NCBI RefSeq assembly: GCF_001425705.1
Contig: NZ_LMDC01000001.1
Coordinates: forward strand, 620,001-684,000
Reading direction: 5' to 3'
DNA from: Pelomonas sp. Root1217
Lineage (GTDB): Bacteria; Pseudomonadota; Gammaproteobacteria; Burkholderiales; Burkholderiaceae_C
Length of the DNA: 64,000 nucleotides
Part shown: positions 1 to 64,000 of the stretch, in pieces
Layout: the number at the start of each line of letters is the position of its first letter
Numbering within the stretch: position 1 is the stretch's first letter
Position numbers and translations under genes: made by a program
Notes under the pieces: generated by a model
What the model saw: the letters and a program-made list of their open reading frames with translations, nothing else
Told to the model about the DNA's origin: nothing
Database searches by the model: none

Positions 1-579
1 TGCGTGGCGGGCAACGCTGCCGCCGGTGCCGGCGTGGGGCCGCAGATGCTGCACTACATGCTGGGCATCACCAAGGCCTACACGACGCGCGTCGGCTCGG
101 GCCCCTTCCCGACCGAGCTCGACTGGGAAGAGCCCGGCACGGTGGGCTACCACCTGTCCACCGTCGGACAGGAGCGCGGCACCGTCACCGGCCGTGCGCG
201 CCGCTGCGGCTGGCTGGATGCCGCTGCGTTGAAGCGCTCCATCATCATCAACGGCATCACCGGCCTGTGCCTGACCAAGCTCGACGTGCTGGATGGCCTG
301 ACCGAGATCAAGATGTGCGTCGGCTATGAGCTCGACGGCCGCACGCTGGACATCCTGCCGCTGGATGCCGACGAGATCGAGGCCTGCACGCCGGTCTTCG
401 AGACCTTCCCGGGCTGGACCGAGACGACCTTCGGCGTCACCGCCTGGGACAAGCTGCCGGCCAATGCGCGCAGCTATCTGAAGCGCGTCGAAGAGGTCAT
501 CGGCGCGCCCATCGACATGGTCTCGACCGGCCCCGACCGCGAGCACACCATCGTGCTGCGCCACCCCTATTCGTCCTGA
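1..579 (+). CDS. purA: Adenylosuccinate synthetase, C-terminal part (5' end outside window)
   Basis: PurA joins IMP and aspartate using GTP, the first committed step from IMP to AMP, in the cytoplasm. Only the last 192 residues are here; the reading frame is open from base 1, so the start lies before the window. The visible part has the family's conserved stretches: GAGVGPQ, then [11 protein letters not shown], then RRCGWLD, and [21 protein letters not shown], which are PurA active-site and base-binding segments. The stop is followed 44 bases later by a phosphoribosyltransferase gene in the same direction, so the two purine genes are probably co-transcribed. The identification is secure; nothing can be said about its start or promoter. 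Confidence 0.97.
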
Positions 580-623
580 AATCGCCTGACACTTCAAACC
601 TATTCGACGGAGACCCCGCCATC

Positions 624-1145
624 ATGCTGACCGACGACGGCAAACACCTCTACGTGTCCTGGGACGAGTACCACCTGCTGACCGAGCGCCTGGCGCTCAA
701 GGTGCACGCTTCGGGCTGGCAGTTCGACCAGATCCTCTGCCTGGCCCGCGGCGGCATGCGACCGGGTGATGTGCTGTCGCGCGTCTTCGACAAGCCCCTG
801 GGCATCATGTCGACCAGTTCCTACCGGGCCGAGGCCGGCACCATCCAGGGCCGGCTGGACATGGCCAAGTACATCACCATGCCCAAGGGTGAACTGGCGG
901 GCCGCGTGCTGCTGGTGGACGATCTGGCCGACTCGGGCGTCACGCTGAAGGCCGTGGTGGAGCGCCTGCGCGGCATGCCGTCCATCACCGAGTTGCGTTC
1001 GGCGGTCATCTGGACCAAGAAGGTTTCTGCCTACACGCCGGACTACTACTGCGAGATGCTGGAGACCTCGCCATGGATCCATCAGCCGTTCGAGGAATAC
1101 GACGGCATGGGGCCGGAGCTGCTGGCGAAGAAGTTTGCTGTTTGA
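624..1145 (+). CDS. Phosphoribosyltransferase, probably purine salvage
   Basis: A 173-residue type I phosphoribosyltransferase. The PRPP-binding signature is clear at residues 95-107 (VLLVDDLADSGVT), preceded by an N-terminal segment with LARGGMRPGD near residues 40-49 that fits the family's hood and core region. Such enzymes transfer ribose-5-phosphate from PRPP to a purine base. Its place directly after purA suggests hypoxanthine, guanine or xanthine salvage, but the exact base cannot be read from the sequence. The start at ATG 624 leaves 44 bases after purA. A strong hairpin with a T run at 1365-1406 lies downstream and can end transcription from this side. Confidence 0.85.
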   Translation: MLTDDGKHLYVSWDEYHLLTERLALKVHASGWQFDQILCLARGGMRPGDVLSRVFDKPLGIMSTSSYRAEAGTIQGRLDMAKYITMPKGELAGRVLLVDDLADSGVTLKAVVERLRGMPSITELRSAVIWTKKVSAYTPDYYCEMLETSPWIHQPFEEYDGMGPELLAKKFAV

Positions 1146-1342
1146 GGCAGCGCTGGGTGAGCGGCACGATGCGAAGCTCGATTTGTGCCACCACTCGACG
1201 AAGCACCCATCGAGGGCGCATCGTCGGGGACTCGGTCACCTCCGGCGACTCCGGCGGCCGGCAATGCGCTTGCAAGCGCATTGCCTTCACCGAGGCGTCG
1301 GCCAAGCCGCAGGGCTTGGCCTCGGTCCTCGGCGGCACGCCC
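1146..1342. other. Non-coding stretch with several short palindromes
   Basis: No convincing gene lies here. The stretch is rich in dyad symmetry: a perfect 22-base palindrome at 1262-1283 (caatgcgcttgcaagcgc plus attg) and a hairpin around 1301-1322 with arms gccaagcc and ggcttggc. It runs straight into the inverted copy of the tRNA-Leu 3' end at 1343. It could be an untranslated 3' region, a small RNA or debris from a rearrangement; the sequence alone does not decide. Confidence 0.5.
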
Positions 1343-1409
1343 TTCGAGTCCTCTCCTGGGCACCAAAGCAAAAAGGCCGATGCTTTCGCATCGGCCTTTT
1401 TGCTTTGTT

Positions 1410-1432
<23 letters not shown>
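1343..1432. repeat. Inverted repeat containing a copy of the tRNA-Leu 3' end
   Basis: The left arm (from 1343, ttcgagtcctctcctgggca and onward) is the reverse complement of the T-arm and acceptor end of the tRNA-Leu gene on the other side (right arm ending at 1432). The outer 25 bases match perfectly, then a 4-base difference, then the inner hairpin 1365-1406 with a TTTC loop. The whole unit is therefore a palindrome of about 90 bases with the terminator at its centre. Phage-type attachment repeats are direct, so this inverted arrangement looks more like a replication template switch, but that origin is inference. Confidence 0.85.
1365..1406 (-). terminator. Bidirectional intrinsic terminator after tRNA-Leu and the PRT gene
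   Basis: A perfect 19-base-pair stem with a TTTC loop; the GC-rich core ggccgatgc/gcatcggcc is flanked by A and T runs, so it reads as stem plus U run on both strands. On the minus strand it lies just after the tRNA-Leu 3' end; on the plus strand it follows the phosphoribosyltransferase gene. Confidence 0.85.
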
Positions 1433-1494
<62 letters not shown>

Positions 1495-1560
1495 AAGGCG
1501 CTTGAACCTTTTGCAAGGCTTAAGCTGTCTCAGGAAAACCGAGATCGTATCATCAAAAAC

Positions 1561-3894
1561 TTGAAGAACACAAACACATCGCCTACGGGCGACAGCGCAG
1601 GCCTGCTCGGCGAGGTCGAAGGCGTGCTGCAGGGCCACCGGGACGGGCATGGTTTCCTGATCCCCGATGATGGTTCCTCGGACATCTATCTGTCTTCGCA
1701 GGAAACCCATGCTGTCATGCATGGCGACCGCCTTCGCGTGCGGGTGATGCGCTTCGACAAGCGTGGCCGCCCCGAAGGCAAGGTGCTGGAGATCCTCGAG
1801 CGCAAGAAGCGTCCGTTGATCGGCCGCCTGCTGCTGGAATCCGGCATCTGGCTCGTTGCGCCCGAGGACCGGCGCATGGGCCAGGACATCCTGATCCCCA
1901 AGAACGGCATCGCCAATGCGACCGCAGGGCAGGTTGTCGCTGTCGAGCTGACCGAGCCGCCATCGCTGTACTCGCAACCCGTCGGTCGGGTCGTCGAAGT
2001 GCTCGGCGAAATCGACGATCCCGGCATGGAGATCGAGATCGCAGTGCGCAAGTACGACGTGCCGCATCGCTTCAGCCCCGACACGTTGACGCAGAGCGCC
2101 AAGCTGCCCGAGAAGTTGCGCGCCGCCGACCTCAAGCACCGCATCGACCTGCGCGACGTGCCCCTGGTCACCATCGATGGCGAGGACGCGCGCGACTTTG
2201 ACGATGCCGTCTACTGCGAGCCCTTCAAACAGGGCCGCGGCAAGAAGGCCATCGAAGGCTGGCGCCTGCTGGTGGCCATTGCCGACGTGTCGCATTACGT
2301 GAAGCCTGGCGAACCGCTGGACGCTGACGCCTACGAGCGTGCGACTTCCGTGTACTTTCCGCGCCGCGTCATCCCGATGCTGCCGGAGAAGCTGTCCAAC
2401 GGCCTTTGCTCGCTGAACCCGTATGAAGACCGGCTCAGCATGGTCTGCGACATGCTCGTGTCAAGCGACGGCACGGTCGCGGCCTACCAGTTCTACCCGG
2501 CAGTGATCTGCTCGCACGCGCGCTTCACCTACACCGAGGTCGCGGCCATCCTAGCCAACACCCACGGCCCCGAGGCTGCCAAGCGCCGTGATCTGGTGCC
2601 GCATCTGCTGCATCTGCATGAGGTCTACCGCGCGCTGCTGGCCGAGCGCCATCGTCGCGGCGCCATCGACTTCGAGACCACCGAGACGCAGATCGTCTGC
2701 GACGACAACGGCCGCATCGAGAAGATCATCCCGCGCACGCGCAATGACGCGCACCGGTTGATCGAAGAGGCGATGCTGGCGGCCAACACCTGCTCGGCCG
2801 ACTTCATCCAGTCGTCCAAGCACCATTCGCTCTTCCGTGTGCACGAAGGGCCCACGCCCGAAAAGCGCCAGACGCTGCAGGCCTATCTTCGCTCGCTGGG
2901 CATCGGCATGGGGATTTCGGACGACCCGACGCCGCGTGAATTCCAGGCGATCGCCCAGGCGACCAAAGACAGGCCCGACGCCCAGCAGATCCACACGATG
3001 CTGCTGCGCTCCATGCAGCAGGCCATCTACACCGGCACGAACTCGGGCCACTTTGGCCTGGCCTATCCGGCCTACACCCACTTCACGAGCCCGATCCGGC
3101 GCTATCCCGACCTGTTGGTCCATCGGGTCATCAAATGCCTGCTGGGTAACAAGCGGTACGCGCTTGACCCAGCCAAGATGAACGTGCCGCAGGCGCCCAA
3201 GCGCCCCGGCCGGCCGCCGCCGCCCAACCCGGCCGATGCGCGCAACGAGGCCGAGCGCTGGGAAGTCGTCGGTGCGCATTGCAGTGCCAACGAGCGCCGC
3301 GCTGATGAGGCCAGCCGTGATGTCGAGGCCTGGCTGAAATGCCGCTATATGCGCGACCGCCTCGGCGAGGTGTTCGCGGGCACGGTGTCGGCTGTCACGA
3401 GCTTTGGCCTTTTCGTGCAACTGGACGAGCTCTACGTCGAAGGATTGGTGCACATCACCGAACTGGGCGGTGAGTACTACCGCTTCGACGAAGTACGCCA
3501 GGAGCTTCGCGGCGAGCGCACCGGCATCCGCTACGCGACCGGCGCGCGCGTGCAGGTGCAGGTCAGCCGTGTGGATCTGGACGGGCGCCGCATTGACTTC
3601 CGCCTCGTGCGCGATGACGACGAGGCACGCGCGTTGCGCAATGCTTCGGGTCGGCCTGCCGGCAAGTCTTCAGCCAAACCCACCGCCAGGCCGCCGGCCA
3701 AGAAGCGAGTGCCCAAAACGGCCGTCGAGACGCTCGAAGAAGTGCGACAGACCGACCGCGATGTAAGGAAGAGCCGCAAGGAAGTCATCACGTCTTTGCA
3801 CCCCGTCAAGGCCGCCCAGCAGGCCGCCAAGCGGCAGGCCAGCAAGGCGTCAAAGAAGACGGCCACCAAGGCGGCGCCGCGCAAACGGCGTTGA
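1561..3894 (+). CDS. rnr: Ribonuclease R (3'-5' exoribonuclease)
   Basis: RNase R degrades structured RNA from the 3' end and takes part in rRNA and tmRNA-linked decay. The protein has 777 residues: N-terminal OB-fold cold-shock regions (around 18-160), then the RNB catalytic domain with the Mg-binding signature RDFDDAV at 211-217, then an S1 domain from about residue 601 (GEVFAGTVSAVTSFGLFVQL), and a Lys/Ala-rich basic tail from about 700, as is usual for RNase R. The reading frame opens with TTG at 1561 without a clear ribosome-binding site; no upstream ATG in this frame is available, so the start is provisional. A His/Pro-rich insert (RPGRPPPPNPAD) lies before the S1 domain. Confidence 0.95.
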   Translation: MKNTNTSPTGDSAGLLGEVEGVLQGHRDGHGFLIPDDGSSDIYLSSQETHAVMHGDRLRVRVMRFDKRGRPEGKVLEILERKKRPLIGRLLLESGIWLVAPEDRRMGQDILIPKNGIANATAGQVVAVELTEPPSLYSQPVGRVVEVLGEIDDPGMEIEIAVRKYDVPHRFSPDTLTQSAKLPEKLRAADLKHRIDLRDVPLVTIDGEDARDFDDAVYCEPFKQGRGKKAIEGWRLLVAIADVSHYVKPGEPLDADAYERATSVYFPRRVIPMLPEKLSNGLCSLNPYEDRLSMVCDMLVSSDGTVAAYQFYPAVICSHARFTYTEVAAILANTHGPEAAKRRDLVPHLLHLHEVYRALLAERHRRGAIDFETTETQIVCDDNGRIEKIIPRTRNDAHRLIEEAMLAANTCSADFIQSSKHHSLFRVHEGPTPEKRQTLQAYLRSLGIGMGISDDPTPREFQAIAQATKDRPDAQQIHTMLLRSMQQAIYTGTNSGHFGLAYPAYTHFTSPIRRYPDLLVHRVIKCLLGNKRYALDPAKMNVPQAPKRPGRPPPPNPADARNEAERWEVVGAHCSANERRADEASRDVEAWLKCRYMRDRLGEVFAGTVSAVTSFGLFVQLDELYVEGLVHITELGGEYYRFDEVRQELRGERTGIRYATGARVQVQVSRVDLDGRRIDFRLVRDDDEARALRNASGRPAGKSSAKPTARPPAKKRVPKTAVETLEEVRQTDRDVRKSRKEVITSLHPVKAAQQAAKRQASKASKKTATKAAPRKRR

Positions 3895-3897
3895 GGG

Positions 3898-5259
3898 CTA
3901 TCGGCGCTGCGCAGCGAGGCGTTCGATGAGATCGGCCGCGCGCAGCACGCCGCCCGCTTCGCCAGCGCGGCCGTGATGATCCACGCCGGCGCAGGCGATC
4001 TCGTGGGCGCCGGCGCTGCATTGCTGGGCCCACAGGCCGCCCAACCAGCCGGCCAATACGTCGCCGCTGCCGGCGGTGGCCAGCGCCGGGCCGCCGCTGC
4101 CGCAAATCGCCATGCGTTCGGCCGGTGAGGCGATGATGCTGCCCGAGCCCTTGAGGACGACGGTGCAGCCCAGCTGAAGGGCCAGTTCCTGCGCTGCGGC
4201 GAGACGGTCCCTCTGAACGGCGGCGGTGCTGCGGTTCAGAAGGCGGGCCGCTTCGAGAGGATGCGGTGTGAGCAGCGTGGTGCCTGCAGGTCGTGCGCGA
4301 GCGAGGGCCTGGAGGGAGGCGTCAGCGGCGATGACGTTCAGCGCATCGGCATCGATGACGACGCGTGGCAGCGTCTGCAGCAGTGAGGGCAGGCAGGGAG
4401 CCATGGCGTCGCCGGCGCCGCAGCCGACGACACCGACCGCCCCGGGCACCTCCATGAGCCGGCCGCGCATCAGCTCCGGGCGGACGGGGTCGGCCACTTC
4501 CCCGGGGCCCAGGCCGAGCAGGTCCACATAGACCCGCCCCGCACCACTGGCCAGAGCCGCGCCGGCGGCCAGCCGGGCGGCGCCCTGCATGCCAGGTGCT
4601 CCGCCCACGACCAGCACCTGGCCGTGGCTGCCTTTGTGACTGGTCGGGCTGCGATGCGGGACGGCGCCCGGGCCGAGCAGGTTGGCCGTGGGCGGCTCGT
4701 CAGGCGCAATGCCAAGGTCGTCGAACCAGATCCGTCCCGCGTGCGCGCGTCCCTCGCCGGTGAAGAGGCCGGGCTTGAGCGTCAGCAGCGTCAGCGTGTG
4801 ATCGGCATGCACAGCGCGCTCTCCGGCGGGTTGGCCGGTGTCCGCGAGCAGGCCGCTGGGCAGGTCAACGGCCAAGACGGGCGCGCCGCAATGGGCCATG
4901 GCAATGATGGGTGTCAGCAGCTCGGGTGAGGGCGCGCGATTCAGGCCCAGGCCGAGCAATGCGTCGATGACAAGGGAAGGACGCTGCGGTGCGTCGTGGC
5001 TCACATGGACCGGAACGCCCACCTCGGCAAGCCGCCGAGCAGCGACATGGCCGTCGCCGCCGTTGTTGCCCGGGCCGCAGGCCACCCACACCGGGCCGGC
5101 GCCTTGGCGCAGCACCAGGGCAAGTTTGGCGACGGCCAGCCCTGCGCGTTCCATCAGGTCGGGCGAGCGAGTGAGCGCGCGCGCCTCGATGCGCCGGCTG
5201 GCGGCGACGTCGAACAGCGGCAGCGTGGAGGTTGTGGGCAGCACGGGATGCATGCCCAT
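3898..5259 (-). CDS. nnr: Bifunctional NAD(P)H-hydrate epimerase / ADP-dependent dehydratase
   Basis: Repairs NADHX and NADPHX, the damaged hydrated forms of NAD(P)H. The 453-residue protein has both halves: the N-terminal YjeF epimerase with GPGNNGGDG (NNGGDG at 65-70), and the C-terminal ribokinase-like dehydratase with HKGSHGQVLVVGG, LTPHPLEAARLL and the nucleotide-binding GSGDVLAG at 397-404. I chose ATG 5259 because the frame upstream lies inside the preceding gene; ATG 5253 is equally possible. Its start is 4 bases after the stop of the FAD oxidoreductase, so the two form an operon. It ends 3 bases from the rnr stop, tail to tail. Confidence 0.94.
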   Translation of the reverse strand: MGMHPVLPTTSTLPLFDVAASRRIEARALTRSPDLMERAGLAVAKLALVLRQGAGPVWVACGPGNNGGDGHVAARRLAEVGVPVHVSHDAPQRPSLVIDALLGLGLNRAPSPELLTPIIAMAHCGAPVLAVDLPSGLLADTGQPAGERAVHADHTLTLLTLKPGLFTGEGRAHAGRIWFDDLGIAPDEPPTANLLGPGAVPHRSPTSHKGSHGQVLVVGGAPGMQGAARLAAGAALASGAGRVYVDLLGLGPGEVADPVRPELMRGRLMEVPGAVGVVGCGAGDAMAPCLPSLLQTLPRVVIDADALNVIAADASLQALARARPAGTTLLTPHPLEAARLLNRSTAAVQRDRLAAAQELALQLGCTVVLKGSGSIIASPAERMAICGSGGPALATAGSGDVLAGWLGGLWAQQCSAGAHEIACAGVDHHGRAGEAGGVLRAADLIERLAAQRR

Positions 5260-5263
5260 GAGC

Positions 5264-6520
5264 TTAGGCCAGTCGTTGCGGCCCGAGTGCGGCAATGTCC
5301 AGCGCGGGTGCCTGCCCGGCGATCTGCTGGGCGAGGATCTGGGCGCTGCCACAGGCCAGGCCCCAGCCGAGGCCGCCCGGCGAGATGTTGAGCCACAAGC
5401 CCACGCGGCCACTGCTGCCAAGCACGGGCAGTCCGTCTGCCGACAACGCGCGGCGGCTCTGGCCCTGTTGCACTTGCTGGTGCAGCACCGAGCCAGGGAA
5501 CCAGTGTTGCAGGCCGCGGTGCAGGGCTTCGAAGTCCGGGGGCACTCGGGTTCGGACGCCGGTGACGGTCAAGCCACCGGTCACGCGTACGCGCTGGCCG
5601 GTGCGGGCAATGGCCAAGCCCAGCGTCGGGTCAATCCAGCCGGCCTTGGGGCCCAGGTCGGGGTGGGCCTCGAGCAACCGCAGCGGTGCCGTGACCGAGG
5701 TTTCGTGTTGTGCCGCCAGGGGCAGTCGCTGGCCCGACAACGTGGCGGCGTCCAGGCCGTTGCACAGCACCACAGCGTCGAAGCGTTCTTCCTGAGCGCC
5801 GTGCAGCTGCGGCAGGGTGTCGCCTGCCTCGCGCTCGGTGCCGCGGATAGGCGCTTCCAGCGGCGGTGTGTATTCGTGGCGCAGCACCAGGCCGGGGCCG
5901 TCGGTGGCGATGGCACGCACGGTGGTGTGGAAGCGAAACCCTGCGCCCAGGCGCTGGGCCTGCAGGCGCAGTTGCTGGGCGAAGAGGCGCGGATTGCCGG
6001 CGCCGCCGCGGGCGAAGGCCAGCGCTGCGGCGAGCGGGGCGTCGGCGTTCAGGCCGGGCTCGCGAAGCCGGGCCTCGCCGGCCTCGATGAGGTCGACCTG
6101 CAGACCCAAGGCCTTCCAACCCTCCAGGCGGGCCCGGGCGGTTGCGATGCGCTTGGCGTCAGTCAGCGCGACGAGAAGGCCATCGGTTGCTTCATCGTCC
6201 AGGCCCAATTCTCGGCGCAGCTCGGCGGTGCGGGCCAGCCCCAGCTGACTCAGAGCAACGAGTTGGCCTGCGGCGTCGCCTTTACTGCGCCCTGCACGCC
6301 AGCGGCGCAATCGAAAGGCCAGAGGGACCGCAGATGTGGCGTCCGCCAAGTTGGGTACAAATGGCGAGAGCAGGGCGCTGCTGGCGAAGCTGGCCTGTTC
6401 GGCGACGCTACCGCCGCGCTCGAAGACCTGCACTTGGCAGCCTAGGACTGCCAATTCGTAGGCCGTCGTCACCCCGGCCAGGCCGGCACCGACCACCGCG
6501 ACGCGGCGGGTCAAGCGCAC
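5264..6520 (-). CDS. FAD-dependent D-amino acid dehydrogenase-like oxidoreductase (DadA/DAO family)
   Basis: A 418-residue flavoenzyme. The N-terminus has the Rossmann FAD-binding motif VAVVGAGLAG (GxGxxG at 11-16) and the ribose-binding acid in VFERGG (E34). The C-terminus has the family's second FAD contact, with LWLNISPGGLGWGLACGSAQIL. The body (for example GNPRLFAQQLRLQAQRLGA) fits the glycine/D-amino acid oxidase group, closest in feel to DadA; the substrate cannot be fixed. The start is uncertain: GTG 6520 is six residues before the FAD motif and TTG 6514 is an alternative, neither with a strong ribosome site. The same reading frame stays open far upstream across rpsB-tsf-pyrH, but that part is an antisense shadow. 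It is followed after 4 bases by nnr. Confidence 0.85.
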   Translation of the reverse strand: MRLTRRVAVVGAGLAGVTTAYELAVLGCQVQVFERGGSVAEQASFASSALLSPFVPNLADATSAVPLAFRLRRWRAGRSKGDAAGQLVALSQLGLARTAELRRELGLDDEATDGLLVALTDAKRIATARARLEGWKALGLQVDLIEAGEARLREPGLNADAPLAAALAFARGGAGNPRLFAQQLRLQAQRLGAGFRFHTTVRAIATDGPGLVLRHEYTPPLEAPIRGTEREAGDTLPQLHGAQEERFDAVVLCNGLDAATLSGQRLPLAAQHETSVTAPLRLLEAHPDLGPKAGWIDPTLGLAIARTGQRVRVTGGLTVTGVRTRVPPDFEALHRGLQHWFPGSVLHQQVQQGQSRRALSADGLPVLGSSGRVGLWLNISPGGLGWGLACGSAQILAQQIAGQAPALDIAALGPQRLA

Positions 6521-6835
6521 ACCTGGAGGGAAGCCCCGGCGGGCAAGCTTGCGGCCGCTGCAAAGCGGCGTCGGCTGGGAAGGGCCATGGCTTGTGTATA
6601 CTCTGCGGGTTTTGCCGGAGGTGCTGCGCTGTTTTGAGCGTTGCAAGACTCGGCAGAACGGTTGTGAGGGTGTTGTGGCTGAACTTCTCGGTCGCCACCG
6701 TCGCAACAAATCGCAAACCGGCCACTCAAAGGTGTTGTAGTTTGCGGCCTGGATTTCGCTTGAGAAACAAGCGTTTCCAGATGCTGCAACGCAATTCGGG
6801 CCGGATTTTAGACACAACCTTCGGAGTAAGACCCC
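6521..6835 (+). promoter_or_regulatory. Divergent region with rpsB promoter and long leader
   Basis: This 315-base gap between two divergent genes holds no protein gene. A good -10 element TATACT lies at 6597-6602; the -35 is poor. If it is used, transcription starts near 6609 and rpsB has a leader of about 225 bases. In E. coli, S2 represses its own operon through the rpsB leader, so a long leader here fits autoregulation, but I have not folded it. The ribosome site cggagtaag precedes the rpsB ATG. Confidence 0.5.
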
Positions 6836-7582
6836 ATGTCTGTCACGATGCGCGAGATGCTGGAAGCCGGCGTCCATTTCGGCCACCAAACCCGCTTCTG
6901 GAATCCCAAGATGGCCCCGTATATCTACGGCCATCGCAACAAGATCCACATCATCAACCTCGAGAAGACGCTGCCCGCGTTCAACGATGCGATGAAGTTC
7001 GTCCGCTCGCTGGCTGCCAAGCGCGGCACGATTCTGATGATCGGCACCAAGCGCCAGGCCCGCGAAGTCGTCGCCTCGGAAGCCCAGCGCGCCGGCATGC
7101 CCTACGTCGACTCGCGTTGGCTCGGCGGCATGATGACCAACTTCAAGACGGTCAAGACCTCCCTCAAGAACCTGAAGGACATGCAGGCCCAGATTGACGC
7201 CGGCACCCAGCCTGCGATCAAGAAGGAAGCCCTGATGTTCCAGCGCGACATCGCCAAGCTCGAGAAGAACATCGGCGGCATCCAGGACATGACCGCGCTG
7301 CCGGACGCCATCTTCGTCATCGACGTCGGCTATCACAAGATTGCTGTTGCCGAAGCCAAGAAGCTCGGCATTCCCGTCATTGGCGTGGTGGACACCAACC
7401 ACTCGCCCATCGGCATCGACTACGTCATCCCCGGCAACGACGACTCGGCCAAGGCCGTGGCGCTGTACGCCCGCGCCGTCGCTGACGCCGTGCTGGAAGG
7501 CAAGGCCAACGCCACGAACGAAGTGCTGGCTGCGGTTGCCCCGGCCGGCGACGAGTTCGTCGAGGTCTCCGAAGAGGCTTAA
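6836..7582 (+). CDS. rpsB: 30S ribosomal protein S2
   Basis: S2 is a 30S subunit protein needed for S1 binding and initiation. The 248-residue product begins [17 protein letters not shown] and carries the family signatures ([12 protein letters not shown], then [14 protein letters not shown] and [12 protein letters not shown]). Length is normal. The start ATG 6836 has a clear ribosome site (ggag, spacing about 9). It leads the rpsB-tsf-pyrH-frr cluster; a hairpin lies between it and tsf. Confidence 0.98.
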
Positions 7583-7603
7583 AGCCCTTCCGCCCTGCAT
7601 TTG

Positions 7604-7626
7604 AAAGGGGCCGCGAGGCCCCTTTT
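7604..7626 (+). terminator. Intergenic hairpin between rpsB and tsf (attenuator)
   Basis: Stem aaaggggcc/ggcccctttt with loop gcga, followed by a short T run. Position and form match a partial terminator that would make S2 more abundant than the tsf message; read-through is expected because tsf has no other obvious promoter. Confidence 0.65.
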
Positions 7627-7651
7627 GCCAACCGAAATCTGGAGAAGAGAA

Positions 7652-8545
7652 ATGGCTGCTATCACCGCAAGCATGGTGGGCGAACTGCGTGCCCGCACCG
7701 ACGCCCCGATGATGGAGTGCAAGAAGGCGCTGACCGAAGCGGAAGGCGATCTGGCCCGCGCTGAAGAGATTCTGCGCGTCAAGCTGGGCAACAAAGCCGG
7801 CAAGGCCGCCTCGCGCATCACCGCCGAAGGCATCGTCGCCTCGGCCGTGGTCGGCGGCAACGGCGCGCTGATCGAAGTCAACTGCGAAACCGACTTCGTT
7901 TCCAAGAACGACGCCTTCCTGGCCTTCGTGAACGCCCTGGCCGGCCTGGTCGCCGAAACGAACCCGGCCGACGTGGCTGCGCTGTCGGCACTGCCGCTGT
8001 CCCAGGAAGGCTTCGGCCCGACGGTGGAAGACGTGCGCAAGGGCCTGATCGGCAAGATCGGCGAGAACATGACGATCCGCCGCTTCCAGCGCTACAGCGG
8101 CTCCAAGCTGGCCTCCTACCTGCATGGCACCCGCATCGGCGTGATGGTCGAGTTCGAAGGTGACGACGTCGCCGCCAAGGACGTTGCCATGCACGTGGCC
8201 GCGATGAAGCCGGCTGCGCTGTCCAGCGCCGAAGTCTCGGCCGACCTGGTTGAGAAGGAGCGCCGCATTGCCACCGAGAAGGCTGCCGAATCCGGCAAGC
8301 CGGCCGACATCGTCGCCAAGATGGTCGAAGGCTCGGTGCAGAAGTTCCTGAAGGAAGTCAGCCTGCTCGACCAGGTCTTTGTGAAGGCTGCTGATGGCAA
8401 GCAGACCGTCGCGGCCTACCTGAAATCGGCCAACACCACGGTCAAGGGCTTCACGCTCTACGTCGTCGGCGAAGGCATCGAGAAGAAGGTCGACGACTTC
8501 GCTGCCGAAGTGGCTGCCCAGGTGGCAGCTGCAAAGGGTCAGTAA
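7652..8545 (+). CDS. tsf: Translation elongation factor Ts
   Basis: EF-Ts is the nucleotide exchange factor that recycles EF-Tu from GDP to GTP form. The 297-residue protein starts [20 protein letters not shown] and has both family signatures: the N-terminal [12 protein letters not shown] (16-27, after the UBA-like helix) and EVNCETDFV in the core domain. The open frame extends 17 codons upstream of ATG 7652, but that ATG is preceded by a strong ggagaagag ribosome site and matches the family start, so I use it. Confidence 0.98.
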
Positions 8546-8574
8546 AGACGCTTGCGAAATCGTACGAAATGAAG

Positions 8575-8596
8575 GGGCGCCAAGTTGGCGCCCTTT
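8575..8596 (+). terminator. Hairpin with short T run between tsf and pyrH
   Basis: Stem gggcgcca/tggcgccc (8575-8582 and 8586-8593) with loop agt, followed by ttt. The T run is short, so this is probably a weak terminator or processing site. Confidence 0.6.
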
Positions 8597-8638
8597 AAAC
8601 TTGCGGCCCACCATAGGCCCCCCAAACCTGAGGACACC

Positions 8639-9349
8639 ATGCCCGCGTACAAGCGCATTCTGCTCAAACTCTCCGGCGAAGCCCTGATGGGAGACGACGC
8701 CTACGGCATCAATCGCGCGACCATCGTCCGCATGGTGCAGGAAATCCGCGAAGTGACGCAGATGGGCATCGAAGTCGCCGTCGTCATCGGCGGCGGCAAC
8801 ATCTTCCGCGGCGTGGCCGGCGGCTCGGTCGGCATGGACCGCGCAACCGCCGACTACATGGGCATGCTCGCCACGGTCATGAACTCGCTGGCGCTGGCCG
8901 ACACCATGCGCCAGGAAGGCATGACCGCCCGCGTCATGTCTGCCATCGCCATCGAGCAGGTCGTCGAGCCCTATGTGCGCCCGAAGGCGCTGCAATACCT
9001 CGAAGAGGGCAAGGTCGTCGTCTTTGCTGCCGGTACCGGCAACCCTTTCTTCACGACCGACACGGCTGCGGCGCTGCGTGGCGCCGAGATCGGCGCCGAG
9101 ATCGTGCTGAAGGCCACCAAGGTCGACGGTGTCTATTCGGCCGACCCCAAGAAGGACCCGACCGCCACGCGCTATGCGCGCATCAGCTTCGACGAGGTCA
9201 TCGCGCGCAATCTGCAGGTCATGGACGGCGCCGCCTTTGCGCTGTGCCGCGACCAGAAGCTGCCGATCAAGGTCTTCAGCATCTTCAAGCCCGGCGCATT
9301 GCGTCGCGTGGTGCAGGGCGAGGACGAAGGCACGTTGGTGCACGTCTAA
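8639..9349 (+). CDS. pyrH: UMP kinase
   Basis: Phosphorylates UMP to UDP with ATP; bacterial UMP kinase is a hexamer of the amino-acid kinase fold, regulated by GTP and UTP. The 236-residue product starts [18 protein letters not shown] (phosphate-binding KLSGEAL) and has the glycine loop GGGNIFRG at 51-58, DTMRQEGM and [20 protein letters not shown] 8639 has a ribosome site (gagga); the open frame before it runs through the hairpin upstream and is not used. It lies between tsf and frr, as in most proteobacteria. Confidence 0.97.
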
Positions 9350-9371
9350 TCATTCTCACGAGAGACAGATC

Positions 9372-9932
9372 ATGAGCATTGCCGACATCAAGAAGAACGC
9401 CGAGGCCAAGATGGCCAAGTCGGTCGAATCCCTGAAGAACGACCTGCACAAGATCCGCACGGGCCGCGCCCACCCGGGCATCCTCGACCAGGTCAGCGTC
9501 GACTACTACGGCGCCATGGTGCCAATCTCGCAGGTGGCCAACGTCACGCTGCTGGACGCGCGCACCATCTCTGTCCAACCCTGGGAAAAGGGCATGGGCG
9601 CCAAGATCGAGAAGGCCATCCGCGAGAGCGACCTGGGCCTGAACCCGTCCAGCCAGGGCGACCTGATTCGCGTGCCGATGCCGCCGCTGACCGAAGAGCG
9701 CCGCCGTGATCTGACCAAGGTGGTGCGCAATGCCGGGGAAGACGCGAAGATCGCCGTGCGTAATCTGCGCCGTGACGCCAACGAGCATGCCAAGAAGATG
9801 CTCAAGGACAAGGAAATCGGCGAGGACGACGAGCGCCGCAGCCTCGATGAAGTGCAAAAGCTCACCGACCGGGTGATCTCGGAGATCGATAAGCTGATCT
9901 CGGGCAAGGAAGCCGAGATCCTGGCGGTTTGA
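9372..9932 (+). CDS. frr: Ribosome recycling factor
   Basis: RRF splits post-termination ribosomes together with EF-G. The 186-residue protein starts [20 protein letters not shown] and has [17 protein letters not shown] and the central [11 protein letters not shown] segment, with the long three-helix-bundle character of the family. ATG 9372 follows an agagaca ribosome site 22 bases after pyrH. The stop overlaps the proposed TTG start of uppS. Confidence 0.98.
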
Positions 9933-10666
9933 GCGCTGTTCTGATGGCGCAAGATCGCCCGGCGCCACCGCGCCATGTGGCCATCGTCATGGATGGCAAT
10001 GGCCGCTGGGCCAAGAAGCGCTTCCTGCCGCGCTTCTTCGGCCACAAGGCGGGCGTGGACAGTCTCGTCAAGATCGTCCAGGCCTGCATTGACCGCGACA
10101 TCGAGTTCGTCACGGTGTTCGCCTTTTCCAGCGAGAACTGGAAGCGGCCCAGCGACGAGGTCTCGGGCCTGATGGGCCTGGTGCTGGCTGCGGTGAGCCG
10201 CTACCTGGCCAAGATGGGCGCGATGGGCGTGCGCATCCGCATCGTCGGCGACCGTGACACCGTGTCCGACAAGCTGCGCAACGCCTGGAACGAGGCCGAG
10301 ACCAGCACGCTGCACAACACCAAGCTGACGCTCAACGTCGCCTTCAACTACGGCGGCCGCTGGGACATCGTGCAGGCCTGCAAGGCCGCGATCAAGGCCG
10401 GCGTAAAGCCTGACGAATTGACCGAGGCCAAGCTGTCGGAGTTCATGGCCATGAGCTATGCGCCCGACCCCGACCTCTTCATCCGCACCGGTGGCGAGGT
10501 GCGCATCAGCAACTTCCTGCTCTGGCAGGCGGCGTATACCGAATTCGTGTTCTCGGACTGCCTGTGGCCCGAGTTCGGCGAGCGGGAACTGGACGCGGCC
10601 ATCGCGGCCTTCCACGAACGCGATCGCCGCTTCGGCGGCGTCAAAGAGGCGCCTGCCTCGGCCTGA
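9929..10666 (+). CDS. uppS: Undecaprenyl diphosphate synthase
   Basis: A cis-prenyltransferase that makes the C55 lipid carrier for peptidoglycan and O-antigen. The product has the family signature [16 protein letters not shown] (catalytic Asp in MDGNGRWA, 21-28), [11 protein letters not shown] and the C-terminal [19 protein letters not shown]. Two starts are possible: TTG 9929, which overlaps the frr stop as TTGA and has ggcgg upstream, or ATG 9944, five codons later with no ribosome site. I give the former because overlapping starts are the rule in this cluster. Length 245 residues is normal. Confidence 0.95.
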
Positions 10667-10673
10667 GCCCGCC

Positions 10674-11510
10674 ATGTTGAAAACCCGCGTCATCACCGCC
10701 GTCGTGCTGCTGGCCGTCCTGCTGCCGGTGCTCTTCCAGGCTTCGCCCTGGCCCTTTGCCTGGGTCACGGTCGTCATGATGGGCGCGGCCGGCTGGGAGT
10801 GGACGCGGCTCAACGGCCTGCCCGGCACCGGTGCGATCGCGGGCGGTGTGGCGCTGGCGCTGGCCTGCGTATGGACGCTGCTGCTCGGTGGCCTGAACGC
10901 GCCGCCGGCCTGGATCTGGTCGCTGGCCAGCCTCCTGTGGGTGCTGGGCGGCGCCTATGCCTTGCGCACTGGCCCGAGTGGCTGGCCGCGCATCGCGCGC
11001 GGCGCGCGGCTGGCCCTGGGCGCGGTGCTGCTGTGGGGCGCGTGGCTGGCCATCGTGCAAGCCAAGGTGCATGGCATCAACTTCATCCTGTCGGTATTCT
11101 GCCTCGTGTGGATGGCCGACATCGCCGCCTATTTCGGTGGCCGTGCCTTCGGCAAGCGCAAGCTGGCGCCCAGCATCAGCCCGGGCAAGAGCTGGGAGGG
11201 CGTCTGGAGCGGCCTGGCCGGCGTCATTCTGCTCGGCTTTGTCTGGGTGCATGTCATCGACGTGAAGCTGGCCGTGGATTCGCCCAGCCTCTACACGCTG
11301 CTGGTCCAGCGCCACGGCTGGGTATCCTTGCTGGCGCTCGTCTTCCTCGGCGCAATGAGTGTCGTCGGCGATCTGTTCGAATCCCTCGTCAAGCGCGCCA
11401 CCGGCGCCAAGGACAGCAGCAACCTGCTGCCGGGCCATGGCGGGGTGCTGGACCGTATCGACGCGCTGCTTCCGGTCTTCCCTCTGGCGCTTGCCTTGAT
11501 CAGCCTATGA
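10674..11510 (+). CDS. cdsA: Phosphatidate cytidylyltransferase
   Basis: Makes CDP-diacylglycerol from phosphatidate and CTP, the branch point to all membrane phospholipids. A 278-residue integral membrane protein with about eight hydrophobic segments starting at MLKTRVITAVVLLAVLLPVL. The C-terminal CDS signature is present (residues 237-266: LVKRATGAKD, then LLPGHGGVLDRID). The start ATG 10674 is 7 bases after uppS; the open frame before it overlaps uppS and is not used. The stop overlaps the dxr start by 4 bases (ATGA). Confidence 0.96.
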   Translation: MLKTRVITAVVLLAVLLPVLFQASPWPFAWVTVVMMGAAGWEWTRLNGLPGTGAIAGGVALALACVWTLLLGGLNAPPAWIWSLASLLWVLGGAYALRTGPSGWPRIARGARLALGAVLLWGAWLAIVQAKVHGINFILSVFCLVWMADIAAYFGGRAFGKRKLAPSISPGKSWEGVWSGLAGVILLGFVWVHVIDVKLAVDSPSLYTLLVQRHGWVSLLALVFLGAMSVVGDLFESLVKRATGAKDSSNLLPGHGGVLDRIDALLPVFPLALALISL

Positions 11511-12676
11511 ACCGCCGCCAGCGCGTCTGCATCCTCGGCTCGACCGGCTCAATCGGCGTCAACACGCTGGACGTCATCACCCGCCATCCCGAGCGCTACG
11601 AAGTCGTCGCGCTGAGTGCGATGAGCCGAGTTGACGAACTGCTCGCCCAATGCCTGGTGTGGAAGCCGCGCTTTGCCGTCATGCCCGAGCGCGACGCTGC
11701 TGGCCGCCTGCGTGAGCGCCTGCGTGAAGCCGGCAGCCGCACCGAGGTGCTGGACGGCGCTCAGGCGTTGGCCGACATTGCCGCCCATCCCGAAGTTGAC
11801 ACCGTGATGGCTGCCATCGTCGGCGCCGCCGGCCTCGCGCCGGCCATCGCCGCGGCCCGCGCCGGCAAGCGCCTGCTGCTGGCCAACAAGGAGGCCATCG
11901 TCGTCGGCGGGGCCCTCTTCATGCAGGCGGTGGAAGAGGGCGGAGCCACGCTGCTGCCCATCGACAGCGAGCATTCGGCCATTTTCCAGTGCCTGCCCGA
12001 GGATCGTGCCGCCTGGCATGAGCGCATCGACCACATCGTGCTGACGGCCTCCGGCGGCCCCTTCCGCAGCCGCGACCCCGCTACGCTGGCCGACGTCACG
12101 CCGACCCAGGCCTGCGCCCATCCCAACTGGGTCATGGGCCGCAAGATCTCGGTCGACTCGGCGACGATGATGAACAAGGCGCTGGAGGTCATCGAGGCGC
12201 GCTGGCTGTTCAACCTCGCGCCGGATCAGATCAAGGTGCTGATCCACCCGCAGAGCATCATCCATTCGATGGTGGTCTGCCGGGATCAGTCGGTGCTCGC
12301 CCAGCTCGGCACGCCGGACATGCGCGTGCCCATCGCCTACGGCCTGTCCTTCCCCGAGCGCATCACCTCGGGCGCCAGCCGGCTGGACCTGTTGACGACG
12401 CCCGGCCTGAGCTTCGAAGAGGCCGACGCGGTGCGCTTCCCCGGCCTGCACCTTTCCTGGCAGGCCCTGCGCGCGCCGGAAGGCAGCACCACGGTATTGA
12501 ATGCGGCCAATGAAGTGGCGGTGGATGCCTTCCTGAGCGGCCTCCTGCGCTTTGACCGCATCCACGCGATCAACTCCCAGTGTCTGGCCGATATTCAGCC
12601 GGGCGATTGCGCCAGCATCGAGGCGCTGCTGGCGCTGGACGCCCGCACCCGCGAGCACGCGAGGAGCCTGCTGTGA
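11507..12676 (+). CDS. dxr: 1-deoxy-D-xylulose 5-phosphate reductoisomerase
   Basis: Second enzyme of the MEP isoprenoid pathway, converting DXP to MEP with NADPH; target of fosmidomycin. The 389-residue protein starts MNRRQRVCILGSTGSIG (NADPH-binding GSTGSIG at 11-17), and has LLANKEAIVVGG, LPIDSEHSAIFQCL, the metal and substrate segment ASGGPFR, and MGRKISVDSATMMNKALE. The ATG overlaps the cdsA stop. It feeds the substrate chain of uppS two genes upstream. Confidence 0.97.
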   Translation: MNRRQRVCILGSTGSIGVNTLDVITRHPERYEVVALSAMSRVDELLAQCLVWKPRFAVMPERDAAGRLRERLREAGSRTEVLDGAQALADIAAHPEVDTVMAAIVGAAGLAPAIAAARAGKRLLLANKEAIVVGGALFMQAVEEGGATLLPIDSEHSAIFQCLPEDRAAWHERIDHIVLTASGGPFRSRDPATLADVTPTQACAHPNWVMGRKISVDSATMMNKALEVIEARWLFNLAPDQIKVLIHPQSIIHSMVVCRDQSVLAQLGTPDMRVPIAYGLSFPERITSGASRLDLLTTPGLSFEEADAVRFPGLHLSWQALRAPEGSTTVLNAANEVAVDAFLSGLLRFDRIHAINSQCLADIQPGDCASIEALLALDARTREHARSLL

Positions 12677-14034
12677 CGATGACGCTGGGCATCCTGCTGG
12701 CACTGGCGGTGCTGATCCCCATCCACGAATGGGGCCACTATCGCGTGGCCCGGGCTTGTGGGGTCAAGGTGCTGCGTTTCTCGATCGGCTTCGGCCCTGT
12801 GCTTTGGCGTCGTATCGGCCGCGGCGGCACCGAGTTCGCGCTCAGCGCCATCCCGCTGGGTGGGTATGTGCTGATGCTGGACGAGCGCAATGCGCCCGTA
12901 GCGCCGCACGAGCGCGAGCAGGCCTTCAATCAGCGCCCGCTGCGCCAGCGCGCCGCCATCATTGCGGCCGGGCCGTTGACCAACTGGCTGCTGGCGATCG
13001 TGCTGTTCGCCGTGGTGGCCTGGGTGGGCATCGACCAGCCCAAGGCCTTGCTCGGTACCCCGACCAGCGGCTCGTTGGCGGAGCGAGCCGGTCTGCGTGC
13101 GGGTGACATCGTGCTGGCAGCCTCCGACACGGAAGGCGAGTGGCAGCCCGTCCGGTCATTGCCCGACCTGCAGGCGGCGATGCTGCGCGCCCAGGTGCTG
13201 GGCGAGAGCCTGCATCTGTCGGTCAGCGACGCTCAGGGCCGTTCGCCACGCAGCGTGCGCCTTGAGACCGAGCGCCTGGTGGGCCGCGCACCGGATGCGC
13301 AGCTGATTGCGGACATCGGCCTGACACCGTTTTCGCAGCCGGTGATCAGCCGCGTGGCCGACGGCGGCGCGGGGGCCGCGGACGGCCTGATGGCAGGTGA
13401 TCGTGTGCTGGCCATCGATGGCCGTAGCGTGCCCGACGCAGCCTTCCTGCGCGATGCCATCCGCATGGCGCGCGATGGCGACACGCCGCGCACCATGCAA
13501 TGGCGGATCGAGCGAGCCGGCCAGGTGCTGGAATTGGCAACGACGCCGCGCCTGGTGCAGGAGGCGGGCCAGCGCGTGGCCCGGCTGGGCATCGGTGTGG
13601 GGTCGCCGTTGGAGCGCGTCACGATCAGCTACGGGCTGGTCGACGGCCTGTGGCAGGGCGTGACGCAGAGCTGGGACATGGCGGTCACCACGGTCCGGAT
13701 GCTGGGGCGCATGCTCACCGGCCAGGCCTCGTTGAAGCTGCTCAGCGGGCCGCTCACCATGGCCGAAGCGATCGGCGATGCTGCCAAGGCCGGGCCCAGC
13801 TACTACCTGGAGCGACTTGCGCAGATCTCGCTCGGCCTGGCGATATTGAACCTGCTGCCGCTGCCGATGCTCGACGGCGGGCACCTCATGTATCATCTTT
13901 TCGAGGGTTTGAGTGGCCGCCCCGTCTCCGAATGGTGGCAACGGCAACTGCAGCGCGCTGGCGCGCTGATCCTGATGCTGATGATGGCCTTGGCCCTTTC
14001 CAACGACGTCGCCCGCCTCGCGGGCTGGCACTGA
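12673..14034 (+). CDS. rseP: RIP zinc metalloprotease RseP
   Basis: An inner-membrane site-2 protease that cuts anti-sigma factor RseA to release sigma-E under envelope stress. The 453-residue protein has HEWGH (zinc, residues 18-22) in the first membrane segment, two PDZ regions in the middle, and the second zinc motif LPMLDGGHL (LDGGH at 400-404) near the C-terminus. GTG 12673 overlaps the dxr stop (GTGA) and has gaggag six bases upstream, so I prefer it over ATG 12679. The neighbours are bamA and skp, the outer-membrane assembly genes whose failure it senses. Confidence 0.95.
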   Translation: MTMTLGILLALAVLIPIHEWGHYRVARACGVKVLRFSIGFGPVLWRRIGRGGTEFALSAIPLGGYVLMLDERNAPVAPHEREQAFNQRPLRQRAAIIAAGPLTNWLLAIVLFAVVAWVGIDQPKALLGTPTSGSLAERAGLRAGDIVLAASDTEGEWQPVRSLPDLQAAMLRAQVLGESLHLSVSDAQGRSPRSVRLETERLVGRAPDAQLIADIGLTPFSQPVISRVADGGAGAADGLMAGDRVLAIDGRSVPDAAFLRDAIRMARDGDTPRTMQWRIERAGQVLELATTPRLVQEAGQRVARLGIGVGSPLERVTISYGLVDGLWQGVTQSWDMAVTTVRMLGRMLTGQASLKLLSGPLTMAEAIGDAAKAGPSYYLERLAQISLGLAILNLLPLPMLDGGHLMYHLFEGLSGRPVSEWWQRQLQRAGALILMLMMALALSNDVARLAGWH

Positions 14035-14049
14035 CACTCCCCGGTTCCC

Positions 14050-16407
14050 ATGTCCTTTCCTTTCAGTTCGGGAGCGAAGCGTCGCCCCTTCCGCCTCGGC
14101 TTGCTGGCTTTGGCTGTCACGGGGATGTTCCAGTCGGGGCTAGCCTGGGCGGCCGATCCCTTCGTGCTGAAGGACATCCGCGTCGAAGGCCTGCAGCGGA
14201 CCGACCCGGGCACCGTGTTCGCGTCGCTGCCCTTTCGCATCGGCGACACCTACAACGATGAAAAAGGTGCTGCCGCGCTGCGAGCCCTGTTCGCCACGGG
14301 CCTGTTCAAGGACGTGCGCATCAGCATCGAGGGCAATGCCGTCGTCGTCATCATCGACGAGCGCCCCATCATCGCCAACGTCAACTTCGTCGGCCTGAAG
14401 GAGTTCGACACCGAAGCGCTGACCAAGTCGCTGAAGGACGTCGGCATCGGCGAAGGCAAGCCCTTCGACAAGGCCTTGGCCGACCGTGCCGAGCAGGAGC
14501 TCAAGCGCCAGTACCTCACGCGCAGCCTCTACGGTGCCGAGGTCACGACGACGATCACGCCCATCGAGCGCAACCGCGTCAACGTCAGCTTCAACGTGAC
14601 CGAGGGTGAGCCGGCCAAGATCGCCGAGATCCGGATCCTGGGTTCCAAGGTGTTTTCCGAAAGCACGTTGATGGGCCTGCTCGAGCAGACCACCACCGGC
14701 TGGCTGACCTGGTACACCAAGACCGACCGCTATTCGCGCGCCAAGCTGAACGCGGACCTGGAAACCATCCGCAGCTACTACCTGAACCGCGGCTACCTGG
14801 AGTTCGCCGTCACGTCCACGCAGGTGACGATCTCGCCGGACAAGCAGAGCATCAGCATCGCCATCACGGTCAGCGAAGGCCAGCCCTACACCGTCACAGG
14901 CGTCAAGCTCGAGGGTGACTACCTGGGCCGCGAGGAGGACTTCAAGCACCTCGTCTACCTCAAGCCCGGCCAGGCCTACCAGGGCGAAGCGGTCGCCAAC
15001 ACCACGCGTGCCTTCAGCGACCTGTTCGGCACCTATGGCTATGCCTTCGCCCGCGTCGACAGCCGCCCCGAAATCAACCGCGAGACCGGCCAGGTCGTCG
15101 TCACCTTCGTCGCCGAGCCGCAGCGCCGCGTCTACGTGCGCAAGGTCATCATCTCCGGCAACTCGCGCACCCGTGACGAAGTCATCCGCCGCGAGTTTCG
15201 CCAGTTCGAAGCAGCCTGGTACGACGGCCAGAAGATCAAGTCCTCGCGTGACCGCGTCGAGCGCCTGGGTTACTTCAAGGACAAGGAAGTCAGCATCGAC
15301 ACCCAGGAAGTGCCGGGCGCCCAGGATCAGGTCGATGTCATCCTGACCGTGGTCGAGCGCCCCACCGGCGCCATCACGGTCGGTGCGGGCTACTCCAGCC
15401 AGACCAAGCTGTCTTTCACGGGCTCGATCCGCCAGGACAACGTGTTCGGCTCGGGCAACTACCTCGGCATCGACGTTGCCACCGCCCGCACGGGCCGCCA
15501 GCTGCAGATCAGCACGGTCGACCCCTACTTCACCGTTGACGGCGTGTCGCGCTCGCTCGATGTGTTCTATCGGACCACGCGCCCGATCAACACGCTGGGC
15601 GAGGAGTACCAGTACGTCACCAAGGGCGGTGCCATCCGCTTTGGTGTTCCCTTCTCGGAAATCGACACCGTCTTTTTTGGCCTTGGCTACGAGCAGACCG
15701 ACATCACGACGTCCAAGGGGTTGCCCAACAGCTATCTGCTGTTCGTCAACCAGTTCGGCCAGCGCAGCAATTCCATCCCGTTCACCATCGGCTGGCAGCG
15801 TGACAGCCGCGACAGCGTCATCTCGCCGCTCAAGGGCAAGTACCAGCGCGTCAACGTCGAGACCAGCGCCATTGGCGACGCCAAGTTCGCCCGCATCAAC
15901 CTGCAGTACCAGCAGTATTTCGAGATCACGAACAAGATCACGCTGGGCATCAACAGCGAACTGGGCTGGGGCGTGGGCCTGGGCGGCAAGCCCTATCCCA
16001 TCTTCAAGAATTTCTACGGTGGCGGCCTGGGCTCTGTGCGTGTCTTCGAGGCCGGCTCGCTGGGTCCGGTGGACATCACTGGTTCCTATGTCGGTGGCAA
16101 CCGGCGCTTCAACACCAATGCCGAGCTCTATCTGCCGGTGCCCGGTAGCGGCAATGACAAGAGCTTCCGCATCTTCGGCTTCGTCGACCTGGGCGGTGTC
16201 TGGGGGCCGGATGCCAAGCTCAACTGGAAGACGCTGAGCAACGATACGGCGCATGATGGTAGAGACATGCTTCGTGCTTCGGGAGGTATTGGCTTGAGTT
16301 GGATCTCGCCCATGGGCCCGCTTCGCCTGAGCTACGGTAAGCCGATTCGCAAATCCGGCAAGGATAGAATCGAAAAATTCCAATTCCAGATCGGGACTGC
16401 ATTCTGA
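14050..16407 (+). CDS. bamA: Outer membrane protein assembly factor BamA
   Basis: The Omp85 core of the BAM complex that inserts beta-barrel proteins into the outer membrane. The 785-residue precursor has a signal peptide (cleavage near residue 34, after AWA), then five POTRA domains beginning FVLKDIRVEGLQR, and a C-terminal 16-strand barrel that ends in phenylalanine (FQIGTAF), the usual beta-signal. The Omp85 lid-loop motif family is also seen in GGGLGSVRVFE. Its start is 15 bases after rseP and it shares one base with skp. Confidence 0.97.
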   Translation: MSFPFSSGAKRRPFRLGLLALAVTGMFQSGLAWAADPFVLKDIRVEGLQRTDPGTVFASLPFRIGDTYNDEKGAAALRALFATGLFKDVRISIEGNAVVVIIDERPIIANVNFVGLKEFDTEALTKSLKDVGIGEGKPFDKALADRAEQELKRQYLTRSLYGAEVTTTITPIERNRVNVSFNVTEGEPAKIAEIRILGSKVFSESTLMGLLEQTTTGWLTWYTKTDRYSRAKLNADLETIRSYYLNRGYLEFAVTSTQVTISPDKQSISIAITVSEGQPYTVTGVKLEGDYLGREEDFKHLVYLKPGQAYQGEAVANTTRAFSDLFGTYGYAFARVDSRPEINRETGQVVVTFVAEPQRRVYVRKVIISGNSRTRDEVIRREFRQFEAAWYDGQKIKSSRDRVERLGYFKDKEVSIDTQEVPGAQDQVDVILTVVERPTGAITVGAGYSSQTKLSFTGSIRQDNVFGSGNYLGIDVATARTGRQLQISTVDPYFTVDGVSRSLDVFYRTTRPINTLGEEYQYVTKGGAIRFGVPFSEIDTVFFGLGYEQTDITTSKGLPNSYLLFVNQFGQRSNSIPFTIGWQRDSRDSVISPLKGKYQRVNVETSAIGDAKFARINLQYQQYFEITNKITLGINSELGWGVGLGGKPYPIFKNFYGGGLGSVRVFEAGSLGPVDITGSYVGGNRRFNTNAELYLPVPGSGNDKSFRIFGFVDLGGVWGPDAKLNWKTLSNDTAHDGRDMLRASGGIGLSWISPMGPLRLSYGKPIRKSGKDRIEKFQFQIGTAF

Positions 16408-16916
16408 TGATGAGCAAGCTCTTGCAATCGGTGGCCCTGGCCGCATCGATGATGGTGGCCACCTCGGTGGTGCAAGCCCAGGAACTGAAGATCGGCTACG
16501 TGAACAGCGAGCGCGTGCTGCGTGAGGCCAACCTGGCCAAGGCAGCCCAGGTCAAGCTGGAGACCGAGTTCGGCAAGCGCGAGAAGGATCTGCGCGATCT
16601 GGAAACCAAGCTGCGCGGCGCAGCCGAGAAGCTGGAAAAGGACGCGCCCACGCTGTCCGAAGCCGAGCGCAACCGCCGCCAGCGCGACATCGTCGAGCAG
16701 GAGCGTGATTTGCAGCGCAAGCGCCGCGAGTGGCAGGAAGACCTGACCCAGCGCAAGAACGAGGAGCTGTCCGCCGTGGTCGAGAGGGCCAACCGCGTCA
16801 TCAAGCAGATCTTCGACGCCGAGAAGTACGACCTGATCCTGCAGGACGCGATCCACTTCAGCGCGCGTGTCGACATCACCAAGAAGGTGATCGACGCGTT
16901 GAACGCGCAGAAGTAA
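16407..16916 (+). CDS. skp: Periplasmic chaperone Skp/OmpH
   Basis: Skp holds unfolded outer-membrane proteins on the way to BamA. The 169-residue precursor has a signal peptide (cleavage after VQA, about residue 24), then LKIGYVNSERVLRE and a long highly charged coiled-coil region (about 45-130), the tentacle part of the Skp trimer. ATG 16407 overlaps the bamA stop by one base; a second ATG at 16410 is also possible. Confidence 0.93.
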   Translation: MMSKLLQSVALAASMMVATSVVQAQELKIGYVNSERVLREANLAKAAQVKLETEFGKREKDLRDLETKLRGAAEKLEKDAPTLSEAERNRRQRDIVEQERDLQRKRREWQEDLTQRKNEELSAVVERANRVIKQIFDAEKYDLILQDAIHFSARVDITKKVIDALNAQK

Positions 16917-16928
16917 GTCGCTAGCTTC

Positions 16929-17957
16929 ATGAGCTCGACGCCCGTCGCGCTCTCCGAGTTGATCGCCGCCTTGGGCGGCGATTTGCTTGGTGGGCCCGAC
17001 ATCCGCATCACGCGTATCGCGCCGCTGGACGAGGCTGACGACACGAGCATCAGCTTCCTCGCCAACCCGCGTTACCAGGCCCAGCTGGCCACCACGGCGG
17101 CGGCCTGCGTCATCGTGGCGCCGGCTTTTGCCGAGGTGGCGTCAGCACGTGGCGCGGCCATCGTCACGCCCGATCCTTATCAGTACTTCGCGCGGCTCAC
17201 GCAGTGGTGGGCCGCATGCACGCGCCCTTCGCCCAAGGCCGGTGTGCATGCCAGCGCCGTGGTGTCACCCGATGCGAGGCTGGGGCAGGGCGTCGAGATT
17301 GGTCCGCTGGCCGTCATCGAGGCTGGTGCCGTCATCGGCGATCACGCCCGTATCGGCGCTCACTGCGTCGTCGAGCGCGAGGCGGTCGTGGGCGCACACA
17401 CACGGCTGGCGCCGCGCGTCGTGCTGGGCTATGGCTGCCGCATTGGTGCCCGCGGCCTCGTGCACAGTGGCGTGGTCATTGGCGCTGACGGTTTCGGCTT
17501 CGCGCCCAGCAAAAGCGGCTACGTGAAGATTGAGCAACTCGGCAATGTCGCCATCGGCGATGACGTCGAGATCGGTGCCAATACCTGCATCGACCGCGGT
17601 GCGCTGGCCGACACCGTCATCGAGGACGGCGTCAAGCTCGACAACCTGATCCAGATCGCCCATAACGTGCACATCGGCCGCAATACCGCGATGGCGGGCT
17701 GCGCGGCGGTCGCCGGCTCGACAAGGATCGGCGCCAACTGCACCATCGGCGGTGCGGCCAACATCATCGGCCACCTGACCATCGTCGACGGCGTGCACAT
17801 CTCGGCGGCCACCACCGTCACCCGCAGCATCGGCGAGCCGGGCGTCTACAGCGGCCCCTATCCCTTCGAAGAGAATTCGAGCTGGCAGAAGAACGCGGCC
17901 ACCCTGCGACAGCTCAGCACCCTGCGCGAACGCGTGCGCGCGCTGGAGAAGAAATAA
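16929..17957 (+). CDS. lpxD: UDP-3-O-(3-hydroxyacyl)glucosamine N-acyltransferase
   Basis: Third step of lipid A synthesis: adds the N-linked hydroxyacyl chain. The 342-residue protein has an N-terminal uridine-binding region ([13 protein letters not shown]), then a left-handed parallel beta helix of hexapeptide repeats, the catalytic-His segment [14 protein letters not shown], and a C-terminal helix. It starts 12 bases after skp and its stop codon abuts the fabZ ATG without any gap. Confidence 0.97.
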
Positions 17958-18452
17958 ATGAACGAACCGACCCAGACCTCGACCCAGACTCAGACCACCG
18001 TCCCGACGACGATGGACATCCACGAAATCCTCAAGCGCCTGCCGCACCGCTATCCCATTCTGCTGGTGGACCGCGTCGTCGAGCTGATCAAGGGCGAGCG
18101 CATCCGCGCCATCAAGAACGTCTCGATCAATGAGCCTTTCTTCCTCGGCCACTTCCCGCATCGCCCTGTCATGCCGGGCGTTTTGGTGCTGGAAGCGCTG
18201 GCCCAGGCCGCGACGCTGCTGGCCATCGAGACCGTGGGCATCGTGCTGGACGAGAAGTCGGTCGTCTACTTCGCCGGTATCGACGGCGCCCGCTTCAAGC
18301 GCCCGGTGGAGCCAGGCGACCAGCTGGTGCTGGAAGTGACGCTGGGCCGCGCCAAGGCCGGCATCTACAAGTTCAATGCCCGCGCGCTGGTGGGCGAGCA
18401 GCTGGCCGCCGAAGCCGAGCTGATGTGCACGATGCGCCGCATCGAAAGCTGA
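17958..18452 (+). CDS. fabZ: (3R)-hydroxyacyl-[acyl carrier protein] dehydratase
   Basis: Dehydrates hydroxyacyl-ACP in fatty acid synthesis and competes with LpxA and LpxD for the same hydroxyacyl-ACP. The 164-residue protein has the hot-dog signature [10 protein letters not shown] and the catalytic pair H65 (GHFP) and E79 (VLVLEALAQ). An 18-residue Thr/Gln-rich N-terminal tail ([13 protein letters not shown]) precedes the domain; a second ATG at the end of that tail (residue 19, MDIHEIL) could be the real start. Confidence 0.96.
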
Positions 18453-19240
18453 TGGCGATTCACCCGACTGCCATCGTCGACCCGGCCGCCGAGTTGGACT
18501 CGTCGGTCGAGGTGGGTGCCTATTCGCTGATCGGCCCGCACGTGAAGATAGCCGCCGGCACCAAGGTCGGCCCGCATGTCGTCATCGAAGGCCACACGAC
18601 CATCGGCCGCGACAACACCTTCTTCCAGTTCAGCTCCATCGGCGCGGCCAACCAGGACAAGAAGTACGCCGGCGAGCCGACGACCCTGGTCATTGGCGAC
18701 CGCAACACCATCCGCGAGTTCTGCACGCTCAACATCGGCACGGTGCAGGACCGCGGCGAGACGACGATGGGCAACGACAACTGGATCATGGCCTACTGCC
18801 ATCTGGCCCATGACGTCGTCATCGGCAACGAGTGCGTGCTGGCCAACAACGCGACGCTGGCCGGCCATGTGCGCCTGGGCGACCATGTCACCGTTGGCGG
18901 CCTGACCGGCATCCTGCAGCGCATGCGCATCGGCGACCACGCCATGATCGGTTTCCAGGCCCATGTGGCCCAGGACGTGCCGCCCTTCATGACCGTGGAC
19001 GGCAATCCGCTTGCCGCTCGCGCAGTCAACGTTGTAGGCCTGAAGCGGCGCGACTTCAGCAGCGAGCGCATCGGCGTCATCCGCCAGATCTACAAGCTGC
19101 TCTATCGCAGCGGCCACACGCTGGATGAAGCCAAGGCTGGCATTGCGGCACTGCGCGGCACGGAAGGCGGTGCGGCGGACGGAGACATCGACAACATGCT
19201 CACCTTCCTCGCCGCCTCCACGCGCGGCATCGTGCGCTAG
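18452..19240 (+). CDS. lpxA: UDP-N-acetylglucosamine O-acyltransferase
   Basis: First step of lipid A synthesis. The 262-residue protein is a left-handed beta helix with hexapeptide repeats from IHPTAIVDP onward; the catalytic His is in [10 protein letters not shown] (H117 and H120), and the C-terminal helical part has [26 protein letters not shown] 18452 overlaps the fabZ stop (TGATG). The longer open frame upstream lies inside fabZ. Confidence 0.97.
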
Positions 19241-19243
19241 CCG

Positions 19244-20368
19244 ATGCAGACGGCGCCCCGCCTCGGCATGGTGGCCGGCGAGGCCAGCGGTGATCTGCTG
19301 GCTGGCCTGCTGCTGCAGGGCCTGCATGCCCGCTGGCCGGCGCTGACGGCGCAGGGCATTGGCGGCCCGAAGATGATCGCCCAGGGCTTCGAGACTTGGT
19401 GGCCGCACAGCAAGCTGTCCATCTTCGGCTATGTCGACGCGCTGCTGAACATCCGCGAGCTGCTGTCCATCCGCAAGCAGCTCGGCACGCGCCTCATCTC
19501 GAACCGGCCCGATGTCTTCATCGGCGTGGACGCGCCCGACTTCAATTTCGGCCTGGAGACGCGGCTGCGCGAGGCGGGCATCAAGACCGTCCATTTCGTC
19601 TGCCCGTCCATCTGGGCCTGGCGGCCCGAGCGAGTCGAGAAGATCAAGGCAGCGGCCGACCATGTGCTTTGCCTGTTTCCCTTCGAGCCGGAGATCCTGC
19701 ACAAGGCGGGCATCGGTGCCACCTACGTGGGCCATCCTTTGGCGGATGCGATTCCGATGGAGCCACCCCGTGCCGCAGCGCGTGAGGCACTGGGCCTGGC
19801 CGCTGCCGACACCGTCATTGCCCTGCTGCCCGGCAGCCGCAAGAGCGAGATCAACTACATCGCGCCGGCGCTGATCGGTGCGGCGAAGCTGCTGGCCCGG
19901 CCGGGCCGCCGCTTTGTCATGCCCATCGTGCCGGGGCTGCGCAGCCTGGTTGAGCCGCTGATCCAGGGCGCCGACGTCCAGCTCGTCGACGGCCAGTCCC
20001 ACACGGCCCTGGCCGCCTGCGACCTGACGCTGCTGGCCAGCGGCACCGCCACGCTGGAGGCGGCCCTGTTCAAGCGGCCCATGGTCATCGCCTACCGCAT
20101 GAACGCGCTGAACTGGTGGCGCATGAAGGGCCGCGGCCTGCAGCCCTGGGTGGGCCTGCCCAACATCCTGGCGCGCGAGTTCCTGGTACCCGAGCTGATC
20201 CAGGACGCCTGCACGCCCGACAACCTGGCGCGTGAGGCGGAAAGCCTGCTTGCCGATGCAGCGCGCCGCGCGGCCCTGCACGAGCGCTTTGTTCAACTCC
20301 ACGAGCTGCTGCGGCAAGACACCGCGCGGCGTGCCAGCGATGCCATCGCGACGCTCATCCAAGCCTGA
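19244..20368 (+). CDS. lpxB: Lipid-A-disaccharide synthase
   Basis: A GT-B glycosyltransferase that joins UDP-2,3-diacylglucosamine to lipid X. The 374-residue protein has the N-terminal [14 protein letters not shown] signature, [11 protein letters not shown], the linker [10 protein letters not shown], and the C-terminal [11 protein letters not shown] donor-binding motif. ATG 19244 follows the lpxA stop by three bases. Membrane-associated on the cytoplasmic side. Confidence 0.97.
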
Positions 20369-20372
20369 ACAG

Positions 20373-20981
20373 GTGTCCCTCGACTGGACGCCGCCCGGCC
20401 TCGTCGCCGGCGTGGACGAGGCTGGGCGCGGGCCGCTCGCGGGGCCGGTATTCGCGGCGGCCGTCATCCTGGACGACCTGCAGCCCATCAAGGGCCTGGC
20501 CGACTCCAAGGTGCTGACACCGGCCAAGCGTGCGCGGCTGTACGACGAGATCCGCGCCAAGGCGCTGTGCTGCTGCATCGCGCATGCCACGCACGAAGAG
20601 ATTGACCGCATCAACATCCTGCAGGCCACGATGCTGGCGATGCAGCGTGCGGTGACGGGCCTGCGGCTCAAGCCAGCGCTCGTGCGCATCGACGGCAACC
20701 GGCTGCCGGTGCTGGCCGTACCGGCAGAGGCCATCGTGCAGGGCGACGCCACCGTGCAGGCCATCTCCGCTGCCAGCATCCTCGCCAAGGTGGCGCGGGA
20801 CCTCTTTTGCGAGCAGATGCATGTCAGCCACCCGCAGTACGGCTTCGCCGCGCACAAGGGCTATGGCACGCCGGAGCACCTCGCCGCGCTGAAGCAGCAT
20901 GGCGCCAGCCCCTGGCACCGTCGCAGCTTCGCGCCGGTCCGCGAGGTCTGTATCGACGTGACGACCAACCCGCTGGCATGA
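20373..20981 (+). CDS. rnhB: Ribonuclease HII
   Basis: Removes ribonucleotides from DNA-RNA hybrids and single misincorporated ribonucleotides from DNA. The 202-residue protein has the type 2 signature [13 protein letters not shown] (catalytic D15 and E16) and [11 protein letters not shown] further on. The best start is GTG 20373, four bases after lpxB; the frame extends upstream but overlaps lpxB in another frame. The stop overlaps the next start (ATGA). rnhB after lpxB is the usual proteobacterial order. Confidence 0.94.
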
Positions 20982-21748
20982 AGATCGACCACGTCACTTC
21001 GCGCGACAACCAGGTGCTGGTGCGGCTGCGCAAGCTGACGGCGGACGCCAATGGCTACCGCAAGACCGGCAGCGTCTGGATCGAGGGCGACCATCTGCTG
21101 CGTGCCGCCCTGCAGCGCGGCTGGAAACCGGCTCTCGTCGTGCTGACTGAAGGTGCGATGCAGGACGCGGCCTTGAGCGCCCTGGCCGAATCGGCGCCCC
21201 GTACTCTCGTCGTGCCGATGGCGCTGTTCAAGGGCCTGAGCGGCCTCGAGTCACCAGCGCAAATCGGTGCCGAGTTGACACTGCCGGCTTCACCGGAGAT
21301 CGATGCCAACGCCGCCAGCGTGGTGCTTGACCGTTTGCAGGATGCCGGCAATGTCGGCGCCATCCTGCGCAGCGCGGCCGCCTTTGGTGTGCGCCAGGTG
21401 CTGGCGCTCAAGGGCACGGCGGCGCTGTGGTCGCCGAAGGTGTTGCGAGCGGGGCAGGGGGCGCATTTCGGCCTGCGCCTCATCGAAGGCCTCGCCGCGG
21501 ACGACCTTGCGGCGCTCGCCATCCCGTTGATCGCCACCAGCTCGCACACCGAGCAGGTGCTGCATCGGGTCGCCCTGCCTTCACCCTGTGCCTGGGTCAT
21601 GGGCCACGAAGGGCAGGGCGTTTCATCCGAGCTGATGGCCCGCTGCGCGCTGACCGTGGGCATTCCGCAGCCGGGCGGCGAGGAGTCCCTGAATGTGGCC
21701 GCAGCGGCAGCCATCTGTCTTTACGAGAGCGAGCGGCAGAGGGGCTGA
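20978..21748 (+). CDS. TrmH/SpoU family RNA 2'-O-methyltransferase
   Basis: A SPOUT-fold enzyme that methylates a ribose 2'-OH in rRNA or tRNA with S-adenosylmethionine. The 256-residue protein has an N-terminal substrate-binding part ([25 protein letters not shown]) and the three SPOUT motifs: [16 protein letters not shown], then [11 protein letters not shown], then [18 protein letters not shown], which form the knot. The RNA target cannot be told. The ATG overlaps the rnhB stop, so it ends the lpx operon. Confidence 0.9.
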
Positions 21749-21810
21749 GAACGCGCGGAAGCCTTGCCTTGTGCTGGAACCACTGGGCTGACCCCTCGAT
21801 TGCCGCTTGC

Positions 21811-21832
21811 AATCGAGAATAATTCTCATTAC
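21811..21832 (+). promoter_or_regulatory. Fur box before hemP
   Basis: The sequence aatcgagaataattctcatt contains the perfect palindrome gagaat-a-attctc (21815-21827) and matches the alternating pattern of the Fur 19-mer well. It sits 10 bases before the hemP ATG, so Fur with iron would block transcription or initiation. No other Fur-like site was seen in the window. Confidence 0.8.
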
Positions 21833-21841
21833 AGTGACTCG

Positions 21842-22018
21842 ATGCTCACTGATTCCCATCCGCCAAAGCCTGAGGCTGTGACCCTGGGCTTGGGTCAGGC
21901 CCGCCAGATCGACAGCGCCACGTTGCTCGGCCCCAAGGGCGAAGTCCTCATCGTGCATCAACAGCAGGTCTACCGCCTGCGCATCACGTCCCAGGGCAAG
22001 TTGATCCTGACCAAATAG
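21842..22018 (+). CDS. hemP: Hemin uptake protein HemP
   Basis: A 58-residue small protein of the HemP family, recognised by the C-terminal block LGPKGEVLIVHQQQVYRLRITSQGKLILTK-like pattern (positions 30-58: GEVLIVHQ, YRLRIT, GKLILTK). In other beta- and gammaproteobacteria hemP is iron-regulated and lies before heme uptake genes; in some Burkholderia it is needed for full expression of the heme receptor. Here no receptor gene follows; the next gene is the DUF2325 protein. The start ATG 21842 is supported by the Fur box just upstream; the frame open before it has no function. Confidence 0.88.
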   Translation: MLTDSHPPKPEAVTLGLGQARQIDSATLLGPKGEVLIVHQQQVYRLRITSQGKLILTK

Positions 22019-22083
22019 CCTTCGCCGTCATATCGCGCCAGCCAGCCGTCGCCCGCCCGCGCTTCTCCCCTGGAGATTCTCGA

Positions 22084-23259
22084 ATGGCCGACACCTGCTG
22101 CGCCGCGCATGCCGCCGCTTCCCTCAATACCGGCTCGCGCCGGCGCCGCCTGTGGGAGCTGGGCAGCCATGCGCACTGCCCCGTCGTCGGCGTCTGCGTG
22201 CCGCTGGAACGCGTGCGCGTGCTGGCAAGGAAGCTGCTGGTGCTGCAGGGTGACGAGGACGACTACACATTGCACTGCAGCCTTGTCACCGCCGCCGCGC
22301 GCCGCAACGCCGTCGCCGAGTCGCTGCAGAAGGACCTTGAGGAACGCTTTGCGCTGGATGTGCGTAACGCCGCTCAGGCCAAATGCCGCGAGAGCCTGAT
22401 GACCTGGTGGCGCAATCGCGCCGGCCAGGGGGAGATCGCCGGCGCGCTGTGGGCCACACTGACACATGCGCGTTGCGACGAATGGCTGGAGATGCGCGTG
22501 CTGGGCCAGGTGCACATGCTGCAGCACCAGGTCGGCGCCGCCCAGCGCGTGGACGTCGCCCGCCACCGCGAACTGGCCACCGAACACCAGGCGCTGGCAC
22601 GCGACTACGCCGACGTACAGCAGCGCGTGACCGGCTGGAGCCAGGAGCGTGCCCGGGAGCAGCAGGCCTGGGAGCAGGAGCGCATGCAGTTCCGTGCTGC
22701 GCAGATCAGCCTGCAGACCCAGCTCGCCCAGGCTCATGAGCAACTGCAGCATTGGCGGGCCGCGCGGCCGGACCTGCCCGAGCGCGAGGCCCTGCGCGAG
22801 CGCCTGGCTGAGCAACTGGAGCGCAACCAGGCGTTGCAACGCGAGATCAACCGCCTGGCATCGTGCCAGCCTGTGGAGGCCGTGGAGCCGGTGGCCGTGG
22901 TGGAGGAGGAACTGCCAGCCGAACCGGTGAAGCTGGAGCACCGCGTGGTGCTCTGCGTCGGTGGGCGCGGCGGCAGCGTGCCGCAGTACCGCCAGGCCGT
23001 GGAGGGCTGCGGCGCGCAGTTCCTGCACCATGACGGCGGCAGCGAGCACAAGCCGGCGCAGCTCGAACCCCAGCTCGCCGCGGCGGACCTCGTCATCTGC
23101 CAGACGGGTTGCATCAGCCACGACGCCTACTGGCGCGTGAAGGACCATTGCAAGCGCCACAACAAGCGCTGCGTCTTTGTCGAGACACCCAGCCGCAGCG
23201 CCTTCGAGCGCGCGTTGGCCCAGGCCGCGGCACAAGGAGGGGCAAATAGGGCGGTCTGA
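22084..23259 (+). CDS. DUF2325 domain protein downstream of hemP
   Basis: A 391-residue cytoplasmic protein. The N-terminal half has a Cys-rich start (DTCCAAH) and conserved CRESLMTWWRNRAGQGEIAG; the middle (about 165-275) is a long Gln/Glu/Arg-rich coiled coil; the C-terminus (about 290-375) is a DUF2325 domain with VLCVGGRGG, LHHDGG, VICQTGCISHDAYWRVKDHC and RCVFVETPS. The domain has several Cys and His residues that might bind metal or a cofactor, but no function is known to me. Its position 65 bases after the Fur-controlled hemP suggests it belongs to the iron regulon; a ggag ribosome site precedes the ATG. Confidence 0.85.
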   Translation: MADTCCAAHAAASLNTGSRRRRLWELGSHAHCPVVGVCVPLERVRVLARKLLVLQGDEDDYTLHCSLVTAAARRNAVAESLQKDLEERFALDVRNAAQAKCRESLMTWWRNRAGQGEIAGALWATLTHARCDEWLEMRVLGQVHMLQHQVGAAQRVDVARHRELATEHQALARDYADVQQRVTGWSQERAREQQAWEQERMQFRAAQISLQTQLAQAHEQLQHWRAARPDLPEREALRERLAEQLERNQALQREINRLASCQPVEAVEPVAVVEEELPAEPVKLEHRVVLCVGGRGGSVPQYRQAVEGCGAQFLHHDGGSEHKPAQLEPQLAAADLVICQTGCISHDAYWRVKDHCKRHNKRCVFVETPSRSAFERALAQAAAQGGANRAV

Positions 23260-23328
23260 GGGGAAGCCCCCAGCGAGGCGGCAAACTGCCTGCCGCAAAC
23301 TGCAATTGTTTGCAGCCGGAGACCCGCC

Positions 23329-24594
23329 ATGCCCCCCGTCGCCTCGCCCCACCAGCTCGCGCGCCGCGCCATCGCCCTCGTCCTGGCCGGTGGCCGCGGC
23401 TCGCGGCTCAAGCAGCTGACCGATTCGCGCGCCAAGCCGGCCGTCTATTTCGGCGGCAAGTTCCGCATCATCGATTTCGCGCTGAGCAACTGCGTCAACA
23501 GCGGCATCCGCCGCATCGGCGTCGTCACGCAGTACAAGAGCCATTCGCTGCTGCGCCATATCCAGCGCGGCTGGAGCTTCCTGCGCGCCGAACTCAACGA
23601 GACGGTGGACCTGATGCCGGCCCAGCAGCGCACCGACGATGAAAGCTGGTACCGCGGCACGGCTGACGCGGTGTTCCAGAACCTGGACATCGTGCAGAGC
23701 ACCGGCGCCGACTACATCGTCGTGCTGGCGGGTGACCACATCTACAAGATGGACTACTCCAGCATGCTGGTGGACCATGTGGCCACAGGAGCGGGTTGCA
23801 CCGTCGGCTGCATCGAGGTGCCCAAGGGCGAGGCGAGTGCCTTCGGCGTGATGGCCGTGGACGACGAGCGCCGCATCACGGCCTTCAAGGAAAAGCCCGC
23901 GGACCCGCCCAGCATCCCGGGCCGCGACGACGTGTGTCTCGCCAGCATGGGCATCTACATCTTCAATGCCGACTACCTTTACCGACTGCTGGCCGAAGAC
24001 CTGGCCGACCCCAACTCCAGCCACGACTTCGGCAAGGACGTGATCCCCAAGGTCGTCGGCGAAGAGAAGGCTGTGGCCCATCCCTTCGGCATGAGTTGCA
24101 TCATGAACCCCAACGGCGCGACGCCGTACTGGCGCGATGTCGGCACGCTGGACGCCTTCTGGTCCGCCAACCTCGACCTCGCCTCCATCAGCCCCGAACT
24201 GGATATCTACGACACCGACTGGCCGATCTGGACCTACCAGCGCCAGCTGCCTCCGGCCAAGTTCATCCCCGACCACAACGGCATGCACGGCATGACGGTC
24301 AACACCATCGTCAGCGCAGGCTGCATCGTGTCGGGCTCGCATGTCGTGCAGTCGGTGCTGTTCAACAACGTGCGTATCCGCTCCTTCTGCAACATCCACC
24401 AGTGCGTGCTGCTGCCGGGCGTCGAGATCGGGCGGCATTGCCGGTTGACCAAGGTCATCGTCGATCGCGGTTGCGAGATTCCCGATGGCCTTGTCGTCGG
24501 CGAGGATGCGGCGCTGGACGCCGAACGCTTCGAGCGCACGGAAAACGGCGTCGTGCTGATCACCAAGCAGATGCTGGCCAGGCTGTCGTCATGA
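23329..24594 (+). CDS. glgC: Glucose-1-phosphate adenylyltransferase
   Basis: Makes ADP-glucose from ATP and glucose-1-phosphate, the controlled step of bacterial glycogen synthesis. The 421-residue protein has the nucleotide-binding [13 protein letters not shown] (21-31), [15 protein letters not shown], the substrate segment [14 protein letters not shown], and a C-terminal beta-helix part with allosteric function. The ATG 23329 follows a ccggagacc ribosome site. glgA follows after 214 bases; glgB and glgX are not in the window. Confidence 0.97.
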
Positions 24595-24808
24595 AGCCCC
24601 TCGTCCAAGGAGTATCTTGGCCGGTCTTGCAGACCGCGCCGCGGCTTGTGCCGCAGCTCTTCGGCAGGCACACCGCGCCCGCTGGGCGCGCTGTGTCCGG
24701 CCTCAGCCCCCGCGGGGACGGCGATGCTTGCCGGATTGACCGGCAAGCACATCGCCCGGCGGGCCGGCTTGGGAGCGGCCCGGCGCTCGGCCCGTGGGTA
24801 GAGCACTG
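24595..24808. other. glgC-glgA spacer with strong hairpins
   Basis: This 214-base spacer has no credible gene but two clear stem-loops: gcgccc/gggcgc around 24674-24690 inside a longer dyad, and gcgatgcttgccgg/ccggcaagcacatcgc at 24721-24755 (loop attga, two-base bulge). The hairpins lack T runs, so they look like RNA-stability or REP-type elements rather than terminators. Confidence 0.6.
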
Positions 24809-26266
24809 ATGCGAGTTCTGCAGGTCAGCGCGGAACTCTTCCCGCTGCTGAAGACTGGTGGCTTGGCTGACGTGGCCGGTGCGCTGCCTGCGGCGTTGGC
24901 CGCAGCAGGCGCCGAGCCGCGTCTGCTGGTGCCGGGTTTCCCGGCCATCCGCGATTCGTTGACGCTGGAATGCGCCGTCGTTCCCGTCGCACTGCCATGG
25001 AGCGAAGGAAGGGCAGCGCTGCTGCGCGGGCGGCTGCCGGGCTTCGACATGCCCGTCTACGTGCTGGACGCTCCCGGTCTTTTCGACCGGCCCGGCAACC
25101 CCTACGCGGATGAGAGCGGCATTGCCTACGCCGACAACCACCGCCGCTTCGCACTGCTGGGCCTGGCGGCTGCCCGTCTTGCCGAGGGTGTGGATGCCGC
25201 CTGGTGTCCGCAGATCGTGCACGCCCATGACTGGCACGCCGGCCTGGCCTGCGCCCACATTGCCGCCAGCCGCTCGCGCCGCCGCACCGAGGCGCGGACG
25301 GTCTTTACCGTGCACAACCTGGCCTACCAGGGCCTGTTCCCTGCCGACCATTTCTGCGATCTCGGCCTGCCAGCCCAGCACTACGCCGTCGAGGGCGTGG
25401 AGTTCTATGGCCAGGTCAGCTTCATGAAGGCCGGACTGCATTTCGCGGACGCGATCACCACGGTCAGCCCGAGCTATGCGCGCGAGATCCAGACGCCCGA
25501 GCAGGGCTGCGGTCTGGACGGGTTGCTGCGCCACCGCGCTGATGTGTTGCGCGGCATCCTGAACGGCGTCGACTACGGTGTGTGGTCACCCGCTCACGAC
25601 CGCAGCATCGCCCAGACCTATGACGTCGAGCGCTCCGGGGGCAAGGCCGTATGCAAGGCCGCGTTGCAGCGTGAATGTGGCCTCGCCATGAAGGCGGAAG
25701 CACCGCTCTTCGGCATCGTCAGCCGCCTGACGGAGCAGAAAGGGCTGCCCCTGGTGCTCGATGCGCTGAACGACCTGATCGACGCGGGTGGACAACTGGT
25801 CATCCTTGGAAGCGGTGACGCCCGGCTTGAAGCAGCGTTTGGCGAAGCCGCCGCGAGGCACCCCGGCCAAATCGCCCGTCGCATCGGCATGGATGAAGGG
25901 CTGGCCCATCGAATCTACGCCGGCAGCGATGTGATGCTGGTGCCCAGCCGCTTCGAACCTTGTGGCCTCACCCAACTCTATGGGCTGAGCTATGGCGCGT
26001 TGCCGTTGGTGCACCGCGTCGGTGGGCTGGCCGACACGGTGGTCGACTGCACGCTGGAAGACCTCGATGCCGGCGCCGCCACGGGCTTTGTCTTCAACGC
26101 CTTCACGGCCGACGCCTACCGCCGCGCGCTGCGGCGGGCGTTTGCACTGTGGAGCCGCCCTGAGTATTGGGCCCGCGTGCGCCAGGCTGCGATGCGCCAG
26201 CGCTTTGGCTGGGACGCTGCGGCCACGCGCTATGTCGACATCTACGAAGGCCAGTCAAATCGCTAG
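24809..26266 (+). CDS. glgA: Glycogen synthase (ADP-glucose type)
   Basis: A GT5 enzyme that extends alpha-1,4-glucan from ADP-glucose. The 485-residue protein begins MRVLQVSAELFPLLKTGGLADV (ADP-binding KTGG at 15-18), has FTVHNLAYQG and the C-terminal donor site with VPSRFEPCGLTQLYGLSYG. ATG 24809 fits the family; GTG 24794 would add five residues. The end overlaps the convergent EamA gene by 12 bases. Confidence 0.96.
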   Translation: MRVLQVSAELFPLLKTGGLADVAGALPAALAAAGAEPRLLVPGFPAIRDSLTLECAVVPVALPWSEGRAALLRGRLPGFDMPVYVLDAPGLFDRPGNPYADESGIAYADNHRRFALLGLAAARLAEGVDAAWCPQIVHAHDWHAGLACAHIAASRSRRRTEARTVFTVHNLAYQGLFPADHFCDLGLPAQHYAVEGVEFYGQVSFMKAGLHFADAITTVSPSYAREIQTPEQGCGLDGLLRHRADVLRGILNGVDYGVWSPAHDRSIAQTYDVERSGGKAVCKAALQRECGLAMKAEAPLFGIVSRLTEQKGLPLVLDALNDLIDAGGQLVILGSGDARLEAAFGEAAARHPGQIARRIGMDEGLAHRIYAGSDVMLVPSRFEPCGLTQLYGLSYGALPLVHRVGGLADTVVDCTLEDLDAGAATGFVFNAFTADAYRRALRRAFALWSRPEYWARVRQAAMRQRFGWDAAATRYVDIYEGQSNR

Positions 26267-27139
26267 CGCGATGACGCCGACACCAATCAACGCGGCTCCT
26301 GCAATCCGCCAGCGTCGCTCGCCTTCGCCAAGCAATTGCCCGCCCAGCAGCGCCGCGAACAGCATCGACACCTCGCGCGCCGGCGCCACGCGCGACAGCG
26401 GCGCATCACGCACGGCCAGCAGCACCAGCACGTAGGCCAGCGGGCTGATGATGGCAACGGCGAGCACACCCTTCCACGTGCGCCGCATCTCGGCGTTGAA
26501 GCTGTGCAGGTTGCGCAGCACGACGGGCAATTGCATCGGTACCCGCAGCACGTTGCCGCAGTAGTCCAGCAGCAGCGGCGACACGGCCAGCACCTTGACG
26601 GCATAGCCGTCCAGCACCGTGTAGCCGGCGATCAGCGTACCGGTCGCCATGCCCCAGTACACGCCGCGGCGGCGGCGAATCGTGGCGGTGACTTCCGGGT
26701 CCGTGCCCCGGCCGAGCAGGCGCGGCCCCATCGTGATGAGCAGGATGCCGCCCACCACACCAGCCAGCCCCAGCGTGCCGAGCACGCCGAGGTGCTCGTC
26801 CAGCAGCAGCACCGCCGCGGTCGCCGACAGCAGCGGCCCGCTGCCGCGCGCGACCGGGTAGACGACGGTGAGGTCGCTGGCCTTGTAGCCGGCGATCAGG
26901 CAGTTGAAGTAAAGCAGGTGGACGACGGCGCTGGCGACGACGAAGCCCCAGGCCAGCGGCGACCAGCCGGGCAGTTCGCCCAGGCCTATCCAAAGCACTG
27001 CAGGCAGCCAGAAGAGCACGACCCCGACGGCGCAGGCGAACACGAAGTGGGGCCCGCCGCCCCACTTCTTGGCGGCCAGGTTCCAGAGCGCGTGGAGAAG
27101 GGCGGCAGTGAGGACGAGGGCGAGAGCCGAGGCGGGCAT
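26255..27139 (-). CDS. EamA-family (drug/metabolite) transporter
   Basis: A 294-residue inner-membrane protein with about ten hydrophobic helices arranged as two EamA halves; the first starts ALALVLTAALLHALWNLAAKKWG, a typical DMT-superfamily opening, and the second begins near YWGMATGTLIAGYTVLDGYAVK. Substrates of such carriers are usually small metabolites; none can be assigned. ATG 27139 lies 11 bases after the ppsR stop, so it may be transcribed with ppsR. Its end overlaps glgA tail to tail. Confidence 0.88.
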   Translation of the reverse strand: MPASALALVLTAALLHALWNLAAKKWGGGPHFVFACAVGVVLFWLPAVLWIGLGELPGWSPLAWGFVVASAVVHLLYFNCLIAGYKASDLTVVYPVARGSGPLLSATAAVLLLDEHLGVLGTLGLAGVVGGILLITMGPRLLGRGTDPEVTATIRRRRGVYWGMATGTLIAGYTVLDGYAVKVLAVSPLLLDYCGNVLRVPMQLPVVLRNLHSFNAEMRRTWKGVLAVAIISPLAYVLVLLAVRDAPLSRVAPAREVSMLFAALLGGQLLGEGERRWRIAGAALIGVGVIALAI

Positions 27140-27150
27140 CAGTCAGCGCA

Positions 27151-27972
27151 TCAGTACATCAGCCGATCCGGCCGGATGTCGCGCAGGATGGTCGTCGCAA
27201 TCTCTTCGATGGATTTGTGGGTGGATGACAGCCAAGAGATGCCGTCTCGCTTCATCATGCCTTCGGCCTCGTTGACCTCGTAGCGGCAGTTCAGCAGGTC
27301 GGCATACTTGCTGCCGGGGCGGCGCTCGTTGCGGATGGACGAGAGGCGCTCGGGGTCGATGGTCAGTCCGAAGCATTTGCGCTTGTGCGGCAGCAGTGGC
27401 GCGGGCAGCTTGCGGCGCTCGAAGTCCTCGGGGATCAGCGGATAGTTGGCGGCCTTGATACCGTGCTGCATCGCCAGGTACAGCGAAGTTGGTGTCTTGC
27501 CTGAGCGCGACACGCCGACAAGGATGACGTCGGCCACATCGAGGTTCTTGGCGGATTGGCCGTCGTCATGCGCCAGCGAGAAGTTGATCGCCTCGATGCG
27601 GTCGTGGTACTCCTTGCTTTCGGCCACGTCCGAGAAGCGGCCCACGCGGTGGTTGCTCTTGATGCCGAACTCGTCTTCCAGCGGCTCGATGAAGGTGCCG
27701 AACATGTCCATCACCCGGCCCTGGCAGTGCTCGCGCACCACCTTGAGCACATCGCGGTCCACCAGCGTGGCGAAGACGATGGGCCGTTGGCCCTCGCGGA
27801 TGGCCGTCTCGTTGATCTCCCCGACGACGGCATGGGCCTTGTCGGCCGAGTCGATGAAGGGCCGGCGCACATGGCGGGCCTTGATCGAGAACTGGGCGAG
27901 GATGGAATTGCCGAAGGTTTCGGCGGTGATGCCGGTGCCGTCAGAGACGAAATAGACGGTTCTGGCGGTCAT
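27151..27972 (-). CDS. ppsR: PEP synthase regulatory protein (kinase / pyrophosphorylase)
   Basis: The DUF299-type bifunctional regulator that inactivates PEP synthase by ADP-dependent phosphorylation and reactivates it with phosphate. The 273-residue protein starts TARTVYFVSDGTGITAETFG and has the P-loop-like GVSRSGKTPTSLYLA (153-167). The target gene ppsA lies about 1.6 kb away in the opposite direction, with one HD-GYP-like gene between them. Confidence 0.95.
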   Translation of the reverse strand: MTARTVYFVSDGTGITAETFGNSILAQFSIKARHVRRPFIDSADKAHAVVGEINETAIREGQRPIVFATLVDRDVLKVVREHCQGRVMDMFGTFIEPLEDEFGIKSNHRVGRFSDVAESKEYHDRIEAINFSLAHDDGQSAKNLDVADVILVGVSRSGKTPTSLYLAMQHGIKAANYPLIPEDFERRKLPAPLLPHKRKCFGLTIDPERLSSIRNERRPGSKYADLLNCRYEVNEAEGMMKRDGISWLSSTHKSIEEIATTILRDIRPDRLMY

Positions 27973-28017
27973 GACTGTTGCTCGCGGAGTTCAGGGGCGA
28001 AGCCATGATAGCCAGCG

Positions 28018-29334
28018 CTAGGCATCACCCTTCAACTTGCCGATGAGCTCGCGCATGACGGCGCTTTCCTCGGCCGGCAGCAGGCCGGCACGCAGCAGCG
28101 ACTCTCGCTCCAGTTCGCGCAGCCGCCATTCCAACTCCCCCACGACGGTCATCAATTCGATCTGCAGTTCGGTGTCGCGCTGTTCGACCAGGCTGGCGAC
28201 GAGGGCATCAGGATCGTGGGTGTCCAGGCCGGTGCTGGAAAAGGCGGTCTGGATGCGCAGCAGGCGTTGCAGGCCGGCTTCGAGGACGGCGCGCAGGCCC
28301 GGTCGAGCGATAGCGATGCGTTCGTCTATCCAAGGCCGCGCCTCGCGGAAGCGCTCCAGCGTGCTCGCAATGCCGATCACGCGCGGGATGGCGGACTCCA
28401 GCGGCATGGGGTCGGCCATCGCTGCGTTCGACAAGTTGTCGTCCTGCGCGGCCGCCGCGATGGCTTCAGTGATTTCGCGGCTGAACTCGCCGGGAATAAG
28501 CCTCGTGGCGACGCTGGCACGCGTCATCGGCGTCATGCTGTTCTCGATGAGGGCCATCAGCCACTCGGCAGCCGCCAGGATCTGGCCATTCAGTGGCAGG
28601 GCGGCGCCCTGCACACCGCGCGGGTAGCCAAAGCCGTCCAGTCGCTCGTGGTGATGCAGGACGGCACTCGCGATCTCCTTGCCGGCCCCTTGCATATTGC
28701 GCAGCACGCGCTCGCCGACGATGGGATGCGAGGCCACATGCCGCCACTCGGGTGGCCCCAGCGGCGTGCCCGGGCGCATATAGGCTGGGTCGATGTAGAG
28801 CTCGCCGACGTCGTGGAGCAGCCCGGCCAACGCCAACATGCGGTGGCGGTCGGCCTCTCCCGGCAGCAGCCGGCGGGCCAGCGCAAGGGCCAGCATGGCC
28901 ACGCCCGCCGTGTGCCTGAGGCGGTCGCTCTGGTACTCGGCATAGACCGTCAACAGGGACTGCACCGGAATGCTGAGCTTGAGCGTGGCCAGCGTCGTCG
29001 GCGCGCTGGGATAGAGGTCGTGGGCGCAAAGAGTCTTCAGCAGGGAGTGCTGTTCGAAGAGAGCCTGGCCGATTGGGCCGAAGCTTTCCGGCATGACGCC
29101 CTGGGTGACCTGGAGGCAGTCCTCAAGCGGCTTCTGCAGCTTGTGCATCAGCAGGCGCTCGCGCACCTTGTCGTTGATCTGGGCGCCCTTGGCGAGCAGC
29201 TTGATGCCGTTGCGGCTGACGATGTCTTCACAGGCCTCGACAGGGCGGGACTCGGACACCCGGATGACATGGTCCAGATAGTGCGGATTGACTTCGGGTG
29301 CGGGTTCGACAGCCACGCAGGCGATTGTGCCCAC
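28018..29334 (-). CDS. HD-GYP-like phosphohydrolase domain protein with altered motif
   Basis: The protein (438 residues from GTG 29334) has an N-terminal region without a clear domain (1-130) and a C-terminal HD-GYP-type domain: H141, HD174-175, H203, HHER at 228-231 and DGFGYP at 233-238. HD-GYP proteins usually break down cyclic di-GMP. Two usual residues differ: the Lys of HDIGK is Glu here (HDVGE) and the late metal-ligand Asp is Glu (AAEW, E257), so activity is uncertain. The start is also uncertain: GTG 29406 would add 24 residues, GTG 29316 would remove six; GTG 29334 has a gggat ribosome site. It lies between ppsR and ppsA. Confidence 0.75.
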   Translation of the reverse strand: MGTIACVAVEPAPEVNPHYLDHVIRVSESRPVEACEDIVSRNGIKLLAKGAQINDKVRERLLMHKLQKPLEDCLQVTQGVMPESFGPIGQALFEQHSLLKTLCAHDLYPSAPTTLATLKLSIPVQSLLTVYAEYQSDRLRHTAGVAMLALALARRLLPGEADRHRMLALAGLLHDVGELYIDPAYMRPGTPLGPPEWRHVASHPIVGERVLRNMQGAGKEIASAVLHHHERLDGFGYPRGVQGAALPLNGQILAAAEWLMALIENSMTPMTRASVATRLIPGEFSREITEAIAAAAQDDNLSNAAMADPMPLESAIPRVIGIASTLERFREARPWIDERIAIARPGLRAVLEAGLQRLLRIQTAFSSTGLDTHDPDALVASLVEQRDTELQIELMTVVGELEWRLRELERESLLRAGLLPAEESAVMRELIGKLKGDA

Positions 29335-29625
29335 GCTGTATCCCAGGGGCTTGACTTGAATCAGTCGCCTGACAACGTTTTCACGACACCCCCAAAGAGG
29401 GGACACGACCCCGAGAAGGGACTTATTGCACGCCCCGTCGCCGTACCTGGATGAAACCCGAGGCCTAGAATCCGCCGCAATTCCTCGCGATCAGCCCATG
29501 CGCGCCTCCCTCCTCCTAAAAGAATCCAGAAATGGACGGAGCTGCGCTTGCCTTGAGCATCTTGGCTCGGCACCGGGCGTGGACGACGCGACGACACCGG
29601 TTTTTCAACCTCCCGGAGTTTCCCC
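29335..29625 (+). promoter_or_regulatory. Divergent upstream region of ppsA
   Basis: No gene is seen in this 291-base region. A -10-like TAGAAT lies at 29466-29471, giving a ppsA leader of about 150 bases; no good -35 accompanies it, so an activator may be needed. The ppsA ribosome site is cccggag, 11 bases before ATG. Confidence 0.4.
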
Positions 29626-32022
29626 ATGTCCACCCTGTTCGAGGCGACCGCCCTGGTCGTACCGTTTGAGAACCTGAGGATGAGCGATGTCGAGGCCGTT
29701 GGCGGCAAGAACGCCAGCCTCGGCGAAATGATCTCGCAGCTCGCCGCCAGCGGCGTGCGCGTCCCCGGAGGGTTCGCCACCACGGCGCACGCCTTCCGGC
29801 AGTTCCTCAAGCACGAGGGGCTGGACGCGCGCATAGCGGCGCGTTTGAGCACGCTCAACACCGACGACGTCCGCGCGCTGGCCGAGGCCGGCGCCGAGAT
29901 CCGCGGCTGGATCGAGAGCCAACCCTTCCCGGCCGACCTGGAGGCGGGTGTGCGCGCCTCGTACGCCCAGTTGACCGCCGACAACCCCGATGCCACCTTC
30001 GCCGTGCGCTCCTCCGCCACGGCAGAAGACCTGCCGGACGCGTCCTTCGCCGGCCAGCAGGAGACCTTCCTGAACGTGCATGGCATCGACGAGGTGCTGC
30101 ACAAGATGCGCGAGGTGTTCGCGTCGCTGTACAACGACCGCGCCATCAGCTACCGCGTGCACAAGGGCTTTGCCCATGGCGATGTGGCCTTGTCGGCCGG
30201 CGTGCAGCGCATGGTGCGCAGTGACCTCGGCTCGGCCGGCGTCATGTTCACCATCGACACCGAGAGCGGCTTCCAGGACGTCGTCTTCATCACGTCCAGC
30301 TACGGCCTGGGCGAGACGGTGGTGCAGGGCGCCGTGAACCCGGACGAGTTCTACGTCCACAAGCCCGCGCTGAAGGCCGGCAAGCTGGCCATCATCCGCC
30401 GCAACCTGGGCTCCAAGCTGCTGCGCATGGAGTTCGCCTCGCCCGAAGAGAAGGCCGCCAGCGGCAAGCTGGTGAAGACGGTCGACACCGTGCCCGAGCA
30501 CCGCAACCGCTACTCGCTGAATGACGCCGAGGTCACCGAGCTGGCGCAGTACGCGTTGATCATCGAGCAACACTACGGCCGCGCCATGGACATCGAGTGG
30601 GGCCGCGACGGCGTCGACGGCAAGCTCTACATCCTGCAGGCGCGGCCCGAGACGGTGAAGAGCCAGGTTGGTGGACAGGTCGAGCACCACTACAAGCTCA
30701 AGGCCCACAGCGCCGTGCTGGCCGAAGGCCGCGCCATCGGCCAGAAGATCGGCACCGGCCCGGTCCGCCTCGTCCACAGCATCGCCGAGATGGAGCGCGT
30801 GCAGCCGGGCGACGTGCTCGTTACCGACATGACCGACCCGAACTGGGAGCCGGTCATGAAGCGCGCCTCGGCCATCGTGACCAACCGCGGCGGCCGCACC
30901 TGCCACGCGGCCATCATTGCGCGCGAGCTGGGCATCCCGGCGGTGGTGGGCTGCGGCGACGCTACCGAGAAGCTCAAGGACGGCCAGCTCGTCACGGTCG
31001 CCTGCTCGGAGGGCGATACCGGCCACATCTACGACGGCCTGTTGGAGACGGAGATCAGCGAGGTGCACCGCGGCGAGCTGCCCTACTGCCCCATCAAGAT
31101 CATGATGAACGTCGGCAACCCGCAGCTGGCCTTCAACTTCGCGCAGATGCCCTCGGGCGGCGTCGGCCTGGCCCGCCTCGAGTTCATCATCAACAACAAC
31201 ATCGGCGTCCACCCCAAGGCCATCCTGGACTATCCGAACATCGACGCCGACCTGAAGAAAGCCGTCGAGTCGGTCGCCCGCGGCCACGCCTCGCCGCGTG
31301 CCTTCTATGTCGACAAGCTGGCCGAAGGCATCGCGACGATCGCGGCCGCCTTCTTCCCGCGCCCGGTCATTGTTCGTTTGAGTGACTTCAAGAGCAACGA
31401 GTACCGCAAGCTCATCGGCGGCAGCCGCTACGAGCCGGACGAAGAGAACCCCATGCTGGGCTTCCGCGGTGCGTCGCGCTACATCAGCGGCGACTTCCAG
31501 GACGCCTTCGCAATGGAGTGCGAGGCGCTCAAGCGCGTGCGCAAGGAAATGGGCCTGAATAACATCGAGATCATGGTGCCCTTCGTGCGCACCGTGAAGC
31601 AGGCCGAGAAGGTCGTCTCCATGCTGGCCGACCGGGGCCTCAAGCGCGGTGTCGACGGCCTGCGCATCATCATGATGTGCGAGGTGCCGAGCAACGCCAT
31701 CCTGGCCGAGCAGTTCCTAGAGCATTTCGACGGCATGTCCATCGGCTCCAACGACCTGACCCAGCTGACGCTGGGCCTGGACCGCGACTCGGGCCTGGAG
31801 CAGCTCGCCGGTGACTTCGACGAGCGCGACCCCGCCGTCAAGGCCCTGATCTCGCGTGCCATCCGCGCTTGCCGAGCCACCGGCAAATACATCGGCATCT
31901 GCGGCCAGGGCCCCAGCGACCACCCGGACTTCGCCGACTGGCTGGCCGAGGAGGGCATCGTGTCGATCTCGCTGAATCCGGACACGGTCATCGAGACCTG
32001 GCAGCGCCTGGCCGCCAAGTAA
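29626..32022 (+). CDS. ppsA: Phosphoenolpyruvate synthase
   Basis: Makes PEP from pyruvate and ATP, giving AMP and phosphate, for growth on three-carbon and smaller substrates. The 798-residue protein has the N-terminal ATP-binding domain ([33 protein letters not shown]), the swivelling phosphohistidine domain with GGRTCHAAI (H427), and the C-terminal barrel with [11 protein letters not shown] and the active cysteine in [11 protein letters not shown] (C759). Regulated by PpsR encoded nearby: the regulatory threonine lies two residues before H427 (RTCH). A weak terminator follows. Confidence 0.97.
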
Positions 32023-32053
32023 AGCGTCAACGAAGTCTGCGCGATTGACGACC

Positions 32054-32088
32054 AGCCCGGGTTCTCCGTAAGGGGAATCCGGCTTTTT
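32054..32088 (+). terminator. Intrinsic terminator after ppsA
   Basis: Imperfect GC-rich stem (agcccgggttctcc and ggggaatccggct) with a gtaa loop followed by ttttt. It ends only six bases before the ATG of the symporter gene, which therefore has little room for its own ribosome site. Confidence 0.65.
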
Positions 32089-32094
32089 ATTGCC

Positions 32095-34164
32095 ATGATC
32101 GCGGCCGTGCCTGCCCGTCACCTCCACCGCCGTTACGCCCTCTTCGCGCTGAGCTTCATCGCCCTGGTGGTTGGCCTGGGGCTGGCCGAGCAGCGCGGCC
32201 TGGCCAAGGTCTGGATCGGCTACACCTTCCTCGGCGCGACGGTCCTCGTCTACGCCGTCATTGGCATCCTCTGTCGCACGACCGACCCGGCCGAATACTT
32301 CGTCGCTGGTCGCCGCGTGCCGGCTCTGTACAACGGCATGGCCGCCGGTGCGGACTGGATGAGTGCAGCCACCTTCATCGGCCTGGCCGGCACGCTCTAC
32401 GCCAGCGGCTATGCCGGGCTGGCCTATGTGCTGGGCTGGACCGGCGGCTTCGTTCTCGTGGCGCTGTGCATCGCGCCCTATCTGCGCCGCTTTGGCCAGT
32501 TCACGTTGGCCGACTTCCTCGCCGAGCGCTTTGACAGCCGGGCCTTGCGGCTCGTGGGCGCCTGCGCTGCCATCCTCGTGTCCTTCGTCTACCTGGTCGC
32601 GCAGATCTACGGCGTTGGTTTGATCACGACGCGATTGACCGGCCTGGGCTTCGAGGTCGGCGTCTTCGTCGGCCTGGGTGGCGTGCTGGTCTGCTCCTTC
32701 CTGGGCGGCATGCGTGCTGTCACCTGGACCCAGGTGGCCCAGTACCTGATCATGATCCTGGCCTATCTGGTGCCGGTCATCTGGCTCAGCGTCAAGCAGA
32801 CGGGCTGGCCTCTGCCGCAGCTCGTTTACGGCCAGCAGTTGCACCAGCTAGCGCAGCGCGAGCGTGAGCTGATGCGCGACCCGGGCGAGCTGCAGGTGCG
32901 CGCCATCCACCAGCAGCGTGCCGATGCGGCTGCGGCGCGCCTGGCCGACGTGCCCCAGGCGCTGGCCGATGAGCAGGGCAGGGCGGCCGCTCAGGTCGCC
33001 ATGCTGAAGGCCGAGGGCGCGCCGCTGGCCCGCATCCAGGCCGCCGAGAAGCAGCGCGCCGCGCTGCCGCGCACACCGCCCGAGGCCGAAGAGCGTTGGC
33101 GGCGGGAGCAGGCAGGGGAGGCCCAGCTCGCCCAGCCGCTGTCCGGCCTCGTACCCCATATGCAGCCCTTTGCGGGCAACCCCGATGGCAGCCCGCCCGA
33201 GCGTGAGCAGGCCAGCGCGGCGCGCCGCAACTTCATCGCCCTGGCCTTCTGCCTGATGGTCGGCACAGCCGGTCTGCCACATCTGCTGACGCGCTACTAC
33301 ACGACCAGCTCCGTCGCGACGGCGCGCCAGTCGGTGGCCTGGTCCCTGGTCTTCATCTGCCTGCTCTATCTGACGGCACCGGCCCTGGCCGTCATGGTCA
33401 AGACCGAGGTCTTCAACAGCCTGGTGGGCACGCCCTTCGACCAGTTGCCGGCCTGGATACGCCAATGGCAGCGCGTCGATCCGGCCCTGCTGTCGGCCGT
33501 GGACCTGAACGGTGACGGCCGCCTGCAGCTGGGCGAACTGCGTCTGCACCCCGATCTCGTCATGCTGGTCATGCCCGAGCTGGGCGGCCTGCCCTATGTC
33601 ATCTCGGGCATGGTGGCAGCCGGTGGGCTGGCGGCGGCGCTGTCCACCGCAGACGGCCTGCTACTGGCCATCTCCAGCGCGCTGTCCCACGACCTCTACT
33701 ACAAGGCCATCAACCCCGAGGCTTCGCGCACACGGCGGGTCACCTTGTCCAAAGCGCTGCTGCTGGCAGCGGCGCTGGCGGCGGCGGCGGTGGCATCCAG
33801 CCGGCCGGCGGACATCCTGGCCGTCGTCACGGCGGCTTTCTCCATCGCCGGTTCGACCTTTTTCCCCGCCCTGGTCGCCGGCGTGTTCTGGCGTCGCGCC
33901 AACCGCGCCGGCGCCTTGGCGGGCATGTTGACCGGCCTCGTCGTCTGCCTGATCTATCTCGTCATCGCTCACCCCGGCGCGCGGGCGTTGATCGGCCTGC
34001 CCGGCCCGGCGACGCTGATCTGGGGCATCCAGCCGGCCTCGGCCGGCCTCTTCGGCGTGCCCGTGGGTGCCCTGGCGCTTGTGCTTTTCAGCCTGCTGAG
34101 ACCGGCGCCCGGCCAGCGCGACCGTGATTTCGTCGACACACTGCGCAGCCGCCCGCAGCCCTGA
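32095..34164 (+). CDS. Sodium:solute symporter (VC_2705-like) with EF-hand loop
   Basis: A 689-residue SSS-family transporter. The N-terminal half has the family pattern DPAEYFVAGRRVPALYNGMA, ADWMSAATFIGLAG and LADFLAERF; the second half has PHLLTRYYTTSS and VISGMVAAGGLAAALSTADGLLLAISSALSHDLYY. About 13 membrane helices can be drawn. A hydrophilic Ala/Arg/Gln-rich insertion (about 245-375) splits the helices, and a later loop has a canonical EF-hand pattern DLNGDGRLQLGE at 470-481. Relatives (recalled from memory) carry acetate or other monocarboxylates, often with a small DUF4212 subunit; no such subunit gene is present here. It follows ppsA, which would fit uptake of gluconeogenic substrates. 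Confidence 0.85.
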   Translation: MIAAVPARHLHRRYALFALSFIALVVGLGLAEQRGLAKVWIGYTFLGATVLVYAVIGILCRTTDPAEYFVAGRRVPALYNGMAAGADWMSAATFIGLAGTLYASGYAGLAYVLGWTGGFVLVALCIAPYLRRFGQFTLADFLAERFDSRALRLVGACAAILVSFVYLVAQIYGVGLITTRLTGLGFEVGVFVGLGGVLVCSFLGGMRAVTWTQVAQYLIMILAYLVPVIWLSVKQTGWPLPQLVYGQQLHQLAQRERELMRDPGELQVRAIHQQRADAAAARLADVPQALADEQGRAAAQVAMLKAEGAPLARIQAAEKQRAALPRTPPEAEERWRREQAGEAQLAQPLSGLVPHMQPFAGNPDGSPPEREQASAARRNFIALAFCLMVGTAGLPHLLTRYYTTSSVATARQSVAWSLVFICLLYLTAPALAVMVKTEVFNSLVGTPFDQLPAWIRQWQRVDPALLSAVDLNGDGRLQLGELRLHPDLVMLVMPELGGLPYVISGMVAAGGLAAALSTADGLLLAISSALSHDLYYKAINPEASRTRRVTLSKALLLAAALAAAAVASSRPADILAVVTAAFSIAGSTFFPALVAGVFWRRANRAGALAGMLTGLVVCLIYLVIAHPGARALIGLPGPATLIWGIQPASAGLFGVPVGALALVLFSLLRPAPGQRDRDFVDTLRSRPQP

Positions 34165-34309
34165 CCCGCCTTGCGGCGGCGCTGATTAGGCTGTTTGCCG
34201 CTTCCGGGCTAGAATCTTTGGTTCCCCCTTGCCGTACCGCGTGTAGACGCCGTGGCGCGGCTTCCTCAGACCGGCAACCCTGTCGGGCTGGAATCCACAA
34301 GGAGCAAAT
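34165..34309 (+). promoter_or_regulatory. rpsF operon promoter and leader
   Basis: A -10 TAGAAT at 34210-34215 with a weak -35 TTAGGC 18 bases upstream gives a leader of roughly 90 bases before rpsF. The leader holds GC-rich dyads (ccgcg...cgcgg; accggcaaccctgtcgggct), and an S6:S18-binding leader is known in many bacteria, but I cannot confirm that fold here. A strong aaggag ribosome site precedes the ATG. Confidence 0.45.
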
Positions 34310-34675
34310 ATGCGTCACTACGAAATCGTTCTGCTGATCCATCCGGATCAAAGCGAACAAGTTCCGGCCATGCTGGAGCGCTACAAGGGCCTGATCACCA
34401 CCGGTGGTGGTGTCGTGCACCGAGTCGAGGACTGGGGCCGTCGCCAGATGGCTTACCTGATCCAGAAGCTCGCCAAGGCCCACTACCTGTGCCTGAACAT
34501 CGAGTGCAGCAAGGAAGTCCTGGCTGAGCTTGAGACCGGCTTCCGCTTCAACGATGCCGTGCTGCGCCACCTTACCGTGGTTCAGGACAAGGCCATCACG
34601 ACCCCCTCGGTCATGATGAAGGCCGTCGAGCGCGAAGAAGCCCGCAAGGCGCCGCAACAGCAAGAAGCGGCCTGA
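34310..34675 (+). CDS. rpsF: 30S ribosomal protein S6
   Basis: Begins [18 protein letters not shown], with [19 protein letters not shown] segment ([21 protein letters not shown]) and an alanine/glutamine-rich tail. S6 pairs with S18 in the platform of the 30S subunit; both are in this operon. The 121 residues include a C-terminal extension with a run of glutamine and lysine, as in other betaproteobacteria. First gene of rpsF-priB-rpsR-rplI. Confidence 0.98.
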
Positions 34676-34725
34676 GCACAGGTCATCGCTAAAGAACCAG
34701 GTTTTTCGAGCAGCGTGCCCCTGGC

Positions 34726-35019
34726 GTGAACCAGCTTCACCTCCAGGCGCAGATCCAGCAACTCGGGCAAGTTCGCTACACACCCGCCGGGCTGATGGCC
34801 CTGGACGCAAGCCTCAAGGCTGAGTCCGAAGTCATCGAAGCCGGCAAGCCGCGCAAAGTCTCCCTGGAGATCAAGGCGGTTGCGGTGGGCGAGGTGGCCA
34901 AGCAGTTGCAGGTGCTGGGAGTCGGTGGCGTCGCGGTCTTCCGCGGTTTCCTGACCCACCAGCGCAACGGCCGGGGCTTCATCGCCCATGTCACCGTGAT
35001 CGAACCCGCTGCTTCCTAG
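34726..35019 (+). CDS. priB: Primosomal replication protein N (PriB)
   Basis: A 97-residue single-stranded DNA-binding protein (OB fold) that helps PriA restart replication forks. It starts with GTG 34726 and reads MNQLHLQAQIQQLGQVRYTPAG, then GVAVFRGFLTHQRNGRGFIAHVTVIE. Its position between rpsF and rpsR is the standard place in beta- and gammaproteobacteria. The helicase gene dnaB, another restart partner, is three genes downstream. Confidence 0.93.
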   Translation: MNQLHLQAQIQQLGQVRYTPAGLMALDASLKAESEVIEAGKPRKVSLEIKAVAVGEVAKQLQVLGVGGVAVFRGFLTHQRNGRGFIAHVTVIEPAAS

Positions 35020-35063
35020 AACCCGGAATTGATTGATCCGGATAGATTTAACAGAGGTCCTCT

Positions 35064-35354
35064 ATGCCCCCGCCACGTGGTAAAGGTCGCTTCTCCAAAG
35101 ACAAGAAGCCCAAGCGCAACCAACAATCGTTGCTGTTCCGTCGCAAGCGTTTCTGCCGCTTCACCGTCGCCGGTGTCGAGCAGATCGACTACAAGGACAT
35201 CGACACGCTGCGCGATTTCATCTCCGAAAACGGCAAGATCACGCCCGCTCGCCTGACCGGCACGCGCGCCTTCTTCCAGCGTCAGCTGACGGTGTCCATC
35301 AAGCGCGCGCGCTTCCTGGCCCTGCTGCCGTACAGCGACCAGCACAAGGTCTAA
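35064..35354 (+). CDS. rpsR: 30S ribosomal protein S18
   Basis: The 96-residue basic protein has the S18 core: [24 protein letters not shown] and [38 protein letters not shown]-terminal tail rich in Lys and Arg. It has one cysteine, too few for the zinc-binding form. RBS agaggtcc precedes the ATG. Confidence 0.97.
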
Positions 35355-35366
35355 GGAGCTGACGAC

Positions 35367-35819
35367 ATGCAAGTGATCCTGCTCGAAAAAGTGGCCAACC
35401 TCGGCAACCTCGGCGACGTCGTCAAGGTCAAGGACGGTTATGCCCGCAACTTCCTGATCCCGACCAAGCAGGCGCGCCGCGCCACCGAGGCCGCGATCAA
35501 GGAATTCGAAGTCCGCCGTGCGGAACTCGAAAAGGCCGCCGCTGCCAAGCTGGCCGAAGCCCAGAAGCTGGGTGAAGCCATCGCCGGCAAGACCGTGCGC
35601 ATCGCCCAGAAGGCTGGCGTTGACGGCCGCCTGTTCGGCTCGGTGACCAACGCCGACGTGGCCGAAGCGCTGACCAAGTCTGGCAGTGCCATTGCCAAGT
35701 CGCAGGTCCGCCTGCCCAACGGTCCGCTGAAGACCGTCGGCGAGTTCCCGGTCCAGGTCGCGGCTCACACCGACGTCGTGGTCGAGATCACCGTCCAGGT
35801 GGTCGCTGAAGCCGAGTAA
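35367..35819 (+). CDS. rplI: 50S ribosomal protein L9
   Basis: A 150-residue protein with the N-terminal L9 signature [32 protein letters not shown], a long connecting helix rich in Glu, Lys and Ala (about 45-75), and the C-terminal domain ([16 protein letters not shown]). L9 lies at the base of the L1 stalk and limits frameshifting. Last gene of the operon; a terminator follows. Confidence 0.98.
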
Positions 35820-35864
35820 CGTAAGCGCGCTTGCGCTGCGGCGTCTGACGCCGCAACATTGAAG

Positions 35865-35902
35865 AAGGCCGAGGCCCCACAGGGTTTCGGCCTTTGGTTT
35901 TT
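35865..35902 (+). terminator. Terminator after rplI
   Basis: Stem aaggccga/tcggcctt (35865-35872 and 35887-35894) followed by tggttttt. It separates the ribosomal operon from dnaB. Confidence 0.75.
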
Positions 35903-35956
35903 CTGGGACGAGTTTTCCCGCTTCGTCCACCGGCTGCTCCCAGTTCGTTCACAGCT

Positions 35957-35965
35957 TTATCCACA
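35957..35965 (+). promoter_or_regulatory. Perfect DnaA box at the dnaB start
   Basis: ttatccaca, an exact match to the consensus DnaA 9-mer, three bases before the dnaB ATG (35969). DnaA bound here could affect dnaB expression; its proximity to the start may also be chance. Confidence 0.6.
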
Positions 35966-35968
35966 GGC

Positions 35969-37393
35969 ATGTCCGCGATCTTTCCTGCTTCTTCTTCCGC
36001 CGCCCCGTACGACGACGAGGTCGCACGCCTGCGCGTGCCTCCGCATTCGGTCGAGGCCGAGCAGAGCGTGCTCGGTGGCCTGCTGATCGACAACTCGGCC
36101 TGGGACAAGGCGGCTGACCTGTTGACCGACAGCGACTTCTATCGCTTCGAGCACAAGCATGTGTACGCGGCCGTCGGCAAGCTCATCAACGCGGGCAAAC
36201 CGGCCGACGTCGTGACCGTCTTCGACGAGCTGACCTCGGTTGGGCGCGCCGAGGAATGCGGCGGCCTGGCCTATTTGAACGCGCTGGCTCAGAGCGTTCC
36301 AAGTGCCGCCAACCTGCGCCGGTATGCCGAGATCGTTCGCGAACGCGCCATCCTGCGCAAATTGGTGGCCACCAGCGACGAGATCGCGACCGCCGCGATG
36401 AATCCGCAGGGCCGCGCCGTCACGCAGATCCTGGACGAGGCCGAGGGCAAGATCTTTCGTATTGGCGAGGAGGGCTCCCGCAGCCGCCAGGGTTTCCAGA
36501 GCATGGACCAGCTCGTCGTGCAGCTGATTGACCGTGTCAACGAGCTCGCCGAGAGCGGCGCCCAGGACGTGACCGGCGTGCGCACCGGCTTCTACGACCT
36601 GGACCGCCAGACCGCTGGCTTGCAGGGCGGCGACTTGATTGTGCTCGCCGCGCGCCCCTCCATGGGCAAGACCGCGTTCGCCGTCAACATCGCCGAGAAC
36701 GTCGCCATCAACGAGGGCCTGCCTGTCGTCATCTATTCGATGGAAATGGGCGCTGCGCAGCTGGCCTTGCGGATGGTGGGCTCGATCGGCCGCATCGACC
36801 AGAGCCATCTGCGCACCGGCCAGCTGAAGGACGACGAATGGGGCCGCCTGTCGGAGGCCGTCGACAAGCTCGGCAAGGCCAGCATCTTCATCGACGAGAG
36901 CCCCGGTCTGTCGCCCAGTGAGGTGCGCGCCCGCGCGCGCCGTCAGGCCCGCATCTGCGGCCAGCTCGGCCTCATCGTCATCGACTACCTGCAGCTGATG
37001 AGCGGCAACGGCGGAGGCAGCGAGGAAAATCGCGCGACGGTGCTGGGCGAGATCTCGCGCGGCCTGAAGGCCCTCGCCAAGGAGCTGAAGTGCCCCGTCA
37101 TCGCCCTGTCGCAGCTGAACCGCTCGGTGGAGCAGCGCCCTGACAAGCGGCCAATGATGTCCGACCTGCGCGAATCCGGCGCCATCGAGCAGGACGCCGA
37201 CATCATCATGTTCATCTATCGTGATGAGTACTACACGAAGGAAGAGTGCAAGGAGCCAGGGGTCGCCGAGATCATCATTGCGAAACAGCGTAACGGCCCG
37301 GTGGGCACGGTGAAGCTGATGTTCCAGCGCATGCACACCAAGTTCGAGAATCTGGCGCCTGGCTATGTGGGCGTGGAGCGCGACGAGTACTGA
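35969..37393 (+). CDS. dnaB: Replicative DNA helicase DnaB
   Basis: Hexameric 5'-3' helicase that leads the fork. The 474-residue protein has an N-terminal domain (VPPHSVEAEQSVLGGLLID) that binds primase and a C-terminal RecA-like motor: Walker A ARPSMGKTAF (K234), Walker B LIVIDYLQLM, SQLNRSVEQRPDKRPMMSDLRESGAIEQDAD. No intein is present. ATG 35969 gives MSAIFPASSSAAPYDDEVARLRVPP; a longer frame begins inside the terminator region and is rejected. dnaG, its partner primase, is at 58428. Confidence 0.97.
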   Translation: MSAIFPASSSAAPYDDEVARLRVPPHSVEAEQSVLGGLLIDNSAWDKAADLLTDSDFYRFEHKHVYAAVGKLINAGKPADVVTVFDELTSVGRAEECGGLAYLNALAQSVPSAANLRRYAEIVRERAILRKLVATSDEIATAAMNPQGRAVTQILDEAEGKIFRIGEEGSRSRQGFQSMDQLVVQLIDRVNELAESGAQDVTGVRTGFYDLDRQTAGLQGGDLIVLAARPSMGKTAFAVNIAENVAINEGLPVVIYSMEMGAAQLALRMVGSIGRIDQSHLRTGQLKDDEWGRLSEAVDKLGKASIFIDESPGLSPSEVRARARRQARICGQLGLIVIDYLQLMSGNGGGSEENRATVLGEISRGLKALAKELKCPVIALSQLNRSVEQRPDKRPMMSDLRESGAIEQDADIIMFIYRDEYYTKEECKEPGVAEIIIAKQRNGPVGTVKLMFQRMHTKFENLAPGYVGVERDEY

Positions 37394-37402
37394 GGGCTCG
37401 CG

Positions 37403-39406
37403 CTATTTCTCAGCCAGATTGGCCACCAGCAGGATGAGCTCGGCCACGTCGAAAGGCTTGGCCAGATGGGCCTGGAAGCCGGCCAGCAGCGAGCGCTTGC
37501 GGTCCTCGGCCCGGGCGAAGGCGGTGAGGGCCAGGGCTGGGATGCGGGAGTTGCGCGTTTCGGTCGCCCGCAATGTACGGATCATTTGATAACCGTCCAC
37601 GCCGGGCATGCCCACATCGCTGACGATGACGGTCGGCCGTGACAGCTGGACGGCCTTGAGCAACTCCTGCGCCGAGGCAAAGGCCACCACCCGGGCCCCC
37701 TGATCCTCGAGGATGCGGCACAGCAGGCTGCGTGTGTCCTGCTCGTCGTCCAGCACGAAGATGTGCACGCCGTCCAGCTTGGGGAGGGCGAGGTTCTCGC
37801 TGGCCCGCGCATCGGCAGAGGCGGGGTCCTCGTCACGCTCTCCTGCCGCCTGCAGGGCGGACAGCGGCAACCTGACGAAAAAGCTCGCGCCCTGGCCCTC
37901 GCCGGCGCTCTCGGCGCGGATGCTGCCCCCGTGCAGCTCGATCAGTTGCTTGCAGATCGCCAGGCCCAGGCCCAGGCCGCCGTGGGCCCGCGAGGTGGAA
38001 CCGTCCTGCTGCGTGAAGCGATCGAACACCTGAGGCAGGAAGGCGGCCGGGATGCCGATGCCGGTGTCGCTGACGCTGAATTCCACCTGGGAGTTGACGC
38101 GCTGCAGCAGCACTTGCACCCGGCCGCCCGCCGGCGTGAATTTGATGGCGTTGTTCAGCAGATTCCACACCACCTGCTGCAACCGTCCGCTGTCACCGTT
38201 GACCATGGCCGGGCCGGTATCCAGCAGGGATTGCAGCTCCACCCCTTTGGTCGATGCTGAAGGGGCGACGGTTTCGACGGCTGCCTGAATGACGTTGGCC
38301 ATGCTCAGTTGCTGCAGGTCCAGCCTCAGCTTGCCGGCCATGATGCGGTTCAGGTCCAGCAGGTCGTCGATGAGTTGCACCTGGGCACGCGCATTTCGGT
38401 CGATGACCTCGATGGCGCGCTGCACATTGACGCGCTCATCGCCCGGCTTGGCCCGCAGCAGCACCTGGGTCCAGCCGAGGATGGCCGTCAGTGGCGTGCG
38501 CAGTTCGTGCGACAGCGTGGCGAGGAACTCGTCCTTCATGCGCGTCGCGCGCTGGGCGGCAATGCGCGCATTGCGCTCGGCGTCCAGGATTTCCTCGTGT
38601 TCGCGGTTGGCGATTTCCATGGCCTCGATGCGCATGGTGGCCGTCAGGTCGCGCGTCAGCTTGGCGTAGCCGATCAACTGCCCGGTCTCGTCTCGCAGCG
38701 CCGTGATGCTCACCTGCGCCCAGAAGCTCGTGCCGTCCTTGCGAAGCCGCCAGCCCGTGTCGACGAAACGCCCGACTTCCTGGGCCTGCTGCAGCTCGTA
38801 TTCGGGCCAACCGCTTGCGCGTACTTCCGGCGGATAAAAGACGGAGAAATGCTCGCCCAGGATCTCCTCGGCGGCGTAGCCCTTGATGCGCTGCGCTCCT
38901 TCGTTCCAGGACGCCACGCGCCCGTTCACATCCAGCATGAAGATGGCGTAGTCGGCCACGCCCTCGACCAGCAGGCGGAAGCGCTCCTCGCTGCGCTTGA
39001 GTGCTTCCTCGTGGTTGCGCCTTTGCGTCAGGTCACGCGTGACCTTGGCGAAACCCACCAGCTCTCCCGCCGGGTCACGCATCGCCGTGATGACGACATT
39101 GGCCCAGAACAGCGAGCCGTCCTTGCGCACGCGCCAACCCTCGTCCTCGAAGGCGCCGTCGCGCGCGGCCATCTCAAGTTCATGGGCAGGCAACTGCCGG
39201 GCCAGCGCCTCCGGCGGATAGAACCGCGAGAAATGGCTGCCGATGATCTCGTCCGCCTTGTATCCCTTGAAGCGTTCGGCGCCGGCGTTCCAGGTCAGCA
39301 CATGGCCCTCAGGGCCCAGCATGAAGATCGCATAGTCGCGCACGCTGTCCACCAGCAGGCGAAAACGCTCCTCGCTGCGCTGCAGGCCTTCGTCATCGGC
39401 TTTCAA
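37403..39406 (-). CDS. Hybrid sensor histidine kinase (PAS-PAS-HisKA-HATPase-receiver)
   Basis: A 667-residue soluble signalling protein. Two near-identical PAS domains (about 10-125 and 138-255; each with RSEERFRLLV and FYPPE) precede the HisKA domain (SHELRTPL, phospho-acceptor H300), the ATPase domain (N415/N419 box, DTGIGI 447-452, GGLGLGL) and a receiver (DDE at 553-555, phospho-acceptor D597, K in AKPF). No membrane segment, so the signal is cytoplasmic, perhaps redox, light or a ligand through PAS. The start is TTG 39406, supported by ggaagga six bases upstream. No separate response regulator gene adjoins, and output may pass to one elsewhere. Confidence 0.92.
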   Translation of the reverse strand: MKADDEGLQRSEERFRLLVDSVRDYAIFMLGPEGHVLTWNAGAERFKGYKADEIIGSHFSRFYPPEALARQLPAHELEMAARDGAFEDEGWRVRKDGSLFWANVVITAMRDPAGELVGFAKVTRDLTQRRNHEEALKRSEERFRLLVEGVADYAIFMLDVNGRVASWNEGAQRIKGYAAEEILGEHFSVFYPPEVRASGWPEYELQQAQEVGRFVDTGWRLRKDGTSFWAQVSITALRDETGQLIGYAKLTRDLTATMRIEAMEIANREHEEILDAERNARIAAQRATRMKDEFLATLSHELRTPLTAILGWTQVLLRAKPGDERVNVQRAIEVIDRNARAQVQLIDDLLDLNRIMAGKLRLDLQQLSMANVIQAAVETVAPSASTKGVELQSLLDTGPAMVNGDSGRLQQVVWNLLNNAIKFTPAGGRVQVLLQRVNSQVEFSVSDTGIGIPAAFLPQVFDRFTQQDGSTSRAHGGLGLGLAICKQLIELHGGSIRAESAGEGQGASFFVRLPLSALQAAGERDEDPASADARASENLALPKLDGVHIFVLDDEQDTRSLLCRILEDQGARVVAFASAQELLKAVQLSRPTVIVSDVGMPGVDGYQMIRTLRATETRNSRIPALALTAFARAEDRKRSLLAGFQAHLAKPFDVAELILLVANLAEK

Positions 39407-39465
39407 GTTCGTCCTTCCATGTTGAGGGCGGGCTGGGGCGGCAGTGTGCCGTGTCTCGGCTGGCT

Positions 39466-39993
39466 TTACGCGCCGGGTGGCCCTTCGTCCTTGTCCTGCC
39501 GCGCAGGCGGCTTGTCGTCGTAGCGCAGCACCGACAGCTTGCCATCGCCCTCCAGGTAGGCCGCCCGCACCGCGGCGACGTCTTCGACGCCCGCCTGGCG
39601 CAGTTGCGCCTCGAGATCCTCGCGCGTCAGGAACTCCTTGCGCAGATTGCGGCCCAGCACACGCCCCGCCTTGATCAATTGCAGCGGCGGGGGCTCGGTG
39701 AGCTTGTGTGCGAGCGGCCAGCGATAGCTGGCCCAGTCCAATGCATAGTTCCAGAACACCAGCGTAGCGACCAGGATCCAGCCCTCGCCCACGGTGTCAT
39801 AGCTGCCAGACATGGCGTTCTGCGACGCATCCGCGATGACGACCACCATCAGGATGTCAGCGACGCCGAAGGACCCGGGGTCGCGCCGCAGCACGAAGCG
39901 GAAGATCAGCAGCAGGAACCAGTACATCAGCGTGCCCCGCAGCATCAGTTCCAGCGGCGACACGTGGATGGCGAAAAGCCCCGAGACGTCCAT
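39466..39993 (-). CDS. DUF421 (YetF-type) membrane protein
   Basis: A 175-residue protein with three hydrophobic N-terminal segments (for example ELMLRGTLMYWFLLLIFRFV; DILMVVVIADASQNAMSG) and a soluble C-terminal DUF421 domain (LQLIKAGRVLGRNLRKEFLTREDLEAQLRQAGVEDV). Function unknown; members are linked with membrane stress and spore germination in Bacillus. ATG 39993 has a perfect aggaggt ribosome site. The kinase gene follows after 59 bases on the same strand, so they may be co-transcribed. Confidence 0.85.
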   Translation of the reverse strand: MDVSGLFAIHVSPLELMLRGTLMYWFLLLIFRFVLRRDPGSFGVADILMVVVIADASQNAMSGSYDTVGEGWILVATLVFWNYALDWASYRWPLAHKLTEPPPLQLIKAGRVLGRNLRKEFLTREDLEAQLRQAGVEDVAAVRAAYLEGDGKLSVLRYDDKPPARQDKDEGPPGA

Positions 39994-39995
39994 GT

Positions 39996-40121
39996 TCACC
40001 TCCTCGTCCTGTCCGAATCGGCGGCTACTCGGGCCGGATCCGTGTCATTGGCCTGTGCGATGCGCACGCCCTCTCGTGCCAGGCGCCTGGGAATGAAGGT
40101 CTGGATGCGGACGCTGCTCAT
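39996..40121 (-). CDS. Possible 41-residue protein coupled to the DUF421 gene
   Basis: A short frame, ATG 40121 to TGA at 39996, whose stop lies inside the ribosome-site spacer of the DUF421 gene. It would read MSSVRIQTFIPRRLAREGVR and end in an arginine-rich tail. It has no clear ribosome site and I do not recognise it. The arrangement suits translational coupling but a chance frame is equally possible. Confidence 0.25.
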   Translation of the reverse strand: MSSVRIQTFIPRRLAREGVRIAQANDTDPARVAADSDRTRR

Positions 40122-40354
40122 GTGATGGGCACTGGGCAAGCCATGTGCCCGGCGGCAGCGTTCCATAGCGTTGCGCAAAAAGAGAAGGCTCGACGCGAGG
40201 CGTCGAGCCTTCCGCCGTTGGCCTGTTGAGCGGCCTGTTGAGGCTACAGCTCCTGGCTTCCGACGGTTCAAATCTAGCCGCCGGCCTGTGGGCCGGCCAT
40301 CTCGCCGAGGCCGCGTGGAAATGTAGGCCGTCGCCTACGCATACGGTGGCGTGA
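40122..40354. other. Region with terminator after the MFS gene
   Basis: No gene seen. It contains the terminator at 40175-40211 and a GC-rich dyad (ccgccggcctgtgggccggc near 40277). Confidence 0.4.
40175..40211 (-). terminator. Terminator after the MFS gene
   Basis: A perfect 12-base-pair stem aaggctcgacgc/gcgtcgagcctt (40185-40196 and 40200-40211, loop gag); on the minus strand it is followed by ctcttttt. It lies 144 bases after the MFS stop. Confidence 0.8.
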
Positions 40355-41656
40355 TCAATGCACCACCGTTTCGCGCAACTCGGGCTGCAGGCTGTCTCGC
40401 CGCGCCAGCGCAGGGAAGATCTTGAACCACAGCGCGACGATGGCCAGCGTGCCGAGGCCGCCGAGCAGCACCGATCCGACCGGGCCCAGCAGGGCCGCCG
40501 TCGCACCAGACTCGAACTCGCCCAACTGGTTGCTCGCGCCGATGAAGACCGAGTTCACGGCGCCGACGCGGCCGCGCATGTCGTCGGGCGTCTCGAGCTG
40601 CACCAGGGACTGGCGGATGACGACACTGAACATGTCGGCCGCACCGCTGACGGCCAGCACGGCGAAGGCGACCAGGAAGGAGGTCGTCAGCGCAAACGCG
40701 ATCACCGTCAGGCCGAACACGGCCACGGCGCCGAGAAGCCAATGGCCGGCTCGGCGCGTGATGGGGTGGCGAGCCAGCCACACGCCGACGGCAACGGCAC
40801 CCAGGGCCGGAGCCGAGCGCAGCAGGCCCAGCCCCTCGGGGCCGGTGTGCAGGATGTCGCGCGCGAAGATGGGCAGCAGGGCCGTGGCACCGCCGAGCAG
40901 CACGGCGAACAGGTCCAGCGAGATCGCACCCAGCACAACGGGCCTCTGCCAGATGAAGCGGATACCGGCCGTCAGCTGCGCCAGCCCGGGAGCCGCGCGT
41001 CGCAACGGCGCGGCACGATGGCGGATCGTCAACACGCCGGCTATCGCCGCGGCGAGCAACAGCAGCGAAACGCCGTAGACGATGGCCGCACCCCAATGCG
41101 CCGCATCACCGCGCGCGGCAGCACCCGTCGCCCAGGGCCCGAGCGCATAGAGCAAGCCGCCCAGGGCCGGGCCGGCAATGATGGCCACCTGCATCGACGA
41201 GCTGGCCGCCGCCACGGCACGGGGCAGCAGGGCAGGGGGTACAAGCGTCGGCATCAAGGCCTGTTGCGACGGCATCTGCAGGGCGCGCGCGCAGCCCAGC
41301 AGCACGGACAGCATCAGGATCATGTTCGGCCCCACCCAGGCGCCGGCGCTGGACAGCGCCAGGCAGGCCGCGGCGACGAGTTGCAGGCCCAGGCTGGCGG
41401 CCAGCAGCAAGCGCCGGTCGTGCTGATCCACGACATGGCCGGCCGGCAAGGTGAGCAGCAAGGCAGGCAGAAATTGTGCAAGGCCGACCAGGCCCAGGTC
41501 CCAGGCGCTGGCGGTGAGGTCATACATCTGCCAGCCCAGGGCCACCATCAGCATCTGGTTGGCCGCGCCGCCGGTCACGCGGGCTCCCAGCAGGCGCATG
41601 TAGTCGCGTTGGTCGCGCAGGCGGCCACGCGGGGCTGGATTCACTTCAAGAGGCAT
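40355..41656 (-). CDS. MFS transporter (EntS-like exporter)
   Basis: A 433-residue 12-helix permease. The order of segments, RVTGGAANQMLMVALGWQMYDLT, GLAQFLPALLLTLPAGHVVDQHDRR, and DDMRGRVGAVNSVFIGASNQLGEFESG (the mid-protein R-G-R-V motif), matches the EntS/enterobactin-exporter-like MFS group. The substrate is not known; no siderophore gene adjoins. The start ATG 41656 faces the radical SAM gene across a 116-base promoter region. Confidence 0.88.
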   Translation of the reverse strand: MPLEVNPAPRGRLRDQRDYMRLLGARVTGGAANQMLMVALGWQMYDLTASAWDLGLVGLAQFLPALLLTLPAGHVVDQHDRRLLLAASLGLQLVAAACLALSSAGAWVGPNMILMLSVLLGCARALQMPSQQALMPTLVPPALLPRAVAAASSSMQVAIIAGPALGGLLYALGPWATGAAARGDAAHWGAAIVYGVSLLLLAAAIAGVLTIRHRAAPLRRAAPGLAQLTAGIRFIWQRPVVLGAISLDLFAVLLGGATALLPIFARDILHTGPEGLGLLRSAPALGAVAVGVWLARHPITRRAGHWLLGAVAVFGLTVIAFALTTSFLVAFAVLAVSGAADMFSVVIRQSLVQLETPDDMRGRVGAVNSVFIGASNQLGEFESGATAALLGPVGSVLLGGLGTLAIVALWFKIFPALARRDSLQPELRETVVH

Positions 41657-41753
41657 GCAGGGACGGAGGCGCTGCCCAAAGGCGTCAAAGCAAAGGGCGA
41701 CGGATTATCCCGGCCCGCTCTCGGTGCGCGTCCTGTCTGGAATGTCGGTTGAA

Positions 41754-41773
41754 TACTGTATATATTTACAGTA
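41754..41773 (+). promoter_or_regulatory. LexA (SOS) box overlapping the radical SAM start codon
   Basis: tactgtatatatttacagta is a 19-of-20 match to the E. coli LexA consensus (one mismatch in the AT spacer), with CTGT-N8-ACAG intact. Its last base is the A of ATG 41773. A TATATT -10-like hexamer lies inside it (41761-41766), so LexA bound here would block polymerase, and a start six or seven bases downstream of that -10 would give a message with almost no leader. The -35 is weak. Confidence 0.85.
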
Positions 41774-42897
41774 TGTCGCCCGCTCCCACCCGCATTGCCG
41801 CCGCCCAGCCGGCCCTCGTCCCGATCGACTCCATCAAGGGCCGCGGCACCGCCACGGCCATGCCGCACCGCTTCGAGCAGCGTGAGCGCGAGCAGTACGA
41901 CGACGGCTGGGGCTCGCTGGACCAGGAGGCCACCGAAGAGCATGTGGCGGTGGCAACGCAGATCATCGAAGAGCATGCGAAGAAGATCGTCACCAGCAAC
42001 CAGTCGCCCGACATCAACTTCGACTATTCGATCAACCCGTATCGGGGCTGCGAGCATGGCTGCATCTACTGTTTTGCCCGCCCCACGCACAGCTATCTGA
42101 ACCTCTCGCCCGGGCTGGACTTCGAGACCCGCATCGTCGCCAAGGTCAACGCCGCGGAGCGCCTGCGCGAGACGCTGGCCGGCGCGAGGTATGTGCCCAA
42201 GTCGCTGGTGCTGGGGACGGCGACGGATGCTTACCAGCCCGTCGAGCGCAAGCTGGGCATCACACGCCGCCTCGTCGAGGTACTGGCCGAATGCAGCCAT
42301 CCGTTCTCGGTCGTGACCAAGTCCAGTGGCATCGAGCGTGATCTGGACCTGATCGCACCGATGGCCGCCCAAGGCCTGGTATCGGTCTATTTGTCGGTGA
42401 CCACGCTGGACAACGATCTCGCCCGCATCCTGGAGCCACGCGCGGCGGCGCCGGCGCGGCGGCTGCGCACCATCCAGGCATTAGCTGAAGCCGGCGTGCC
42501 CGTGGGCGTCAGTGTGTCGCCCATCATTCCCTTCATCAACGAGCCCGAGCTGGAACGCATCCTCGAAGCCGCTGCTGCGGCCGGGGCGAGTTCGGCGTTC
42601 AGCATCCCGGTGCGCCTGCCCTGGGAGGTGAATCCGCTGTTCCAGGACTGGCTGCAGCGCCACTTCCCCGACCGAGCCGATCGTGTCATGGCGCGCATCC
42701 GCGACATGCGCGGCGGCAAGGACAACGATCCTCGCTTCGGCTCCCGCTTCACGGGCGAAGGCGTCTGGGCTCAGCTGCTGCAGGCGCGCTTCCAGCGGGC
42801 CGTCCACAAGCTGGGTCTGCGCAACAAGCGGCGGCCGGTGCAACTGGCGTTGTTCACGCCGCCACGCAAGCCTTCTGCGCAGGGGAGCCTGTTCTAG
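41773..42897 (+). CDS. PA0069-type radical SAM protein under LexA control
   Basis: A 374-residue radical SAM enzyme. The cluster motif is C93-X3-C97-X2-C100 (RGCEHGCIYC); the N-terminal KGRGT and YSINPYRGC parts match the PA0069 group, relatives of spore photoproduct lyase (SplB-like). Other segments are LGTATDAYQPVERKL and SVSPIIPFINEPELE. From memory, PA0069 belongs to the P. aeruginosa LexA regulon, which agrees with the operator. Substrate is unknown; DNA repair is a reasonable but unproved guess. TTG 41749 lies upstream of the box and is less likely than ATG 41773. The stop overlaps eptA tail to tail by 4 bases. Confidence 0.88.
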   Translation: MSPAPTRIAAAQPALVPIDSIKGRGTATAMPHRFEQREREQYDDGWGSLDQEATEEHVAVATQIIEEHAKKIVTSNQSPDINFDYSINPYRGCEHGCIYCFARPTHSYLNLSPGLDFETRIVAKVNAAERLRETLAGARYVPKSLVLGTATDAYQPVERKLGITRRLVEVLAECSHPFSVVTKSSGIERDLDLIAPMAAQGLVSVYLSVTTLDNDLARILEPRAAAPARRLRTIQALAEAGVPVGVSVSPIIPFINEPELERILEAAAAAGASSAFSIPVRLPWEVNPLFQDWLQRHFPDRADRVMARIRDMRGGKDNDPRFGSRFTGEGVWAQLLQARFQRAVHKLGLRNKRRPVQLALFTPPRKPSAQGSLF

Positions 42898-44555
42898 CGT
42901 CGGCAGCCGGCGAGCAAATCCCATTCGGCCTTGTAGATGTCCGACCGAGCGCCCACCCAACCCATCGCGGTATGGAAGAGGTTGTCATGCGAGGCGGGCT
43001 TGTCGCGCAGCCCTTGCAGGCAGCCGGGCTTCAGGGACGCCGCCAACCCGCCGCCCTCGGGCACCCACAGCACCATGGGCACATGCGTCTGCTCGGCCGG
43101 TGCCATGGCATAGGGCATGCCGTGCAGATACAGGCCGTTTTCGCCCAGCGACTCGCCGTGGTCAGAGACGTAGAGCATGCCCACATCGAAAGCCTGTTGC
43201 GCCTGCAGCCAGGCGATGCTGCGCGCCAGCAGCCGGTCGGTCGTCACCAGGGTGTTGTCATAGCCATTGACGACTTGCTCGCGCGGGCACTGCTGGAGCG
43301 CGTTGCTCTTGCACTCGGGCTGGAAGGGCTTGAGGTCGGGCGGTGAACGCTTGAAGTAGGCCGGGCCGTGGCTGCCCATCTGGTGCATGACGAGGACGAG
43401 CCCACGCTTCACACGCGCCGGGTCCAGCGCCGCGATGCGTTTGTCCAACTCATGCAGCAAAGCTTCGTCGAAGCATTCCTCACCATCGCACAGGCCCGCC
43501 GGCAGCGGCGCTGCGCCTTCAGGCAGCTTGGTTGTTGAGCTGTTGGGCACGCGGTCGCAAAGGCCCTTGCAGCCGCTTTGGTTGTCGAGCCACAGCACGG
43601 CCAGGCCGGCGCGTTGCAGCACGTCGAGCAGGTTTTCCTGCGTGCCTTTCACGTCGCCAAAGGCCTCGCGGCCCAGCGGCGAAAACATGCAGGGCAGCGA
43701 TGCCGCGGTAGCCGTGCCGCAGGAAGTGACCTGCCGCAGGGACACGACGGGCAGTTTGGATAACTCTGGATTGGTCGTCCGCGCGTAGCCATTCAGGCTG
43801 AAGTTCATCGAACGCGCCGTCTCGCCGACGACGAGCAGCAGCAGCGGCGGTTTGGTGCCGTCGGCCCGCGGCAGTAGGCGGGCGTCTGCGCCGATGACGG
43901 CGGGCGGCCCGCTGGGTGCGGCCTGGCGGCGCAGCGCGGCACTGCCGATCGAATAGACCGCGTTCAGCGGCGTGACCATGTAGCGGATGGTCTTGTAGTT
44001 GCGCATCGTCGATGACAAGTCGGCAAACACGCTCAATGCCAGCAGCACCATCGCGAGGAGGCCGAGGCCAAAGGCGACGACGTTGCCACCGAGGCGCTTG
44101 GGCAGGGCCTGCCGCGGCGCGGTGGGCCGGCGCAGCAGCCACCAGGCGGGCAAGGCGCCCAGCAGTGCGATGCTGACGAGCAGCCGCCAGCTCAGCAGGT
44201 CGCGCGTCTCGCGCACATCGGTCTGCACCATGTTCGTGACCATGGTGGGGTCGAAGACGATGCCGTAGCTGCCGATGAAGTGGGCCAGCGCGCCGGCGCT
44301 CAGCAGCAGCACGACGAGCAGGCCCTTGATGAAGCGTGGCCAGGCCAGCAGGCTCAGCAGCGCGCCGGTCGCGGCGGTGACCATGCCGGCAAAGGCCAGG
44401 ATGAAGAAGGGGCGCACATCGGCCATGCCGTGCAGCTGTTGCCACAGCGGCCAATTGGCCAGCAACCCCATCCACAGGGCGGCCAGCCAGGCCTGGGTCA
44501 GGGGACGCGAGGTGTCGGGCTGGAACCAGGCCAGCAGGCGCTTGAGCAGGGACAT
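42894..44555 (-). CDS. eptA: Lipid A phosphoethanolamine transferase (EptA/MCR family)
   Basis: Adds phosphoethanolamine from phosphatidylethanolamine to lipid A at the periplasmic face. The 553-residue protein has five N-terminal membrane helices and a periplasmic sulfatase-like domain. The metal and catalytic residues are in place: E245 (VGETAR), nucleophile T281 (SCGTATAASLPC), H396 (MGSHGPAY), D465-H466 (SDHGES) and H478. Several cysteine pairs fit the family disulfides. This is a chromosomal member; polymyxin tolerance would depend on expression. ATG 44555 has a poor ribosome site. Confidence 0.92.
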   Translation of the reverse strand: MSLLKRLLAWFQPDTSRPLTQAWLAALWMGLLANWPLWQQLHGMADVRPFFILAFAGMVTAATGALLSLLAWPRFIKGLLVVLLLSAGALAHFIGSYGIVFDPTMVTNMVQTDVRETRDLLSWRLLVSIALLGALPAWWLLRRPTAPRQALPKRLGGNVVAFGLGLLAMVLLALSVFADLSSTMRNYKTIRYMVTPLNAVYSIGSAALRRQAAPSGPPAVIGADARLLPRADGTKPPLLLLVVGETARSMNFSLNGYARTTNPELSKLPVVSLRQVTSCGTATAASLPCMFSPLGREAFGDVKGTQENLLDVLQRAGLAVLWLDNQSGCKGLCDRVPNSSTTKLPEGAAPLPAGLCDGEECFDEALLHELDKRIAALDPARVKRGLVLVMHQMGSHGPAYFKRSPPDLKPFQPECKSNALQQCPREQVVNGYDNTLVTTDRLLARSIAWLQAQQAFDVGMLYVSDHGESLGENGLYLHGMPYAMAPAEQTHVPMVLWVPEGGGLAASLKPGCLQGLRDKPASHDNLFHTAMGWVGARSDIYKAEWDLLAGCRR

Positions 44556-44652
44556 TGGGGGAGGGATAAGAAACAGCGGGGCGGCGCGGATTCTCGCGGC
44601 TCGCGTGGGAACGTCGCAGCAGGTGGTGCGTGGCCGACAGCGCCGGGCCAGC

Positions 44653-46293
44653 TCAGGCAGCGACTTCGGCCGTCGGCGCGCGCAGCGTGACGCCGCCGGT
44701 GGCCCGCGCCTTGGCTGGCCCGCCGCCCATGGGCTTCACATAGCGCCCGTGCAGGTCGTCGATCTGTTCAGCCAGGCTTGAAGCGCCTTCGATCTTCTCG
44801 GCATGGCGCTTCAGCACGAGGCCGGCCATGTCGATGAGCTTGGCGTTGCGCGTGGCCTCGCCCTGCTGGATCAATAGCTCGACGGCCACTTTGGCGCTGC
44901 CACGCAGCGAGTGGCGCATGGCCGTCTCGGCGACATTGAAGATCTGCTGGTGACAATCGCGGAACTGCTCGGCTGCGCCCTGGTGGCCTTCGGACATGGA
45001 CACGAGGATCTCGGTGCTGGCCTTGGCCGAGCAGTAGCGTGTGCCCAGGCCGCGCAGGATGGGCATCATCTCTTCAAGCTCGACCTCCTGGCTGGACAGG
45101 CGTATCCACAGCGCCGTCAGCAGCGAGGCCGCTTCGAGATCGAAGTTGCCGCTCTGGGCATGCTCGGTGAACTCGCGTGCCATGACCAGGGCCTGGCCGA
45201 CGCGGCGTTCCAGCAGGAAGGCCAGGCCGCGCAGGACCAGGTCGAAGCGCTGCAGCCGGATGGAGCCCGGCGCGCGTTCCAGCGCGGCGGCCAGCGCGTC
45301 ATGGGTGTACTTGAAGCCCTTGTGGTCCTTCGCGTCAAAGCGCATCAGCCCGATCAGCACGAGGCTGAGCATGTCAAAGAGCTTGGAGCGCAGGCCCTGG
45401 GACATGGCGCGCTCCAGCATCTTCAGCGCCTCGGCGCGCTGGCCGGCGTAAAAACCCAATGAGCCGCAGCGCTGCAGGCGCAACAGGCAGCCCGGCGTCA
45501 GGGTTGCGGCGGTCTGGTAGGTCTTGAGGGCCTGGGCGAGGTCGCCCTGTTCCATTTGCACATGGCCCATCAGGTCATGCGAGTCAGCGTAATCGGGCAG
45601 GTCGCCGGTGAGGTTTTCCAGCGTGCGGCGCGCGGCCTGCAGATTACCGCTGGCCACCTCGGTGCGCGCCACACCCAGCCGCGCCCAAGGCACGGTCTTG
45701 GCGGCGATGATGGCCTCGTACAGCGTGCGCGCGTCGTCGAAGCGCTTCAGGCGCAGCAGCAGCTCGGCGCCGATGCGCGCGGCATAGAGCCAGTACCTGT
45801 CCTTGGCCTCGAAGCGCGCCAGGCAAAGATTGGCGGCGGTCTCGAAGTCCTGGTTCTCGATGGCCTCGAAGATGCCCTTGAGCACTCGCTTGCGGTGGCG
45901 CGCGCTGGCCAGGCGCTCGGCGAGGTTGGCGCTGGTATAGGGCTTGATCAGATAGGCGTCGAGCGCGGCTTCGGCGGCCTCGGCCACCTTGGCGTAGGTG
46001 GCCTCGCTCGTCACCATGACGAAGACGGTGGAATAGGGCAGCAGGCCTTCACGGCGGAGTTCGTCGAGCAGGTCCTGGCCGGAGGTGTCGCTGCTGTCGA
46101 AGTGGTAGTCGCACAGTACGATGTCAAACGTCTGATGCTCCAGCATCACACGCGCATCCTTCACGCGCGGCGTCTGGCGCACGGTGCCGACACCCAGGTC
46201 GCGCAACTGCGCCGACATCAGGCTGCGTGAGTTGGCATTGCTGTCGATGATCAACGCTGATGCCGTCTGGATGGTCTCGTCCATCAGGAACAT
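44653..46293 (-). CDS. Response regulator with tetratricopeptide-type helices
   Basis: A 546-residue protein. Residues 11-130 are a receiver domain (D17, phospho-acceptor D62 in LCDYHFD, K117 in IKPY). The rest is helical, with TPR-like units (for example WARLGVARTEVASGNLQAARRTLENLTGDLPDYADSHDLMGHVQMEQGDLAQALKTYQTAATLTPG region at about 200-265). No DNA-binding or enzymatic output domain is seen, so it likely works through protein contacts. A possible phospho-donor is the nearby orphan hybrid kinase, but that is only inference. ATG 46293 has gggaggg upstream; ATG 46284 is alternative. Confidence 0.85.
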   Translation of the reverse strand: MFLMDETIQTASALIIDSNANSRSLMSAQLRDLGVGTVRQTPRVKDARVMLEHQTFDIVLCDYHFDSSDTSGQDLLDELRREGLLPYSTVFVMVTSEATYAKVAEAAEAALDAYLIKPYTSANLAERLASARHRKRVLKGIFEAIENQDFETAANLCLARFEAKDRYWLYAARIGAELLLRLKRFDDARTLYEAIIAAKTVPWARLGVARTEVASGNLQAARRTLENLTGDLPDYADSHDLMGHVQMEQGDLAQALKTYQTAATLTPGCLLRLQRCGSLGFYAGQRAEALKMLERAMSQGLRSKLFDMLSLVLIGLMRFDAKDHKGFKYTHDALAAALERAPGSIRLQRFDLVLRGLAFLLERRVGQALVMAREFTEHAQSGNFDLEAASLLTALWIRLSSQEVELEEMMPILRGLGTRYCSAKASTEILVSMSEGHQGAAEQFRDCHQQIFNVAETAMRHSLRGSAKVAVELLIQQGEATRNAKLIDMAGLVLKRHAEKIEGASSLAEQIDDLHGRYVKPMGGGPAKARATGGVTLRAPTAEVAA

Positions 46294-46494
46294 GCGGCCT
46301 CCCTCCCCGGCGCTGGGCCGTGGCTTTTGATCGGGAGACGCGCAGAAAAAGTCACTTATGAGTCATTGAGGTGACAGTCGACGGACTTTAGGGTTTATGA
46401 GTCAAGTCGGGAGATCTCGTTTACTCGCCCTTTTGGTGCGCGGTGTGATTTACGACGCAGGCGGACCGCGCACGACACGCCGGCCTGAGGCATG
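46294..46494. other. AT-richer non-coding region upstream of the receiver-TPR gene
   Basis: No gene is seen. The stretch around 46340-46430 is clearly less GC-rich than the surroundings and contains a direct repeat of tatgagtca (46358 and 46396 regions). It holds the promoter region of the receiver-TPR gene (minus strand) but no consensus hexamers stood out. Confidence 0.4.
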
Positions 46495-46527
46495 AAAAAG
46501 CCGCGGCTCCTTGCGGATGCCGCGGCT
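46495..46527 (-). terminator. Terminator after dnaJ
   Basis: Nine-base-pair stem agccgcggc/gccgcggct (46499-46507 and 46519-46527) followed on the minus strand by tttttc, 20 bases after the dnaJ stop. Confidence 0.85.
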
Positions 46528-46547
46528 CTGACGGGTTTGGAACTCGC

Positions 46548-47702
46548 TTACTTGAACAGATCCTTGACCCGATCCGTCCAGCTCTTGGCGTTGGGCGAGT
46601 GGCGCTCGCCGCCCTTCTTCAGCGACTCATCGAGCTCCTTGAGCAGCTTCTTCTGATGCTCGGTCAGCTTGACCGGCGTCTCGATGGCGATGTGGCAGTA
46701 CAGGTCGCCCGGATAGCTCGAACGCACGCCCTTGATGCCCTTGCCGCGCAGGCGGAAGGTCTTGCCGTGCTGGGTGCCTTCGGGCAGTTCGATCTCTGCC
46801 TTGCCGCCCAGCGTGGGGACTTCGATGTTGCCGCCCAGGGCCGCGGTGACCATGGATACCGGCATCGTGCAATGCAGGTCGTCGCCATCGCGCTCGAAGA
46901 TCTCATGCTGCTTGATGCGGATCTCGATGTAGAGATCCCCGCTCGGGCCGCCGTTCACGCCGGGCTCGCCATTGCCCGCCGAGCGGATGCGCATGCCCTC
47001 GTTGATGCCGGCCGGGATCTTGACCTCCAGCGTCTTCTGCTTCTTGACCTTGCCCTGGCCGTTGCAGGTCGTGCAGGGGTCGGGAATGATCTTGCCGCTG
47101 CCGTGGCAGTGTGGGCAGGTCTGCTGGATGCTGAAGAAGCCCTGGCGCATATGCACCGTGCCCGAGCCCTGACATGACCCGCAGGTCTTGGCGCTGGTGC
47201 CAGGCTTGGCGCCGGTGCCGCCACAGGTCTCGCAACCCTCCCAACTGGGAATGCGGATCTGCGTCTCCTTGCCGCGGGCGGCTTCCTCGAGCGTGATCTC
47301 CATCGCGTAGCTGAGGTCGCTGCCGCGGTAGACCTGCTGGCCGCCGCCCGCGCCACGGCGCGGGCCGCCCTGGCCGCCGAAGATGTCGCCAAAGATGTCG
47401 CCGAAGGCCTCGGCAAAGCCGCCAAAACCTTCCGCGCCCGGGCCGCCACGGCCGGCGCCCATGTTGGGGTCGACGCCGGCATGGCCGTACTGGTCATAGG
47501 CCGCGCGCTTTTGCGCGTCGGACAGCATCTCGTAGGCCTCCTTGGCCTCCTTGAACTGCTCCTCGGCCTTCTTCGCCCCGTCGCCCTGGTTGCGGTCGGG
47601 GTGATGCTTCATGGCCAGCTTGCGGTAGGCCTTCTTGATGTCCTCTTCGGTCGCGTTCTTGGCGACGCCGAGGATTTCGTAGTAATCGCGCTTGGACGCC
47701 AT
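46548..47702 (-). CDS. dnaJ: Chaperone protein DnaJ
   Basis: Hsp40 co-chaperone that delivers substrates to DnaK and stimulates its ATPase. The 384-residue protein has the J domain with HPD at 34-36, a Gly/Phe-rich linker (about 75-125), the zinc region with four CxxCxGxG units ([32 protein letters not shown]), and the C-terminal substrate-binding domain. It follows dnaK after 67 bases containing a hairpin. Confidence 0.98.
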
Positions 47703-47722
47703 CGTCTTCTTTCAAGGGCAAA

Positions 47723-47753
47723 GGCCCGGGCACGCTTGTCGCGGTCCCGGGCC
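47723..47753 (-). terminator. Hairpin between dnaK and dnaJ
   Basis: Stem ggcccggg/cccgggcc (47723-47730 and 47746-47753) with a 15-base loop, followed on the minus strand by cctttgccctt. Lacks a full T run, so it may lower dnaJ levels or serve as a processing site. Confidence 0.5.
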
Positions 47754-47769
47754 AGGGGTCATGCGGGAC

Positions 47770-49728
<1,959 letters not shown>

Positions 49729-49763
49729 TTGGAACTCCTGAAGATTTGTTGATGTTTTCGATT

Positions 49764-49788
49764 TGTGGATAACTTGCCGTCCTTCAAG
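49764..49788 (-). promoter_or_regulatory. DnaA box and possible second sigma-32 promoter before dnaK
   Basis: On the minus strand CTTGAAG (49782-49788) is followed after 13 bases by CCACAA (49763-49768), a partial match to CTTGAAA-N13-CCCCAT. The -10 part overlaps a perfect DnaA 9-mer (ttatccaca on the minus strand, 49764-49772). The DnaA match is certain as sequence; whether either site is used is not known. Confidence 0.4.
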
Positions 49789-49805
49789 GGGCGGCAGGCT
49801 GTGAA

Positions 49806-50330
49806 TTACTTCGGCGCGGAAACCGTCACGAGCGCGGGACGCAGCACGCGGTCGGCGATCAGGAAGCCCTTTTGCAGCACGGTGACCACCGTGTTGGACT
49901 CCTGGCCAGGCGCCGGCACCACCGAGATGGCCTGGTGCTGGTGGGGGTCGAACTTGGCGCCCTGGCCCGGGTTGATCTCGACGACCTTGTTGCGCTCCAG
50001 TGCGCTGGACAGCTGGCGTCGCGTCGCGTGTACGCCTTCGAGCACGGTTTCGACGCTGGCGCTGGGCGTGGCAATGGCCGCTTCTAGGCTGTCCATCACT
50101 GGCAACATGGCCTCGGCAAAGGCCTCGACGGCGAACTTGCGGGCCTTGGCCACGTCTTCATCCGCGCGGCGGCGGGCGTTTTCCGTCTCGGCCTTGGCGC
50201 GCAGGTAGGCGTCGCTCATCTCGGCCAGGCGGCCTTCCAACTCGGCGATCTTGATTTCGGGGTTCAGCTCGGCGGCCGTGGGCTCGGCGGCGCCGGCTGC
50301 GTCTTCGGGCAAAGGGTTTTCGGTCGTCAT
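49806..50330 (-). CDS. grpE: Nucleotide exchange factor GrpE
   Basis: Releases ADP from DnaK. The 174-residue protein has an acidic, Ala/Pro-rich N-terminus, a long coiled coil (about 25-80: [31 protein letters not shown] region), and the beta-wing domain ([40 protein letters not shown] region). It leads the grpE-dnaK-dnaJ heat-shock block under the sigma-32 promoter at 50358-50383. Confidence 0.97.
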
Positions 50331-50357
50331 GGCAGAAAAGGAAGCAGTCGCGTCGAC

Positions 50358-50383
50358 ATGGGGCGCGATGCCCTGGTTTCAAG
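50358..50383 (-). promoter_or_regulatory. Sigma-32 (RpoH) heat-shock promoter of grpE-dnaK-dnaJ
   Basis: On the minus strand CTTGAAA (50377-50383) and CCCCAT (50358-50363) are separated by exactly 13 bases, a perfect match to the RpoH consensus. It lies 28 bases before the grpE ATG, between hslR and grpE. Confidence 0.92.
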
Positions 50384-50411
50384 AGGGGAGATTCAAAACG
50401 GATTATCCGGG

Positions 50412-50834
50412 TCAACCCGGATCTTCCTCATCCAGCGAGACGGACCATCGGTCCCAGTCTGCCAAGCGGCGCCGATCCTGCTTTGTCGGACGACCTTGCA
50501 TGATCGTGTCGGCCGGTTCCGGCGCCAGGCGGCGCGCCTCGGCCGCAGCCTCCCTGGCCGTGACGCTGGCCTGGGTTTCGGCGTAGAGGGCTTGGGCCTG
50601 CGGCGCCGGGCCGCGCTGGTTGGACAAGCCCTTCACCTCGACCTCGCGGCTCAGCGTGCCGATGCGGATGCTGAGCAGGTCGCCGACCTTCACGTCGCGC
50701 GCCGGCTTGACCGGCTGGCCGCCCACGCGCACGCGGCCGAGGTTGATCTCGTCAACGGCCAGGGCGCGGGTCTTGTAGAAACGCGCGGCCCAGAGCCATT
50801 TGTCCAGGCGCATCGAAGTCGGGGAATCGGGCAC
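50412..50834 (-). CDS. hslR: RNA-binding S4-domain heat shock protein Hsp15
   Basis: Hsp15 binds stalled 50S subunits carrying peptidyl-tRNA. The 140-residue protein has an N-terminal S4 domain (MRLDKWLWAARFYKTRALAVDEI, VRVGGQPVKPARDVKVGD) and a basic C-terminal tail (GRPTKQDRRRLADW). GTG 50834 gives seven extra residues; ATG 50813 (MRLDKW) is the other possible start. It lies just before the grpE promoter on the same strand. Confidence 0.9.
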   Translation of the reverse strand: MPDSPTSMRLDKWLWAARFYKTRALAVDEINLGRVRVGGQPVKPARDVKVGDLLSIRIGTLSREVEVKGLSNQRGPAPQAQALYAETQASVTAREAAAEARRLAPEPADTIMQGRPTKQDRRRLADWDRWSVSLDEEDPG

Positions 50835-50930
50835 GGGCGAAAAAGGTCCTCAGGTTTAGGGATGATTGTCGCCAAGCCCGCCGGTAGCGTTGCGCAGCCC
50901 GATAGGGGCGCTGCTTGGGGGAGGTTCGCA

Positions 50931-53645
50931 ATGAAAAAGCGTGCGTGGGTGGGCCGTGCAACGGCGGTGGCGGCGATGCTGGCCTGCGGGGCGGCGACGG
51001 CGGATGTGATCGTGACGGGGGCCTACAGCGTCTACCCGACTTTCACGGCGCCCGGACCGGGCGATACCAACCTGGGCGGCAACACGTTGGGGCTGGGTGG
51101 CAACGGCACGGCACAGCTGCTCGTCAATGGTGGCTCGCGCCTGATTGCAGCCTCGGTGCGCTTCGCCGACGGCGGCACGGGCATCGCGACGGGCCTGGTC
51201 ACTGGCGCCGGCTCGCTGCTGACGATCAATGGCAACGGCAGCACCAACCGGCTGGAGCTCGGCGCCTGGGGCCAGGGGTCGCTGACCATCGCCGACGGCG
51301 CCACGCTGGACGCGCGCGCCGACAGCGCCCAATGCCTGCTGGGCCCGCAGTGGTGCCACAACTTCATCGGCAATGCCGCCGGCAGCGACGCGACGCTGAC
51401 CGTCACCGGCGCCGGCTCCAGCGCGAGCTTCCTGCGCGCCTTCGTCGTCGGCGGGCTGGCAGTGTTCCGCCCGCCGATCGAAACCTTCACCTTCGGCACG
51501 CCGGGTGGCATCACGCGCGGACGCGTCGAGGTGCTGGCGGGCGGCCTGCTGACGACCGACGGCGGCTCGATCGGCGTCGCGCCGGGCGGCTCCAGCCCGC
51601 TGGGGAGCGAGCGCAGCTTTGCCTCGGTCGTCGTCGACGGCGTCGGCTCGATATGGCGAGTGACCGGCCCGACGCTGGGCAACGGGTCTGCCTTCATCAA
51701 CCTCGCCGAGCACGCCAATGCCTGGGGCACGCTGGACGTGACCGGCGGCGGGCAGGTGCAGATCCAGGGCCGTGCCGGCATCTACAACGGCATCAACGTG
51801 GGCTCGACCGGCGGGCGGGGCGACATGCGCGTGGCCGGCGCCGGCTCGGCCGTCGTCTATAGCGGTGACGCTGGCTATCTGCAGGTGGGGCGCAACAACG
51901 CCACCGGCCTGCTGCAGTTGCAGGACGGCGGCCAGGTGAGCGGCCTGTTCTACGTGGCCATCGGCCGGGACGGCGGGCATGGCGAGCTGCAGGTAGACGG
52001 CGCGGGCTCGCAGCTGCGCATCGACGGCCTGGGCTCGGCCGCCGCCAACGGCGTCCTGACCGGCCCGGTGCTGGATGTCGGACGCAATGGCACGGGGCGG
52101 GTCACGGTCAGCAACGGCGGCCGCATCGATCTCGTCGCCACCACGGCCCAGCCCTCGGGCACGGCGCTCAACCTCGGTCGTGAGGCGGCTTCGTCCGGCA
52201 CGCTGAACATCAGCGGCGCCGGCTCCGTCGTCTCCATCTCGGCCGCTTCGGTGCTGCCGGGGGGAGGCGCCGGCGAGGCCTTCAATCCCATCATGCGCGT
52301 GGGCCGCGACGGCTCAGGCTTCCTGAACATCAGCGCGGGCGGCCAGCTGATCCTGGACGGCCAGGCGGTGTCCACCGCGACCAACTCGCGCAGCACCAGC
52401 CTCTACATAGGCGGCACCAGCGACACCCAGCCCGGTGGGCGTGGCGTGGCCGTGGTGACCGGCGCGGGCTCCGAAATACGCCTGATCGGTACCGACAGCT
52501 ATATCGGCGTCGGCCACGGTCCTCAGAGCTTCGGCCAGCTGACGGTGGCGGACAACGCGCTGGTCAGCGCCATCGGCATGAACGTGGGCCGCTCCGGCGG
52601 CGTGGGCGTGCTCAGCGTGGACCATGCTTCCTTGAGCTTCAGCGGCCAGCAGAGCGGCAGCACCTTGTCGGGCGCTTTCCTGTCCATCGGCCGCTCTGAT
52701 GGCACGGGCGTGGCGACGATCACCAACGGCAGCCATGTGACGCTGGTCAACGCGGGCAGCGCGGGGGCGTCGCTCAACCTCGGCGGCACCAGCGTGGGCC
52801 CGGGCGGCGACGGCACTCTGACGCTGTCGGGCGCTTCCAGCATCAGCATCCAGGCCGCACCGGGCCAGGGCGCGATGACCATCGGGCGCGAAGGCACCGG
52901 GCTGATGCGCGTCAAGGGCGGCAGCAGCGTGGACGTGGCCGGGGGCGGCATCTTCGTCGGCCGCCTCGGCGGGTCGGACGGCACGCTGCTGATCAGCGAG
53001 GGCTCCAGCGTCAGCGCTAACTGGATCGGCGTCGGCCGCAACCGGACCGCTGGCGGCTCGATGGATGGCGGCACGGGCACGCTGGTGGTCAACAACAGCA
53101 CGCTGACCGCGAACACCATCGTCATCGGCACCAACGGCTTCCTCGGCGGCAACGGCACCATCGTCGGCGCGGTGACCAACTACGGCATCTTCAGCCCGGG
53201 CAACTCGCCTGGCCAGATGCGCATCGACGGCAGTTTCACGGCCGCGGCCGGCAGCCGCCTCATCATGGAGGTGCAGGCTGATGGCAGTGGTGGCTGGCGC
53301 ACCGACAGCGTCGTGTTCGGCAACGGCACGGCCCTCGACCTGAGCCATCTGAGCGTGGAGTTCCGCTTCCTGGGCAATACCGATCCGAATGCCTTCCAGG
53401 CCAGCGGCGGCTTCAACGTCGACACCTTCTTCCAGACCTCGGGCGGCCAGGGGCTGGACCATCAGGCCTTCGCCGGGGCGAGCTTCAGTGCCCGGGCCGA
53501 TGGCTACCAGTTCGCCAGCTTCAGCTTCAGCGCCAATGGCGGGGCGGTGTTCACGGCGGCCGCCGTGCCCGAGCCGGGCGCCGGCGTGATGGCGCTGGCC
53601 GGGCTGGCAGTGCTGGCCGGCGTGGTTCGGCGGCGCCGCCGCTAG
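50931..53645 (+). CDS. PEP-CTERM protein with T5SS/PEP-CTERM-type repeats
   Basis: A 904-residue exported protein. It has a signal peptide (MKKRAWVGRATAVAAMLAC to about residue 24), then many glycine-rich beta repeats of the kind found in T5SS/PEP-CTERM repeat proteins (VGRxGxGxLxVSxGG: VGRNGTGRVTVSNGG, VGRDGSGFLNISAGG, IGREGTGLMRVKGGS), and a C-terminal sorting signal VPEPGAGVMALAG plus hydrophobic segment and RRRR tail (879-904). Such signals are cut by exosortase/archaeosortase-like enzymes; no exosortase gene is in this window. ATG 50931 has a gggggagg ribosome site. The gene ends tail to tail with hemH, sharing four bases. Function probably in the cell surface or biofilm matrix. Confidence 0.85.
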   Translation: MKKRAWVGRATAVAAMLACGAATADVIVTGAYSVYPTFTAPGPGDTNLGGNTLGLGGNGTAQLLVNGGSRLIAASVRFADGGTGIATGLVTGAGSLLTINGNGSTNRLELGAWGQGSLTIADGATLDARADSAQCLLGPQWCHNFIGNAAGSDATLTVTGAGSSASFLRAFVVGGLAVFRPPIETFTFGTPGGITRGRVEVLAGGLLTTDGGSIGVAPGGSSPLGSERSFASVVVDGVGSIWRVTGPTLGNGSAFINLAEHANAWGTLDVTGGGQVQIQGRAGIYNGINVGSTGGRGDMRVAGAGSAVVYSGDAGYLQVGRNNATGLLQLQDGGQVSGLFYVAIGRDGGHGELQVDGAGSQLRIDGLGSAAANGVLTGPVLDVGRNGTGRVTVSNGGRIDLVATTAQPSGTALNLGREAASSGTLNISGAGSVVSISAASVLPGGGAGEAFNPIMRVGRDGSGFLNISAGGQLILDGQAVSTATNSRSTSLYIGGTSDTQPGGRGVAVVTGAGSEIRLIGTDSYIGVGHGPQSFGQLTVADNALVSAIGMNVGRSGGVGVLSVDHASLSFSGQQSGSTLSGAFLSIGRSDGTGVATITNGSHVTLVNAGSAGASLNLGGTSVGPGGDGTLTLSGASSISIQAAPGQGAMTIGREGTGLMRVKGGSSVDVAGGGIFVGRLGGSDGTLLISEGSSVSANWIGVGRNRTAGGSMDGGTGTLVVNNSTLTANTIVIGTNGFLGGNGTIVGAVTNYGIFSPGNSPGQMRIDGSFTAAAGSRLIMEVQADGSGGWRTDSVVFGNGTALDLSHLSVEFRFLGNTDPNAFQASGGFNVDTFFQTSGGQGLDHQAFAGASFSARADGYQFASFSFSANGGAVFTAAAVPEPGAGVMALAGLAVLAGVVRRRRR

Positions 53646-54724
53646 TTCTTGGCGCCTGCCGCCAGCGCGCGCTGGCGCTGCAGGGCCAGGGTGTCGGGAT
53701 GCGGGGCTTCACCGGCCCAGCCCTGCAGGTGGCGCTCGGCCAGCTTGGCCAGGGCGCGGATGCCGGCCGGGTGGTCGTTCAGGCAGGGGATGTAGGCAAA
53801 GCGTTGGCCGCCAGCAGCCAGGAAGGCGGTGCGCGCCTCCTGGGCAATCTCTTCCAGCGTCTCCAGGCAGTCCACCGCAAAGCCGGGGCAGATGACGTCG
53901 ACGGTCTTCAGCCCGCCCTTGGCCAGCTTGACCAGCGTGGGCTCGGTATAGGGCGCCAGCCACTTGGCCTTGCCGAAGCGGCTCTGGAAGGTCACGAGCC
54001 ATTCACCGTCTCGCAGCCCGAGCGCCTCGGCCAACAGGCGGCCAGTCTTCAGGCATTCGCAGTGATAGGGGTCGCCCAGGTGCAGGGTGCGCTCAGGCAT
54101 GCCGTGAAAGCTCATGACCAGCTTGGCGCCGCGCCCCTCGCGCTGCCAGTGCTCGCGCACGGTCTGGGCCAGCGCGCCGATGTAAGCCGGCTCGTCGTGA
54201 TAGCGGTTGATGAAGCGCAGCTCGGGCAGGTGGCGGGTCTGCAGCGCCCAGCGGGCCACATCGTCGATGACGCTGGCGGTCGTCGCGCCCGAATATTGCG
54301 GGTAGGCCGGCAGCACGAGCACGCGTCGCACCCCGTCGCGCTTGAGCGCATCCAGCGTCGCGGCAATGGCAGGCTGGCCGTAGCGCATCGCCATGGCCAC
54401 GCGCACACCCAGACGCCCCTGCAGCAGCTTGGCCTGCTTCTCGGTCCAGACCTTGAGCGGCGAGCCTTCGGGCGTCCAGACCGTCGCGTACTTGGCTGCA
54501 GACTTGGCCGGCCGCACGCGCAGGATGATGCCGTGCAGGATGGTCAGCCAGATCAACCTGGGGATCTCGACGACGCGCGGGTCGGCAAGGAACTGGGCCA
54601 GGTAGCGGCGCAAAGCGGGGGCATCGGGTGCGTCTGGGGTACCGAGATTGCAGAGCAGCACGGCGACGTCGGGACCAGCAGGTACGGCGCCGTGGCGCTG
54701 CGGCGGTTCGGGCAGGAAAGGCAT
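53642..54724 (-). CDS. hemH: Ferrochelatase
   Basis: Inserts ferrous iron into protoporphyrin IX, the last heme step. The 360-residue protein has LLCNLGTPDAPD, RYGQP, LPAYPQYSGATTAS, the catalytic His in SFHGMPERT (H207) and the acidic metal-path Glu in APYTEPTL (E261). Four bases separate it from the cyclase-FHA gene upstream on the same strand. No other heme biosynthesis gene is near. Confidence 0.96.
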   Translation of the reverse strand: MPFLPEPPQRHGAVPAGPDVAVLLCNLGTPDAPDAPALRRYLAQFLADPRVVEIPRLIWLTILHGIILRVRPAKSAAKYATVWTPEGSPLKVWTEKQAKLLQGRLGVRVAMAMRYGQPAIAATLDALKRDGVRRVLVLPAYPQYSGATTASVIDDVARWALQTRHLPELRFINRYHDEPAYIGALAQTVREHWQREGRGAKLVMSFHGMPERTLHLGDPYHCECLKTGRLLAEALGLRDGEWLVTFQSRFGKAKWLAPYTEPTLVKLAKGGLKTVDVICPGFAVDCLETLEEIAQEARTAFLAAGGQRFAYIPCLNDHPAGIRALAKLAERHLQGWAGEAPHPDTLALQRQRALAAGAKN

Positions 54725-54727
54725 CGG

Positions 54728-55696
54728 TCAGCGGCGAGAACGCGGGCCGCCGAAAGGCTGGGGCTCGGTGTCGTAGAAGTGCAGCACCTCGAAGCGCACG
54801 ATGGGCGACTGCTCGTCCGTGGGCATGCCGCCCAGGCCAATGACGCCGCTGCCGTGCAGCGTGCAGCTGCCGCGCTTGAGGCTGAGCAGCTCGCCCGAAT
54901 CACCGAAGCGCACATAGGTGCCGTTATAGGACAGGTCGGTCAGCTCAAAGCTGCTGCCCTGCCAGTCGATGCGGGCATGCGAGCGCGACACGCGGGCGTC
55001 GGTGATGCAGTAGGTGGCCTGCACGCTGCGGCCCAGCACGATGGGCATGGCGCCAATGTCGAAGACGCGGTCCAGGTCCTGCCAGATCAGGCGCATGCCG
55101 TCGGGATCCGTCGAGCGCATGGGCTCGCCGAACTGAGTGGCGGTGTCGTCGGCGCTGACCAAGGGCGCCGCGTCCATGCGGTAGACGTGTACGGGCTCGA
55201 CGCGGCCGCGCACCGAGATGCGGTCCAGGCTGCGAAAGCGCCCCTTGGACGCATGGTGCAGGCCCGTCAGCACTTCGGCGGTAATGAGGATCTCGCCGTC
55301 GCCGGCATGGTCAATGAGCCGGGCAGCAACATTGACGGCGTCGCCGAAGCAGTCGCCATTGAGCTCGACGACCTCGCCGCGCGCCAGCGCCACTTGCAGC
55401 CGCATGGCCAGCATGGCCGGGTTGCTCTGGCGGCGCGCGCGTTGCACGGTGCGTTCGAGCATCTCCTGCATGCGCTGGGCGGCACGCACGCCATCGCGCG
55501 GCGTATCGAAGGCGGCCATCAGGCCGTCGCCCAGGGTCTTGACGAGCTGGCCGCCGCTTTCCAGCACGGCTTCGCTGATCTGGCCGACGGTCTGGGTGAC
55601 CATGCCACTGGCTTCGGCATTCCCGAGGGCCTCGTACAGCCCGGTGCTGCCGCGCAGGTCGGCAAAAAGGACGGTGCGCTCGCGGATCGCGGTCAT
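54728..55696 (-). CDS. Class III nucleotide cyclase with FHA domain
   Basis: A 322-residue soluble protein. Residues 1-175 form a class III cyclase homology domain with both metal Asp residues (D13 in FADLRGST; D57 in TLGDGL), the adenine-contact Lys (K53) and D115, and NVAAR at 122-126, so it should make cAMP. Residues 205-300 are an FHA domain (GR 222-223, SRSH 237-240, NGT 258-260), which binds phosphothreonine peptides; a serine/threonine kinase is not in the window. Its stop is 4 bases before hemH, so the two genes are likely one transcript. Confidence 0.9.
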   Translation of the reverse strand: MTAIRERTVLFADLRGSTGLYEALGNAEASGMVTQTVGQISEAVLESGGQLVKTLGDGLMAAFDTPRDGVRAAQRMQEMLERTVQRARRQSNPAMLAMRLQVALARGEVVELNGDCFGDAVNVAARLIDHAGDGEILITAEVLTGLHHASKGRFRSLDRISVRGRVEPVHVYRMDAAPLVSADDTATQFGEPMRSTDPDGMRLIWQDLDRVFDIGAMPIVLGRSVQATYCITDARVSRSHARIDWQGSSFELTDLSYNGTYVRFGDSGELLSLKRGSCTLHGSGVIGLGGMPTDEQSPIVRFEVLHFYDTEPQPFGGPRSRR

Positions 55697-55718
55697 GTGA
55701 GCAGTTTATGGCGTAAGA

Positions 55719-55740
55719 AAGGCCGGGCTGAGCCGGCCTT
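55719..55740 (-). terminator. Terminator after rpoD
   Basis: Eight-base-pair stem aaggccgg/ccggcctt (55719-55726 and 55733-55740), with the minus-strand continuation tttctt giving a weak T run. It lies 109 bases after the rpoD stop. Confidence 0.55.
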
Positions 55741-55848
55741 GAGGTGTCGCGCGCAGCTTGTGCCCTGCCTCGCTTCGCGAGTCAAGGCGCAAGTCGCGTT
55801 GCCGCTGCGCGGCAGTTCGCTGGCGCGAACCACGTCTATGGCCAACCT

Positions 55849-58086
<2,238 letters not shown>

Positions 58087-58427
58087 GCAGGTCCTTCGTG
58101 TTTGCGCGGTCAATTCAGAAATGCGGCAGCCACCGCGGCCAACCCGGGCTCGGCGTCAGGCCGGCGGGGCAGGGGGCGGTGGCTTTCGTCGTCAAGGTAT
58201 CGATCAGCGAGTGATCGAGGGACCCTGGCGTGGCGCGAACAAGCTGGCGTGATCGTTTGGTATGCAGAGCTGGCGGATGTTTTGGCCATTAAAACCCTGA
58301 TGGGTTACCCAGTGTCGCTGGGTGGCCGGGACCGGCATCTCTCTGCCGTCACTCTTGTTGACGCGCGCGGAAAACACAAGATTATCAGCCATTTGCGGCT
58401 GAATTGCAAAACCGTGACAGGTAAACC
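58087..58427 (-). other. dnaG-rpoD intergenic region
   Basis: This 341-base gap between dnaG and rpoD has no gene that I can support; short frames occur but look random. It holds the sigma-70 promoter at 58381-58409 for rpoD, and several GC-rich dyads nearer rpoD (around 58130-58190). Confidence 0.6.
58381..58409 (-). promoter_or_regulatory. Sigma-70 promoter for rpoD
   Basis: On the minus strand TTGCAA (58404-58409) and GATAAT (58381-58386) are 17 bases apart, a good sigma-70 match. It begins 18 bases before the dnaG stop side boundary is passed, so rpoD can be transcribed separately from dnaG, with a leader of about 290 bases. Confidence 0.75.
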
Positions 58428-60308
58428 CTAGCTTTGCACACCGTGGCGCTCGCGCAGCCGGGCCAGCGCCTCCAGCGCCAGGCGCCGTTCCTCGTCAGTG
58501 GCGCCGCTGCCGCCAGGCAACGCGGCAGGGGCCCGGGACCGCAGCGCGGCGATCGCGCTGGACAGGTCGCCAGCCGGGTCGGACTCCTCGATGCCCAGTT
58601 CCTGCACGCTGCGCACCAGCCGATGCACGACGTCGGCATGGCCCTCCGCCGCCAGGCCGGCCTGGACGACGGCCCAGGGGCTGGCGCCGTGATGGGTCAG
58701 GTGGCGTTCCAGCCAATGGACGAGTTCGCCATGGCCGCCGGGCAGGTCGTGCAGCAAGGCGCGGTCCTCGTCGGGCAGGCTGTCCCAGAGCTCGCTGTGC
58801 TGCAGCAAGAGTCGGGTGGCATGGTCGGCGGCGGTCGCCGGCGTCACGCGCGGACCGGCGGGGCGAGGTTCCGCGTCGCGACGCGATTTCCAGTCACCTT
58901 TGCCTTTCCATTCCCCTTTGGGCTTCCATTCGCCTTTGGGCTGCCAACGCGGCTTTTCGGCGGGTGCCGCCGTCTCCGTGGTGGAGCCCGTGGCAGCTGC
59001 GGGTGCGCCTAGCCACAGCGCTTGCAGTTCGGCCTCAGGCAACTGCCCCTGGCGGGCGAGTTCGCCGAGCAATTGGCGACGCAGCAGGCCTTCCGGCAGC
59101 AAGGCCCAGAGGGGCTTGGCCTGGTTCAGCATGCGGGCGCGGCCTTCGGGTGTGCCAAGGTCACAGCCGTCGGCAGCGACCGTGATGAGCTGGCGCGACA
59201 GCGGCACGGCGCCCTCGATGCAGCGTTCGAAAGCCTCCGAGCCCAGCTCACGGACATAGGAGTCCGGGTCGTGCTCGGTGGGCAGGAACAGGAATTTGAC
59301 GGTGTGGGTTTCGGTCGCATGGGGCAGGGCGGCTTCAAGCGCCCGACCGGCTGCGCGACGGCCTGCGGCGTCGCCGTCAAAGCTGAAAACGACCATGTCC
59401 GTATGCCGGAAGAGCTTGTGCACATGATCGGCTGTGCAGGCCGTGCCCAGCGTCGCGACAGCGTTGCCGATGCCGTACTGAGCCAGGGCGACTACGTCCA
59501 TATAGCCCTCGACGACCAGTGCATAGCCGCGCTGGCGCATGGCCTGCCGGCCTTCGTAAAGGCCATAGAGCTCGCGGCCCTTGACGAAGACGGGCGTTTC
59601 GGGGGAATTCAGGTACTTGGGCTCGCCTTTGTCCAGCACGCGTCCGCCGAAGCCGATGACCTCGCCTTGCACGTTGCGGATGGGGAACATGATGCGGTCC
59701 CGGAAGCGGTCGTAGCGCTTGGCGTCCTCGCCGGGCTCGACCTCCGGGCTGATGACCAGGCCGGACTCGACGAGTTGCGGGTCGTCGTACGACGGGAAGC
59801 CGCTGGCGAGCGACCGCCAGCCTTCCGGCGCGTAGCCCAGGCCGAAATGCTTGGCGATCTGACCCGTCAGGCCGCGGCCCTTCAGGTATTCGACGGCGCG
59901 GGGCGCCGTGCGCAACTGGGCCTGGTAGTGCGCGGCCGCACGAGCCAGCACGTCGGTCAGGCTCTGCTGCCTGGCCTTCTCCACCTTGGCGCGCTCACGC
60001 TGCTCGGGGCTGCGCTCATCCTGAGGCACCACCATGCCAACCTGCTGGGCCAGGTCTTCCACGGCTTCGACGAAGGTGGCGGCGGTGTGCTCCATCAGGA
60101 AACCGATGGCATTGCCGTGCACGCCGCAGCCGAAGCAGTGGTAGGTCTGGCGGCTCGGGCTGACGATGAAGCTCGGCGACTTTTCTCCATGGAAGGGGCA
60201 CAGGCCCTTGTGGTTGATGCCCGCCTTTTTCAGCTCGACATGGCGGCCCACCACCTCGACGACATCGACGCGGGAGAGCAGGTCCTGAATAAAGCCGGGC
60301 GGGATCAC
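58428..60308 (-). CDS. dnaG: DNA primase
   Basis: Makes RNA primers for replication. The 626-residue protein has the N-terminal zinc ribbon (C37, H40, C58, C61), the TOPRIM core (VVEGYMDVVALAQYG; FDGDAAG), and a C-terminal DnaB-binding domain. Between them (about 450-472) is a linker with repeats of GEWKPKG/GEWKGKG, basic and tryptophan-rich, that I have not seen described. The start is GTG 60308, 9 bases after the GGDEF-EAL stop. It interacts with DnaB encoded at 35969. Confidence 0.96.
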   Translation of the reverse strand: MIPPGFIQDLLSRVDVVEVVGRHVELKKAGINHKGLCPFHGEKSPSFIVSPSRQTYHCFGCGVHGNAIGFLMEHTAATFVEAVEDLAQQVGMVVPQDERSPEQRERAKVEKARQQSLTDVLARAAAHYQAQLRTAPRAVEYLKGRGLTGQIAKHFGLGYAPEGWRSLASGFPSYDDPQLVESGLVISPEVEPGEDAKRYDRFRDRIMFPIRNVQGEVIGFGGRVLDKGEPKYLNSPETPVFVKGRELYGLYEGRQAMRQRGYALVVEGYMDVVALAQYGIGNAVATLGTACTADHVHKLFRHTDMVVFSFDGDAAGRRAAGRALEAALPHATETHTVKFLFLPTEHDPDSYVRELGSEAFERCIEGAVPLSRQLITVAADGCDLGTPEGRARMLNQAKPLWALLPEGLLRRQLLGELARQGQLPEAELQALWLGAPAAATGSTTETAAPAEKPRWQPKGEWKPKGEWKGKGDWKSRRDAEPRPAGPRVTPATAADHATRLLLQHSELWDSLPDEDRALLHDLPGGHGELVHWLERHLTHHGASPWAVVQAGLAAEGHADVVHRLVRSVQELGIEESDPAGDLSSAIAALRSRAPAALPGGSGATDEERRLALEALARLRERHGVQS

Positions 60309-60317
60309 CCGTGGATT

Positions 60318-63300
60318 TTAGAGATTGGCCTGGGACGGGCTGCGCAACTGGGCAATCCAGTCGCTGTTGCCGAAGGTTTGCATCCACCCGGACAGCGCCG
60401 AAGCGGGCATGGCCGCGGCAATGCCGTTGCCCTGGCCGAGGCGGCAGCCCAGGCGCAGAAGCTCGCGCGCATGGGCTCGGCTCTCGACGCCCTTGGCCAG
60501 CACGGCGCAGCCGATATTGCGCGCCAGGCCGATCACGCTCTCGACGAGCGACAGGTCCTGGGCGTCGCCCAGCATGCCCTGCACGTAGCTGCGGTCGAGC
60601 TTGAGGGTGTCCACAGGCAGGCGCTTGAGTGAACTGAGCCGCGAGTAGCCGGCGCCGAAGTCGTCCAGCGCGATGCCGACGCCCAGGCCCAGGCAGCGCT
60701 GGATGAGGGCTTGGGTGGCGACCGTCTCGACCAGCGCGTCAGACTCCAGCACGTCCAGGTGCAGCAAATGGGCGACCTCGGGCGACTGGCGCTGGATGAG
60801 TTCCTGCAGGCGCTGCGGGAAGTCGTGGCGGCGCAGTTGCCGGGCACCGACGTTGACGCTGACCGGCAGCCCCTTGCCATCGTTGACACCAGCGCGCAGC
60901 CAGGCCGTCGCCTGCGCCAGGGCCTGCTCGATGACCCAGTCGCCGATCTGCACCGCCAGGCCGGTCGTCTCGACCAGCGGCAAGAAATGGGCCGGTGCCA
61001 ACAGGCCGCGCTCGGGGTGCTGCCAACGCAGCAGCGCTTCCACGCCCATGACCTGGCCGCTGCGCAGGTCGATCTGCGGCTGGTAGTGCAGCAGCAGCTC
61101 ATTGCTGTCCAGGGCGCGCTGCAGGCGAGCGACGGCAATCATGCCGGCCTCATCGCGCTGGTCCAGCGTCGGGTCGTGGAACTGGATGCCGCACCGGCCG
61201 GCATGCTTGGCGCGGTAGAGAGCGTGGCCGGCGTGGCGCAGCAGGGTCTCCGGGTCGGCGTCGTCCTGGGGATAGAGGGTGGCGCCCATGCTGGCGCCGA
61301 TTTCAATGGCCAGGCCGTTGCCGACGCGGTTCTCCCGGATGGCGACCGGCGTGGACAGCACCGCCAGCAGGCGGTCGGCGGCCCGCTGGGCTTCTTCTGG
61401 CGTTTGCACGCGCATCAGCACGGCGAACTCGTCACCGTGCAGCCGGGCCAGTTGGTCGGCGGTATCTGGCGCGGCGCCGCGCGAGCCGCGCAACGCAGCT
61501 TGCAATCGGCCGCTGAGTTGAAGCAGCACGGCGTCGGCGACAAGCTGGCCGTGCTCCGCATTGACGCGGGCGAAGTCATCCAGATCGATGAGGCCGACAA
61601 CGAGCCTGAAGCCGTCGCGGTTGGCCGCGACCAGGGCCAGCTGCAGCCGCCGCATGAACTCGTCGCGGTTGGGCAGGCCAGTGGCGACGTCAAAGCGCAG
61701 GCTGCGGCGCAGCAGGTCCTGCTGGCGCAGGCTTTCGCCGAGGTCGGTCAGGCTCAGCAGCCGCCAGCGTGGGCTGACGCCCTCTGGCTCCGGTACCGGG
61801 CTGAGCTTGGTCGCGAAGACATGCCGGCCGCCGTCCTCAAGCTCGGCCTGCAACTGGCCGCTCCATGACAGGCCATCATTCAGCGCCGCCTGCAGCTCGG
61901 CGGTCTCGTGGCCGCTGCGCTGCAGGTTGGCGATGCTCAGCGGTGTCGCCGGCCGGCCGACGAGGGCCTCGCGCGGCGCATGCAGGATGTCGCAATAGGC
62001 CGCGTTGACCTCGACGACGCGCCACTGCGTGTCGATGACGGCCAGACCCTCGCTGGCCTGCTGGAAGAGGGTGGCCGACATGCGCTCGCGCTCTTCGGCC
62101 GTGTGGCGCCAGCTGACGTCCGCCAGCGTTGCGATGAGGCCACGCGCGCGGCCCTGGCGGTCGCGCAGCGGCACATGGGCCTGGAGCTCGTGCCAGCGCC
62201 AGTCGCCGCCATCGGCTGCCAGGCGCAATGACACGCCGAGCTGGTTGCGCTGCGGGTCACCCAGCAGCTCGCGCAGCGCCCGGCGCAGGGGCTCGCGGTC
62301 GCGCGGGTGGGCCAGGCGCAACCAATCCAGTGGCGCGCTGCCAGCGGCCGAGCCGTCCACAGGCGTCGTCAGTGCCAGCCAGCGCGCCGACGCATGACGG
62401 CGGCCCTCGGGCAGGCGCCACTCCGCCAGCGCCAGCCCCTGGGCGTCCAGCGCGCTGCGCCAGCCGTCCCGGTCGCGCAACTGATGGTGGCTCAGCGCGA
62501 TCAGTACCAGTGGCAGGAAGGCGAAACCCGCGCCCAAAATATAGGAGAGCAGGGACGGTGGCGCGCTGAGTGCCCACAGGCCCAGCAGGCCGGCACCGAG
62601 CAAGGCATTGGCGCGCGGTGAGGCCTGCAGCGCATGCAGGCAGAGCAGCAGATGCGGCAGCAGCAGGGTGGCACCGGCCTCAGGCAGCAAGATCAGGCCC
62701 GCCTGGGCGAGAACGGCCGCCGTGACCAGCATGCGAGCGGTCCAGCGGCCGCCGCGGCGGGGGCGTTGGGTGCTGGCCTGCAGGCAGGTGCCGGCGCAGA
62801 GCAGGCCAAAGCCCCACGCGGCCGCCAGTTCCAGCGCGCCACCGAGCGCGCCGCTTCGGGTCAGCCGCGCGGCCATCAAGGCTGCCAGCGCGAACAGTCC
62901 GGCCAGCGCCGGTGCGGCCAGGCCACCGAGCAGGCCGAAAAGAAGGACTTCGCGGCGGCCGGTGAGTCGGCCCGTCAGGCGCAGCCGACGCATCAGCGTG
63001 CGATTCAAAGCGATCGCGAGCAGGGGCAGGGCCAGCGCTGTCAGCACGGGTGGCGAAATCAGCAGGTCCAGTGCCGCGGCCGGATCGGCGGGCGAGCGCG
63101 CCAGCAAGGGCAGCCCGGCGCCCAGCAGCAAGCCCGCCATGACCAGGGGCAGCACCCAGGCGCTCAGCCGCCACAGCGTCAGCAGGCCCAGAGCCGCCAG
63201 CAGCATGGGCACCAGCAGATCCTGCGCCGGCATGGCCGCAACCGGCTGGGGAATGCGCAGCAGAGGCGGCAACGCGTCGGTGGCGAGCCCCCAGGCGGTG

Positions 63301-63479
63301 ACCAGGCCGCCACCGAGACCGGCCAGTGCGGCCAGGCCGACGCGGCGCAGACGGCGCCAGCCGCGGCGGCGGTCATGGATGCGGCGCGGGCCGGGTGGCA
63401 GGGTCGTGGAGGGCGGTGCCTGGACGCTCAGGTCCGGGGCCTGGTTGTCGGATTCCGGGTGGCCGGAATGCAGATCCAT
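60318..63479 (-). CDS. Membrane GGDEF-EAL protein with degenerate motifs
   Basis: A 1053-residue protein. The first 330 residues hold about eight hydrophobic helices; two PAS-like regions (about 340-600) follow; then GGDEF (signature is HGDEF at 681-685, and no RxxD inhibitory site) and EAL (EAL at 814-816). Most EAL metal ligands are kept (DDFGAGY; LKLDRSY; E of LDVLES), but the AEGVE motif reads AKGVE (K996). The first Glu of that motif is catalytic in characterised EAL domains, so hydrolysis may be lost. The start at ATG 63479 is chosen (ctgagg upstream); ATG 63584 would add 35 residues. It leads the dnaG-rpoD block. Confidence 0.85.
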   Translation of the reverse strand: MDLHSGHPESDNQAPDLSVQAPPSTTLPPGPRRIHDRRRGWRRLRRVGLAALAGLGGGLVTAWGLATDALPPLLRIPQPVAAMPAQDLLVPMLLAALGLLTLWRLSAWVLPLVMAGLLLGAGLPLLARSPADPAAALDLLISPPVLTALALPLLAIALNRTLMRRLRLTGRLTGRREVLLFGLLGGLAAPALAGLFALAALMAARLTRSGALGGALELAAAWGFGLLCAGTCLQASTQRPRRGGRWTARMLVTAAVLAQAGLILLPEAGATLLLPHLLLCLHALQASPRANALLGAGLLGLWALSAPPSLLSYILGAGFAFLPLVLIALSHHQLRDRDGWRSALDAQGLALAEWRLPEGRRHASARWLALTTPVDGSAAGSAPLDWLRLAHPRDREPLRRALRELLGDPQRNQLGVSLRLAADGGDWRWHELQAHVPLRDRQGRARGLIATLADVSWRHTAEERERMSATLFQQASEGLAVIDTQWRVVEVNAAYCDILHAPREALVGRPATPLSIANLQRSGHETAELQAALNDGLSWSGQLQAELEDGGRHVFATKLSPVPEPEGVSPRWRLLSLTDLGESLRQQDLLRRSLRFDVATGLPNRDEFMRRLQLALVAANRDGFRLVVGLIDLDDFARVNAEHGQLVADAVLLQLSGRLQAALRGSRGAAPDTADQLARLHGDEFAVLMRVQTPEEAQRAADRLLAVLSTPVAIRENRVGNGLAIEIGASMGATLYPQDDADPETLLRHAGHALYRAKHAGRCGIQFHDPTLDQRDEAGMIAVARLQRALDSNELLLHYQPQIDLRSGQVMGVEALLRWQHPERGLLAPAHFLPLVETTGLAVQIGDWVIEQALAQATAWLRAGVNDGKGLPVSVNVGARQLRRHDFPQRLQELIQRQSPEVAHLLHLDVLESDALVETVATQALIQRCLGLGVGIALDDFGAGYSRLSSLKRLPVDTLKLDRSYVQGMLGDAQDLSLVESVIGLARNIGCAVLAKGVESRAHARELLRLGCRLGQGNGIAAAMPASALSGWMQTFGNSDWIAQLRSPSQANL

Positions 63480-63822
63480 GGCTCGGGCCTCAGGCCAATA
63501 CCCAGGGCAGCGCGCGCATGCAGGGCGCTGGCCGAGTGAATGGGTGGCAACGATCGGGCATTGCCGCAATCTCGTCGCCGCCATGGCACGACGATCCCTG
63601 GGAAAACCCCAGGCGCAGGGTCGCTGGCAGCGTGACGAAAGGCATGGCGCAGTTTAGGCGGGACCTGCACCAAAAAGGAAAAGGGCCATCCCGTAGATGG
63701 ATGGCCCTGGTCGGTCGCGCCAGCGGGCGCCGGCGACGGGAATCTGTTCAAACCCTGCAGTCAAATCGCCGGCGTATGCCGGGCAATTGACCCGCAGGAA
63801 TTGGGCCTGCAGGAATTGCCGG
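63480..63822. other. Intergenic region before the GGDEF-EAL gene
   Basis: No gene seen, unless the upstream ATG at 63584 is the real start of the GGDEF-EAL gene. It contains the terminator after the H-NS gene and a direct repeat gcaggaattg at 63794-63803 and 63809-63818 of unknown meaning. Confidence 0.45.
63672..63708 (-). terminator. Terminator after the H-NS family gene
   Basis: Ten-base-pair stem agggccatcc/ggatggccct (63682-63691 and 63699-63708) followed on the minus strand by tttcctttttgg, 115 bases after the H-NS stop. Confidence 0.8.
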
Positions 63823-64000
63823 TCAGACGGAGAAATCGGTCAGCTTGGCACCGCCAGCAATGGCGGCCTTGAGCCATTTGGGCTGCAGACCCCGGCCACT
63901 CCAGGTTTCGCCGGTGGCCTGGTTGCGATACTTGGCGGCGACCTTGGACACCTTGGCCGGCTTGGGGGTGCGGGTGCTGAGGTCGGCCACCGTCAGGCCA
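63823..64000 (-). CDS. H-NS family nucleoid protein, C-terminal part (5' end outside window)
   Basis: The last 59 codons of an H-NS-type histone-like protein, cut by the window end. The DNA-binding motif is clear: KYRNQATGETWSGRGLQPKWL, the AT-hook-like loop of H-NS/BpH3 proteins (core SGRGLQP). A basic Lys/Pro linker (STRTPKPAKVSK) precedes it. It silences AT-rich or foreign DNA in related bacteria. The end of the gene has its own terminator. Confidence 0.9.
   Translation of the reverse strand, partial: GLTVADLSTRTPKPAKVSKVAAKYRNQATGETWSGRGLQPKWLKAAIAGGAKLTDFSV

Follow-up and report, generated by a model that had tools for sequence, protein, structure and literature searches.

The window, i.e., the whole 64,000-nucleotide stretch of Pelomonas sp. 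Root1217 analyzed here, carries on its plus strand an open reading frame of 374 codons for a PA0069 family radical SAM protein (41773..42897), which opens with an ATG at 41773-41775. Its product matched the NCBIfam model NF033668 (rSAM_PA0069) over the entire model (1-348 of 348) at 468.7 bits, against a cut-off of 360. The next best family, Rv2578c (NF038135), has a cut-off of 430, which the match over residues 65-302, at 218.8 bits, did not reach. The codons of the C93-x3-C97-x2-C100 motif, the radical SAM 4Fe-4S motif, lie at 42049..42072 on the plus strand. A sequence-only reading had pointed out the length of 374 residues and these three cysteines, and we found the cysteines invariant in all 53 aligned sequences. 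On the minus strand, a divergent MFS gene (40355-41656) starts 97 bp from the site considered below. An Rfam search of 41400-43000 gave little or no yield, and a tRNA scan returned one tRNA-Leu, far from the site.

Directly at the start codon lies TACTGTATATATTTACAGTA (41754..41773, plus strand), a predicted LexA operator that runs, in the window letters, from T41754 to A41773. It deviates from the E. coli LexA consensus, which we take to be TACTG(TA)5CAGTA, at a single base (box position 13, T instead of A), and its final A is also the first base of the ATG, as the sequence-only reading had described it. With up to three mismatches allowed, the 20-base pattern matched the window at this site only (on both strands of one palindrome), and dinucleotide shuffling gave a mean of 0.00 matches over 100 shuffles. 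At zero mismatches, CTGTATATNNNNACAG is unique to this site across the 6.65 Mb genome. Taken alone, the bare core CTGT-N8-ACAG is not significant, occurring once in the window where 0.56 occurrences are expected, or 8 times against 17.5 expected when one mismatch is allowed. The abundance of the bare core would leave room for a chance palindrome, or for another palindromic regulator with a similar site, a reading that we take up with the comparison of relatives.

A scan of the source genome for the same operator before lexA, recA and the imu genes, as proposed along with the LexA interpretation, found similar sites before lexA (two), recA and imuA. Those immediately upstream of lexA, TCCTGGATGAAAATACAGTT and TGCTGGACAAATTTCCAGCC, are both imperfect, one having a mismatch in one arm and the other a mismatch in each arm. 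The recA site, AGCTGTGGGTTTGTACAGTG, is located ~70 bp upstream of the family match and combines an exact core with weak flanks, while imuA, whose protein scored 186.3 bits to NF033429 (cut-off 150), is preceded by TACTGGATATACATACAGTA. Therefore, lexA and recA of this genome do not carry a different operator motif. Judged by the consensus, the best among the lexA, recA, imuA and radical SAM sites is that of the radical SAM gene. The matrix score likewise favors the window box (37.3 of a maximum of 40.7, with the recA box weak at 11.7) because the scoring matrix was built from other boxes of the PA0069-family radical SAM gene. Three marks of a betaproteobacterial-type operator were found, namely a CTGT-N8-ACAG palindrome at the gene start, the same motif before lexA and recA, and conservation in relatives.

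Further LexA-like boxes were noted. One lies ~100 bp before mraZ (L003 1499-1518), the gene that normally heads the cell-division cluster. Another, TACTGTTGATTTACACAGTG (L117 1499-1518), adjoins a gene that by eye resembles a GIY-YIG nuclease and gave no Pfam match with 90 residues tried. In the source genome, two good boxes (L009 1499-1518 and L008 1499-1518) have no evident target gene nearby.

To follow the box across relatives, we assembled 191 loci, comprising 80 named relatives, 110 loci from genomes of the genus and family, and the window. For the family genomes, the best 90 of 139 matches over the cut-off were read by score, three of which were already in the set or were the window itself. 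Five loci (L139-L142 and L179) were dropped, either because the motif was not found or because too little upstream sequence was present, which left 186 readable loci, and de-duplication took out six more to give 180 distinct relatives. At a score of at least 0.79, a threshold picked after an earlier result had been seen, the box was present in 156 of the 186 loci before de-duplication, the reversed motif in 1/186 and the box in shuffled sequence in 0/186. By the same threshold, 151 of the 180 distinct relatives carry the box, which, together with the similar sites before lexA, recA and imuA, argues in favor of the LexA operator that the sequence-only reading had proposed.

The box was missing from 29/180 relatives. 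GTTC-N7-GTTC, which we take to be the LexA motif of alphaproteobacteria, or its reverse complement occurred in 8 of 24 examined loci (L086, L091, L093, L094, L097, L101, L103 and L104; in L103, 221 bases upstream of the match) and was not found in the remaining 16. Sphingomonas and Sinorhizobium plasmid copies have a motif of this type too, bringing the alphaproteobacterial-type relatives that carry it to ten in all. The Luteimonas, Dyella and two Rhodanobacter loci (L082, L085, L098 and L102) had neither the box nor any of the other motifs tried. The search for other motifs covered the box-free relatives apart from six of the 29 (L043, L120, L193, L226, L227 and L228), among which L193 is cut by a contig end. 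We also observed GAAC-N4-GTTC, presumably the Gram-positive LexA type, in L089. In one genome (G006), where the usual copy is spread across contigs, there is a second, divergent and boxless PA0069-family copy, L120. The tree put the copy labeled Myxococcales (L040) within the Burkholderiales set and the one labeled Mycobacterium (L093), on weak support, close to Azospirillum; wrong binning or naming may be the cause. A class-wide set of 33 loci combined the 30 that scored best for the family with three named plasmid records (two from alphaproteobacteria). Here, 3/33 loci had a box at or above the threshold and 3/33 reached it with the reversed motif, so all that can be read from this set is that the box is no general feature of it; the clear cases are Aeromonas caviae (L235, 0.95) and L266 (0.97).

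These comparisons bear on two other explanations of the site. A chance palindrome, or the site of an unrelated palindromic regulator, is opposed by the absence of the full pattern from the shuffles and its conservation in relatives, on which we rejected it, as well as by the exchange of the motif for the alphaproteobacterial LexA motif in alphaproteobacterial-type relatives; we regard it as very improbable. The box could also serve the divergent MFS gene, or both genes, given that it lies upstream of that gene and only 97 bp from its start. Nevertheless, an MFS homologue occurred upstream of the radical SAM gene in just 5 of 130 surveyed loci, the source genome among them and a few of the loci offering only ~200 upstream bases, whereas the box remains with the radical SAM gene in 151/180 relatives. 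The rarity of the MFS homologue at this locus indicates that the box belongs to the radical SAM gene, and assignment to the MFS gene, which was rejected on the neighbor count, seems hardly credible.

Conservation extends to the position of the box relative to the start codon. Of the 151 relatives with a box, 72 share the register of the window, with the final A of the box opening the ATG; the next commonest in-frame ATG position nearby accounts for 7. At the genus level, CTGT-N8-ACAG-N-ATG stands at the radical SAM gene in 18/20 genomes. The two exceptions have the ATG one base later (L134) or ATT in its place (L138). Close relatives of L138 have ATG there; its ATT either serves as a rare start codon or marks the loss of the start. 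In a quick tree of 110 columns with many forks lacking resolution, 71 of the 72 in-register rows fell in one set of 79 rows with 97% SH-aLRT support, and the register label required nine changes on the tree versus 56.5 in shuffles. Within this set, the rows that depart are L028 (box decayed, no ATG), L134, L188 and L213 (ATG one base later), L138 (ATT), L161 and L164 (ATG at +14), and L193, whose box is cut by the contig end and whose ATG is in register where visible. The 72nd in-register row, L078, is a betaproteobacterial MAG located elsewhere in the tree. Across in-register relatives, the distance from the ATG to the GRG motif varies from 9 to 45 codons, so that the ATG stays with the box and not with the protein N-terminus.

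Several observations agree with a start at the box-end ATG. The family model aligns from residue 22 onward; before that point, apart from this ATG, a single in-frame start was seen, TTG 41749, which is not kept in the close relative L122 and was rejected. A start downstream of the conserved GRG motif was ruled out by comparing ATG/GTG/TTG positions in relatives. Moreover, for 24/72 in-register relatives, the box-end ATG is the sole ATG, GTG or TTG between the upstream stop and the GRG motif.

The same arrangement was seen at other genes. CTGT-N8-ACAG-N-ATG occurs at some gene in 81/150 family genomes (a count not sorted by gene), and the reversed pattern in 12 genomes. A UmuD gene of this genus (L288 position 1501; 147 bits to NF007621, cut-off 110) has a LexA box and ATG in the register of the window. 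In several genomes of the genus, small proteins begin exactly at a LexA box (position 1501 in each case): two of ~150 residues starting MW[LV]D (L275 and L287), one of 101 residues starting MLVEV (L290), and L292, which has a similar start and just 34 codons before a stop. The source genome itself contains two box-headed cassettes (L005 and L006) with proteins that by eye are like the L275/L287 kind. No Pfam match was obtained for L287, L290 or a divergent neighbor. The register is therefore not unique to the radical SAM gene, being shared by UmuD and these small proteins.

We then considered what the register might mean for transcription. A candidate -10 element, TATATT, lies inside the operator (41761..41766, plus strand; box positions 8-13), 17 bp from a candidate -35 element, TGGAAT (41738..41743, plus strand), which matches TTGACA at 3/6 positions and is weak in the window. 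A perfect LexA palindrome has A at box position 13. Because the rows are related, a Fisher test overstates the independence of the contrasts between the 72 in-register relatives and the 79 other boxes, which were as follows: T at box position 13 in 48/72 vs 5/79, T.G 16 bases before the box, at the position of the -35 element, in 38/72 vs 4/79, and both key bases of a -10 at box 8-13 in 48/72 vs 4/79 (TATATT itself in 34/72). The T.G frequency in the register group was 0.53 at -16, 0.19 at -15 and 0.10 at -17, with a background mean of 0.055. Since T at position 13 completes a -10 at box 8-13, 17 bp from the -35, transcription is predicted to start on the A of the ATG (41773..41773, plus strand), which is box position 20. 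Matches of at least four bases to AGGAGG at -18 to -4 were found in 0/72 in-register relatives (matches of three in 3/72), compared with 10/49 relatives whose starts lie 10-60 nt from the box.

Not every in-register relative follows this pattern, T at position 13 being absent in 24/72. By plain match count, an alternative -10 at box 6-11 has at least 4/6 matches in 67/72, versus 53/72 for box 8-13, and would mean a 15-bp spacer and a start a few bases earlier. The box 6-11 hexamer is also found in 52/79 other boxes and is thus not special to the register.

It is also conceivable that the box is a LexA operator of a transcript with a leader, RNA polymerase starting upstream of the box and LexA acting on a conventional or more distant promoter. 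Such a reading agrees with the promoter scan of the window, in which nothing over the box reached the scan threshold and no strong sigma-70 pair appeared, the window -35 being poor. It also agrees with the 79/151 boxed relatives in which the ATG lies away from the box end, and upstream starts may hold for those at 10-60 nt. For the register group, however, it leaves unexplained both the T.G peak at -16 and the prevalence of T at position 13 against the palindrome, and, with no four-base Shine-Dalgarno before the ATG, a longer leader would need a ribosome site within the operator. We consider it unlikely.

A leaderless message is likely, judging by the comparison across relatives. The sequence-only reading had spoken of an almost leaderless message; the fixed -35 spacing, the -10 in the box, the predicted start on the ATG and the lack of a Shine-Dalgarno support this, whereas the promoter of the window misses the scan threshold and another -10 is possible. 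Taken as a whole, the evidence makes it probable that 41754-41773 is a LexA operator repressing the PA0069-family radical SAM gene, and that in this clade operator, -10 and start codon form one fused block.

What the enzyme does was approached through its fold. The AlphaFold model has a pLDDT of 80.1, with residues 1-59 mostly poor, and its top match among solved structures in Foldseek is the spore photoproduct lyase 4fhc (E 7.3e-9, TM 0.55/0.60, rmsd 5.1, 14% identity). The family models of the lyase failed (TIGR04070, 16.2 bits vs 400; TIGR03886, 10.4 vs 437.55), and no gene above the lyase cut-off was present in 299 genomes of the phylum, the source genome included. Of two PDB sequence searches, one was without matches and the other gave weak ones only (SkfB at E 2.6e-4, others >0.05), with no lyase among them. 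An hhalign comparison with L230, a relative of lyase type that scored 281.9 bits and so also missed the cut-off of 400, spanned 100 columns at residues 198-300 only (E 5.1e-6) and did not cover the cysteine region.

The hydrogen-donor cysteine of the solved spore photoproduct lyase is presumably C140. As C93, C97 and C100 are the only invariant cysteines here, this residue has no invariant counterpart. At position 149, which by eye faces C140 of the lyase, the five commonest residues, none of them cysteine, make up 51/53 sequences, and L230 has a cysteine in the segment that by eye faces positions 148-158. We rejected the identification as spore photoproduct lyase on the family scores, far below cut-off, and the lack of a fourth invariant cysteine. 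The earlier designation "photoproduct-lyase-like" holds for the fold and fails for family membership. The enzyme may work like spore photoproduct lyase, but it is not one.

In the mechanism that we propose, LexA of the undamaged cell would sit on the -10 and +1 and exclude RNA polymerase. Upon damage, RecA-driven cleavage of LexA would free the promoter, and transcription would start on, or a few bases from, the A of the ATG, yielding a leaderless or nearly leaderless message whose translation would initiate without a Shine-Dalgarno. As for the product, this radical SAM enzyme, whose fold comes closest to spore photoproduct lyase, would most likely take damaged DNA or nucleotides as substrate, the last step of its chemistry being different. 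A fuller version is offered tentatively, as quite possible yet short of probable: a 22-bp block of LexA operator, -10, +1 and start codon would have a single origin in the clade and have been held in register over ~70 genomes while the N-terminus slid, the SOS message would be truly leaderless, and the enzyme would be a DNA-lesion-reversing radical SAM protein with chemistry unlike that of spore photoproduct lyase.

The link of this type of gene to DNA damage, which the sequence-only reading had proposed, had already been predicted in print. LexA control of splB was predicted in alpha- and betaproteobacteria with different motifs and was, in the available text, not seen in gammaproteobacteria (Sanchez-Alberola et al. 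2012, PMC3323433); the damage link is therefore not new. That splB, a spore photoproduct lyase homologue with two class-specific LexA motifs and with Burkholderia and Variovorax among the betaproteobacteria analyzed, almost certainly belongs to the same gene family as the window gene. Our wider set agrees with the account of gammaproteobacteria in that text, except for Aeromonas caviae and L266. In contrast to our findings, the available text describes no start-codon register, in-box promoter or leaderless mRNA, and the genus of the window is not listed in it (PMC3323433).

Other reports resemble the present case in part. On a plasmid of Acidovorax citrulli, an SOS box extends across the start of umuD, and radical SAM proteins are among the chromosomal genes with SOS boxes (PMC6595937). 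The umuD box is likewise a CTGT-N8-ACAG box over the near-upstream region and the coding start in a betaproteobacterium; it differs in concerning another gene on one plasmid, with neither a clade-wide register nor a promoter or leaderless reading in the available text. SplB (COG1533) is SOS-regulated in several species (PMC8565304), a radical SAM protein belongs to the Gram-positive SOS core (PMC7739468), and SplB-like radical SAM proteins have been linked to SOS operons (PMC3765255). The SOS regulons of Bacteroidetes, Gram-positives and Balneolaeota (PMC8565304, PMC7739468) share with the window a radical SAM protein that LexA is predicted to control, but involve other LexA motifs and lineages, and their available texts mention no start-codon overlap.

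Searches of the open literature, as far as its texts were available, found no case of a leaderless message with LexA. The sequence-only reading had also suggested that the P. aeruginosa homologue PA0069 belongs to the LexA regulon; no paper in the open literature searched treated PA0069 together with LexA, and in the class-wide set the box was the exception. What looks new is the locked, probably leaderless register kept in most members of one clade. Should the proposed reading hold, selection has acted on a repressor site and a leaderless start as a single unit, and a family of radical SAM enzymes would be part of the damage response in a large bacterial group. The relatives with starts at 0, +1 and 10-60 nt also form a natural series for asking how SOS genes are translated under DNA damage. 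A leaderless message beside a repressor site has a precedent in phage lambda, where the cI message from PRM starts at an AUG next to operator sites; there, repressor and gene are different ones, and the operator does not merge with the -10 and the ATG in the way it appears to in the window.
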